From the NCBI GenBank assembly GCA_900618425.1, contig UZAN01039794.1, positions 35,180 to 99,179 on the forward strand: DNA of 64,000 nt. The letters run 5' to 3'. Of the stretch, positions 1 through 64,000 are shown one piece after another. The position numbers were made by a program, and so were the translations under genes. The DNA is from Echinostoma caproni (taxonomy: Eukaryota; Platyhelminthes; Trematoda; Plagiorchiida; Echinostomatidae). The number at the start of each line of letters is the position of its first letter. Position 1 is the first letter of the stretch. Below the pieces are notes generated by a model, which worked only from the letters and a program-made list of their open reading frames with translations, did not search any database and had not been told where the DNA came from.

Positions 1-1340
1 TAGGGTGACAAATATGGCTCGGTATGACCGGTGAAAATCGTATTCGGCTAAAGACCAAAATAACTTCCTCGTAGTCGGAAAATGTTGATGTATTCTTATT
101 TATCCCTCTCTCTCTTAATGCCTCACTCCCCTTAGCCCCCCCCTCTGAGGGTCGCGGGAAACACATGACCGTAGCTGATGTCACTGTAATAGGTCATGGC
201 TTGTTGATTTTCATTAATACAACGTGCTTTTTTCACGTGTCTACTATGAGCGATTCACTTTTGCACAAAAACGTTATTCACGCAAATCAACATCAAATTT
301 AATGATTGACGAAGAGATGAATGTAGGGGTGAACGATCAATTACAAACTTCATAAACAAAAATAGAATACGAACGAATTCAAAGAGTGTCATCCCCGGAA
401 AGTTGGTTCAATAGACACCTAATAAGTTATTGCACAAGGTGATCTGCATTCAATCAATGAACGGTACAAGTATTCAGAACTTTAGATGCAATTTTTGTGG
501 GTCTGCATCACACAACTGCCGATGCTTAGGTTAGCAACCTCGATTCAAACTGACCGTCTTGCCTGAGGAACATGAAGTTTTTAAAGCACCAATCACCTTC
601 ATTTGTGCACACGGTCCATAAGATAATCATTTTAGTAATCATTACCTTTAGTTGCACACCCCTCTTTGGAAATGCTCAAATCGTGATTCCCACAACGAAC
701 ATAGTAACTAGCATTGACTCATATCTTGTTAACTGATCGTAACCAGTACAGAATGCCATTCGTTTAGTCACCCAAAGCATTTTCTTAATCTTTTGCTTGA
801 CTTTACATTATAAATATACTCGGGAGTTCACTATAAATAAAAATTGCTTCAGAATTAAACGGAACCATGGCCCTCCCTCGAGAAATTATTGCATCTTGGA
901 TTGTTTGAGGGATTTGTTGGTATACAACGCTGAGGAAACTTAAAGATTAACGGTCGCATCGACTCGCATTTGCGTTCTGTACCATCAAAGTCACAAACAA
1001 ACTTTCTTTCGTTGATATATTCCTTGATTCATGATTAACCGCCTTTAGTTTATTGACAGTTTGTTTCTGTTGAACGGAATGAGATCACTGTCGATGAACA
1101 GACGGCATACGTGAGAAGCAGACTATTTATTTATTGCTTAGTTGTAAATTCCCCACGATTTAAACACAAGTTCAAATGGGAATTTGTACTGTTTATAGTA
1201 AATGAAGCGTGAACTGAAAAGCTAGGAAGCAGTGGACAGCCATTTCGACCCTGGAGGATAGTGTTGAGATGAATGAGGTCCGTGGCCTACAACAGGCTCG
1301 CAAAGAAGGGATGTGCTATGTGGGATAAATGAAAAATGAA
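1..1340. other. Unannotated AT-rich DNA
   Basis: No gene, exon with convincing splice borders or repeat was recognised. The stretch is AT-rich with short ORFs only and may be intergenic or intronic. Confidence 0.4.
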
Positions 1341-1344
1341 AAAT

Positions 1345-1500
1345 TGCCTGATCAGCTGCCCGGTGGTCGAGTGGGTAGCATGCTTTCCTCCTGCTTGCGC
1401 GGTCTCGGGTTCGATTCCCAATTGAGTCGATGGATTTGTACTACTGATGAAGCCAAACCAGGTCAAAATAGCTGTTCAATGCTTCCTGGCTTTTCAGATC
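1345..1500 (+). mobile_element. tRNA-derived SINE with hammerhead-like core
   Basis: The 5' part has an RNA polymerase III internal promoter: an A-box-like TGGTCGAGTGGG at 1364-1375 and a perfect B box GGTTCGATTCC at 1408-1418, in a tRNA-Ser/Leu-like context. About 25 bases downstream lies CTGATGA (1444-1450), then 14 bases that can form a short GCC/GGT stem II, then AAAA where GAAA is expected (1465-1468), and an ATAG/CTGT palindrome that would be stem III. This order (tRNA promoter, then hammerhead) is that of the schistosome SM-alpha SINE-like repeats. The essential G12 position reads A, so this copy is probably inactive. The element ends are not clear. Seen: boxes and core. Known: SM-alpha architecture. 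Inferred: family relationship. Confidence 0.55.
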
Positions 1501-4500
1501 ACGTTTCATTTGTTAAACACACGACGAATTCCCATTTGAAATCCAATCCAATCCTGCATTACTCACATCAAACGCAAACATTATACTCTGTTTCGAGACA
1601 ACACCAATCGTTTTGTGAATATTTCGAAAACGATTGCAACACAGATCTCAGCTTTTTATTCAATACCTCAATTAGAGGTTGGAAAAGATTAGCACGGATA
1701 ATTTTACATTTACTTCCCAACCTTTATGAGATACTCTTGAGAAAATGACTCACACAAACGAATTCATGTCGTCGAACATAAAACATGACAATGAGATACC
1801 TTTCAAACAAATCCCTTTTTGGGGTAATTCGGTTTTATTTGATCAGTTCACAAGCAGCAAAGAAGCTGTGCACAAAATGCACTGGGGGGTGTCTTAGCCA
1901 ACCTTATTATTGATTATGTCTAATAATCTGCCTTTTTCTAACAAACATATCAAAGACAGTCGTAATGCTGCTCCTCTGCCTTATCCCTCTCCAGGTCTCC
2001 ATCAGTCTGGTAACATAACACTAATTCCACGGCATGGAGACCACGTTGCATAACACGCAGTCAATACCTAGAAAGAGAGTATTGCTTGGCATTCATCATC
2101 CTTGGTAGATTTTTAAATGAAACAGACAGATAGAAATTTACGGCCCAATACCGAAATGTATTTAAACTAAGAACAATCTAATGTATATATATCACACTAT
2201 TTTTGACGAATTCCATAAGTTTTATGAGGTAGATAGTTAGCTTCTGAAACAACAACACCATCAATAATAATAATAACAAGAGATGTACTGTTATTGTTTT
2301 AAAACAATCACGACATATATGTACAAGCAGCGGACACATCATCATATAGAAAATATATGGCCACAACGTAATAATAAACATATCAATAATTATGACTTTT
2401 TCATAAAAACAAGTACCATAAATGAGTGATGCATTACAGTCCATTCAGGGCTAATCATTGAGTGACTATGTAAACTTATAAAGGATTAGTGGTTGAGTTA
2501 GACTGTCTAAAGCCTATAAACTCATCAGCGAACGAGCACGAAATGAGAGCCCAGCCCACACACATGCAAATAGTAATCCACACGATCCCGTGGTTTCTCC
2601 AGAAGTTTGAAACATTTCCCGATACCTTATTTTGTAAATGGTACCTAAAACTCTCGTTTTACACAATGTGTCAATATCAGAAGCGAAACACAACGTTTTG
2701 GTTGCTTTTTTTTGCAAAGAACTGATGAGAACATATTGGGATTCTTATTTCCCAACTTATACCTCAATCCGAATGTTAGAGAGTGCCCAAGAGGGCGGAA
2801 AAGGTGTCTACCAGAAGGTCTTAGGTTCGGTCCATTCGAATCAAAAGTGGAATGTTCATAAATGGTGCGGTACCCTTGAGTTTTCCAAAAATATGTTTGA
2901 TTCACCGAGTACGGGAATAAATTACATGTAGGTTTTTTAACAAATGATCTTGTCTATCCAATAGAAGTACATGATTGAAATGTTCATTAAGGAATGATTT
3001 GACCCAGATAAAATACCAACTATTTCCTTGGGAATCTTAGGAATAACTTTGTTGCCCCCAGCGTTGTTACATTCAGCCGTCCAGGTAAATTTAGGTCAGA
3101 ACGTGACATTTTGCTAATTTATTTATTTTGGTTTATTTACAAATGGGACAAAACTGGATTTAGCTGACCAACATTTTAAACTGCGTAGTCAAAAAGGGTA
3201 TTTACTATCATAAAATCATACAGCGGTTTGGAAATATGTTATATTGTTGAGTGTGTTACTAATAAAGCAAAATACTGAGGGTATTTAGTGTCCGAGGAAA
3301 TCTGAGCCGTCAGTTACAGAGTAATCATCTACAGTTTGTTTCTCACCAATACAGGTAAATAAGAGCTGAAAAGTTAAACGGTTGGTAACGTAGAAATCAT
3401 TTTGTGCAACAGAGGTATTTTCTATGAGGTGGCTGGAAACACAAATAGGAATCGAAATTCCTGCCGAAACAGAAATGGAGCGTAACAAACATTTTCCTGT
3501 TTGTTTCATCCCTTAACTTAAGTACATGATTGAACACAGTTTTAAGGAGAAGAGAGAAGCGATTAATCAAACGGCTATCACGGGCAGAAGGAACTTTTGA
3601 TGGCGGTGGTACTAGGAGAGGGGGGTGGGGGTTCGAACACTGTCTCTCTGGTCCATAAACTGACGACCTTCATCATTTAATCACCGTGATCAATTTGTGT
3701 AAACTGAGGTGATCAGTAATTTGACTATTTCCCACAATGAAATATCTCTGTGTCATAATGACATGCGAATTGAGACAATAAGAGGGTGTATACTGGCAAA
3801 GGCATTGCGGTCAGTGAGTCAAGTCAACTCAAGGAGGCTTTACTCATGCAGTTTGCGCCAACATGTTGGGGTTGAATCTCAACAGAGCCCTACTTCGATC
3901 GCATTTGGGGACGATCACCATAGGAACAAGTTTTTCAGCTCTTTGATTCGTCTATTTTGAGAGTTTGCATTCATTTAAACCTACTATCTGAGAAAATTAT
4001 GATTTTCAAGAGAAACCTTTATTTACATGCTCAGAATAATTGAGGTTTTTATGTCCGGTTTTGATTCTTTGTACAAAGCGATTCCTTCTGCTAAATTTGT
4101 TCCGCATTTTCACTTTTTTCGTGTTAGAAACAAATATTGTTTCCCTAGGCTTTCGGTGATATAAACTATGCATTCAATTTTCGGTTGCCAGCCAGGAAGT
4201 TACAATAATATCTCGTGCGGTCGTTTATTTTCTGGAGACTGCCGGTGGGGGTAGAGGAGGACAACATAATAACTCGCAGCACGATTGGAGTGATGAGACA
4301 GGGAGAGCGAAAAGTATCATTGCTTTTCACAAATTTCATGCTGTCTTGCGAACCGTGTCGTTCACATGAGAAACTATCAGATCGCATCTAAATCAGAATG
4401 CATCTGTGAATCGGTGACGAAAATAAGAAAACTAATTACTGCAATCAACTTTTCGGAAGGAATTAGTATCTACTGTACTGATTGTCAGATAACGCTTGCT

Positions 4501-5470
4501 CTCTCGCTGTCGATTTCACGTGCTCGCTGTGCTGGCGTTGTCGAGATGACCGGTCTAATCACTGTGACACAACACAACACACACAACATGTGCACATGAC
4601 CTTAGAGTCGGCATGAGATGAATGTTGACCGTGTGTGACCGACAGAGTTTCGCCATCTTTTGTTTCCCGCCCTACCTACCCCTTACTCGGCGTTATCTCC
4701 GTTTTCGCCTGACCTACTTCAGATACAGAGCAAGCGGGGTTTGGTAAGTTATCTGTGTATACTCACGGAACCGAACAAACGCAAATGTGATTTCTCTCTT
4801 CGCTTGCTCTTCCTTCCACGATTTTGTCACATATACTTAAGCAAAGGGTGGGCGTGCTGTCTTTACTTTGCATCACATTTCCTGAGTTGTACGTCCGCCT
4901 GCACTACGCACATACGTGCGCAGGCGCGTACACACACACACGCACATGCATAAATGGACAGAACACAGAAACTCAAGGCTAGTCTACGATATCCTGATTT
5001 GGGTCATTGTTGATCATCTGGATTAATATTTCATCAACATGGAACGATGTCCTTTTTCTTCAAGAACGCTGACGATGCCTGTTTAGGGGCATTGAAAAGA
5101 AGCCATGGCTAATCGAGGTGACATGACCACAGACGCTTTTCAGTGTTTGCGCACCTAACAGGGGGGAGGGGAGAGCATTTAATGCACCAATAGGACACAG
5201 GATTGATTGACTTATCCCACCTCTATTGAAAGGGAATAAAATATATCCTGTTGGACTTGTCGTCAGTAGTTCGGAAAACATCCCATTCCTCAATAGACGC
5301 TCACTACAAAACGGATATAAGTAATCTCCTGACTGAGAATAAAAAGAAAACACTGGAAGAAAACGAAGAGCTATTTCGATTGTTCTAATTTTTGTATGAA
5401 CTGCACTTGAATCGAGATTCACAAACAAGCGTTCCCAATAATTCCTGATTTTCTTATCGCTGGAAACTAA
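1501..5470. other. No recognisable gene
   Basis: Short unsupported ORFs only. Partial B-box-like strings occur near 3632 and 3868 without a matching A box. The part at 4500-4950 is richer in GC and ends in a CA repeat. It might be a promoter or first exon, but nothing supports a specific call. Confidence 0.3.
4925..4949. repeat. (CA)n-rich microsatellite
   Basis: A short alternating CA/CG tract that follows a locally GC-richer 400-bp stretch. Confidence 0.7.
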
Positions 5471-5479
5471 GCTTATTTG

Positions 5480-5710
5480 AATGGCTCAAGAGTAAGTCGG
5501 GACGTTGTAACACAAATGTGAAGGTTACCAAATTATCCACCTCCCTCCAGAGGACGTGTGTTCAATTCTCGCCGACACCCCCTGACTTTCCAAACTGACT
5601 GTGCATTGCACGGCAGCCCTGTACTTGGTCACCCCCTCCTTCCCTCCCTTCCTCTCGAAAATGGTATCGTTCTATGTGCAATAAAAGGAAGTAAGATGAA
5701 AGAAAACAAA
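5480..5710 (+). mobile_element. SINE-like tRNA-derived repeat, degraded
   Basis: An A-box-like TGGCTCAAGAG at 5482-5492 and a B-box-like TGTTCAATTCT near 5559 are followed by a C-rich body and an A-rich 3' end beginning with AATAAAAGG. The spacing between boxes is longer than in a normal tRNA, so this is a SINE remnant or a chance resemblance rather than a tRNA gene. Confidence 0.35.
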
Positions 5711-5764
5711 AAAGATGTTCACCTTCTCACTATTTTCCAACTTTAACGATCCTGCAGTTTTCCG

Positions 5765-6438
5765 TTAGGTACAGTTGAGGTCAAGAGAAAAACGAATTTG
5801 ATTCACACCGGAATGTAACCTAGATTTACATTGGAAAAATGGAGAACTCAGTAAAGAATAAATAATTGATGAGTTCCGGGAGCTGAACAATATAGGATAC
5901 AAATCTGATAAGCGTGAAATCAGGCTCACCTGATTCATGTTCCCTCTGTTCAATGAAATGAGGGTATGATTTACTTTTTTTATTGTTTCTGCGTCAGACT
6001 GAGCAGATAAGATGACTTTTTCAACTACAAGCACAGCCGTTGGACTGAATTTTAAGTCTCCCCGTCGATCGAGAGAAACGCTCTGTTTACTCGGGATGTC
6101 TGCGCTCACATAGAACGCGATCAGTAATCACACTTCCGTGCTCAGCACACATGTTTTTTGATGAACCTCTCAATCAGCTGTGTTAAAAAGAGTGCATTGA
6201 TTAAGTCCACCCCGGTCATTTCAGCTACAAAGGGTACATCCAATGTGGTGAGGAGAATATAGTTACGGGGCGGCAAACTAGACCAGATAAAACGTTCCCT
6301 TAAGTTGTGCAGATCACCAAGGAATCGCCCGGGAAAATGGATCGATAGGTTAGTTAATAAAACATGCATTTTTAGAGTGGGCAAATTCATTATGTCCAGT
6401 AAACAAAATTTCATGGAACTGCGTATTTTTCTTTGCAA
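5765..6438 (-). other. Two adjacent minus-strand open segments, unknown
   Basis: Open frames of 98 codons (6438 to 6142) and 114 codons (6109 to 5765) lie in tandem on the minus strand. The first contains a leucine-rich stretch with IWSSLPPRNYILLTTLDVPF. Neither has a family motif that I recognise, splice-like borders or a start context. They could be a decayed retroelement ORF or chance ORFs. Confidence 0.15.
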
Positions 6439-7124
6439 TAGGCACCATAAACTTTAGGGTAAAAACAAAATCATTCGGTCTTTTTAGTGACTAAGAGTTG
6501 TCAGGCCGTGATTAGCAATAGTCATAAATGGCACATTAATAAATAAATTACCCCTAATCTCACCCTGCAACTGCCGATGCTCCATAGTAACTTCAAATAA
6601 ATCGTTTATCTTTTTGTCCCAGCCGCACCAATTCCAAACTACGAATACATTCGACTTATGCCTTAAGAGACAAGCGCTCGTTTGTCCGTTTAACGTTTTC
6701 TGGTCCGTACCAGAATAATCGATTAAAATGTTTTCACATTAGAATGTGAAGTTTATCTATTCAATAATAATAAAACTACTAAGGAATGATTGCCACCGAA
6801 ATTTATTTCCTGCAAATGACAAACATTCCAGTTAACTTTCCTTCCTTCATCACAAGCAAGTTCCACTTTTGGGGTAAAACAGTTCTCTTTAAGCAATCAT
6901 ATAGGTCGGCGGCTGCTGTGCAGCAATAATGCATATTCCATAGGTACCCAATTTATGAAAATCAAAGCTGTTTTTACCCTAATTGTTTTACACACCGTGT
7001 ATTTTTAACTCGATCTGGTAATAAAGTAAAACGCTGACTTACGAAATTGTGACAAATATCTCCACCTACCCCAGCTAGAGTTTAAATGAGATACGTTTTA
7101 ACTATGGCGGAATCAGTGTAACTG

Positions 7125-7190
7125 ATGTGGTCCAGTTAGCTCAGCTGCTAGATCATCGGTTTGAATGAAACTAGGGCTGATAAATTAGTG
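7125..7190 (+). repeat. tRNA-like A-box remnant
   Basis: The segment contains TAGCTCAGCTGCTAGA, very close to a canonical tRNA A box and D-arm. No B box follows at the expected distance. Probably a decayed SINE head. Confidence 0.25.
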
Positions 7191-7329
7191 GTACGCAGTC
7201 AAACGTCACCAAAGTTTTACTCCCCCGTAAAAGGCAAATCCACGGAATCCATTGTTGCAGACAATGTGATGGTTCATTGGGAAGAATACATTATTTTCCC
7301 CGGTAAAACTTGGGTTTCTTCGTAGTCGA

Positions 7330-8400
7330 TTGTGTACCATTATTCTACTTCTAGCACGAGAAGAGTGGATAATGAAGTTGATCACGGTGATGCAGTGGAC
7401 TTAGTACACCTTGAGCCTTCCAAAGTATTTGATCGAGTGAACCATAAAATACTGCTGGGGAAACTAGACAACTGTGGAATTTGGGGACGTGTACTGGGTT
7501 GGGTAGAAGAGTTTCTTCCACAACGTACTATGGCAGTTCGGGTTTCTGGGTTACCATCTGATCTTATCGGCGTAGCTGGAGGAACTCCACAAGGATCCGT
7601 GCTTGGCCTTTAGATTTTTAGTTTTCATAAACGATTCAAAGGTCACAACCGCAGACGATGCAAAAATATGGAAGACAGTGACAAAACCTGATGACTTACT
7701 GGCATTTCAGAGACCACTTGGTGCTGCTTTTCAGTGGCCGATCTGGAATAACATCGAATTCAATGCATCAACATGTACGGATTTCTCAATGCGTCTGTAC
7801 ACTTTTGTGGATACCAACAAATTCCATATGCCTCGAGTGACATGGATCTTGGTATTTTTATTCAAGATGCCCTAAGTGGTTCTTTAAATTGCTACAGGAC
7901 GCCGTCCACCACCGCAAGATACGTTGGTTTGTTAAAGCGAGTATTTGGCAAATTTGAACCTATGCTGTTCCCACGTTTATTATCAGTCTTCATTTGACCG
8001 TACATACAGTATACTGTTCAAATGTAGGATCGATAGCTGTAACGCGATCGTAAGCCTTTGTAACCTCCATAAAAATGGTCACCAAGATGGTCAAGGAACT
8101 GCATTCCAAGACTAATGCGGAAACGCCAGAATAATTGTGGTTGTACTTCAGATAGTATAGCCGAATTGGAAGAGACTTCATTTTAGCCCATCAATTAGTG
8201 TAGTACCCGGATTATCCATGTCATTCACTGTGCACTTTGCCGTCTAACACTCATCTCAGGGATCCCCATCCAAATTAGTGCTCCAAAACTGTCGACTGCA
8301 ATGTCAGTATCTTTCCTTGATCCTCAGAGTGGGCAGTATTTGGAATTCTCTATCACCTAACGTTGTTTCTGCTCTCACAAAATAACAAAGTCACCGTAGA
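7330..8400 (+). mobile_element. CR1-like LINE reverse transcriptase, 5'-truncated and broken
   Basis: The first frame (to 7611) shows the reverse transcriptase blocks A and B: VFDRVNHKILL, then GWVEEFLPQRT and GGTPQGSVLGL. A stop and a frameshift follow. The next frame reads FINDSK and TADDAKIWK, where TADD stands at the usual Y/F-A-D-D catalytic site, so both aspartates are kept. It then reads DLLAFQRPLG...FQWPIWNNIEFNAS. A third frame carries the thumb-region LLKRVFGKFEPMLFPRLLSVFI. Further decayed C-terminal homology runs to about 8400. At least three frame changes and several stops make it a dead copy. The 5' end (endonuclease) is absent and no 3' tail is visible. Confidence 0.85.
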
Positions 8401-8449
8401 GAACGTAACTATAATTGATTTATTGAAAGTACTCATAAAATTCGTATAT

Positions 8450-9490
8450 CTTGTTCATCTCGTTCAAGTTTTATTTGCTTTTCTTCATTTTTGAGCACTG
8501 GAGGCAGTCACTTAAGCATGGAGTCCACCAAGTTGGCTGCCAAACAGAATTTGCCAGTTTCCCCCAAAACATAACACACTCTAACCACTGACGACCAATA
8601 TCGAGGCAGCTGACTTACCCCTGTGTCTGATACAAAGAAAAGTTTTCAATTAAATTAAAATCCCAGGTGCTGTGCGGTAAGTGAACGAGTTTGACATTGA
8701 CCTTAAACCCTCCAGAGACTGAATAGATGTGAAAAATAATATGTAATAAGGTCTAATTCTTTCTTACTACCAAACCCAAGAGAGAAGATAAACTAACCAT
8801 CATCTGTGAAAAATATGACTTCCGCGAATGCATTTGAAGAGTAGCAGCTACCGAAAACCTCCCTTATCAGTGCAAAATATTTTCCGATATCCAGATTGCT
8901 GTGTGCAGGAGATCAATAACAAGGCAATCGATATTTAGTTCACTTTCATCTCGTCAGGCGGGATGAATATTGACCTCTTTTGACGGGTAAAACGAAGTTC
9001 ATTAGAAAAATAGGTCAGTAGATCAGCTCTCATCGTACGCTGAATTACTCGTTGGCCATCAGTGAGATAAACACATTGCTAAATGGACGGGCGACGCGAT
9101 TTGAATTTGTTGGTAAAATCGATACATGCTCTGCTCTGTTGGGTGTTCCATAACAGCTTCATATCACGTGATCTCAGCTGCTTTTTAAATTGAGCCATCA
9201 TTTTTCAAAAGGAAGCGTGAGGAAAAAACGGTTAATCAGCCCGGACCATCCTCCAGATTGATTTTATGCCACTCTTCTTTGCCGCTATCAAATACAACCC
9301 TCGTCTTGCTTTGATATGATTTGTTTCCTTCTTCTCGGTTTGTCTCGATGGAGGAGTTTCGTTGAATATGTTATAAATTGGACTTGTTATCACATCAAAG
9401 CACTTCCACAAGACATTAGCTGAATAATCGGATTTATGTGCCCCTCGAACAAGTTGCCTCTGGGCTTCAATTATATGCGAAAACCGCTCG
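8450..9490. other. No recognisable gene
   Basis: AT-rich sequence after the LINE fragment. No repeat structure or coding signal was found. Confidence 0.35.
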
Positions 9491-9496
9491 AATGTT

Positions 9497-9652
9497 TCAT
9501 CCGGTTTTGGTATGGTGTGTGAGATGCTTGGCTTGTGTGTGCGGCAGGATGTCCCCGTGAACGAATACACCAGACAACCGCAAGTGGGCCGAGTCTAGGT
9601 GTGGGCTGGAGCCGTCGACAAACAGGAGGTTCTCCGTGGAGAGGGCGACAAT
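9497..9652 (-). CDS. Candidate internal exon, unknown protein
   Basis: On the minus strand a pyrimidine-rich tract ending TTTCAG immediately precedes an open segment starting IVALSTENLLFVDGSSPHLD. Its codons mostly end in C or G (GTC GCC CTC TCC ACG GAG AAC CTC CTG), unlike the AT-rich surroundings, which favours a real exon. It stays open for about 51 codons and then meets TGA. No clear GT donor was found before the stop, so either this is a final exon, the frame has shifted, or the resemblance is accidental. No function can be assigned. Confidence 0.3.
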   Translation of the reverse strand: MVALSTENLLFVDGSSPHLDSAHLRLSGVFVHGDILPHTQAKHLTHHTKTG

Positions 9653-9719
9653 CTGAAAGAGAGGAAAATGCAGACAACATGAACCAAACGGTCCGGTGAG
9701 ACATGAACACGACTCACAC

Positions 9720-11480
9720 TCAAGCGGAATGGCAAATTGCCAAGGTCGTTACAGGTGACACTGCAAGACGCCTATTCAATGAGCCGCACACCTCAAGGTC
9801 AATTTTCGAAGATCAACTTGTATGTTTCTTGGACTATGTTTTTAGTTCTTTTAATATTGAAGATAACGCGTGAGTATTTTGCAGTCAAATAATTTATCAA
9901 TTTATTCAGGTTAGCATATTTTCAATAATTTGTTTAATTACTGTGCACTGAATGAAAAGAGATTAGAAATTTAGAATACGTTTGCTCAACTTGATAAAAA
10001 CTGTCATGGAAGAGGAATCATTTATTAAAAAGAATGCATTCCCATACCGCTTTGCCTAAAATATTTTCCACATCTGAGCTGTAACTTTCGAACTACTACA
10101 AATTGTATCACAACGCTCAAGGTCAAGAAAATTCAAACGGCGATAGAAGAGAACTAAGAACATAGAAGTGGGAGATAAAATCAGTAATAAATATACTTTA
10201 CCCATAGCAATCAATATACAAGTAGGATATTGGAGACTGAGATCTATTTCCGAAATGAGAGCGATGTTGCATGAGGTTGATCAACAATGCATGTTCCATT
10301 TTATCGCGATTATCAGAGCTCCCCCCATCCGTCAACATCCAGTTGAAGAACTAGTCGTAAGCTGGTGCTATACGCCTCCAAGAATAGTAGTAGCTCTATT
10401 CAGAAATCAAAGAAGAATTTGGAAAATAGGTTTTCTGTTGCTTTATTTGGACAGATCAGTCGGAAAAAAGTGAACGGTGTTGGTATCATCTTTGTCACTT
10501 GTGATCATTGGTTTTACTCAGTCCCTTGCTTCTTTATTCACATCACACTATAGAAATTAGGTTATCCCGTGATGGAATGTAAAGTTATTCACCTTTAGTG
10601 AAACATTTATCCGGTACCGTACCAAATAGACATAATAACCGTAACGGTGTACTTTTGGAAGTATACTCATCCATTCATGGATATATTTGAAATTTGACAA
10701 TATTCATGGTGTTAGATCCAAACGACGTCCGTAGTGTATCGAAAAGTCGATGCACCATGTGATAGGTTTTCTAAAAGTTGTAATTGTGAAAACACAGCGA
10801 TCTCGGAACAGGGGAAAACAAGCCGACGTTCCGGTTACCGTGGGTAACTTTTATCAAGGCGATTTTACAATCGAATGAGTCAGGAAGAGTTTGCCAACTG
10901 TGTGTATGTGTGTGCGTGCGTTTGTCTGTAGGCCTGTGTCCATGTCTATGTGTACCTCACCGTTCCGAATCGGGCGTTGGAAAATCCGTTTATGTAATGT
11001 TTGTCTCTTGGATCGGGGTTATCTGAGGTCAAGTCAGCGTTATGACGAGTGCCTTTAACGAGTGACGTTAACACTGTCCAGATGCTCGAAACCCCTGCCC
11101 CGTCTTGTCGGTTTATACAACCAGGATGGGCACTAATTGGCAAAGCCTCGACATATAGGCGCTCGGTGTTTGTTCGAAAACCTCTTCGGAGGATTTTCGT
11201 AGTTGATATGGTGTCCGTCAGTAATGGCAAGAAGTGCAATTGCCGAATCTCTTTCGAGTTTGTTGAACTGCGGGGCAAAAGTTGGTCCCGATTTTTTTTA
11301 TTTGATGTTGGGTGATTCTCACCCTAAGCTGTCTGCTGAAAATTCACCCTTTGGGTGCAGAAAGCTTTTCTTGACTTCACTTACTACATTCTACTGGGCG
11401 ATCCCTGAAACTGATCTTGGTAATGCAATTGCTTTGGTTCTGCAGCTGAATTGGATCTTTGGCTTTGAACAGCTTCTGTT
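9720..11480. other. No recognisable gene; one GT microsatellite
   Basis: Minus-strand 10946-11278 has an open frame (110 codons) next to the Penelope terminal segment, but it has no recognisable domain and may be flanking or untranslated element sequence. A (GT)n tract lies at 10899-10919. Confidence 0.3.
10899..10919. repeat. (GT)n microsatellite
   Basis: Alternating GT with AT and GC interruptions. Confidence 0.75.
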
Positions 11481-11489
11481 GAAGTGGGT

Positions 11490-11700
11490 GATATATCTGG
11501 AAGAGAACCCGGATGACAAAATATTGAAAGTTGGTTCTCGTATCTCGGGTGAACTGAATTCCATTTCGTCTGTTCACCGAGCTTGGCAACTTGATGCAAA
11601 CGTTTACTCAACAGCCGAGGTGACATCATCGGTGTTTGTAAATTTTGCAAACAAATTGTCAAGTCTGGCGAACAGGCGAAAAAGAAAACTCGGGTGTTGT
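11490..11700 (-). mobile_element. Penelope-like terminal segment, family A, decayed hammerhead
   Basis: This segment matches the arms of the inverted repeat at 55 kb (shared blocks: TTGGTTCTCGTA, GAGCTTGGCAA, GCAAACGTTT). On the minus strand it contains CCGATGA (11632 to 11626, ancestral CTGATGA), a stem II region beginning TGTCAC, then GTAAACG at 11607-11601 where GAAACG is expected. The plus strand also shows an internal inverted repeat: GAGCTTGGCAACTTG near 11579 against GCAAACAAATTGTCAAG near 11647. Hammerhead cores are known in terminal repeats of Penelope-like elements; here the core is mutated. Confidence 0.6.
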
Positions 11701-12420
11701 AATTACCGAGGTTATTTCTGATTGCCTCAGATGTCCCCAATATGTAGGGAATACCAATGGATGCCAGTCAGTCTGCTGGACCCTTACTTTCCGTGGTTGT
11801 TTTAGGTTTGGTAAGCTCGTGTCGTACACACCGTTGTGGGTAGTTGTTGTCCTGGAGTACCCGGGTTCAGCGTCGCATTTGATCTTTGCGTGTTACCTCT
11901 TCGTTATAGAGGTTTTCGACTCTGCTTGCTAGTGACGAGATAAGTACACGTTTCATGCACTGTGGATGTGCAGAATCAAAGTCCAAATATCTGTCTGAGT
12001 GGGTCGGTTTTCTATGAATGCTTGTTTGAAATGGATGATTGATTTTTACGAGACAATCTATTAAGTTAATGAATCTTTTTGAATTCTCAGTTTCCATCGT
12101 GAATGTTATCGAGTTACACTGATTGTTCAGATAATGAAGAAAATCTGTCGTTTGATCTGATTTGATGACTGCGAAAGAACCATCAACATATCTGATGTAT
12201 AGACGCGGAGGTTCCTAAGTGCAGTGAGCGCTTTTTATTCTTTAGAGTGCATAAAAAATTGGCAACAATTGGTGATACAGAAGAAACCATCGCAACACCA
12301 TCAGTCCGTTTGTACAATGTGTATTTGAACGTAAAATATGTGCATAGCTTTACACCAATAATGATTTCATGTGAGGTTAATAAACAACGTTCTATTAACG
12401 ATGCGTCAGAGACCAATATG
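11700..12420 (-). mobile_element. Penelope-like element, reverse transcriptase fragment
   Basis: Reading the minus strand from 12416, the frame shows TDGVAMVSSVSPIVANFLC, the Penelope counterpart of the TDGVAMGSP-type block. After a frameshift it continues RLYIRYVDGSFAV, where the catalytic YVDD reads YVDG (12193 to 12179). Then come SIHRKPTHSDRYLDF and SAHPQCMKRVL, diagnostic of the Penelope-like RT palm and thumb. A decayed linker (IPYIWGTSEAIRNNLG) reaches about 11700 and then stops abruptly at the terminal segment, with no GIY-YIG domain between. The copy is 5'-truncated near 12480, catalytically dead, and lacks the endonuclease. The family call is secure; the exact clade is unknown. Confidence 0.85.
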
Positions 12421-12479
12421 GAGCGTAAGACATCTAAACTGTTTCTACTGGAAACATTCGCGTTGTTTTCTGTCGTCGC

Positions 12480-13110
12480 GAAATAATTGAACCGGGTAGA
12501 TGTAAGTTTTTTATACTTTAATTCTTTACAGTACTGTCAGTTTTTCTAGTAGAACTAGCAGCTGCCTGGCCTAATATTTCGCAAATTATCTCTATGTGCT
12601 GTATACTCACATGCTAACACCGACAGGAAAGTTTGACCTTTGCATGATCAATGTAATTCCAAAAAATATATGAAATATATCAAAAGTTCCCCAAGTTACA
12701 TAGTAGTATGTATCGGAACCATAGCGCAATTGTAAGGGGCGATTGGCAATTCTGACCTGCATTTTCCATCAGTTCTGACGTTGGGAAAAATTGAGAGCAC
12801 ATTTTTCGATCGTCTTTTGTCTGACAAACTGAAAATACCCGATTGCGTGACAATCCAATGATGGCGTCATGGAAAGGGAAAAAATCCAAAAAGGAAACAG
12901 CTCACTTCAACCAAATGTGCGTCAACACAGTATTTCAAAATAGGTGCTGTCGGAATTTCTGGTACAAAATCAAACTTCTGTCTACCGTCTCTGAATAACT
13001 CTTGCGACTCACAGGAGCTTAACAGATCATTCAAGCGATTTCGCCTGTGGTAACCCTACTAAAATCCAAGTGCATCTTTCTCTCAGTATCAACGAAGCGA
13101 ATGTTTCTTT
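12480..13110. other. No recognisable gene
   Basis: AT-rich sequence between the Penelope RT copy and a possible exon. Nothing recognised. Confidence 0.35.
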
Positions 13111-13114
13111 TTAG

Positions 13115-13314
13115 CCGATATGTATCAATTTCAACCAGATTGGTGGATCAAGGGGGAACACCTTTTGATCAGTTTAAAAGCGTGTGCTAATCCCCAGGCC
13201 CCAGCGTATGCGGATATATTCAGTCACTGCCCTGTGAGTGTTGACTCATGGCACTCTGTTTGCAAGAAGAGTAAAGGGGAGTGTCTCCGATTATTTAAAC
13301 ATCGTGATTACTGA
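13115..13314 (+). CDS. Candidate exon, unknown
   Basis: A T-rich tract ending TTTTTAG (acceptor-like) is followed by an open frame of about 65 codons beginning DMYQFQPDWWIKGEH and including cysteines and SVDSWHSVCKKS. It ends in TGA. A possible internal donor (GTAAAG) lies near 13271. No domain recognised. Chance ORF remains possible. Confidence 0.22.
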
Positions 13315-13319
13315 GAACT

Positions 13320-14035
13320 GCGGAAAGAATTGCAACTAAGTCTCTCAAGTGCTAGATAAAAATTAACAAATCAAACCAGTTTGCATATATTGATTAATGC
13401 TTAGTAATGCTGTTGCCTGTATAGTGCTCAACAGGGTTATAAAATTGTTCATGTCTTACTTTGAACTAAGCCAAACTGTCTTACTCTCCCACTTGACCAG
13501 ATAGTTGCTAGGATATATTGCTAAATACTGCTAAATATGTTTCAAAGCGCAATTATTTTCCCCGTTTGTTTGCTTACGACAAACAGCATCTTCCGGTCAC
13601 CGCATTCACATTTATTTTGAAGTGAGCCTCTGACGTGGTCCTTTGTCACAAAATGAGTACAGAAGCACTCGCTTTACACACTCTCTGTAGTTGATTGGAG
13701 CTATGTCTAAAACTGTGAACCAAACTCTAAGGATTGTTGCTCACAACTGGCGGAAGATTCACATGCACCAAAATAACCGCTAGTGTGATTGACGTTTTCA
13801 CGACTGTCCCGCTTGTGAATAGTGAATGGCGACTCAAATACTTGGGTGTAGTTGTATCCCAATAACTCAAACACTGACCATAGTGGGGAGAAGTGCTGTA
13901 ATGTGACCAAGCTGATATTTTACATTTCCCGACTGAGATCAACAAATACTCTGCAGCCGGTTATATAAACCCATCGCCTATTGCGTAGTGCTCCATCCGA
14001 GCTACTGTTCTTTGGTAATATTCCAAGAAATTTTC
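13320..14035. other. No recognisable gene
   Basis: Nothing recognised apart from overlapping short ORFs. Confidence 0.3.
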
Positions 14036-14039
14036 CCCT

Positions 14040-14140
14040 GATTAAAATTGATCGATGTTGGTGTGTTTTTCGAGATAGGGGTGTTGTTCGCAGACGTTTC
14101 GTAGCCAAGCTGGACAACATCATCAGTGTGACGTCGGGGA
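14040..14140 (-). ncRNA. Hammerhead ribozyme core in Penelope terminal segment (family B)
   Basis: Minus strand: CTGATGA at 14126-14120, 19 bases of stem II (GTTGTC paired with GGCTAC, one mismatch), GAAACGTC at 14100-14093. ACGT forms the minimal self-complementary stem III and the C of GTC is the expected cleavage position. Stem I is weak: the first two pairs (T-A, G-C) hold, the third is C-A, and the next two pair. All invariant core bases are present, so activity as a dimer is conceivable. It lies downstream of the GIY-YIG domain on the same strand, where a Penelope 3' terminal repeat should be. Confidence 0.6.
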
Positions 14141-14393
14141 GACGCCAGTCCTCAGTGGATCGGGCGTATATAGTTCTGTTCGAGGGTTTCACTTGGCTGT
14201 TTGTGGCCCTTTATTCCTATCGGTCAATAGCAATCGTTTACTGTGATTTCATCGGCTGTTCCGTTGTCGAGGTAACCATCCTTTTTTCTCATTGGTCGAC
14301 TGACTTTCCTTGACCAACCGCAAACCGGTTTTGAACCGTTTCCAAACTGGTTAGAACTGGTTTTGAACCGGTTCTAGATGGGGCACCCACGGG

Positions 14394-15095
14394 TCACCAG
14401 TGTTTCCTTGGATAGTGATAGATAGGTTCCAGATCTGTATGTTTATTTATACTGTCCGTTCTGGAGTGTTTTGCTTCGATGAATTCCTGTATAGAATTGG
14501 TGGTTCTTCTGCCAATTAGTCTTGCGTTGTCCAGGTCGAAGACGTGATTCTCAGCATCCATGTGGATTGAGAGTTTTGATTTCTCGTGTCTTCTGACCAC
14601 CAGTGTGTTCGTAGGGTCGTGTCTTGATCTTTTTCCTGGTGTATCCCACGTAGTATTTGTTGCAGTCTCGGCACTTTATTTGTATACAACGTTTGAGGAA
14701 TCTTCCTTTGGCAGTTGATAGGATAGCCCTCAATGTCACTGTTGTTTTGTGTGCAACCAAAATTCCTGATGGTTGTAATAATCTAGATGTCATTTTCGAG
14801 ATTCCTTGTATCTATGGAAGTGTTGTTTGTTTAATCGTTGGTCGTTCTTCTGACTGTGCATTTGAGGCTTCTCCTGGGGCATAACTTGTTGTCCTCTCCT
14901 TGAGTGTCGTGGAACAAAATTCCGTAGGAATACTTTACGAAACACCTAGAAAAAGGTGGGTTTCCTCTACTTTTTGAAGCTGAACATTGTTGTAGTGCGT
15001 GTTTGCCCGTTTGAGAAGTCGTTGTACGCATCTTTTCTTGTGTGCCAGAGGGTGGTTGCTTTGTAAGCAACCAACATGCGCATCCCGAGCTACAA
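14394..15095 (-). mobile_element. Penelope-like element, thumb, linker and GIY-YIG endonuclease
   Basis: Minus strand, from high to low coordinates: a thumb segment (SNHPLAHKKRCVQRLLKRA near 15080-15010), a decayed stretch, the linker (LPxIQGISKMTSRLLQPSG; GILVAHKTTVTLRAILS), then CIQIKCRDCNKYYVGYTRKK and KTRPYEH, the GIY-YIG-type nuclease with its upstream Cys pair. After a frameshift comes HMDAENHVFDLDNARLIG, and the ORF ends near 14394. The glycine-tyrosine motif reads YYVGYT, typical of Penelope nucleases. The copy is 5'-truncated within the RT thumb and has at least two frameshifts and stops. It is not the missing part of the RT copy at 12 kb, because it lies upstream of it on the same strand. 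Confidence 0.85.
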
Positions 15096-15369
15096 TTATT
15101 CCACATAAATTCTTTAGAGTGTAGCTTCAAAAAAGTTGATTATCTAATTATTGATTATCTAATAGTGAACAGTCCCTTTTTGGTGCCTGTCATCAGAAGC
15201 TAAGACCGGTATAAAGGAAAGAGAGCTCGGGAATGATGTCGGCATTGAGTGCGTAATCCGGAAGAGCCACTAATCAGAAGAATTGCATATGGCAAAATAC
15301 ATCGTCTAGTTTCTGATGTGCAGTATCACTTTGTCGCATTGTTTCAAGGTAAAGCAGAGCCAACCCTCA

Positions 15370-15600
15370 GGGCAAACCTAGATGGCCCAGGGGTGAACTT
15401 TGAGACCCGCACGTCTGGCCCTTCTGGTTTCTTGTTGTCTCAAGCTCACAAATTTATGCCCTGCTGATGATATCTGAAAAAAAAGAGTGACACGGATATG
15501 CAGTACTTGAAAATGTTGGTGTTGGTGTGTTCTCAAAGCTGGAAGTGTTGTTCGCAGACGTTTTGTGGCCAGTTTAGGCAGGATCCTCAATTAAAATAAC
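15370..15600 (-). mobile_element. Second family-B Penelope terminal segment, decayed
   Basis: It matches the 14.04-14.14 kb segment: GTCTGCGAACAACAC and ACACACCAACA are shared. The hammerhead core is worn: TTGAGGA for CTGATGA, and AAAACGTC for GAAACGTC. It lies just upstream (minus strand) of the 5'-truncated endonuclease copy, so it may be that copy's other terminal repeat or an independent fragment. Confidence 0.5.
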
Positions 15601-18200
15601 CGAGTGAGGGTTTAAAAAAACAAATGTCTACTCCATAGACTAACATCGCAAGATGTCCAAAATCCCATTCTAGTGGTTCCGTCTGTTCGTTCTGAGGAGA
15701 TCGTCCAGTCAGCGTTTTCGATCCACAGGTTGTTTGCTTCATTAGTGAGACAATAATCCTTATTTGTTGACTGGCATACATGGGGTGTGAAGGGGAACAG
15801 TAATTACTTCATAATTGGAACCGTAAACTTTAATTCATCTTGTCTAGACAGATGGATCCTTTAGACAACTGTTCGTAGGTTGTTTACGACCCTCCTACAT
15901 CGTCGATGAGGAAAGGTTAATAAGTTGAATAAGCCTTAATTCCCCTCTCCGTTTTTGGTCTATCTTAGTATTATCAATATTGGGTTATAACTGCTTGACA
16001 AACCGGTTAAATCTAAGTTTCAAAAGGCAAGCAAATCGTACTGCTTACAAGTAGCATTACATAGGATTGAATGAATTAATTTCTCACTTCCTCCTTGTGA
16101 TTGGTGAACTTGCTTGTGAAGGTGACTCGTTTTCCATCGATTTGATTTGGGGTAACTTACGTTTATTCTATCATATATTCAACAACCTAAACAAATGATG
16201 TATGCAATCGACTGCGTTGAGATCCTCAACACGTTTCGAGCTCATGCATGAATGCACCCTAATACTCTGTTTAGCGAATGCTTTGTTACTGATAGCTGCT
16301 AAGCTACACCCACCGCTCTAATCATTTCACAAGCGGATCGAATAAAATTGAATAATCTCTTCCATGGAGCCTCTTAGATTACTATTTGGTTCGCTTTGGC
16401 AAGTGCTTTACAGTACGACCTGTAAGCTGCCAATTCTTCCAAGAATAATTGGTGTGCTGATGAACGGTACTGCAGTGACACTTTAAGTGATTCTTCTGGC
16501 ACAGTTTATCAATCATTTCGGGTGGTGTGTGCCACAGTTTACACAACATCGATCACTTCAAGTGAGCAAAATGAAGCTCACGTCATCCACAGTCGGCTGT
16601 TTATTCATCCGAATGACAGTTAATCTTAATTGAAAAAAATGTTCACAGTAGAAAGCAAATGGTCTTAACTTTTAGCTGTAAACGTTTCGTGGCTGACAGG
16701 ACTAACGAGAGTGTATTCCTACACCCCCGAACGAGATAAATCGAATCAGTTTAATCGTGTGTCATACGAGGAGCAAAACGTTTCGAGCGATTGACAGAGC
16801 AAACTAGTTGACCGACAGCGATGACAGTGACTCGAGGCTGAGATCGTAGAATATTGAAACGTTTTTAGGGTTTCCTTTCACATTTATTGAAAAATAAAAC
16901 ACAACTCGGATAAAGACTGTGAAGCGCAAACGTGTTTGCTTTTTTCTAAATGGTTTGTATATTTGGAATGAAAACTGTTTCTAGTTTCATACTGTATGAG
17001 TTGGTTTTAGTGCGGAGTTCGCACGTTCTAGAAAAAGAAACACATCTCTGTTCGTCGGAATGGAATCAGTGTCTTGTTTTTGACAAAAATTCTACACGTT
17101 CTGCACAACCTGTGAATGCTTCACGTGTTTCCAGCATAAGTGATCACTCGAAACTCATCTGTTTTTCTTCCACCCTCATCGCACAAATCATGCAGAGATA
17201 GGCGATTCAATTCTTCTGTTTGAGCTGAATACCGAACGAATAATGGTAACTAAACAGTAATGTTGGACTGGGCCAAGAAGACAAATTTCTTACTTACCGT
17301 CTACTGTGCGGGTCATTTCAATGCATCGGAATGCTGTTCATCAACGGGTTCTCAACAGGCGCACAATTGTTGTGTGAATTTGTCAGTGGTGTAAAACCTT
17401 TTGTGCTTTGCAACTGAATACAAAACGGAACAGAATCGGATGAATATAGTCAGTCGAGGGCCACCATCCCAAACGTCTGTCTACACTAACTTGGCCACAG
17501 AGACCGTCAACAATTCATAAACGTTGTTTGGCTACAAAGCCCTGCAAAAGGAAATGGTACGTGTCGGCGAAGCAACTGGTGATTTCTGTTGTTCGTCGAG
17601 TCATTTCCATGAAGTCGCTAAAAAAATAAAAAAGATCCACCAGCAAAAAAAACAGATATTGATTCTTTGTTGCTCGTACTACAAGCGTTCGATGTTCCAA
17701 TGGTATTGATAAAGTTTAATAATGAATTCCACGGATACCTTTCAAAAAAATAGACACTTAACATTCACTGTGTGCTGTTAATGCAATGAACTCCTTTTTG
17801 GTTTGTGTGCGAAATTTTGTGACGGAAGATTCTGCGAGAAGCGTGCATTTCGTGCGCCAATGTCAATCATCTCATCTACGAATAATTGCACGGGATTAGC
17901 AGAGTAGAGATGACTGTCATTATTTGCCTAATGTTCAGAAATAAAACTCATTTTCGATTTCTGTACACGAGCACTAATGATGAAATGCGAGATATACTGA
18001 ATGAATATGGGAGGATCCTGATCTACTCAGTGACTTGTTGGAAAGAGATGATTCAAGGTAATGGATACCGCAGGAAAAGGTAAGTTTTGTACTCTTTGAG
18101 TCAATTATTCTCTTTGTTGTATTAATTTCTGTGACATTGCAATGCAGATGAGACGATATAAATTGTGTTGCATTACGCTCGGTGGGAATGTTTGGATGAT
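15600..18200. other. Mostly unannotated
   Basis: No gene is clear. A possible exon on the plus strand (17903-18079) ends at a strong donor-like AAAAG/GTAAGT and reads DEMRDILNEYGRILIYSVTC. Its acceptor is weak and no domain is recognised. Confidence 0.2.
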
Positions 18201-18362
18201 GGGATAATATGATTAATGTAATATGTAATATGTAATATGATTAAAAATAGTATTTATTTACGATAATACTTAATATGATTAATAATATGTAATAATAATA
18301 ATGTGTAATAGTATGTAATACATATATTATGATTAATATGATGTAATATAATTAATAAATTT
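18200..18362. repeat. AT-rich (TAATATG)-like minisatellite
   Basis: Repeated TAATATG and TAATAA words over about 160 bp, consistent with slippage-type low-complexity DNA. Confidence 0.7.
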
Positions 18363-21300
18363 ACTTTTTTCAGAGTATTATGACCAAAGCTCTGCCTATT
18401 CTGAAAGTGTTATTAAATAAAGACGCTGGCATAAGTCATGATGAGATTTTGGTTAAGCAACATGATATCGGTTTTTATCATCATCTCCAGGGGACCAAGC
18501 ATGTTCTATTGTTAAAGCCTCCCGTGATACTGTACCACTTGTGACACCATTTACACCTAACAGTAAGTTTTTGTGTCATAAAACCGAAGTGATATTTCGA
18601 AAGAGGTCTACATCTATGCTATTAGAAGAGTTCAAATCCAGTATGGGTTGGTGAATATGCATTATTATTGAAGTGAAATGGGGGGGGGGATTCTAACCCC
18701 ATACTTCTAAAATTTATGGTTGATATTATGATGTGAGGACTGTGATAAAAGATGATGTATATGTGATGGTCTACCGAAACCAGTGACATTCATCCTTTAT
18801 AATCCAAGTTCCATGTTATTTTGACCCCTGACAGACGTTGATTTCTGTCGACGTTTTTCATTTTGATAATGTAAAATTATATATTCAATAAATGGAAAGG
18901 AAATGCGACTATTACTCGATTATAAGTGCACAGAGTTCATGCGGATATTCTATTGTTTACTTGTTGTACTCACTGGTTTTGCGATGAAAAGCACACAATT
19001 TTTGGTAAACAAACGTTCGACTTTTGATACTGAGTTGATTTTGGTTCGATGTTTACCCTATAACTCATAGCTACTCTTGATCGGTTCTCCTCAGTAATAG
19101 ATTGAAGTCAATAATAATTTATTACTGCTAGATTTCGATGGCAATGGCTTCCACATGGGGTGATGAGTTAATGAATAAGGTGAAACTGAAAGTACTAAAA
19201 CAATAAAAAGATAGAAGAGTCGGTTTAAGAAGAACTAGAATGAAGCGGTCTGACTTTACAAGAAAGACTACAAAGGAGATTGTTGTATATTTTGCTGACT
19301 TTCTAACCTCCTTTATCATCAAGGCAAGTCATGTAAGAGACCTCCGGAGGTATCCAATGCTCCGTATAATGTTTCACGCTATTACCGTCGAATTGTATGA
19401 GGCCAAAGTTGAGAATTCATACTACTAATAAATTTCGGTCTCGAGTTGTTACACTCACCTAGCTCAGTACTCTGTTCATCCCCACCCTAACCCAGGAGGT
19501 CCTCGTCGCTCAAAGTTTGAAGGTTTGCACTGTCGGTCAAACTAGGTGAACAACAGACCATCATCATCATCAACGCCATCAAACAACAGAGCGAAAAGAA
19601 AACTCGGGGGACTATGGTAGTTGAATTGTCTTGGTAATTCAAGAAATAATTAACTGGGTGAACTGGACTTCAGTGATCGTGCTTTGTAATTAGAGCTTAG
19701 GCGAATGAAATCATTGTTTCCCTCTGTGTGAGCTAATTTTTCCAAATCCATGGTAATATGCAACACATACTGTCGGCAAATGAAGCCATGATGACATTAC
19801 TCAGTCTTGTTGCACAGCGCGCCAAATAAAAGACCTTATTAGTGTACTTTGTTCCCGTTGATCGTTTCAGTTTGCCTGTCCTATATATTATTTCTTACTA
19901 TTTTGTGGTCACTTGTATCCATTTTCTGTCCTCTGTAGCACGTCTAGCAATATACATGACAGAAAACAACTGGATTATCAAAGTTTTTTCCCTGTAGTAA
20001 TATACGTAGATGTAGAATTTTGAAGATGGAAGGTGACGTGTAGGTATAACGCTCGACTTGAAACTGTTGAGAAAAATCGTGGGAATTTTAGTCCGAAGAC
20101 AGACAAATCATTTGAGCGCGAGCTTGATGGGGGGGGGCTTTGTTGGACCTAGTAGACATTGTATTAGTGGAGTGACTCAAACTGATTGGGCGGAACAATA
20201 GACAATGTGGTCTTAATCGCAATTAAGGGATTTGAAAACGGATGAATTCTAAGATGACTGTAAAGATTCATCCATCTAATGAAGAGTTCAGAAGATATAT
20301 GGCTGGGGTAAGGTAAGTGAACACGTTTCAGGTTGGAATTATATGTTCGTGGATGAGCGCAGAAATTTTTTCCCACTCATTATCTCGCATTACATATGCA
20401 GTGTGAGAGACTGAATCATCCGTCAAAAAGTTTCCATCAGGTTTACTATTTAATTCTTCTAAAACTCTCGCTCCACATCGGAGATTAGATAGAAATAGGG
20501 GAAGGGAAGCCAACTAACGTTTGTAGTTTATTGATAATGCGATTAAATAAACTACTAAGTGGGATTCATTGCCAAAATAGGGTATTCTATCCAAATTTTC
20601 TTGTGAATAAACATTTAAATTTTGAAGACAAGTGAAGATAGCTATAACTGAAACAGTTGTGAGACATTTATTTCTAACTTGGGTCAAGTGGTTTGCTGAT
20701 TAAGAAATCACTTGTGGATGACGTGAATTCGTCGTTCATTCCACGATGTTTCGCACAAATAAACGAGATTTGCATAGGAAATATACAAATACTAATAGAT
20801 TGCAATGATTCTGCAGCCGGGAACTAAACATTACAAATGCCAAACTTTGAAACTTCGCTTAAAAGGTTCTTGAGTTCATGAATCAATCCAATCGTGTTAT
20901 TGATTTCTTTGAGGTATTTCTGTGAGAAGGTTATGTATGCATCCAGGACAGAAAACGTTTCTCAACCGGAATGTATGAATTTTTATTGCTACCTGTGGTG
21001 TCTCCAAAAATAGACCAAAACGTCACGGTGAAGCGGCAAGTGGTTTTTCTGGAAAATTAATAGTAGAACATAATTTGCTAATGCCCTTTGTTACGAGATG
21101 GCTAGAGTTTCTATAAAAATAAAGTCTTCTTTTATTCAGAAGTGTCTAGTTTCTCAGCTACCAGGGTGACATTACAGAATTTTAGTTTTAAACTTTTGTT
21201 CGTATTTGATGCATGAAAAAAAGGAATTTGCCTAATGAAATTTTCCCCTCGTTCACGATCATTTTGTTTCAACTTTGTCGGATTGAGTAATTTATTCACC

Positions 21301-24300
21301 AATTTGCAGGTGATATATTGATCAAATATACCCTGAAACAGGATTCAATGCATTTCACTTCCTTCTCTAACTGTGGAGCGTCATTTATTGTTTTTTTGTT
21401 TGAGAGTTCAGAGACCAGCGCCTAAGAAGAGTAGTTTGTTTCAAGTGTTTATTTTTATGCAGTGTAAATGAATAAGTGTTAATGAAGGGGTTCAAATTTC
21501 CAGGTTCTGGCAACTATTTGACCAGCAAACATAGAAAGAGAAATGGGAATGGTCTGGGAAGGTGCAATCCATTGATTCGGGAATTGACAATGGTGAGGTG
21601 ATTTTGAACGATCATGTAATTCAATCACCTTATTTAGTCTCGCACAGTACTAGCCATGAGCTAGATTCATAAACAAGAAAACTGACTGGTCTCACAAGTA
21701 CGATACATTTTGAAGAATAAATAAATTTGGGCAAGTATAGTGGACATGATCGTTGATTTGACCAGTTAAAGAAATCGCCAATTCAACCGTTCACGTTCCT
21801 GGCTCCAGTTGTGGGTGTGTCAACTACCCTATGCTATGTGACACACATATACACCATATATGTATTCGTATCAGTGGGGTCCGCTGGTTCTAACGACCAC
21901 GGCTCTCTATAATATAGGACGTCTTGATTTCACGACCAGCTGAAAATGATGGAAATCAACAGAGAAATGCGGTAATGCTTTACACAAAGAGGGCGTAGGA
22001 AATTTGCTCAACTTTTGTTACTGCAGTTCCTCAGTAGTTTGCGTCCTCTCCTTTTTGGGGTTGCAACCGAAGAAGTTAGCCGGCAGATAATCTTGGCCGT
22101 TTCCCAAAGTACATGCCTTTTTGCGATCACTAGATTTGAATCCCCAAGTGGCATGTCCAATTTTGTCTTCAGAGGGATGATAATGAGCTTCTAGTAACTT
22201 CTAGATCGGATTCTCGGTTGAAATCTTTAGCGAATTATTTTCAAAAGTTTTCGGCTTGAAAAATGGTACTACAAGAAAGCAGTGAATAATTAAATCCTAC
22301 TTTGTTCTGCCAAATTCAATATTCGACATGGCAAATGACGTGGTTTGAAATATACCAGAGGAGCAATAATGTTTTGTGTTCGAAAATCCTAAAAGACATT
22401 TTTGACTATAATAAATTATGATATATACTCACGATAATAAATTCTCATCTATCAATATGTCAGCTACCATTCGCAGGAATTGATGCTCCAGACAGAAGTA
22501 AAAATTTGTTTTGCTGTACCTCATTTTTGTTCAGTGTTGGAGACAAAGTTTTGATCTCGATTGAATTTTGGTGCTGTTAACCACCAGCACATTATTTTAG
22601 ATGAAGATACTAAAATATGATGTGCACTACCGAAGAAGATGAAAACATAGATGCATATTTTTCACATCTAGAAATCAAAATGAATTTGAAAATCGATGAT
22701 TGTGAGAAAAAGTTATCGGAGTTTAGGTAATGTCTGTACTAATCTCGAACTGCGCGACCACTTTCAATGAAATACACACTAACCAATTAATGACAGTTAA
22801 TGAGAGAAATGAAACAGAGTTGGTTGGATTTCCCGAGTTCTGAGCCAAGGTTCCGATTCGGGTCGTGAATGTTAATGAATGAGAATCCGGAGCGATTCTT
22901 ACCCTCTTGTTCTGAATGAGTCGGTAGTGTCCCTAAGGATGACAGACTAAATTTACCATTCAGTTAAAGTAGAGTTTAAATGACTTTCTTAGTTGCAGAA
23001 ACGTTTGTTTGCGAGTAATGATTGGGTATTCCGTTCAACCAGAATTTACCACTCTATAGCTTTGTTGAACTTCTTGATTGGTCTTTTTACCGTTTCCTTG
23101 TGCTTCACATTATTGTGTGTTAGTACACTCTTTGGCCTTACAACGCACCCCGTTATCTAACTTATCAATGATTAAAACACTATTCTCCGTATAAACGTCC
23201 ACTATATCTGCAATATTTTCACCTATAACCTTTTCTGTGCTGCTCACGTTGCAAACTATTTCACAAAAATACAAATGGGCCCAAGAGGATCAACCGTTTC
23301 CCAAAAACCGTTCCCCAAAATTGCAGTCTCTGGCATTCTTTCATGCTGATTACATTGTTCTTCTATATTTCTGCCTGGTCTGCGAAATGAAAAGATCTCC
23401 AATTTTTCTCCAGCTTCCTAAAACGTTTGTCTCCATAAAGTCACACCGACAGAACGATTTTGGTTGAGGTTTTCGGGGCCCGAGCACTTCAAAGCACATT
23501 TTGGGTTTAGTGATAGGATAATTCGCGATGAAGTGCGCTGTCCGCCTCGTGAGGTCAGGCAATCTGTACTGAATCCACGAACGCACTCAACTTTGTGGCC
23601 TGTCTCCACCCGTAGATAAACGGTGTCAGTCTGTGTCTAGCAAGTCTCATTATTGATGGTGCAAAAGTTGTAACCTGCTTTTTGAAGAACACTCTTGAAT
23701 TAGAATACTTACTGCACCAAATCCCCAAAAATTATTTTCTTTTAGAAAAAGGAATTTTAATTAGATATATGCAACATAAAAATTTTCAAAGTTCTGATAA
23801 TTCACCTTCTTACGCACAAAACTTCGTTCAAGTTAAATTAACTTTCTTTACTATCTGTTCCGCATAATCACAAAAATGTTTAACAAAAGCACTAGGCCCT
23901 GAACAAGCACCTACTGTTTTTTGGAGCCCTTTGGTTTGAACGTTTACCGGTAGCTAACTGTCACGAATCAATTTACATAGAATCAACAATCCATTGGGTT
24001 TCTAAGATAACCAAAGGTATTGGTTTACAAACATGTTTTCCACTCTAATCAAGTTTAAAGTTTTTGTTACTTTTATAGGAACCGTTCACAAAATATTCGA
24101 AAAAAATGATTCATTTCTAATCATTCTATAGGGGATTTATTGCAAAAATGACCCTGGTCTATAAACAGAATTTTCAAAATAGACCGACAACTATTGGTCA
24201 CCTAATGAGGAAACACTAAGGCTTGTCCTGTGTGGTGTGGAGTCAAGTGTGAGCCAGTCCAGTCCCTGCGACGTTTTGGTCAATCATGAAATGTATATAA

Positions 24301-25080
24301 TTATCCCATACTCTTGGAGATGTGTCCTCATATCGCATTCTCAGTTTATTCACATTTAATCCACTCCGGGTTTTCTGTTTTGGTCTCACACGGCCAACCA
24401 GTTAACGCACCTTCGAACCAACAATTCCGCAAATCGGTCAAATATTCTAAGGGTGTCAATTGTCACCGCGGATATAGTATTTGCCAAACGGAGTGCATAT
24501 TTTCAACATAACTCACTTATAGTCAAAGTGATTTCGGGGTAGGTTTACTACTGCGAGAAGTTGAGGCCAGATAGTGTAGCGGATTGAATTGTTTTGATTG
24601 TAAACCAGAACAGCTATTCATCTCCAGCACTTGATGGAAGATTTACTCCGTCTTTTACCAGTGCTGTCGTAAGCCGTAGTCTGGTGAAGTATGGCTACTT
24701 TTCACATTAACATAGGTAGCGTATTCTGCTGAGCAATTCTGCGTTTGCGCCTTGCACGGAACACCGATTGTCCCTTAGAGCTCAAATCATTGGGGTTGGA
24801 CGCATCAGANCATCAGAATTATATATATATATGTCGGTTTTAAACCGTCATAGTATTAGCAAAACCTTTATCATATGGAGTTTTCCATTTACCCTTTGCC
24901 TTCATAGAGCATACACTATTTTCTTTATAGCGTTCAGATGATACTGTTGACAAGACAAATAAACTGTAGTGACTGATGCATTGTTCGATTAAAAATACCA
25001 TAAGGGATGAAAACGCACAGAAAAAGCAAATAACAACGCACAAACGCAAGTTCACAAGAAGTTTAGTTTCTAAACCAGAT
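18363..25080. other. No recognisable gene
   Basis: Long AT-rich stretch with short ORFs. A small (ATC)n tract occurs near 19558-19574. A decayed tRNA-like segment (TAGTGTAGCGG) occurs near 24574. One ambiguous base lies at 24810, next to a small duplication of CATCAGA and an (AT)n run. Confidence 0.3.
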
Positions 25081-25112
25081 AATGCGATAAGACGGGATGA
25101 AGTACTTTGAAA

Positions 25113-25150
25113 CTGATGATGTAACCTCTGAATAATTAGAATTAATAAAG
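25113..25150 (+). repeat. Possible decayed family-A hammerhead
   Basis: CTGATGA (25113-25119), 19 bases starting TGTAACCTC, then GAA at 25139. The spacing and first bases equal those of the family-A cores at 55 kb. Stem III and stem I are not preserved. May be coincidence. Confidence 0.25.
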
Positions 25151-25393
25151 TACAATAGCGGTTTTTTCATACACTTTCACTTATCAGACGCCACTGACAC
25201 GGTTGACCAAGTTTTACAAGGGCATACGACAAATCGTGAGCTCACAATATAAATTTCAAAGAGAATTGAAACAACTGACCCTGTGTATTCGTGTTCCTTT
25301 GAAAATTGACGGTCGATACGAAATAACCAACTACGTAGTACGCTTTGGTGCGCTAACTATTTTTCACTGTGTTATGACTATTTTATTGCTGAA

Positions 25394-25613
25394 ATGAGGA
25401 GAGTTGAATTCAAAATAACTGATATAAAAATGAACGAAAAATCCAAGTTAAATAAGCAAGCGGTGTTTGTAAACAGCAAGCACACAGACATTTCTGGCTC
25501 CACCTTCAAGTCTCCAGTTCGCTCTTTAGTCAATTATACTCGCAAACCTGAAAGAGAGATTGCAAATTTCTACCCTTTCTATGATAACATACTCAATGAT
25601 TTGCTCGTTTTTG
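25394..25613 (+). CDS. Candidate exon, unknown
   Basis: Open segment of about 73 codons with a varied composition (SGSTFKSPVRSLVNYTRKPE; FYPFYDNILNDLLVF) ending at a strong donor-like TTG/GTAAGC at 25613. The upstream border is not clear: an ATG near 25394 follows a TGA, and a weak AG lies shortly after. No domain recognised. It ends about 40 bp before a retroelement fragment, which would then lie in an intron. Confidence 0.28.
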
Positions 25614-25649
25614 GTAAGCTACAGATGTAGAATCATGGGGTAGTTTTCC

Positions 25650-25915
25650 CAGAGGATCAAGGAACACAAACCAACTTGCTTGGGGACAGGAGAACCATCT
25701 CTACTGTCATTGTGGAACATCTCGCAAATACGGGACACATTGTGAGTGAAGATGCCTTCAGGGTGATCTACCGGGTGTCTCCTGGTTCATCAAAGACTGT
25801 TCGTCAACAACAGTTAACGATAGCTGAGACGGTAGCCATTCGTATGTTTAATCCATCGCTTTGTTCCCAAAAGCTGTTAGGTAAAGCACTTCATTTACCT
25901 TGGTCCCGGTGTTAA
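25650..25915 (+). mobile_element. Retroelement endonuclease-tail fragment
   Basis: The frame reads STVIVEHLANTGHIVSED, AFRVIYRVSPG, then TIAETVAIRMFNPSLCSQK and LHLPW. The pattern (E)HL..TGH ... F.V.YR ... AEA.AIR...P.LC.QK...L.LPW resembles the C-terminal region after the nuclease in trematode retroelement ORFs, probably Penelope- or LINE-derived. It is a short isolated fragment ending with a stop after WSRC. The element type is inferred. Confidence 0.5.
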
Positions 25916-28900
25916 TTCAGTTTCACGACTTGAGGTAACCCTTCCCATGACCCTATGACCCTTTCGATTGCCCCGTGACCGAAATGGCTGATCATTAGCC
26001 TTGACTCGGTCCTAATCCTCGTGTGCCTTATCCCTATTCCCATCCGCGCAATATCCATTTCTGTTTGTGAACTACACACAAAGAAATAACAATATCTGCC
26101 AATCAACTACGCGCACACATCAAATGCTTTGCAAATGTGATATATCAGTTAGTATTTACATAAATGTTTTGGACAAAGGAAGAAGTTATCGAAAACGAGC
26201 TTGTTTGCTATTTCGTTTTTTCTCAAAAGTTGAAAAGACATTCATACGGGATAATTATGAAACTTTGATGCAGGTTGCAGTCAGCAAACTTATGTATATA
26301 GTGCACTAAGTGCAGTTAAACATCTGCATCTTTCAGTGAGCTTATTTAAATACGCTCACCCGACTGAGTGTGTTCATATACCTTTCCAACAGTGTGTTGC
26401 CCAACTATTCGGATTCGGTCAGGCCGATCGTATGGAGACGTATGAGATGCTTTTTGTACACCTACCGAACGGGGGGACAAACATACAAACGTCAACAAGC
26501 GTTAAGTGAAAGTTATGAGACGTAGTTTATGGCGCAAAGTTCTGTTGATAGTTCGCTGAGCAAAGCAAATATTATTAATGGCTGTGAACAAACTGTCCGC
26601 AGTACATTTGGATAAATCGTAAATTTCAACCCCTCCGTTTATGTGAATGTTAAAAAACGAAAAGCTGACCTCCACACCGAGTAATCGCTCAAATAATAAA
26701 AGTATCAATATCTCAGTCCTGAATAAAAACCAACATAAAATTGTTTTCGGGTTGATGGCTATTTGACCGTGTGAACTTTGAAGTTCATATTCATTTGAGA
26801 ATTAAGATCTGGTAGAACATATTACTGATGGTGAAAATTAGGATTACAGAAAGGTCGTAGTATTTGATCACAAAAGGGGTATGTTCTTTAATTAGGTCGA
26901 GTGCTGTTACTCATATGCAGTAAGCATTTCACCTACACATAATTCGAGATATAATCGGAGTGCTTGGTCAAAATTAAAATCTAAATACTCACCCAATTTA
27001 GGTATGCTACAAAACATGGGCAAACTCCACATTATTTTTGCAAACAGGCAAAGTGAAAGTGAACGTTTTATTATGGAAATTTCCTAAAAGCTCATGCTTC
27101 TATTATCCACATAGGATATGTACACAGTTGTATCCTTTTTGGCACATAAAGTTCCGGGTGAGAGATAACAGATAAAGTAATCTTTAACCAGTTTACATTT
27201 TTAATATGTAGGAAAGTGAGATGTGCCAGGATTTTATCAGTTATATGCTTTAAAGATTCAACAGTTAGTGAAAAAACGACGTGAGATCAAAGGGCACTAC
27301 ACACTGACTGCAAAACGCTGATGCATTCCAGTCAACACTTTGGAATCAGTAACTTGAAACAATGTCCCATAAGGTGTGTTGGGCGACAACGTGAGCCAAA
27401 ATCAAGTCTCCTCAAATTCGGAAATATTGAGCATAATCTACTGCCAATGATCGTAATCTTTTCTCATAGGCGAGGCATTTCAATCTCTTGACCATTTTAA
27501 TGGCATTCCTTTGTTGACGCCTCAACATTTTATGAGCACGTTGTAAACATGAACTCCAAGCTTGCATGGAGTACTCTGTGTACGGCTGAATGTAGACTGA
27601 TTAAAAAGGTAATACGATAAGCGCAACATTATAAGATCTATTGGTGTAACTCGGCATGAAAGTTTTATTGATATTAACTTCAAGATACAGAGATAACCAC
27701 TAAATTTGGTAAGGTTCGTATTGCAATAATTTCAAGTGAAAATCTATAAAAAACCAAGAATTATAAGCACAACAGTGTGCTATATTGTTTTAACACAGGA
27801 TTGCCACGGATCTGTAGAAACCTGAGTTTTACAAAGATTTTTCTTCTGCAAATGCATATGTTTGACTGGTGTTCCAGTCGGATGTCTTTGCATCAGTCGT
27901 GTGAATATTTGCATTCCACGCAGGTAGACAACAATGCGCACGTTCGTCGAAAAAAATGAAATACAACTGATTCTGTGGTTACATGCAGTTGTAAGATCCG
28001 GATTCAAACTTTCAGTCCGTGGAATCCCACGGTTTCACCTACAAGCTTTTATCTCGTTCTGTGTGCATTTGTAACATTCAGTCAGTGTTGTTGCTGGAGC
28101 CAGATGAATTTGGAACAAACAGCCGAAGAATTTATTATAACCCTAAACTAATTAAGTGCATTTTATCAAACGATTAACGATCAACTGAACCAATCGTGCC
28201 TTCATTCTATTCACAACACACTTTTGCACCTTGATTGGCAAATTCCTTGACAACCTGGAGAAAGTTTTGTTTCAAAAATCCCATGTGTGATTAGATGAAC
28301 ATTGTGCTTCTTCCGATCAGATAAGAAAATGTGTACGTTTTAAACTGCTTGACAAAATTGAAAATTTGCACGATTCCTGAGCTCTATTCTTAAATGCTGT
28401 CGGCACAGTGTGAACCGAACAGTCTAAGTGAATATGAACCGAGCAAAAAAAGTCTTCAAACAGAAAAAAAGATACGATTATCATATTTGAGGCAACATTG
28501 AAGAGAATTTCACACGGTTCATTCTCACATCAAATCTTTCACTGACTGATCACCCGTGTATGTCGATTAATCGATCCATCGTGAAAACGTTTGTCCACTT
28601 TTCACCGTCAGACTAGTAAAACAAGTTCCATTTTTGCCAGAGTACGTAGCCGTCAAAAGATATTCGACTCAATAAGAATTCTGATGAATTTGTCCATAAA
28701 AATGTGTTTCATTGAAGCTACACGTTCAACAGGAATGACGACAATTTTAACGCAAGCTTCTCATTATGAAAAGAGCAAAGCGAGTATTTATCATTCTCAG
28801 TTAGTACCAGCTAGTTAATCGAATAGTTGATGTATCCCACAAATGTGTATTGAGAAAATCGGTTCCACTTCACGAAACCCTGGTTAAAATTTCGTCCCTT

Positions 28901-30100
28901 AAGTATATATGTATATTTTAGATCAATCCAAACCTTCCAATCTATTTATGAAAAAATCGGAAATTGATAGGATCTCGTTTAATCTTCCCGGTCGTTGACG
29001 TAAAACAAGCAGGCAGACGTATTTATATACAGCGCATTGGGTTGATCAGGTGTGGTGGTATAAACATGATCACCCAGACAAGATTGATTCCAAAGTAGAT
29101 GTGAAAAAATCCGGAGACAACGATGGTTTTTGTTCATTGGACAAGAGAGCCCTCAAGCGCACATTCGGAAATCATGGAATAGTCTGAAAAATGTCAACAT
29201 GTGGGTTTTTGATAGTCTTGGTTCCACCAAATAATTGCCTCGAAATTCTCATAACTAGAATTGCTAGAGGGTTGTAACAGTCTGTTGAATAGAACAGACA
29301 GAGGAGCTCAGGGCAAGTTAAGAAGCCTTAAATTAGTATAAAACTGGTCATCGTTTGTATTTCAACGGCTTTGCTCGATGATTACTCAGGTTACATCTAC
29401 CAACAGGGGTCCAGTATACTACTCGTTGTACATATTCCCTTCAAAACCGAAAACGAACATTTTCCATACAAAAAGAATGACTTCTTGTAGATATCGAAGA
29501 TGAAAAAACATTTAATGAAAATATCGCCTAAACAAAAAATAAACTGCTTGACGACGTGGCACGTTGGTAAAAAACGAACATATCTCTAGTGAATACACCT
29601 TCAATAGCACTGCTATATATCCATGATGTTGTAGTGTTTCCAAACAGGAGTAAACGTATCTACTAGCAATTGCGTGGGTTTATGATGTATACGCCTTGCA
29701 TGAGCAAAATTGGTTTGGAGCATGGAAATTTTGCACTTTGAATGAACCTCCCATTTGAAGTGTTTCATTTGCAATTTGCTTCAGTCGTTTGTATAAGACC
29801 TCAGATATATCACGATGTAGCAGTAAAAACCTACAGGTTTCTTGTAGCTAACTAACTTGGAGGAGATTAACAATATCTGGCTTACTGTAATTTCTGTCAT
29901 CTAAAAGTACTTCTATCAGTTCAGTGATTTAATGGTCTTTGGACATATCTACTGATCCGGACTCTTTGCATGGTTAAGTGAATTTGAGGTTTGTCGTCCG
30001 TTCGTATTCCGTGGTGCTGTTCCGGTACGTTTTATAAATAGCGATCGACTGTGCTCGATGAATAGTTCGAACACAATTCCAAATCAGCGTGAAGAAGGGG
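25916..30100. other. No recognisable gene
   Basis: AT-rich sequence. Nothing beyond short ORFs was recognised. Confidence 0.3.
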
Positions 30101-30133
30101 TTTCTATGTGAAATGTTGTGACGCTTTTACCAG

Positions 30134-30290
30134 ATTACATTCTCCTACTTGCAAGTTCACCTTTAAAAGTCCTTTCGAGACACGAGGTGGTGATCACTTC
30201 AGCGATTTCAAACACTGGGACTTATGTGTCCACTGTACTAATACCGAAAGAAAACAAATATCACAAAACGGGAACATGTTAACATGTTAA
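30134..30290 (+). CDS. Candidate exon, unknown
   Basis: CTTTTACCAG precedes an open segment reading LHSPTCKFTFKSPFETRGGD and then HWDLCVHCTNTERKQ, with a CxxC pair. No clear donor before the stop. No family recognised. Confidence 0.2.
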
Positions 30291-30808
30291 TCAAAATGCT
30301 AATTGGTTAAATTCATTGATCCACATAGAGTCAACCTTTGATTTCTAGTGTTGGTTGTCTTTATTTGAATGTACGAACTCTTGTTCACTAATATTCACTA
30401 ACCCAATGTGGTGGAAAAATAAATGCTTGCTTGACGTCAGTAAGTGAGGAGGTTAAACGAGATGTCACGTTTTGATATTTCCCTTCTTTCAGGATCGATG
30501 CAAATAATTGCAGGGGATTGAGCATGCATTCCTGTTAGTAAACACCTAAATACTATCTCACAACGAATTTAAGTTGTAACCGCGTTTAGCAAAGATTTAA
30601 TAACTTTGGATGTTTTGCTGATCAAGAGACTGAGCACTTTAGAATTCTTGTAGCTCTGGAGCTCAGGAAGAAGTCAATGCAAATAAATGCCTAATTAAAA
30701 GACGTGACATAAGAAAGATTCACTTTAAATTATGTTATTCCTACTAAAGATGCAATATGTGTGATTTAAGAGCACATTTGCATTTCACTCACATTATCTG
30801 TATTTCAG

Positions 30809-30996
30809 ATTGTTTTCCTCAAATGATCACGGATTCTACACTTGATAAAACTCCACCTTCAATTTCCTATTATATAGTTTATCTTACCATAAACATGCAA
30901 TTAGAGGAGGCCGTTGAAATGAGCAGTCAAAGTCCTGGGTTCTGTTATACTGATTTCTACCCAGCAACAAGGAGACGTTTTTTTCAGAGCTGTTGA
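30809..30996 (+). CDS. Candidate exon, unknown
   Basis: A T-rich tract ending TATTTCAG is followed by about 62 open codons (CFPQMITDSTLDKTPPSISY; LEEAVEMSSQSPGFCYTDFY) up to a TGA. A GTAGAT after the stop could be a donor. No domain recognised. Confidence 0.25.
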
Positions 30997-31152
30997 GTAG
31001 ATCATTGTTTATTGAGTTGCAGATGGAGAAAGTCCGGGTTACAAAAACCCATAAAAACCCATAAATTATTTTTGACTTTCAAGATTAAATTGGAGTGGGT
31101 TTGATGGTTTAATATTTAAGTTCGCTGTGATAGGTATGGTTTAGATTATCAG

Positions 31153-31332
31153 GTCATGCTGCAGCAAGCGCTATCCGATTTGATGGTACACCGTTGCTTG
31201 TTGGTGATACCACGTCTAACCGTTTTCGGCTGTGTGGTGCTTACAAACCTGTGTATCCGAATAGTTTTTTGCATCTCTTCTCCTATAACAGAGAATTTGG
31301 TGTCTGGTGTCCCAATAGCAAATATCAATGAA
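31153..31332 (+). CDS. Candidate exon, unknown
   Basis: After ATTATCAG the frame reads HAAASAIRFDGTPLLVGDTT, then RFRLCGAYKPVYPNSF and YNREFGVWCPNSKYQ before TGA. The composition is protein-like, but there is no donor and no polyadenylation signal nearby. The AG lacks a long pyrimidine tract. Confidence 0.22.
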
Positions 31333-31939
31333 ATACGATGATTTAAGCGCGGTTATTTGAAATGCGTTTGATCAAAAATCGCAGCAAATCAACGTAGGTT
31401 TCGTTTTTTGTTCAGACTGATCGATTCGTTTGCGGGAATGGATGTTGGTAACTCACAAATAGTGATTCTTGAGCTTCACGGAAATGTACAATCAGCATAT
31501 GTTATACTGCAATTGTTTTTTCAAACCTGTGATTAATGTTTTGAAAAATCAAACAAAGGAGTAAATAATTTTGAGTTTTTCAATCTATAAGAGTAAATGT
31601 AATAATCGATTTACTTGAATCAATTGAAATGCCCACACGGAAACCCTCAGAGCTGCTTCAGCTCCACTTATATTTAAAAAATGTGTTTAAGCCTTGAAAT
31701 GACTTTGATTTCTTACAAATCAATAAGTCTAAAATGAAGAAGCTCCCTACAGAAATCCACTAGAAAGTCATTTAAGAAATCAACATTCCCACTCGACCTT
31801 TTACGATCATATTCATTCTGAATTGATTTCATGCGTCCACTAAGAAAGCATTGATTTTCTTTTGTAGATAATTTCAGTATTCTATAACGAAATACCTCAA
31901 TACATGGAAGTAATCTTCATATAAATTTGATGTTGCTTG

Positions 31940-32151
31940 TTTCTGAGATTCCCCGCAATAAAAGGGCCCCTGACACTCGGAGTTCTATCGCAGTTTAGCA
32001 TTCTGCACATTACTTATGTTTCTATTGGACACGAAATATTCATTAAGAGCAAACTAAGAGCACTATATAGACTTATGGACTATTTTGGGTATTTGTCAGA
32101 AGGCCCTACTATTCGTGCTACCCTGCGGGTACTAAAATCAGGTGCCACACA
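31940..32151 (+). CDS. Candidate exon with strong donor, unknown
   Basis: Open for about 70 codons: GPLTLGVLSQFSILHITYVS, then KSKLRALYRLMDYFGYLSEG and RATLRVLKSGA. It ends at CACACA/GTAAGT, a near-consensus donor. A TTGTTTCTGAG acceptor-like string lies at the 5' side. No family recognised. The exon phase does not match the next candidate at 32784, so an intervening exon is needed if both are real. Confidence 0.3.
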
Positions 32152-32783
32152 GTAAGTTAGTTGGATATGCGAAAGTTGTGTTAGTCTAAATAAATCATCA
32201 TATAGCAATGATGCGCACATCGAAAAAACATCAGTTCACAGACCGTGATGTGATTAGGCGTAGTAGAGAACAAGCAAGCTACTCGGTTGCTATAAGAACC
32301 TCAGCAGAGATACAATGACAAGCGCCCTTGATAAGCATCAAGATTGATAGAACAAATGTTCAGTGTTTTTTGTCGGTCTTGCACTGCGTCATTGACAAAC
32401 GAAAGTGATAGCTATTTCTGAAATGCAATTTTTGCTAGATTTTGAATGTTTTTGGAGGAAACAATCAGCTAACTGGTTGAAAAGCTTAATTATACTTGCC
32501 TAATATATAGCCTACGTGGATATTGAGCAAACTAGAGGATTTATTTTCTCTTCGTATGATAATACAAGCACAACTTAGAAGGAAGGCATAACATGGAGAA
32601 TATAAAGGTTCACGATGGAGATCAGATAAAAAAGACGAAACATCCTGTGGAAATTAACAAATTCCTTGTTGCTTTGGGGTTACCCCATTTCATGATGGGC
32701 CATTAATGCGGGTTTTCATTAATTTTCATTCAAGAAAAAAGGTTTTTGTAATTGAAACTGCTCAAAATAACCGATTGTCTCAG

Positions 32784-33001
32784 TGCATATCACTAAACAT
32801 AATTCTTTGCACCTTATGAATTATGTATGCGAGAGCAATTTTATGACGTTATATGAAAAGAATGTACCCAATTTATACAAACAATTGTCATTATGTGAAA
32901 GAAAACAATATTGTTTAGTGGAAATGTTTAGAATATGTGAGGAGAACATTTTGATAGTAGCCCCGCAGCCCCTCCCTGGAAATCTTGTTCAGCTTAACAA
33001 G
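32784..33001 (+). CDS. Candidate exon with acceptor and donor, unknown
   Basis: ATTGTCTCAG precedes and AACAAG/GTAAAC follows 218 bp that are open in one frame: HITKHNSLHLMNYVCESNFM, CERKQYCLVEMFRICEENIL and PQPLPGNLVQLNK. Both splice borders fit. No domain recognised. Confidence 0.3.
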
Positions 33002-33169
33002 GTAAACAATAACCCCATTGGAGAAAGAATTGGATTACACTCAAAGCACAGGTGATCGTAATTGAAATGCTTTCAAGCGGGAGTTTGTTCCATTTGGGGC
33101 ATTGTCAGCAGTACATATTCGCAAATCGACCCGGAAATCAAACACACATGCGCTTATGATTCAAACAAA

Positions 33170-33250
33170 TGATATAGCTTCCCGGGCACTAAAGGTCCGG
33201 ATCTAATGAAGGTTTTGAGTTTGATTCTGGGTTCTCTGTAAAATGATTAT
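33170..33250 (+). repeat. tRNA-like SINE remnant
   Basis: TAGCTTCCCGGGC followed at about 45 bp by GAGTTTGATTCTG, a one-base variant of a B box. Ends undefined. Confidence 0.25.
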
Positions 33251-33259
33251 TTTTGCTGC

Positions 33260-35735
33260 TTTGGCGTTTTTAATAAACTTGCTATGGTTCTACAAGCGCC
33301 ATTTGGTGTGTCTCGCCGAAATTATTAGCTAACTTGGTCCCACGGTACGTATCCCAATGATCCTAGTGCCAGTCTTCATTGGTAGCGCAAGTCAAACCTG
33401 GCTTGAAAAAAGGGGATTAGGTGAGGTATATATGGGGTTGATCACACTCTTGTCATTTGTCCAGAATCGAGGTTAAGAGGGTGCTGATTGGGGGGTTGCA
33501 GAAAGCAAATTGGGGTTCTCTGTTTGTTACCATGACGACTATGAATCCAGGACCTTCTAGAAAACACCGCCACGCACTCACCGTGGTCTCTGATCTCAAT
33601 CAATTTCAGATTCATACTACAAGAATACTCAGGATTAGGTTAGGCTGCCCCCGATTTTGGTAACACGTTTTTACCGAACTTTAGATTTACTAACCTTTGT
33701 GGATCAGAAGAATCTTAATATGAGAAAATCAATAAACCTATCAGTAATTGTGCCATTCGCTTACTTCAGCAATGCAGAATGAAAAATAATCCAAATTAAA
33801 TGGTTTTGTATGCTTTTTAATGCTTTTTACTAGTAATGCGAGATACGTGCATGTAATTGAAGCTGAGTATCCTTCAGGCCCCATTTTCATGCATTCAGTA
33901 AACCGTATATTCCAAAAATTCCAGACGTGCGTTCTACTAGCGGTTGGGTTTATAAGAAGTGTCTATCAACGCGGAAGTGAAATCTGAGTCATATACGCAT
34001 AGATATTCCTGTGTATGGTTGACTGCGTTGGCTAGAGATTGCGCGAAAAGCTAGATTTCCCCTAGATTTATAACAGAGATCAGGTTGAATGCTAGCTATG
34101 AACAGTTTTAGTTATAGTGTTAGTTAGTTATAGTGTCTTTCCTGGACATTGTGGAAAAACTAATTGCAAATGACGTATAATGTGAAATCAAAGAAATTCA
34201 GTCCAACTGTAAATATCAGCTACTATAGAAGGCTTCATCTGTTGCTTGGATAAACCCAGTAACAAACACTATCCCTAAACTATGTTAGTTGATTTTGGAT
34301 CGTCCCAAACCCATCGCTTATGTGATGATACTCCGCTTTCTGAGTAGTCATTTGAACCCAGTGTGGTATCCTAGCAACCGGGCACTCCGCTCTGTTCGTG
34401 TTTGTGCCTAAGAGCGTACATGTGTCAGCTTAGATTCCCCGGGGTGACCAAATCAGAATGTGTCATTTCGACAATCCACATGGAAATGAGCCGCCCTAGA
34501 ATTCTTTGTTTGTTTTTGATCCACACACGATTGGTATGGGTTGATCATCCATGCTTGATTAGCATCAAAGTCAAATGAATTCCCCCTAATTAGTGGATTC
34601 ACAAAACAAGGAACAAGAATGGCACCACTATCATGCATAATGATCCCCAAAATGGGGCACAATCGTGTGCAGATGTGGGATTGACTGAGTGAAAGTTAAC
34701 TAAAGTTTGTCCAATGACCAGCTAGGGTAATAGTGCACAAATAATGAGCTACACAGTACCTGATTTAAACTTCTCCCAAACACTTGTCAATGATGGTTTG
34801 TGATTGTGGTCATCTGAATAATTTTATCGATCAAAGGAAGTGGACGGATGACCGGATAAAAAGAATTTTGAAGTCACCAATAAAGATTCAGGATTTTCCG
34901 GTACGTTGTTTCCATCGATTCACACGATTCATTAAGTTTTCCTCTGGGACAAACAAAAGTAAAATTCTAGCGCGATGGAAATTTTGTGATAACCATCAAA
35001 GAGCATTGGACAGATGTGAAAAAGCAAATGGGCTAATCCAAACATTAACCATCTAGAAAGTAAAAATCGTTATCATCTTCAGTCTGAAGAGAACAGAACT
35101 GCTACCGTAATACGCAGGTATAAGTAGGATCAAGTGGGATTCCTCATGCATTGTATCTGCTATTGCCAAAGTATGTGCCATCATGACTTTCAATTAGGCA
35201 TAACGATTGAAGATACCATTCAGAAAAATCAGCTTGTTAAGCCCTTCCCAATAAATGACTCCTCTGGTGCACACTGCAAATCTATTGGGCTGCTGCTGAA
35301 TTCATATAAGATATTTGGGCGATCATGCATGGAAAGAGCAGAGCTGATTAATCCGTTCAGAAGACCCAGTTTCTTGTACCCTTACAGAATACGACAAAGG
35401 GAAAGGTGCTTGATGTTCGTCAACTCTGCGAAGCGATGCTAATGGGGGCTAGACAGCGTTTTTGCTCATCAAACACAAATGCCCAAAAGAATCGATTCGT
35501 CTCAAGAACACTAAAAACAATCGATTAAAATCCCCCCGGCAGGATGCGGTTTTCATGGCCTCCCGCACCCTAGACCTCCTCAAGTATCGCTTATGTGTTC
35601 AAAATCCATTGCATAGTATTGTATTGTGTATAACCTTTACATTTACTGGAGCTCGAATTTCAGTGAGAAAATCATACACCCCAACCGTCACAAATTGTAT
35701 AATCAACGGGTAGAAAATTTTAAAAGACATGGAAA
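33260..35735. other. No recognisable gene
   Basis: Several short plus-strand ORFs (for example 34784-34917, reading CDCGHLNNFIDQRKWTDD before a donor-like GTACGT) lack a convincing acceptor. The stretch 34990-35055 is similar to 51222-51280. Confidence 0.25.
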
Positions 35736-35741
35736 CATTTC

Positions 35742-36235
35742 ATGATCCCAGGTTAATACATAGTTCATTTATTGCGCTCTGTTTGTTTGTAACTAAACGA
35801 GCAAGATACGGCGGTAAAGGTGAATTTTGAGGTGATATTTGGCGGAATTCGGAGCGTGTGGAATAATGGGAACGACAACGTGTCAGTTCTGCGTGCAGTA
35901 GGTGGTCAGGATCTGTGAGAATCCTCTCCGCAAATTGAATACAGGAAGTTATGTGATACTCTGAAAGCTTTACAGCTAACTCACTCACAGGAATAGACGA
36001 AACAAGACTAAAAATAGTTAGACTGCGGTGTAAGAGTTTGAATTCCTGTTTGAGTAATCCAGATAAAATAACTGGGTAACAGTAGAGCAAGATGAGGAAA
36101 ACCCACTCATAAAAAATGGCAGAAATAATTGATTTGGATGCGCGAAACTGCCTGAGCTTTCGAATTTGAAAAGACAGTCGCCGCAGTTTACCAAATGAAA
36201 CTGTGGATGTGATTGGATCAATAAAGATTGCTATC
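35742..36235 (-). mobile_element. LINE reverse transcriptase C-terminus, 5'-truncated
   Basis: One minus-strand frame runs from about 36225 to 35742: LRRLSFQIRKLRQF, then LLYCYPVILSGLLKQEFKLL, SCIQFAERILTDPDHLLHAE, LTRCRSHYSTRSEFR and PYLARLVTNKQSAINEL before a stop. The HPL-type turn, CRS...STR block and YLARL end are typical of the C-terminus of flatworm non-LTR retrotransposon polyproteins. The frame is nearly intact over about 160 codons, so this copy is younger than the 7.3-kb LINE. The 5' junction coincides with a CTAT repeat on the plus strand (36229-36244). No 3' tail was recognised. Confidence 0.75.
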
Positions 36236-36244
36236 TATCTATCT
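36229..36244. repeat. (CTAT)n microsatellite at LINE 5' junction
   Basis: Four CTAT units directly abut the truncated end of the LINE fragment. On the plus strand they follow AATAAAGATTG and look like the tail of a retroposon in the other orientation. Confidence 0.5.
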
Positions 36245-36634
36245 ATTCATTGTCGTCCTAAATGACCAAAGTAGTCTGGTGTTGTGAATTTCTTGATTAC
36301 CACATCGTTTGCTCGCAAAGATTCACTATTCTGCACACCTGGTGAAAAATACGAAGGGCATATTCATGTGATCTTTCAAACAACCGATTACAAATCTGTT
36401 TGGTCTCCAATGTGAATCTTATAGTTTCCACTCAGGTGAATTCAAAATGTATCAAGTACAAGTGCCGATGCCTTCTGGTTGAATAAACTAATCCGATCTG
36501 CCAGAACGGGGTCCCAAGGGCAAATTTTGTCTGGCGAAATGCAGGGTTTTTTCTCGAACATTCTCGCTTACCTTCTATGCATTATGAGTATGGCAACGAT
36601 CAGTGAAATTTAGTTCACTGCATTACGCTGTACA

Positions 36635-36689
36635 ATGATGATGATGATGATGATAATGATGATGGTGATGATGATGATGATGATGATGG
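36635..36689. repeat. (GAT)n microsatellite
   Basis: About 18 GAT/ATG triplets with two interruptions. Confidence 0.9.
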
Positions 36690-36699
36690 AGACGGACAT

Positions 36700-39600
36700 T
36701 ACGGAAACTCTTCCAATCTGTTCAGTGCGCATTCATCTTTAATAGAGTAGGAAATGTAGTGCGATACACGGTGTTTTATTCTTTTGTACAAAGAAAAACT
36801 CTACGCGAAAGTAACCAAGTGACAGTTAACCAAATAAAATTCGAGCACCAAGTGATAACTAATTCGCTCTCGTTGATCTCCGACGAGAGATGAATGACAA
36901 ATATTTCACTCTGTTTTTTGAAAGATTTTCAAAGAGGCATCTCATCAGACTCGGTCAATTGATTCTTTGGGAAATGTTTGAAAAATAGGACATAAATACA
37001 CTATCTTTATTAAAAGACCTCTGTCTACGCCGCACTGCACATGTCTAGTGGAGTGACCAGGCAAGCAATGGTGAAGTTGTTCACATAGCTTTAGTTGATC
37101 GCAGTTTTTCACTGGAGCCAATCGTTCACTTTCATGGATGACGTTTGTTGAGGCCTGTATTACGCATGTCACGAAATAGCGTGCCACGGCGCGCGATGTT
37201 TGCCGAGATAGGTAGTGTTTGATAAAATGTAAAAAGTGGTCAAAGTGGGACCTGAGAATAAGGTATGAACACTGTGAACAGAAAAATTGCTCATATAGGT
37301 CGCGTTAAGCTACTAGTTGGGGACATCGGGATCAGTGTAATCAACGTTTAGAAATACTGACTGATATATCTGAGTGTCTTAAAATTTGGTGCTGGTGTAT
37401 TTAGTCATTTTCCTCGGTACCCTACTCTATTCTTAATTTCACACTACTTTCGACATTTCGATTTTTTTCTTACTCCTTCTTCAAGGTGGGCAATTGGAAG
37501 ATATCAACCAAAACCGGCGCACGAAAATGCATGGTGAACGGTTGTTCAAAAGGCGGCACAGAATGAATTGGGAGCGGATTTGTTTTCGATAGAAGGAAAA
37601 TCTTTCATTGCCTGAAAAGCAATTAAACCTAAACAATAGCTTAGCGAAGGAGAACTGTATTATAGAGAAACCCTTTTGCATGCAAATAAGAACAATACCA
37701 AGTTCATTTTTCAACATGAAATAGTACAAAGTGGATTCCGGATCGAACGAAATAACAAATAACATGTGATGAAGATTTTATCAGAACAAGTTGAATAAAC
37801 CACGTAGTTCACCCTAACTTTTCGTTTACAAATTTCTGAAATGTTTGAAGAGGGTTCCAAAAGAATGCTTAAGGTAGCATAATTCATTACAGTCCCAAAG
37901 TGAGAAAGTTATCCAATTGTATCATTTCTTACTACAAAAAAATATTCGATGGTTCCCCATAACAGTAGATGAAATTGTCGCTTAAAATAAAACAACAACC
38001 GTATATATGATTCGATTCTGATATATTCGCCATTCTGTAAGCTTTAATGTGATAAGATCTGTTCACAACAGGGAAGACAGTGTAGAAGAAAATGTAAAAG
38101 TACAATTCAATTTTATTGCAAAGTAAAAGCTTAAACAACATGCTCCCATTAGCCGGTCGAAATTCAGTATGTACGGATTCGTTTTCTCGGTTTTTCAACT
38201 TTTCCCTTGCTTTCCAGTAAATGTCAGCTAAAGCTGGAGATCATTCCCACTCTGGTTTGAGGAGTTCAAAATCGAAGGTAATATCAGTGGACTGCTGACT
38301 TCAAAACCCTATTGTGGAGCAATCTGGTAAAAAAAAATACAACGCACTTTGTGAAAACAATGGATGGTGAACGTTTTAAATTAAGATTAACCATTAAAAA
38401 ATCTAATTGCCTCAATGCAAACTTAAATTTTCAGATAACCGTTGCATCTCACTAATGCTCTTTTGGTAAAAATTTACTTAGGGAAAGTGAACTGGCAAAT
38501 TTTATTATTCGAGAAAAAGCCATATAGATTTAGGGTTATCTTTATTTTACAACATGAGTCGGCTTTATTAGTGTTGTGACTTAGGAAATCGTTGATTGGT
38601 CTTTGGTTGTGCGGATTGCGGAAAACGTTAGTGATCTATTAAACTGCCGATACATTTTAAACGGGCGTATGACAAAAGGATTCATCGATTTCTTGTTATT
38701 TAGGCTGTTGACGGTATGGAGTTATGGGATAAAACTTGTGGATATTTCCTTTTGAGACCACCATCCAGTTAACTAATAGTCACTTCATTTTGTCAATGCA
38801 AGTTGTTCATGAAGCTGCTCCGCTACTAAATATTAGTTCATAAATTATTCATCGAAAATGGGAAACTTGCAATCGTCCGCCGTTTTTACTTGGCGATTTT
38901 ATTACATTGCCAACCATTACACTCAACAAACCAAAAAAGCAAGTCCCTTAAGTTTTCATCACTTCCGTATTATTTTTTACCTTTGATCCCGAGTTCAGTT
39001 ACAGACGTAGTTGACATATCATCGTGCAGCAATCTGCTTTGGTCTCCGATGCACTGTAAATGTTTTCATCAGGTATTTAGTTAAAATCAGATTCCCATCA
39101 ATATTTTCTCCAGATAAAAAGTTGTCTTCTATAATCAATGGAAAGTCAGAGGAGGACTGTTTCCGGGACGGAAGTTGAACTGAATCCATTTGATGCTAGT
39201 ATCATCTCCTCCCCAGATAAAACCTTAATAGATGGGAATCGACTAAAGCGGATTAATTGTGATTTTCACTTATTGATCGATAGATCTGAGCGAGGTAAAA
39301 TGAAGATCACATTCTTCTATTTATTGGAAAACCGATACACATCGAGGGAATAATATAAAGATGACATTTTGCTGTTGCATGTTCAGGCATAATGCTTTGT
39401 TTCTTTCAAATGAGCGACTCATTTGTAAATGACAAAATATTAAAAAGTGGACGGATGCAGTTAATACTTACACATTTCAAAATGATAATCATTTGGAAGC
39501 TGGCTTGCATGACAGATTTCCCTCGGCAATATCAGAAACTTCACCATCTCTGGTGACAAACTGTGTGATGAGACCAACGTCTTAGTGATAGGTATTTCTC

Positions 39601-40380
39601 CAAATGTTTTAATTTCCGGCAAAATGAAACTAGTGATACAAAAAAGTGAAGTAAACATAGAACAAAAAGTATGGTACACACTGTAAACCTGTTTCTCTGC
39701 ATAATCAAGCAATCTGTTCAACTAAGGATAGTTCACGCAATCCAACTCGGGCATAGAACGTAAGCTGACTATGAATGGACAGTAGATCAGGCTGTTTTCC
39801 CCTATTTATTGCAGGGACAATACACGACTATGTTCCGTCGTTCTGTCGAGAAGAAACAAACTCATTTATTTGAGCAGCTTGACGTTTCTTATTCTTCTAT
39901 TTAATGGTTGATAATTTTGCCTAACGGCCGAATTTCCCGGAGAAAGCAAAAAGTAAACTTAATTGTGTTGATTGGCCATTATGATCGGAAACCAAATCCC
40001 ATTTTAGAACAGAGTTAGTGGGTAACAAATCACTAATGGTTTGATCGAAATTCAGCACGTGACACACACACCGAAGTAACGCACATCCAGACCTCGCTCA
40101 GAGGCCCCCGGGACATCTGCTGAACTGTCCCGTAAGCATTAGTTACTCCTCGTTGAACACTATGCCACATATAAATGTCACTTCTCATGTCCATCAGTTA
40201 GGGACAGAAACAAGTCACGCTGCGTGAATTAAATGGAATCCTTTTAGGAGACGACAAACGGAAATCACCTAGTTGAACAGATCATTGCTGGATGAACTGA
40301 TTACAGGATATATGTTTTCTTATGTTAATATTTTTAAATTAATCACGAGAGAGTGCTTCAAATGTGATATGAAATACGAC
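36700..40380. other. No recognisable gene
   Basis: AT-rich DNA with short ORFs. A possible 41-bp intron-like gap between 39074 and 39114 (GTATTT...CTCCAG) was examined, but the flanking frames do not join. Confidence 0.3.
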
Positions 40381-40706
40381 GTTGACAAAAACAACAACTG
40401 CTGCCGTTACTCTACACCCTAGTGGTGAAGTAATAACTTTGGTTACCGAAAGGATAGAAAAGTGAATCTGCACGGAAGGCACTGCTCCTGCATATGTATA
40501 TTCGTCACAATAACCTTGTTTGCAACGCCGAGTGACCATTGGATAGACAGCTCTTTCAGAGCCAGTCCAATGAAGAATCAATGCTATGATTCGATGTTTT
40601 GTAAGTGTGTTAGATGCTACTAACCGCAACAAACGTGACCTGATGGTCTTGGTGGAATATTTGACAATAAGTAGTATGTGAATGACTGGACAAAATTTCC
40701 CTGGAA

Positions 40707-40749
40707 GCACACGACCGGTTTCGCGGTTCTTGCCGCTCATCAGGCATGC
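40707..40749 (-). ncRNA. Hammerhead ribozyme, type I, apparently intact
   Basis: Minus strand 5' to 3': GCATGC (40749-40744) is stem I; CTGATGA (40743-40737) is the first core box; GCGG, loop CAAGAA and CCGC make a perfect 4-bp stem II; GAA follows; ACC/GGT is a self-complementary stem III (40720-40714); C at 40713 is the cleavage-site base (GTC); GTGTGC (40712-40707) closes stem I with six pairs, two of them G-U. All invariant bases (CUGAUGA, GAA, A-U closing stem III, UH) are present. The stem III has no loop, so efficient cleavage is expected in dimers, as in satellite and retrozyme hammerheads. Activity is inferred, not shown. Confidence 0.85.
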
Positions 40750-40846
40750 GTATCCGGTAATATTTTGTCAGTTCATTCATTTGCTTGTACCCAGGAAGTG
40801 TATTTTCGTCACAATAACCTTGTTTGCAACGCCTGGTGACCATTGA

Positions 40847-41318
40847 NNNNNNNNNNNNNNNNNNNNNNNNNNNNNNNNNNNNNNNNNNNNNNNNNNNNNN
40901 NNNNNNNNNNNNNNNNNNNNNNNNNNNNNNNNNNNNNNNNNNNNNNNNNNNNNNNNNNNNNNNNNNNNNNNNNNNNNNNNNNNNNNNNNNNNNNNNNNNN
41001 NNNNNNNNNNNNNNNNNNNNNNNNNNNNNNNNNNNNNNNNNNNNNNNNNNNNNNNNNNNNNNNNNNNNNNNNNNNNNNNNNNNNNNNNNNNNNNNNNNNN
41101 NNNNNNNNNNNNNNNNNNNNNNNNNNNNNNNNNNNNNNNNNNNNNNNNNNNNNNNNNNNNNNNNNNNNNNNNNNNNNNNNNNNNNNNNNNNNNNNNNNNN
41201 NNNNNNNNNNNNNNNNNNNNNNNNNNNNNNNNNNNNNNNNNNNNNNNNNNNNNNNNNNNNNNNNNNNNNNNNNNNNNNNNNNNNNNNNNNNNNNNNNNNN
41301 NNNNNNNNNNNNNNNNNN
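40847..41318. other. Assembly gap (472 N)
   Basis: The gap begins and ends inside units of the tandem array. The distance between equal unit positions across it (492 bp) is not a multiple of 304, so the N length is an estimate. Open frames running through the N block are artefacts. Confidence 0.95.
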
Positions 41319-41379
41319 CAACGCCTGGTGACCATTGAATAAACAGCTCTTTCAGAGCCAGTCCATATATATATATATA

Positions 41380-42690
41380 ATCGATTTCGGTTATCAATTT
41401 TTTAGAACTAGAGTACAATAGCGTGCCTCGAGTAATAATCTCTTTTTGTCCGTTTATTTCTTACGCGCGTTGCTTTTATGACACAGCTGTTGTAGTCAAA
41501 GGCAAGGGTCATGCATGACATGTGGCCACTGTAGCACAGGAATCTGAAACACCAAAAATGAAGAAGAAGGACCACGCATCGAGTTCACATCTCACAAACA
41601 AACTTCAGCAGGACAAATTCTTAACTTGAGATCCTTCAGTCAAATGTAATGTAAACGAGCCTTAGTAAACTGCTTATGGTTCAGTGTAAAGAAAGTATCA
41701 TCCGTAGAAAGACTTGAAATTAACTTTGAGCTGATATCCTGTGAACAATGTTCATGGTCAAGTCTGACAATCGAGAGGAGGTACTATCTGGGAGATACGA
41801 TGTGCCTAAGCAGAGTATTTACATCATATTACCGGTTAGAAATGATGAAAGTGAGAAAGAAACACAATGCTGTTTAAACCAAGCTCTTTCAAGAACGTGT
41901 TATACCGCTACGCTAATCGATACCCATAAACGCGAACGAATGAATACTCAATTCAACTTGGATAATCGAAGCTCCCAAGTAATCTCATCATGTATTTAAC
42001 CTCATTAATGCACTTGCAGTAGTAAGTATATTGAAATAATTGATACAAAAATTTTCACTAGGATTTCAGAACGCATCCAAAGAAAGTTTGTGGTGAATGT
42101 TTATACTTCCCACCATTTACTGGACTACAAAAATGATCATAATCTGAAGCAAACATTCGAAGTACAAGGCTAACAGAAGACTAAGCGATTGTTTGCTGGG
42201 GCTGTGGTCATTCAACCTCACATGCGAGACCTCGCAACCTACACATTGTGGTTAATCAGGACTTGCAACGCCTAGGATTGCCACCGTATTTTCGATCAAC
42301 AAGCCTGCTCCCCCGCTCCGTTGCTCTGTATGCGATGAGTGTCCTTTAATCTCCACATTGCGTTCTCCTAGTCGATTGTTTTTGGTGTTTAAATGCCTAC
42401 CACAGAACCTTCACACAAATGATTGTACACAACTGAAAAGATAACTTGAAACACTTGAATTCAACTTGTTCTATCATGATGCATGTCTCCAATATTATGA
42501 GATTCTTAAAGGGAACTGGATGATAAAACGGCTGGTTTATCAAATTTAGAAGGACCGATTTTCATAAATAAAACATACTGAGGAACAATTTAACGGAAAC
42601 GTTTTATGGAAGAAAACCATGGTAACAATGCATACAAATAAATGTCTAAAAATGTTTTTTACTTCATTTTTATTTTTTGAATATACAAAT
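41380..42690. other. No recognisable gene
   Basis: Nothing identified except an unsupported ORF at 41748-41999. Confidence 0.3.
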
Positions 42691-42840
42691 GTACAGTCCG
42701 CAATTAAGAAGGGGGCCGCGGCCATTCAAAGGATGCTTGGGAAGACGGGCGGCTGTGGAGCGGTTCGAACTCGGGACTCATAAGTCACAATTTGATAACT
42801 TAAACACTTGGTCACCACAACCAGAAGGAATATTGATCAA
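42690..42840 (-). mobile_element. tRNA-derived SINE (Ser-like)
   Basis: On the minus strand an A-box-like TGACCAAGTGTTTAAG (42814-42799) is followed by a B box GAGTTCGAACC (42772-42762). The spacing is near that of a tRNA with a short variable arm. The head resembles tRNA-Ser (TGGCCAAGTGGTTAAG type). The region is GC-richer than the flanks and continues into a GGCC-rich body. Confidence 0.55.
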
Positions 42841-43914
42841 TTTGATTGTGGCGTTTCGGTCGTTTTTATCATGCACCATGTACTGCACTACTCAATTTCT
42901 TTCTTCTAAGCTATGTGAAATTCCCTCTCCTGTAATAACCCTTGACTCGTTGTTGTCGTCCAATCGATTCGAATCCATACAAAGAATTTACGCAATACAA
43001 ACAATTTTTTTCCGTCAGCTGACCAAAACAATTACTTTAATTACTATGAACGCAAAAGATTAAACAGTAGCGACAGCAGACATCTAATTAGAACACATGA
43101 TCGTTAAAGGTGGCACGACAGGTTACTGTTTGGTTGGTGCAAATTGATCAGCGTGTGCCATTTGCTCCTGAGCACTTATGGGTAAGTTGTGTGTTTGTTG
43201 ATATTGCCTGATGAAATGCCAACGATTTCTGACAGCTCTGTTCCCAAGCGGCCATATTTTGTGATTTTGCTTGTACCATTTCGGTGTGTATCGGCATAAA
43301 GGTCACCGACCACGATAACCGGTGTACCAGATATCTACCCGTTTTTCCTGTGTGTATGTCATCGTAGTTGCAACTGAATATTTGCATCGTATCGGGCAGT
43401 AAGGCCTTGACATTGGTCATGGATTTACAACCCTCTCCCCGGTGAAACTTGGTTATCTTTAGCGTGCGTCTCCTTTAATGGACGAAAATACTACGGCTCA
43501 GGGTTTTCCTTCGTCGGACTTGGTTGGAGTTTTTTTCTCTATTCTCTAGACAGCCGTTTTTGAGCTAAGGTTTTTTTGATGAATTGTATTCATGATGCAT
43601 TTTATCCAAAAGTTTGACTACCTAAAACACAAGAGATTAATTGTTGTAAATATTGTGGCTATCTGAATGACCACAAATCAAACTCCAATAATCAAATTTC
43701 GCACTGTAGAAACAGAATAAGTCTCAACAAAGGTGATTTGGTGTGTCAAACCACAGCGTACCACGTAATTTGATAGGTCCGAACGTCATCTATGAAAATC
43801 AATTACATCATAAGTGAAAATACTATTCGTTTATTTAAACATATGAATTACAATTCAGAAGAGGGCTGTAGCTGGCTTTTTCAATTAGCAATGTAGATCC
43901 ACATAAATCCCCGA

Positions 43915-43995
43915 TGTCAACAGACGTGCACGTCTGTGTTCGAGTGGGGTTGGTCACCCCAGAGATCGTGTGTTTGAACCCCCTTATCGTTTTGC
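43915..43995 (+). repeat. tRNA-like SINE remnant
   Basis: TGTTCGAGTGGGGTTGG, similar to the A box of the 1.36-kb SINE, and GTTTGAACCCC, a one-base B-box variant (43971-43982). An 18-bp perfect palindrome (43920-43937) overlaps the A-box side. Confidence 0.4.
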
Positions 43996-43999
43996 CATT

Positions 44000-46905
44000 T
44001 GACAGCATTCAGAGTGCTGCTTGTGCGTTTCTGACGGTGATGTCTTCAAGTATACGTTCAATGAAGAGAGTCAATTACCGGAAAATTATCACCATTTGTG
44101 AGTAATGGATTTAGTTGATTTAAAGCTGATGTCGAAGATTCATGGTGATGATTCTTCTGCTGTCAGCTGAATCCGAATTACGGCCAGTGTAAAATATAGT
44201 CATACTCCTGTAACACCAGCATCAAACACAAATATGCCTTCGGAATGGAGGGTACTGTGAAGAATAGCATTCGTTTCGTAGAATACCGTCAGAGAACCGT
44301 CGCGATATTTCATCATGATTTACCGTTTTTGGAATAGCTTACATGTCATGCAAGTCAGTGTTGTGGCTTACGTTGCCTTTAGAGTACATGTGTCATTTAA
44401 ACCCAGTATCGAAGTATTGGATGCACACAAGTGTCGGGAGGCAGGAGCTAAGGAAAGGGCTGTTTCCCTTTTGTGATTATTATCTCATCATTTATGCACT
44501 AATTATGTTGGAGGACTAACTAATTATTTCAGGGATTATACACGCAATAATCTACTGCATCGAGTGGTATGTGACGGTTTGAACCTCAGTTTATCAAGCG
44601 AAAATATTTTATTACGTCAGCTTACACTGTACTGTATATGATCAATCCAGTGGGAGGTGCGTAGATGTGACTCGTTCTGTAAACAAGTGCCCTGCACAAA
44701 CATCCGAAACTGGCGGTGAACTTAGACAAACCAATTTCGGTACGAATTGCACCCACAGGGTAGTGTGTCAACAAATCTGTTTACAGTTAGTTTTCTTCTC
44801 ACAACCAGATAACAACCTCCGTCATCGGAAGCCATACATTTGAACAACACCGAATGTTTTGTTTTTCAGTCCCATTTGCAGTGATAGTGAATTCGAGGAC
44901 ATAAATAAAAACTGAAGAATAAGAATGGCTCGGNAACATCCGCCCCTAGCGCAACAACATGATCATTTGCAACGCATTCCAACTGATGATGATGGCGAGA
45001 AAGTCAAACGGGTACAGGAATTCGATTATAACTAAATATAGAAGTTGATGGTGGTGGTGCAATGCTGCAGCAATAAAAGTTAATGTTTAATATGTTAATT
45101 ATTCAGTTCACGTCACTTTCGGACACGAGGATGAGCGAAACAGATCCCATCTGCCCTCTTACTAGGACATCTTCTCTCGTGAATAAGGGACACATTTATT
45201 ACCGTTCGAGTGATTTGTTTGATCCTAGTGGCCGAACGTTGGTCTTCATCAGGAAATTCGAAATATTTCATTACATAGACCCAGTAAATAAAATTTTATG
45301 AATACCCGCATCAACTAACACCGTTATACCCACGGAATCGTATTATAAAGTGCATTCGGGTGCACGTTCAGAAGGCAGCAAATGCCGGCATGTTTGCCAA
45401 ATTAGTCTGTGACAAATGCCTTCAGGTATCAACTAAACACGTTCTTTCATGGAGTAATGGAACAAAACCTAACAGAGTGCCATTCGGCTAGATACATTGT
45501 GACTGGAAAACAAATACAAAAAGGCTGGATTGCAATGGTCTGCATAAACGGACAACTTCAGCTCTGTGCCCATCATGCACTTAAATGTTAACTCATGTGG
45601 TACTATTTAGCTGTAACTGAACAAAACACATTGGACAGCATGATCACAACAGTTATGCCAACTGATCGGGCATAAAATAGGACCCTCAGTGAGAAAATGA
45701 GACTTTTACATCAACCGACCACTAATGTTGGTTGTTTCAACTGCAAAATGCCTGTGATTCACAGATAATCGATTATCATTGTGTGAAAGTAAGGCTGTGC
45801 TTGGAGTTAAAGACTGTAAGCGTGAAGTTAAAAATACCAAGAGTAAAACAATACAATCCGAAGTCTCACATGTGACAAATAGTACATTGTGTCTCATTGG
45901 TTTTCATTCGCGTATATATATATATATGTGCAATAAAAGTTGGGACTGCATCAGGTTTTACTTCATTAATGCTTAAAAATATTGTGATTCACGGTGGTAG
46001 AATTTAATAATGTTAATTGAACTAGACTGTGGTTCAACTAATTCCAGTAATGGTCAGAGTTGTGGTGATCTTGTGACCACAGAATGGGTTCATATTACAT
46101 TGGTTCAACTTTAGCTGTAATAATTCACTCTGGATTCATTCAGTTCCAGTAAGGGTTTTCAATGTTTTATGTGTCCTTCGTTAAAACAAGTTTATACCCG
46201 GATCCCTATTCCGGAATTCAAACTTCCGATAACATTCTGCTTTAGACGCTTTCCAGCGTGGAAAATTTCCTATTCGAGCCATTCCGTTTTCTACAGCATA
46301 TTTGATCGATTCACTTAAAAAAACGGAAATCAAACAACAGTATGCTGTTCATCAGTGAAATGTCCCACAACGGAAATGATTTAAATTGACGGAGAGTTTC
46401 TTTAGAGGCCAATCAGACAATCAGTTTTCGGAAACAATTCCAGTGTATACACGAAACCAAACCGTCAATTAATTTCAATCCACAGTTTCCCACAGAAACC
46501 GGTCTTCCTTCATGTTCTATCACAAAATACACCTGATCGGCATGCGAAAGTTTCTATTGCAGATTTTCAACCGGGCTTGTTACCTCCGGATTGCAATACG
46601 CACGATCGGCAGTGTCAACGGATAAAGTGCACAACTGGAGATCTATTGAACAAATGTCCAAAGGTAGAGAACTTTTGTTTGCTAACTGTGGATCAAACAA
46701 TATGGATATATTTGCAAGCTATGTAAGTACACCTATAATGTCGTAAAAGAATGATTAACTTAGGAACACCGTAAACTCATTTGGGTCTAAATCTGTTCCC
46801 GGGAAATCGCTGAATGTAGTGTAACCCGAGGACTGATGCTTTCAAGTGTACTATTCGCACACCATATCAAAACAAGTTTCCGAATTCCCCCGGTAATGTT
46901 TCCAG
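44000..46905. other. Mostly unannotated
   Basis: A B-box-like GGTTTGAACCTC lies near 44577, a hammerhead-like segment at 45214-45252, one ambiguous base at 44934 and an (AT)n run near 45915. No gene recognised. Confidence 0.3.
45214..45252 (-). repeat. Hammerhead-like segment, decayed or coincidental
   Basis: Minus strand: CTGATGA (45252-45246), A, then GACC ... GGAT and CAAAC at 45221-45217, where GGAC and GAAAC would be expected. Stem II could form with mismatches. Stem III is not evident. Confidence 0.25.
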
Positions 46906-48684
46906 ATTTATTAGGTTGTTACATAAGTTCCCTCCGTTACATGAAACTATTTGTTGTACAAAGACGTTTTGATGTTGGGCAAAGGGATATATACGATTAG
47001 AAAGACCATGCTATGCTCTACGAGATTAAAGTAATCGTTTTTGCCCATATCATTTTTTGCTTTTTACCACCGTGAAATGCATGTTCAAGTCGAAAAAAAT
47101 CGCACTTTTGACACCTCCTTCTGTTCGCCTTTAATCGAGGTCAAAAGCAGGAGAAGCTACCAGAGATATTTGTGCCGTGTATGGAGAGGACTCTATAAGT
47201 GACAGAACTGCTTGGGATCGGTTTTCCAGGTTCAAACACAATAATTTTGACCTCAACGACGCCCCTCGTTCCGGAAGACCAGTCTAAATGGACGAGGACT
47301 AACTCAAGGATCCTTTGAAGAACGATGGTCACCAGGCATGCAGAAAATTAGGTGAAAAGATGAATTTTGATTTCGCGACAAGTTCACGCCATCTTCAGTC
47401 GATGAGTTTAAATCGAAAGCTTGGAGCTTCCGTCGCGCACGAAATAATCCAAAAGCAGAAGGATGAGAGGCTTTCCATTGCTGCTCCAAATCTCCCTCGA
47501 CACCAAGGAACCCATGACCACAGGTAGCGTTTCTTATACAGAATCGTCAGTGGAGACAAGAAATGGTGTCTCCATGTGGACATGAAGTAAAGGAAAGAGT
47601 GGGTCCTGGAGAGAAGCCTACGCCTAGGATCAAGAAAGACCTGCACCTGATTTGCGTATAGTGGGAGTGGGAAGGTCTAATCTACTGGAAAATGTTTAAA
47701 AAGAACATGACAGTAGAGAATAATCTCTATAAAGCCCAATCGCATCGAGTCAATTAGGCAATTCAACAAAATAGACAAGGTCGACCAGGTGATCGTCCTC
47801 CATGACAATGCTTGACCACATACCGCAAAAACTGTCAAGATGGCATTCCAAGAGCTAGGTTCGGACGTCCTTCAACATGCTGCATATTCCCCAGACCTCA
47901 TTCCGACGGATGACCATCTCTTCCACTGCCTTTCAAATGAAACAAGGGGTTTCAGCTTAGAAAACCAGGATCATCTTGAGCACTGGCTCAACAATTCTTC
48001 GAGAACGTGAAACAATGATTTCCCGGAATGAATTTGAAAAAGGTCAGTAGTGTTATGCAGGATGTCTGCTGCAGCGACATTCCTCTCTCATAGCATCAGT
48101 TACTTCATGTGAATTACAAATGGGCATTATATATGTTTATGGTGTATGGTGACAAACAGATTCAAAGGCGAGATTTAAAGTTGTTCATAAGACAGGATAA
48201 CTGGTTTATCAACACATTTTTCTTAATTAGAGTACAGATGAGTGGATGACTGGAAACACGAATCTCGGAGCACATTCCAAAATAGTTACTGGCAAATGCA
48301 ACTGGAAGCGTTCGAAACTCTGTCACGAAACACATGAAGGAGACTGGCCAACGAGTGAATCCAACGCAAGAATTCCTAATTGTCTCCCGTCCGAAACGAC
48401 CCTACCAGTTAAACTTCGCGGAAGCCGTAACCATAACAAGAACGAACCCCGTTCTGTGAGCTCAGAAGCAGATGGTGGTCGCACTGGCATTACCGTGGAG
48501 TTAATCCGCCCCGCCCCACTCTATCCTTTATCCCTCACCTCATCATTGTGACTTTCGTTCTCCTCCCCTTGTCCCATTCAAGAAAACCATTTACCCACAC
48601 ACACCAATTACACCTCTCCTATTTCACACCTCAATTTGGACAATGAATTCGAGCTTTTGTTGTTGATAATCATCAGTATATTAT

Positions 48685-48712
48685 ATCGTCAGTATTATAA
48701 TACTGACGATAA
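48685..48712. repeat. Perfect 28-bp palindrome
   Basis: Centred on ATTATAAT with outer arms TATCGTCAG / CTGACGATA. It lies in the middle of the nested element. Confidence 0.9.
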
Positions 48713-48783
48713 TCGGCCTATTAACTTCCTGTCTTCGCATGTCCACGTTTTCTAACTTTCCCTCTCCGCCTTATGCTTTCTGA

Positions 48784-48809
48784 AACACACACACACGCAC
48801 ACACACACT
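48784..48809. repeat. (CA)n microsatellite
   Basis: Alternating CA tract with one G interruption, within the nested element. Confidence 0.85.
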
Positions 48810-49289
48810 AACACGTCATTTTCACCCCTTTGAGAACATTTCCCACTCATCTGTATTCCAATTAGGAAAATAAGTGTTAGTAAACTAGTTATCCTGTCTT
48901 GTGAACAACTTTAAATCTCGTCTTTGAATCTGTTTGTCACCATAACCCATAAAAATATATGATGCCCATTTGTAATTCGCATGAAGTAACCGATGATATA
49001 CGAAAGAAATGTCTCTGCAGCAGACATCCTGCATAACGCTACTGGCCTTTTCCAAGTTCTTCGAGACTCGACCTAAGGATTTCTGGCGAAATGGAATCAA
49101 TAAACTAGTGGAAAGATGGGAGAAGGTAGTGAGCAATGATGGTGAGTACATAACTGATTGAAGTATTTTATTTTTTCTGTTACAATTTTATGATTCCAGT
49201 AAATATATAATTTTGGTTGTTGAAATTCTTTGATTTATTTGAAAATAGATGTTCCAAATCGCAGGGAACTTATGCAACAACACAATACT

Positions 49290-52200
49290 ATCAACATTTC
49301 CAAAACTATTGGCAGCTAAGGTGTAAATCTTATTAATCAGATCCTTAGCATTAGGAACAATAATTCAGTATAGGGCTATCATATCAGGCAAGCACTCTTT
49401 TCAAACCAAATATACGATAAATTCTACCTTACTGTTAACATATCGTTTGTGAAGGTATTGTTAAATCGGTTTATTCTTTCTGACACCATGCGTGAACGGA
49501 TAAAATCTTTCCCCCCGTAGAATTTTATCATTTTTATTAATACTTGATGGCGAAGTAAAACTTGAGAAAATAGATTAGAAATCTCAATCTGTTTATCCTC
49601 AACTGCTTTATCGGTTCCTTCAATATTCATGACCACCGTTCATTAGGTGAGATGAATGGAAAATACAATGTCTTTTCGTTGAAGTTGGTGCATAACGTTT
49701 GGTGATTTTAACAGGGACTTCAATCAACCATCAGACTGTTAAATTCCGATCCATTTGAGCGAAAACAATACACACTTTTTTGGAAACGTCTACATAATTT
49801 CGTGAATGTAGGTGTTTTTGCAAAGCTTAGTCGTGACATTTGAAACTCCAAGTGTACTCATAGATAACTGAATTTAAGTGTAATCTCATGTCTCATATAA
49901 TAAAGTGTATATTTGTACTCATTGTAAGCGAATCGTGGTCTAACGTGTTTTTCTGGAATAAAGATATGCAAAGTTTTTAAGAATCCCCTAACTCTATTTT
50001 GCTAATGAGTTTATCGGAATTCAGGTTAGCTGGGGATTTCTTTTATACGCTCTTCTCTGAGCATCTACGATCAGGGTAAAAAAACCAGCACTATCATTTG
50101 TTGCCAATGCTTCGTACCCAGTTTCACTCGATAGTACAAATGAAGCGATGCTACATCAAGTAGGATTTCTAATAATGTTATTCAACGGAAATAGTTGTGC
50201 AAAAGATGGGTTCTAACTGGACTGAACCCTCACGGGTGAAATTAGAATGTCTAAACGGAACGTAACCGTCCGTTCTTTCATCAAATGACAACCGTGCAAG
50301 GAAAAATTGTATAACATACTGAGCTTTGGGTTATGAACGGTTTTGTTACTAATCAAGTACACTGCATGTTGGTAGGCAATACAAATGGTGACTATATTTC
50401 AAACAAAGTACATTTGATTGCTCTCCGCGCTTCTCAATATTGATGGTGCATTTGACAGTTTGTCTGTTCATTTTATTTTAAAAATATACGTTCATTGCCT
50501 AAATTGGGAACTCGTCACTGACAGACAAAACGAATCATGATATAAGTCAGAGGCCAGTGAGTTGCAAACGGGAGCTTGGATTTCTCCTCCACCTGCTTCA
50601 TAATTCAGGACAAATTCCTAGTGAATTACTTGAATTTATTCTTTCAATTCAATTTGTTTCCTTTTTTCGGAGTCTGTTATTTCTTTTCAACCAAATGACT
50701 TACAATGAAGACGGTTTATCTTACAATGTAGACTGGCGAAAAGGTAAATGAAAATCACCTGTGTAACTTGAGGTTCTGAAAGGAAGAAAACACGAAAAAC
50801 AATGAATATACCAGGGCCAAAATACAATATGCAATCTTTCCGGTTTTTATCTGCAGACATCCCCGTCCTCATACACAAATGCGGTTTAGCAGGAGATAGC
50901 GTATGGTAGACGTACAATGATTTCATTGAAGGAAACGACTCAGTCATCAATGTGATTTTTCAAATTATCACATGCTGACTGGGAGTATTTTGTGTGTTGA
51001 CTTTGTGGTTATTTGAGCAATGTACTAATCAATTATTTGACGTTTAATTATTTTTGAATCAATAGTATTACTGTAAGACGGTTGGTGTTCACGCACAACA
51101 AAATCTGAGTTTACCTGATCCATTTATTTCATTTTCTGGAATAGGTCAATAGTTCTACCGCATTTAAATGCATTCAAATAGTGGGGAGTTAAACTCACAC
51201 CGAACATCAGCAACAGTGCCTCGTGTCTGTGAAAAACCAAATGAGCTAATGCAAACATTGCCAATCTAGGTCAATTGTTTGTTTCAAATTGTAATGCTGC
51301 TGGATGTCCACTAAGAAAAAAATGAAACACAATTGGTCCTCCTACGTCAGTGTTTATCAGTAGCCTCCCATGCATTCAACGTGTAATCAAGGCATCACGT
51401 ACAACATATCGCGAGACCACAAACAAATTTGTTTTTACTCATGGTTTCTTATCAATCTGTTTATCTATTTAAGTAGCGTTTAGGATTACGTGTTAATTTT
51501 ATTCCTTCATGTAAATCAGTGTAAAAAGCTTAGATGTAATTTCACTGCTGATTCAGTTGTGTCGCATATCACCAGAAAAATGACAAGTGTGACTGAGTTT
51601 GGTTCAAAGCTGCATGCTATTCGGTTCATCCGTGTACTGATTTCCTCAGTTTTCTCTTAACCCTACTTTTCAACTTTTTAAGAAGTTGAGCAATGCGACT
51701 CATCTAAGTTTCACTAGAATAAAAATGGAAATGAATATGGTATCTGAATCAATATATAAAATAATACGGTTGCAAAATACCAAAACTCACTTCCTATGCC
51801 AAGTATATAAACATTTTATTGCTACTGTATTCAGTCAAATACTGCTGTGCAGAAAACCAAGAACCATGAATTCTGCCTTTATCCAGTAAATCATTTGACT
51901 AGGAGTTGAAACAAGAAACATATGTACACAACAGAAAACGTACCACACCGTGATGCAAAACAAATACAAATTATCTAACGACTTCGTGATTTAATTGTTT
52001 GGCTAGAACGCTTGACAGAACCTATCACTACAAATCATTTTGGATCAGCAAAGGCGTTTAAATATTTTTTTAAATTTCTCTATGGGACATCCGTATTGAG
52101 TCACTTCATTTAACTTGTATTATAGCCATTTACGGTGGCATGTCGCTGAGGCTATTATTGAGATTGATTCTTTACGTAAGATGAGAACTGTGCCAGTTGG

Positions 52201-53380
52201 CATTAGTGAAAGCCGTTGTGCATTGTAGAAGAAACGGTATCACGGAGTGAATTATTCCTCCTCAAAACCCTATGTCGCGTGACTTCCACATGATTTGCTC
52301 AACACTGGAAGCCTATCTTGATTGTGGCTTTTTAGTCTTCTCCAGGCGGCTGAAAGTGATGAAATTTCCGTTCCCTCATTGCGCCATACCAGCAGTGAAA
52401 TGATCATGAAAAAGGGAGCCATGGATATCTCATTCGTCGAAATAAATATGCATATAAACTGTGAGATAAAACTCACTGTAAAGGTATTTTCACCTCGGTG
52501 ATGAATACTGGGTAGATAAAATTGTACCAGTCTGATTATCTATCCCGTGATCCAGCAAAGAATTGCATTTGACATATGTGCACGTGAGACCCATGTTTCT
52601 AAACCCTTCCCACCCACAGATTATTGAATATGGTTAAATCGATGAAGAAAATCAGAAATACAAGGTGCTAATTATGTTGGTTTTTCAGATCTACGGTTCA
52701 CTTCTCTTTTCATTCGGCTTATATCAACGTTTATTGCATTGATCGATCCATTCGTTTGCTCAATGTTAATCATTAGGTTGAAAATGGAGTATCCTATGTT
52801 GCAGAGACATACATTCTCTCCATTTGTGCAAAATCACGATAGGTTGATAACTTCATAGGAATAGGTTGAACTTCATTGCGCAACTATATTTTGAAAATCC
52901 TGTAGTCAATGTAGTGTTTTAAAGGAAATCGGTGTGGGTAAACATGTGTATAATACCCTTATTTTTACTAATCGGTAAAACTGAAAAAATTGAACTAAAA
53001 ATTGGAGTTGAAAGTTAAAATGGAACTGGTTTCTATTAGAAAAAGTAAAACTTGTAAAGATGATAAGGAAAACGTTAGGCAAACGGCTGCTTCAACATCG
53101 TTAGATCTCGCGGACTGTAAAAACTTGTAAATTGAACTCAGTGTGAAACTCGGGTGGCAAAGTTTTACGCAGAAAGAAAAACAAATCTGTTTTCCAAAGT
53201 TTGATCCATGTGCCACGAATATGAGGGATCCTTTGACGGATTCGCTAAATATAACACAACACGTGTAGAGCATGAGCTTCATTCGCGGTTTCTACGTCTG
53301 CCGTTTCCGGTTCATCTTCCTTGTGTTAACAGCAATCGCTTTGTTCCGATTCCGTAATTGTTTCTGGAGAAAATGGCTGT
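49290..53380. other. No recognisable gene
   Basis: AT-rich DNA with short ORFs only. The segment 51222-51280 is similar to 34990-35055. Confidence 0.3.
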
Positions 53381-53386
53381 ATTAAA

Positions 53387-53392
53387 TTTATT
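53387..53392 (-). promoter_or_regulatory. Possible polyadenylation signal
   Basis: AATAAA on the minus strand, about 46 bases past the stop codon of the candidate exon at 53438-53705. Confidence 0.25.
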
Positions 53393-53437
53393 CATCGGTG
53401 TAGAATGTGGGCCCCCTTGCTGAAGGTTTACAGCTTT

Positions 53438-53705
53438 TCATTGGGTTATCTGAGTTGACGTTATTCCGCAAACGCCTTCTGTTAGAGTGAGTAGTTTACA
53501 ATTAGCATATGAACGTGTATCAACTTGTAATAATTTAACATAATCCTGATTGGGATTTCGGCTATGCATAAGGTTGACTAACAGATCTGCCAATCGGCTA
53601 AAATCTACGATACATTGGTAAGCAGCTAGGATCAATCGGTGAAACTCATTCGTCTCTGCCGTTTCGGACTGAGATTTCCTTATGCGATATCCAATGACCC
53701 GGATT
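53438..53705 (-). CDS. Candidate terminal exon, unknown
   Basis: TTTCTTTGTTTTCAG on the minus strand, a good acceptor, precedes a segment open for about 89 codons: VIGYRIRKSQSETAETNEFH, LILAAYQCIVDFSRLADLLV, NLMHSRNPNQDYVKLLQVDT and LLTLTEGVCG. It ends in TGA (53438-53440) and AATAAA follows. This arrangement fits a last exon. I do not recognise the protein. The phase does not join directly to the other minus-strand candidates upstream. Confidence 0.33.
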
Positions 53706-53719
53706 CTGAAAACAAAGAA

Positions 53720-54945
53720 AACTGTTGACTATCGATCACTGAGGTTCTGTTAGGAGGGTAATAGTATATCATGCGGTTCATTGAGTGTATCTGACTGGAT
53801 AAAGTAACATTTTTATTGCTTTTTCGGTTGAAAATCAAAGAAATAATGCAGATGAGTGACTGCTTGTGGTTCACTTCAAAACATCATGCACACGTTTTAA
53901 CTAATTCAAGTGACGTTTATCTTCCTGGTACACTTGCGGTGACAAATAGCATTGTGGGATTCACTTGACGCACTGTAACAGAAACAATGGTTATATTCAA
54001 TAGGGTCGATTGAGATTGATACAGCACCAAGAGGCCAGTCCGTCAGTCTGGAGCAGACATCAATTGTGATACCGAATACGATCGCTTACTTGTATGCAAT
54101 GATTGCCCATTTATGTTGAGGCTTGCTCAAACCCACAGATGTTAATTAACTTACATTCAATGTCGGCAGTATAGTGGGAGGAAGTTAACGCCTGAATTTC
54201 CGTGAGGTATCATTATCTTGTCTTTGGCACGGTTTCTGAATAATCATTGAAGGGGAAAAAAATAGAATATTGATTGGATTTGTGGAATAAGGGTGATTTG
54301 TCTCAACCTCTAAAATATGGTTCAAATCAGAAACAGCCTGACATTTTACTTAAACTTAACTGTTTCTATTTTGGTGAACATTCGATAGCCTAGAACACCA
54401 ACTGATTTTCTCCAAAATGGGGCACAGTTTCAATGATCTTTGTTATCATTGAATCCAATTCAAGCCAAAATGCATCCGCGTTTCATGAAATCAATGGGTT
54501 TGAAATAGTTCTGGGTTTCATCTTTTGGGAAATTTCTTTGAGGTTCCATTTAAAAAATTAGTTTTGGTTGTAACGAAACAATCCAGGGTTTGGAAAGCAA
54601 GTGATTTGCATTCTCATATAGTCCTAATCGATAGGAAACGTTTCGGCTTCGTGCGAAGTTAAGAATATTTGGATTCAAATATAGTCTCATTCTAACACTA
54701 AGGTAACAACGCGTGTTAGCTAAAACGAGGATGTATATGTAACTGTAAAGGAGTTGGTCAACTATCGAGAAATGGAGTTTAATTTCACTGATATTACCCC
54801 AGGTATAAAAAGTGTTACATAAAAAGATCTTGGATTTATTAATACAAAATCTTCCACATAAAACATAGGATCATGCTGATCTGAATTGTGTGTTCAACGA
54901 AGGTCCGCGCGTTGTAGAGAAAGGTATTCTCGCTGTTTAGTTACC
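53720..54945. other. No recognisable gene
   Basis: Nothing beyond short ORFs. Confidence 0.3.
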
Positions 54946-55130
54946 GTTCGATACTTCGGATAAATTATGTCCATGGACGAACACCACAACTCATTTTCTT
55001 TTTTTCTCGCGTGAAGAGAACTAATATTGAGTTGTTCGCTACAGATAAAATATTAAAAATCGGTTCTCGTAGTTTGAGTGGGTTGAAAATATCTTTTCGT
55101 CTGTTTTCAGAGCTTGGCAATTTGTTTGCA

Positions 55131-55164
55131 AACGTTTCATCACTAGTCGTAGTTACATCATCAG
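55131..55164 (-). ncRNA. Hammerhead core, left arm
   Basis: CTGATGA (55164-55158), 19 bases of stem II (ACTA/TAGT plus outer pairs, loop CGAC), GAAACGTT (55138-55131). Stem III is the minimal AC/GT. Stem I shows only two clear pairs next to the core, so the fold is weaker than the one at 40.7 kb. Confidence 0.55.
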
Positions 55165-55824
55165 TGTTTGTGACTTGACTACCACTTCAAAGCACCTCGG
55201 TTAGTGATGAAGCGTTTGCAGACAAATTGCTACCATTCTCCATATTTCGTCTTTTAATGAAAGCTGTTCAATTTTAGTGGTGCTTCACTTTCTGTACTAC
55301 GTCGTTTCCGTCGTCTTGGGAGAGAACATGCGGTTGCTCGTTTGTGGTTTCCAGCTTATTCAAGCATCCGAGTTCGCCGGATTGTGACTTTTTGGTGCAG
55401 CAGAACTCGAACTGAATGAATTAATAGTAGAAAATCTTATTCCACAAACGTAGCGTCCGGTGCTCTGATATTTCCATTCTTTCATTCTTTTAGATGGCAA
55501 ATCTCTCTGCTCACCTTGATTTTATTATCTTTAAAATGGAGACTGATCCAGACAGTTAGTATTGCATTCTCAATTTAGTTGTGCACCACTGCGTTCAAAG
55601 CGCTTCTCAGATACTGTATTGTGCTGGATACTGTCACCCACTTAAAAGCAAAAATAGAGTTTCACCTGTTTACAATTCGAGAGGTGGTCCGGCCGATACA
55701 ACACTCAAAGGATGAAACTGAAGAGACCTAGCTCTATTTCACCTGTTTGCCGAGCTTGGTAATTTGTTTGCAAACGCTTCATCACTAACCGAGGTGCTTT
55801 GAAGTGGTAGTCAAGTCACAAACA

Positions 55825-55858
55825 CTGATGATGTAACTACGACTAGTGATGAAACGTT
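55825..55858 (+). ncRNA. Hammerhead core, right arm
   Basis: Mirror copy of the left-arm core: CTGATGA at 55825-55831, stem II 55832-55850, GAAACGTT at 55851-55858. Sequence identical to the left arm. Confidence 0.55.
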
Positions 55859-56040
55859 TGCAAACAAATTGCCAAGCTCTGAAAACAGACGAAAAGATAT
55901 TTTCAACCCACTCAAACTACGAGAACCGATTTTTAATATTTTATCTGTAGCGAACAACTCAATATTAGTTCTCTTCACGCGAGAAAAAAAGAAAATGAGT
56001 TGTGGTGTTCGTCCATGGACATAATTTATCTGAAGTAACA

Positions 56041-56980
56041 AATACCAAGCATTAGCGGATCCAATAGATGTAAAACGTTGGTTTCCACAGGGATCTGTGC
56101 TGGGCCAACGTTTTTTCGTTGCCTTATTGATGATCCTCCAGAAGTCCGCGGACCACAAACTCTGGCGTTTGCAGCCGATGCCAAAATATGAAGGACAATA
56201 ACAAATCCGGATTGTTCATTTGATCTCCAGAACGCCTTTGACGAAGCCCAAACATGGTCTGTCTCAAATGATAGGACATTTAACTTTACCAAAAGCAATA
56301 TAATACCACTACGTCACAATGTTCGTTATTCCTACACCCTCGGAAACAAAACTCTGCCTCGTGCTCCACCCGAGAAGGATCTGGGATCAGTTATTTGTAC
56401 AGACTTCAGTTACTCCACAAACTGTTCCAGGTCATCTTCCAGGGCTGGATAAATGTGTTTTTGGATCGTTTGATCCGGCTTTATTTCCGCGTCCTACAAC
56501 TGTTGGTGGAATACTCGTCTCAATATCGCCAAATAAGAAGTGATATGATCTTACTGTATCGGATTTTCCAACAGCCCAATCATCCATGTAGATCTCTTTT
56601 GGTTCTATCAACCAATGTTCATTTCAGAGGATATCCACTAAATTTGGCAATCCAAAAGAGCCGTCTCGACTGCCAACGCTATTCGTTTGCTGTCAGGGTG
56701 TGCAGCACATGGAACTCGCCCCCCCCCCATAGGTGGTCTGTGCGCCAACATTAGGCGGCAGCTTGATGGTGCTCTGGCAAATATTATGTTTCAACACCCA
56801 ACTACATAATATATTCTCCTGTGCACCCCACAAACATTTCGTTACTCTTAGGTACATGGACTAACATTAATTTTCGAATCATGTTCCGAACCCCAATTGT
56901 AAACACCCTATTGGATTGGATAAGCGAAGTCTTTATAAGTTCCTCCCATAAAAGAAAAATNTGAATTTGAATTTGATAAA
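56041..56980 (+). mobile_element. CR1-like LINE 3' end, broken reverse transcriptase
   Basis: It begins in the RT with FPQGSVLGQRFFVAL, then after frame changes TLAFAADAKI, where the Y/F-A-D-D site reads FAAD (56166-56177). It continues YTLGNKTLPRAPPEKDLGS, and later FRGYPLNLAIQKSRLDCQRY and FAVRVCSTWNSPP, the usual C-terminal block of this LINE group. The 3' end carries a TGAATT tail (56961-56975), a simple-repeat 3' end as found in many LINEs. It starts within a few bases of the inverted-repeat arm that ends at 56037. Stops and frameshifts make it inactive. One N lies at 56961. Confidence 0.83.
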
Positions 56981-57178
56981 ACTGCACGTCCACCCACGAT
57001 AGTATCATCTTAAAAATGTGACCAGTTTGTGAGTCTTTATTTACAAAATTTCAACCCTATTTCCTTTGAAATGTATTTCTAACAATACACTTGAGCGACT
57101 TTGCTGTTCGCATAGAAATTGAAACTACGTTGTTCAATTTTGTCTGCCCTGTAACCACCACCACCAACAACAACACAC

Positions 57179-57324
57179 CTTTTGCATTTGTAATACATCT
57201 GATGCCAACATCCGATTACGTGCTTCACAAATAATAACGACTTTAGTTAGTGAATGCAGTTCATTGCAGGTATAGAATCGAAAACTACCAAACGTCATGC
57301 TGTTAACTCTTGCTTGAACTAAAA
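57179..57324 (-). CDS. Candidate exon, unknown
   Basis: GCATTGCAG precedes an open segment of 146 bp (VLVQARVNSMTFGSFRFYTC; NELHSLTKVVIICEARNRML; ASDVLQMQK), followed by AAG/GTGTGT. Both borders fit splice rules. Not recognised. Its phase does not join the exon at 58503-58792 directly. Confidence 0.28.
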
Positions 57325-58049
57325 CTGCAATGCGTTTATAATTTATGTATACATACATCCTTCAGCTTTTAAGGATAAATGATTAAATTTAACAGGAAGG
57401 TATCAACACCATTGTGATTCTTACGTTTGACTCGGGATACCTATCAGGTATACGTAGTGCAAATTCTGTTTTTCTTAAGTCTTTTTTAAGTTGAGATTAT
57501 TGGCACAAAAACAAAATGTTAAAAATGTCAACAGAAAAATTGCAAAATCATACTGAATAAGTAAACAAGTGACGCAAAAATCACAAATCGCAGCAACGAG
57601 CGCATAAATTTGAATTTACTCTGGAGCGCAATTTGACAGTTGTACTATCTTGACACAATCTGAAATTCAGTCCTGTCAAGAAGTGAGAATAGAAATAGCA
57701 TATGAAACCCATTTCATTCGAATAAATCAGAATGAAACCAACTTGAGGGAATATCATTTTGGGGGATTGAAACTAATTTTCTATTTATGCGTGACCTATC
57801 GGTTTTTCATTGGCGGTTCGATACTCCCAGATATTTCATTGATAGAACCATTGACGGACATTAAATATTTCAAAGGGTATGTGAGTCTGAGACAGTAAAA
57901 TTAGTGGACTTAATATTGATTGAAAATAGGAATTTCACCAAAAACAAAGTACCACGGTTCTCATCGTTTTTCTATCAGCAGAATTATAACTGGACAGGAG
58001 TGAATAGTCACTATAGTTGTTCTAGATTCCAGTATATGGCCAGTGTGAC

Positions 58050-58130
58050 GTGAGAACACGCTTTTTGAGACGAGTAGTGGTGTTCACTGACGTTTTGTCT
58101 ACTTTGCGCAGATCACAAATGCCTTTTTTA
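58050..58130 (-). repeat. Decayed family-B Penelope terminal fragment
   Basis: It resembles 15530-15585: GAACAC, then GTGTTC and GACGTTTTGT in the same order. On the minus strand CAAAACGTC stands for GAAACGTC. No full core remains. Confidence 0.3.
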
Positions 58131-58502
58131 CACATTGCTGGCTCACATCGTTACACGCAAAATCATGAATCGATTTCACTGAAGTGATTCAGTTAATTAG
58201 AAGCCCACAAACATATCGATATCAGAAAAAATGCTACTGGTATTTAACCACATAAAAGTAGAAATACCGCAAACTCGTGTAGATCCCATAACGCGGTACT
58301 ATTGTTTAATCACAATTAATGACGAATAGGATTAGTTTTGTATGCTCTTAAAACACGCGCAAATCAGGGTTAAAATTCATTAAAATCAATTCAGTTGTTT
58401 TTAAACCGTGAATCATCGCAATGTTTCTCTTTAACGGGTAGAAATGCCGGTGCCGTTGTGGTAAATCATCCTTTCAAATTTCTCACACATCTGAGAATAT
58501 AC

Positions 58503-58792
58503 CTACAAAAGTGATCGACATTTCTATTGTAGTATTTTACAAGAAGGTCTCGGTAATACCACTCTTGGTGTTCGATCACCCAAATATACGGGACAGGATT
58601 GCAACAGGCTTTATTTGGCAACACGCTAAGAAATGCCATGGCAAGTGATATAGTATGACGCGGACAGATGAGTTTACCGAATGCATCACGCTGTGCAATT
58701 CCAGCAATGATCCTCACATTCGCAGACGATGTATGATTCGGTTGCAGGTCGCAAAATTGATCGGGTATTTGTGAATATGTTGACGGGCAGCA
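58503..58792 (-). CDS. Candidate exon with good splice borders, unknown
   Basis: Minus strand: a pyrimidine-rich tract ending TTCAATCAG, then 290 bp open in one frame, then TAG/GTATAT as donor. It reads STYSQIPDQFCDLQPNHTSS, ANVRIIAGIAQRDAFGKLIC, PRHTISLAMAFLSVLPNKAC and YIWVIEHQEWYYRDLLVKYY. It is the most protein-like non-transposon segment in the window, with a balanced composition and conserved-looking Trp, Cys and Tyr. I cannot assign a family. It may belong to a gene on the minus strand that spans the 53-61 kb region with retroelements in its introns. Confidence 0.38.
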
Positions 58793-59033
58793 CTGATTGA
58801 AAAATGAATAAATTTCCTCAACAACATCAGTTTATTTATTTTTATCATCGGAAAACCATTATGTCGCATTGCAAGGTTTTTAGCCTCATCGGTTTTAAAT
58901 TACTCCCATCAATGTTTTATTTCCACCTACATTTAACACCAAGCTGAATATAAATGAAAAAAAACTAACCAAATGGACCCCTCGAGTTGTCTTCTACAAT
59001 GTTGTTGAAAGTTGTCTTTATCTTTTATAATAA

Positions 59034-59096
59034 TACTTTATATATATCTGATATATATTATATATTTTATATCTTATATATATAATATCTTTCGTA
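59034..59096. repeat. AT-rich low-complexity tract
   Basis: Repeated TATATAT and TATTATA words. Confidence 0.8.
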
Positions 59097-59179
59097 ATAA
59101 CGGAGAATGAATGGATAAGGATACCAAGTGTTGAGATGGGGTTCAAACAGTTGTGGTAGGCAACAAGAATAAAAATAAC

Positions 59180-61129
59180 CTTTTTCTTCGGTTTCATCGT
59201 ACACCTTTCGATATTCTCTTGTGTTAGCTGATTATTTTTCTTTATGTAACAAGTGACTTCAACAGGCTGACTGCACAGCTTTCGCACCACTAACTTTTAT
59301 TCTGGACCATCTCTATTAGCGTCTCTAATCAACGACAATCCTCATCCCTCGGGTCCCGGCCTAGAAGGCAAGCTGCACCAACCAAAGCCAAATCTGAAGC
59401 TATTTTCTTCACACCTATGCACCTTGTCATTATCCGACAGCCACGGCGCTTCTTCCAGCCTTACCCAGCTTGTCTAAACAGGGCGTGGAAAGCTAGACGA
59501 CTGACAGGCATAGGCAGAACATGGTCAAGCCGTTGGAGCTGGTTTGGAGCGATTACAGCTTCTACAAAACGACTATCCTCGCCCAACACACAACAACAAA
59601 CCTCGTCATTGCTCACTCCATGTGCCCACCAGAGAAGAGCGTTGCTTCGGAGACATCAGTGGTCGAATACACAAAGACTTTCAGCATCCTTCGGGCAAAA
59701 CGTTCAGTTCTCGAAACGGTAAGCTCGAGCACTGCGAATCACGGAAATGTACACCCTTCCATTTAAGAGACAGTCGGATACCACGGTGGCGCCATAAGTG
59801 TTGCAGGGTGAATGGGTGAGGTGGTGGTGGACCGTTTGTAAGGTCACCTAATTGTCACTTGACAGTTGTACCCTGATATATTAAACAAAGAAAGGAAAAA
59901 GGAAAAATAATGTGAAGATTGTTCAATCTGTGTTTCTCTGGCTTCATTTGATGCCACTGGTAAATTTAAATTGGTGAATCATTGTTTGCGGCTGAGGAAA
60001 ATGCGTTTGCATTTTATTAACCGGAGGTTGTACAATTGAATGAAACAACCACCGCTTAACTTTGTTTTTACTATCACACAGATATCTGAATGACCGATTT
60101 CACATTCGGATGGGGGTTGTTTTGCTACTGATTCAGCATAACTGAAATCACACGTTTCAATGCTCGCTGTGTTCTTCCTGGAGTACACCCGATAAAAGCG
60201 AAAACTTGTTGGTTGTATGATATCCCTTCCCTAGAATTAGCACTGTTCCAAGGGTACGCCAAAATCTCAGTAAGTCAGTATGAGAGGGCACAAACAGGTT
60301 GTACTGCACAGAATCTGTTCTTCCCAATAAAAATAAATGATTTCTCACCAAATCTTTTATTACCATCTCACAGATATTTCAACGACAAATTGCCTCACAA
60401 CTTTTATTACCCCAATCTCAAATAAATTGAGTTCACATACAAAATTCTCAAACCTCAAGTGTTGCGATTAGGGTCTCAGGCAAATGTGGCAAAATGTGGA
60501 GTATATTGAAGATTGGAGAATTTTCGACCACGAAAGGTTGTTATGCATTTTTCAATCATATGCTACTGCTCCAGTACTGCTCCAGTGAAACGTAGGATCT
60601 TTGAGGATTGATTTCTCTTAACCGTTTTTAATGAAAACGAAAACTCGTGACCACAATGTGACGAAAAAAGGTGGGAAAAGAAATCATGATTAAAATAATT
60701 AAACACAGTTACCAATATCACCTTTTGAAAGTGTCGGCCTGATACGTCTTTTTACTTCCCAAAGCATTCAGATATATCTGAATGGGGAACACGATACGTT
60801 TGTACACCAAGTGGCACACATTAAGTGCGTGAAAATAAGCACAAGAGGGCTGGCGCTCTTAAAATGTGCAATACAGTTATTTTAAAAAATACATAATGTG
60901 ATTGCAAATATTATTCGGGTTTACTTTTTAACGGAATTCGAGCATTTCCATGGTAAAATAATCTAAAAGATTCTAAACTTAGTATTCTGGTATCTTAATG
61001 TATCAATTCGCACTATTTGAAGAAGATTGCATAGGTACAATTGCGAACCGTGCCATAAACCTGATACACTGTGTGTAACAGTTAACATTTTATTCGGTGA
61101 TACACTCAAACGTTTTTCTTCATAAACCA
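59180..61129 (-). other. Further minus-strand open segments with acceptor-like borders
   Basis: Three weak exon candidates. 59289-59180 reads VRKLCSQPVEVTCYIKKNNQ and ends AAG/GTTATT. 60141-59979 follows GATTTCAG and reads YAESVAKQPPSECEIGHSDI. 61129-60963 follows TTATCTTCAG and reads VYEEKRLSVSPNKMLTVTHS and SGLWHGSQLYLCNLLQ. The last contains GLWHG, a string seen around the active histidine of some MBOAT acyltransferases, but five residues alone are not evidence. Donors are weak for the last two. Confidence 0.18.
59330..59912 (+). mobile_element. Possible retroposon with A-rich tail
   Basis: A 500-bp GC-richer block, overlapping ORFs in three frames, then ATTAAAC and a tail of A with G interruptions (59882-59912). 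This could be an unidentified SINE/LINE end or a processed pseudogene. No protein family recognised. Confidence 0.3.
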
Positions 61130-61875
61130 CTGAAGATAACAGCAAGCTCTCATTCGTTCGGACGCATATACATCCTGAAGGGGAAGGCTTTGGTGGGCAA
61201 TTTGGTTGCAGTCAGTTCCTAATAAATAAAAACAAATCACTTTAGTGTTTGCCATTCTGTTCAGATCCAGATGTCGCTATGTGTGGTCACCAGGTTTACG
61301 CTTATCAGTTGGAAAAAAGAAATTCTCCGGGAACGCTCGTTGATTACACTTGTGTGCATGAATAAGGGAGTGATGTACCCAATAGGCGCCATGCAAATGA
61401 TACAAAGGAGTGAACATTATGAACATCAACCCATATAATCGGGTTACAACGTGGTACTAAAGAGAAACACTTAATTATGGCATCATTTCGCAATGCAACG
61501 AAATCTGATACGTGCGCTCAAAGCGTTGAGCGATTCGTCAATGAAAAAAAAAGAGAAACACTTCCATTTGAGTTCGCATCGAATGAAGCTAGTTAAGGTT
61601 GTGTGTATATATATCTTAAGTTTTTTTTCAAACTAAAACTGCAATACAAATTTATACTTTTTTCTCCACGTTGTGACTTAAATAATGTTAAATTCCATTT
61701 TTCAAATGATTTTCAAAAGAGAATGCAACTTTGCTGGCTATATCTAAAACACTACAGTTTAAATTTGCAACAAATCCATACATAAAATGATGAATTGTTT
61801 TTTGATGAACATAAAAAATTGGAGAACAGGTTCGATGTACCTTGTTTACACTAGTTCTATGTTAATGAACTTGCA

Positions 61876-61922
61876 TGTTTTATATAATGCATATAATATA
61901 TAATATATAATAATAATATAAT
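61876..61922. repeat. AT-rich microsatellite
   Basis: ATATAATATATAATA-type low-complexity tract. Confidence 0.8.
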
Positions 61923-61929
61923 GAATGAC

Positions 61930-64000
61930 TCCGCTAACGGAACGTATTTTTGTTTCACTAAATCTTATTAAAATCAGTAATATCCGGTGCCATATCATAA
62001 CTCATCTTTTGGAGCCCCAGATGGTCACCAAAACACGCTAGCGCGCGGGCTCATTTCGCAAGAATGAAACCTACGTATAAAACATTTCAATATATGCATT
62101 CAAAACCGAACAGTTAGCAAATTTTCTGTGCGGAAAAGAATCGTCAGTGACCAAATAATTTTGCATTTTCTCAAGATACGTTTTACATTTTCCGCGCAGT
62201 TTCTTCGGATTTGTCACATAAATGGTTTCTGACAATACGTGAGCAATTTCCCGATAATAAAGACAATCACATAATCTTATCGGATGGTTTACTATTTATA
62301 CTGACGGATAACGTTTGCATAAATAGAAGAAAGGAGAAATTTACCAAAATTGTGTCACTCAAAGTTTTTTGTGTGTTTCGTCATACAGTCAAACAAAAGA
62401 GATTGATACTGATGCAAGCCAGTGCGCATTACAGTGCTGGGATGCTGAAGCGTTCAGTAAGGAAATCAGCAGAAAATGGAGAATAGCTGTGGCATGTGGT
62501 TTCAATTTTATTTTCGTGTTTTCGAGTATTGGCGAGAGTTATTATGTTTTGTATAGAAAAATACTGTTCAGAAAACCGCTCAATGAGCTAATCATTCAGG
62601 AATTTCGAACTACACTTCCTTCTGCACAAATTAATAGAATTCCTAGGCAAAGATTTTCCCCTTGATTCTGTCTGTTGAGAAAAAACGATTACAATTAATT
62701 AAAAAAGAATACTCGTCGTTGTAGCTATAATCTAGACAGCTGTGAAACATGTACCTTCAATTCGGTTAGGTGCAAAGCATAACTAGTTGGATTGATAATT
62801 GTGCACAACGTCGTAGGTTATTTTTCATTTATTATTTTTACTTTTTCAGAGTGGTTGTTCGCCACTCCATTGTACTGGTGAACCAATTGATGGAACCGAT
62901 TTTCTTATAATTCGGGTGAACTTTTCACACGTAAGGAAAGGATTGTGTTCACAAATGTTGTCGCCTCGCGTAATATGATTAACCTTTGCTAGAAAACTTT
63001 TCCTGTTTGTCTGCACTTGAGAAGGGGTGATTTCAGTAAAGTGAAAGGAAGGAACAATAGTGTGTTAGCCCGATTAGTAAAATATTGTACCAAAAAGTTT
63101 TGTACTTTGCCTGGAAATTACAGGTTTGATACTCAAGGTCCAACTTACCCTCGGAATGTGACTTGAATGTTTGAGTAGCACAACAACGCAGGGCACCGTC
63201 ATTTTCATGAGAAAGAACCACGGTCTTTGCATTTTACCATGGATACAAAGGTGTAAAGTAACTGCCTAAGCTTCAAACTTCCAGAGAAGAACATGTTCTG
63301 TCCATAAAAGCTTATGAATGTGACTGCTATTATTCCAACCTTATTAGCTTTTCGTTTGAATCTACCTCAGCACTTGGGTGCACCTGCATGATGTGTCTAA
63401 TTTGTTTGGAAAATAAAATTGATCTGCCAGAACGTTGCCAAATGATTTCGTATATGCACTCTAGAATAATAAGAATAAGATAATCGTCGATCTCTTATTG
63501 ATAGACTTCATTCATCAATGGGTGTACTTTCGCAGTGAATCTCAGTAATGGGACAAATGCGGTGATAGTTGATCGCACCTTCCAATGACTTGAGCATGAC
63601 TAATCAGTGGTTCGGATCCAAACTAAGTGGTTTAATACATTCTGTCAAAAGTTGCGAGTTATAAATGCAAAATACTACAGATGGTTAGTTTAATCGTAAA
63701 CCACAGACTGTGTCTATATAAAAATAAATTATCTGTGCAGATTAAAATTGCTGTAACAATGTTCATGACAAAACGTACAATTTGGCACGAACGAGAGCAA
63801 AACAACGTTGCTTTTGAGTTTTCGCAATATCACAAGACGTATTTTCTTGACCGCCCAAAGTTGCATTCAGTAACTGAAAACAACTGACTGTTGTTCTTTT
63901 TCAGTCATTCTAAGTAGGAGTTTCTCATAAAGCCACTTAGTTCTAGAAATGAAGATAGAAAATATTGCTTTAAAACCTGGAGTTACATGGTCACATGGCT
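61930..64000. other. No recognisable gene
   Basis: Short unsupported ORFs only (for example 62211-62486). No repeats identified. Confidence 0.3.

Follow-up and report, generated by a model that had tools for sequence, protein, structure and literature searches.

A likely non-LTR retrozyme of Echinostoma caproni, probably inserted by target-primed reverse transcription

On the minus strand of the window, the 64,000-nucleotide stretch of Echinostoma caproni DNA analysed here, a hammerhead-like sequence lies within a repeat unit of about 300 nt. The locus raises two questions: what kind of element carries this ribozyme, and how do its copies enter the host genome? We consider it likely that the element is a non-LTR retrozyme of the metazoan type, inserted by target-primed reverse transcription (TPRT), probably by means of a Penelope-like enzyme. 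Coordinates within the window are collected in Table 1.

Table 1 Features of the window, by position, with strand and basis
Feature	Position	Strand	Remarks
Broken Penelope-like reverse transcriptase (RT) fragment, two overlapping open frames	11867..12536	-	assignment presumed from motifs; no Pfam match
GIY-YIG endonuclease-like fragment	14554..14811	-	Pfam PF01541, E 0.0027, 18.4 of 22.6 bits, below cut-off
Retroelement stretch before the gap: 301-nt near-full unit (40501-40801) and 45 nt of the next	40501..40846	-	
Motif TTATTGTGA just upstream of 3' end site A	40505..40513	-	second copy at 40809-40817
Site B (unit 130-145)	40657..40672	-	3' end in many other copies; motif altered, no end here
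Type I hammerhead ribozyme with outer stem I	40690..40761	-	Rfam Hammerhead_HH9 match below gathering score
Predicted self-cleavage site	40712..40713	-	presumed position, from the hammerhead consensus
Palindromic stem III ACCGGT, without a hairpin loop of its own	40714..40719	-	Rfam alignment and structural scan
Stem II GCGG/CCGC, loop CAAGAA	40723..40736	-	Rfam alignment and structural scan
Hammerhead core CTGATGA	40737..40743	-	most other copies CTGACGA (variable base N7)
N run, 472 N, probably an assembly artefact	40847..41318	.	flanks overlap by 20 identical bases
Element remainder (unit 279-233), 5' end of the insertion, then TA repeat	41319..41365	-	

The ribozyme and the repeat unit in the window

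The Rfam family Hammerhead_HH9 matched the element with 40.5 bits (E 1.3e-8 in 1,061 bases searched), below its gathering score of 52, and no Rfam family reached its gathering score anywhere in the window. Over the core span 40743-40713 (-) every core base is present, together with GAA and ACCGGT, C17 at 40713 and a stem I of six pairs. This bears out the first-pass annotation, which had described a minus-strand hammerhead with all invariant bases, a perfect stem II, a palindromic stem III and a 6-bp stem I. UAC beside stem I aligned to HH9, a feature bearing on the predicted loop-loop contacts between helices I and II. A lenient structural scan found one hammerhead in the window; as 9 of 40 Markov resamples also yielded one site each (mean 0.225), the scan is weak alone, and the HH9 match together with the hundreds of related copies in the genome is the stronger evidence. 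The exact ribozyme pattern gave 0 matches in viral contigs.

The palindromic stem III, without a hairpin loop of its own, resembles the axolotl form described in PMC7229834, in which one pair and a palindromic tetraloop cap make up helix III and activity is better as a dimer; by this analogy, the ribozyme in the window probably acts as a dimer. In a nearest-neighbour fold, which leaves tertiary contacts aside, a double hammerhead reached -32.1 kcal/mol versus -46.4 kcal/mol for two separate monomers in their optimal folds. The energy model thus favours a non-catalytic hairpin over the catalytic form, which counts against the retrozyme reading.

Direct repeat comparison confirmed the 304-bp period reported earlier: 47 nt recur at 94% at a distance of 304 nt (40495/40799), and a third 47-nt piece beyond the gap agrees at 91%. 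Tandem Repeats Finder reported no array at the position of the element. The unit length lies within the ~170-400 bp of the direct tandem repeats of metazoan non-LTR retrozymes. The GC content of the unit is 43.1% (0.431); in such retrozymes the value is below 45-50%, LTR, PBS and PPT are absent, and circular RNA is abundant.

The 20 bases before the gap (40827-40846) are identical to the 20 bases after it (41319-41338). Both flanks carry T at plus-strand position 40834 (unit 272), a variant found in 1 of 59 other copies, and A at 40846 (unit 260), found in 3 of 56 other copies; the gap-flank pieces differ from copy 1 at 3 of 20 positions. Given the 20 identical bases and the two shared rare variants, one and the same piece of DNA probably stands on both sides of the gap, which makes the N run a probable assembly artefact; the element would then measure ~373 nt, or about 1.23 units. 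The suggestion that the true array probably exceeds the assembled one finds no support in these overlapping flanks, nor does that of a long tandem array, the longest arm among the sampled loci being 1.85 units and the gap probably artefactual. The element in the window may nevertheless be a tandem longer than 1.23 units.

Copies in the host genome and their ends

The host assembly searched (G000) comprises 426.5 Mb in 12,689 contigs. A 31-base ribozyme pattern with up to three mismatches occurred at 694 places, compared with 0 for a reversed-pattern control, and a search with the unit gave at least 72 matches, with 40 of 2295 first-look candidates scored. Sixty loci were analysed, the window and 59 others, in two samples that are both non-random, being selected by unit similarity and by ribozyme match, respectively. 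Sample 1 consists of the window and 39 other contigs from the unit search, whose query begins at end A (defined below), and sample 2 of 20 places outside the window, the first of the ribozyme-pattern list, with 0-1 mismatches in the ribozyme. The inserts sampled are those large enough to hold the ribozyme.

Among the 48 complete hammerheads of sample 1, the core was kept in 30, and core and stems together in 26. The first-pass annotation had held that copies of the unit in other places lacking the conserved core would speak against the element; the outcome is mixed, with the core intact in 30 of 48 complete hammerheads and many copies broken, as expected if intact sources were inserted and their copies then decayed. 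Core sites outside CpG differed by 0.044 in sample 1, versus 0.075 elsewhere (P 0.049), which indicates weak protection. C predominates at the variable position N7, T accounting for 14 of 76. In sample 2, 18 of the 20 loci matched HH9 at E <= 0.01, every one of them below the gathering score.

The 3' ends of the inserted arms, in ribozyme sense, cluster at two sites of the unit. For arms longer than 40 nt, 74 of 85 ends across the 60 loci fell at A (unit 296-304 or 1-4, about 301) or B (unit 130-149), or, for samples 1 and 2 respectively, 54 of 62 and 20 of 23; these bins, set post hoc, cover 33 of 304 positions, and the ends, derived from BLAST, are approximate. Of the remaining 11 ends, several coincide with an N run, the end of a contig or a deletion. 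The 5' ends of arms at the 60 loci occupy variable positions. Arm lengths range from 0.09 to 1.85 units, exceeding one unit in 20 of 62 arms of sample 1 and 0 of 23 of sample 2, and none of the 60 loci held an array with two full units or more. A peak of arm length at about one unit was considered as proof of a circular template and rejected: it is absent from sample 2, and it is unreliable in sample 1, where the first stretch of the query, 349 bases long, favours that length.

In the majority unit, the motif TTATTRTGA occurs at 132-140, at B, and at 289-297, just before A, and nowhere else; the similarity of the two sites has a P value of 0.009 against random position pairs. The A end is sharp, and the B end is spread over ~20 nt: of 40 B ends, 31 lie at position 140 or beyond, behind the motif (16 of the 40 at 145), and 9 at 130-136, inside or before it. 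A B end followed by TA was found at 202 places in the genome (reversed control, 0). At A, the letter at unit 302 separates crossings from ends. It is A in all 41 internal crossings, 23 of which read exactly GACGAAAAT, versus T in 23 and A in 9 of the 34 arms that end there, and T fits a TA target following GACGAA. This contrast places the 3' end of the copy in the window (ribozyme sense, site A) at ~40501. The limits first proposed, 40498..41367, therefore hold to within a few bases, with 40498-40500 probably target and the right end near 41365.

Three arms stop at unit 86-89. Judged by their flanks, two of them (L030 and L045) resemble internal deletions; the third, a 48-nt piece at L016:2922-2969 (-) spanning unit 42-89 and the one such case among the 85 arms, breaks off precisely where cleavage is predicted, as a copy of cleaved linear RNA would. 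Some inserts may have been reverse transcribed from such RNA. A candidate AUAU helix joining the two reverse transcription start sites in a circular fold was also discarded, having disappeared when the internal junction replaced the terminal TA.

Target sites and the route of insertion

TA runs of at least 8 nt adjoin the A end in 22 of 33 cases, the B end in 15 of 40 and the 5' side of single-arm loci in 17 of 31, compared with 50 of 5000 background positions. Among 52 insertions with clean ends, 11 are free of TA repeat on both sides. Four of these 11 have target duplications of at least 7 nt (7, 12, 12 and 13 nt), where swapped flanks give an expectation of 0.1; the duplications are direct repeats at the outer borders, some of their bases overlapping the end of the element. 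The other seven have border repeats of 0-5 nt. Adjacent arms, counted with gaps of up to 120 nt and with short arms included, are arranged head-to-head in 24 of 25 inverted pairs and tail-to-tail in one; two pairs are in tandem, one of them spanning an N run. Where both ends of a head-to-head pair could be typed, one A and one B end were combined in 13 of 17 cases. In sample 2, a head-to-head pair was present at 3 of the 20 loci.

A preferred 3' end, a variable 5' end and target duplications together point to TPRT. Arms that extend across the predicted cleavage site imply that the template in those cases was not a linear cleaved monomer but a circle or an uncut multimer, and where two arms lie head-to-head with their 3' ends facing outwards, both target strands appear to have primed synthesis. 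In the mechanism we propose, the element would be a non-autonomous retroelement with a 304-nt unit and a type I hammerhead in it. Paired hammerheads would cut any transcript of more than one unit, after which circles would close, or the RNA would stay multimeric. To judge by the insertions, reverse transcription begins within the unit at A or B, each marked by TTATTRTGA, and is primed by target DNA that has been cut, in many cases within a TA repeat; synthesis then crosses the ribozyme cleavage site, in some copies for more than one lap of the unit, and halts at variable 5' points. In many copies both strands of the target were used, giving two cDNAs that meet head-to-head. The enzyme would be a Penelope-like RT bearing an endonuclease. 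We infer this enzyme, as well as a life cycle of cleavage and circles, from DNA sequence. Besides the energy model, several observations weigh against the proposal: the weak protection of core bases among copies, the absence of arms exceeding one unit from sample 2, which was selected for the ribozyme irrespective of arm length, the spread of the B ends, and the arm at L016 that breaks off at the predicted cleavage point.

The choice of a Penelope-like enzyme draws on the published insertion marks of Penelope-like elements (PLEs), on the many PLE-type RTs in the genome and on the RT and GIY-YIG-like fragments in the window. PLE copies are described as having head-to-head inverted pseudo-LTRs (pLTRs), partial tandems and an optional tail, as lying in AT-rich targets and as flanked either by duplications of 8-10 bp or by no duplication (PMC3846280), and the purified enzyme of an anole PLE is reported to start reverse transcription at two internal sites and to cleave and extend both strands (PMC11167929). 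The host genome contains at least 150 PLE-type RT matches (150 among those scored of 1912 candidates), found with a query assigned to PLEs by its motifs. The RT and GIY-YIG-like fragments in the window are probably pieces of different PLE copies. Protein searches with the PLE RT piece and with another frame gave no match, and a Pfam search of ten frames gave one weak match and nothing more. A frame at 56284-56754 (+), which we take to resemble the end of a LINE-type RT protein, had no match in Pfam or in the databases searched. Elsewhere, on contig G000:C8183, a PLE RT match at 11492-11818 lies ~700 bases from a retrozyme B-end junction at 12505-12540, a proximity that could be due to chance.

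These PLE sequences also allow a different reading, in which the unit is a PLE's own pLTR stripped of its coding part rather than an independent retrozyme. PLE pLTRs bear hammerheads and insert head-to-head (PMC7761336, PMC3846280, PMC11167929), PLE-type RT matches are numerous in the same genome, and the unit contains an open frame of 153 codons on the ribozyme strand (window 40339-40767 (-); P 0.006 versus shuffles), with a weak third-position excess (P 0.023), that enters its second lap in another frame. Against this, the start of the frame is not conserved, reading ACG in 25 of 35 copies and ATG in 4 of 35; its coding signal is weak, and the unit may be non-coding. In arms longer than one unit the units adjoin directly, with no RT or GIY-YIG frame between them, and a search of 67 loci with the RT fragments from the window, one PLE lineage as query and flanks of up to ~3 kb, retrieved only the two fragments themselves. 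Unlike in PLEs, no RT or endonuclease was found with the unit, and its helix III is fuller than in minimal PLE hammerheads, from which the non-conserved helix III bases present here are usually missing (PMC7761336). We regard a stripped pLTR as an unlikely origin of the unit.

The insertion marks could also belong to a SINE-like element that an ordinary LINE mobilises, with the TA repeats as enzyme-made tails and the hammerhead incidental. A constant 3' end, a variable 5' end and target duplications are marks of LINEs too, and the unit shows all three. Two 3' ends and mostly head-to-head pairs are unusual for LINEs, however, and here two 3' ends accompany 24 head-to-head arrangements among 25 inverted pairs. 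Moreover, the TA runs on the 5' side of 17 of 31 single-arm loci, and the 11 of 52 clean insertions that are TA-free on both sides, indicate that TA is mainly target, and movement by a LINE appears improbable. Satellite DNA spread through recombination or circular DNA with no RNA step would explain tandem units of 304 nt, but is very improbable, since the copies lie dispersed, hold less than two units, stop at discrete 3' positions, are truncated on the 5' side and can be flanked by target duplications.

Returning to TPRT of a retrozyme by a Penelope-like enzyme, we advance one version of it tentatively, as a serious possibility: that the enzyme uses a hammerhead-made circle as its template, with two motif-marked starts, reading of the healed junction and priming by both strands of a TA-rich break.

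Relation to known elements and significance

The element shares with the metazoan non-LTR retrozymes described by Cervera and de la Pena (2020, PMC7229834) a type I hammerhead, a unit of ~300 nt and a GC content below 45%, and with metazoan retrozymes in the same account a high copy number, duplications of more than 4 bp when present, and PLEs in the same genome. The initial identification of a retrozyme-like element with a type I hammerhead is accordingly backed by unit size, ribozyme type, GC content, copy number and the marks of retrotransposition. Two differences are apparent. Metazoan retrozymes are presented there as tandems, from dimers to large multimers, whereas the inserts at the 60 loci are shorter than two units; and the family in the window is often head-to-head, often at TA repeats, and has two 3' ends, a signature that does not feature in the available part of that account. 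Head-to-head or two-start retrozyme insertions were likewise absent from the titles and abstracts of the literature searched, subscription papers being mostly outside reach.

With endonuclease-bearing PLEs, as portrayed in PMC3846280 and PMC11167929, the family has in common head-to-head ends, partial tandems, an optional tail corresponding to two RT starts, AT-rich targets, duplications of 8-10 bp or none, and extension of both strands. Two points speak against a simple match. The two ends are ~145-160 nt apart here, versus 30-40 in PLEs, and one PLE 5' region of the host genome, L068 (G000:C434:62900-65500), had neither a hammerhead core nor a clear likeness to the unit. The RT starts of the anole PLE are adjacent and, as reported, not homologous to the cut DNA, whereas site B here terminates in AAATAT, a sequence that could base-pair with TA target DNA.

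Judging from their descriptions, the schistosome SMalpha and hammerhead W-elements (PMC8490949) are likewise SINE- or satellite-like and carry type I hammerheads, some of them active in vitro. The newt and axolotl hammerhead satellite, as covered in PMC7229834, has a unit of ~330-350 nt and a weak palindromic helix III as here; it differs from the element in the window in its unit and, presumably, in belonging to an unrelated host.

A 2020 review states that metazoan retrozyme repeats have no conserved motif from which an autonomous partner could be deduced (PMC7761336), and names PLEs and Terminons as likely partners, because these share the type I hammerhead and are found in the genomes that hold retrozymes. 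The copies of the element in the window still record the mode of insertion. Its family offers evidence from insertion junctions together with a candidate motif, TTATTRTGA, which makes a direct search for the partner in a single genome feasible. If a PLE enzyme does act on hammerhead circles, the machinery that mobilises animal retrozymes would be settled, and TTATTRTGA would be its recognition motif.
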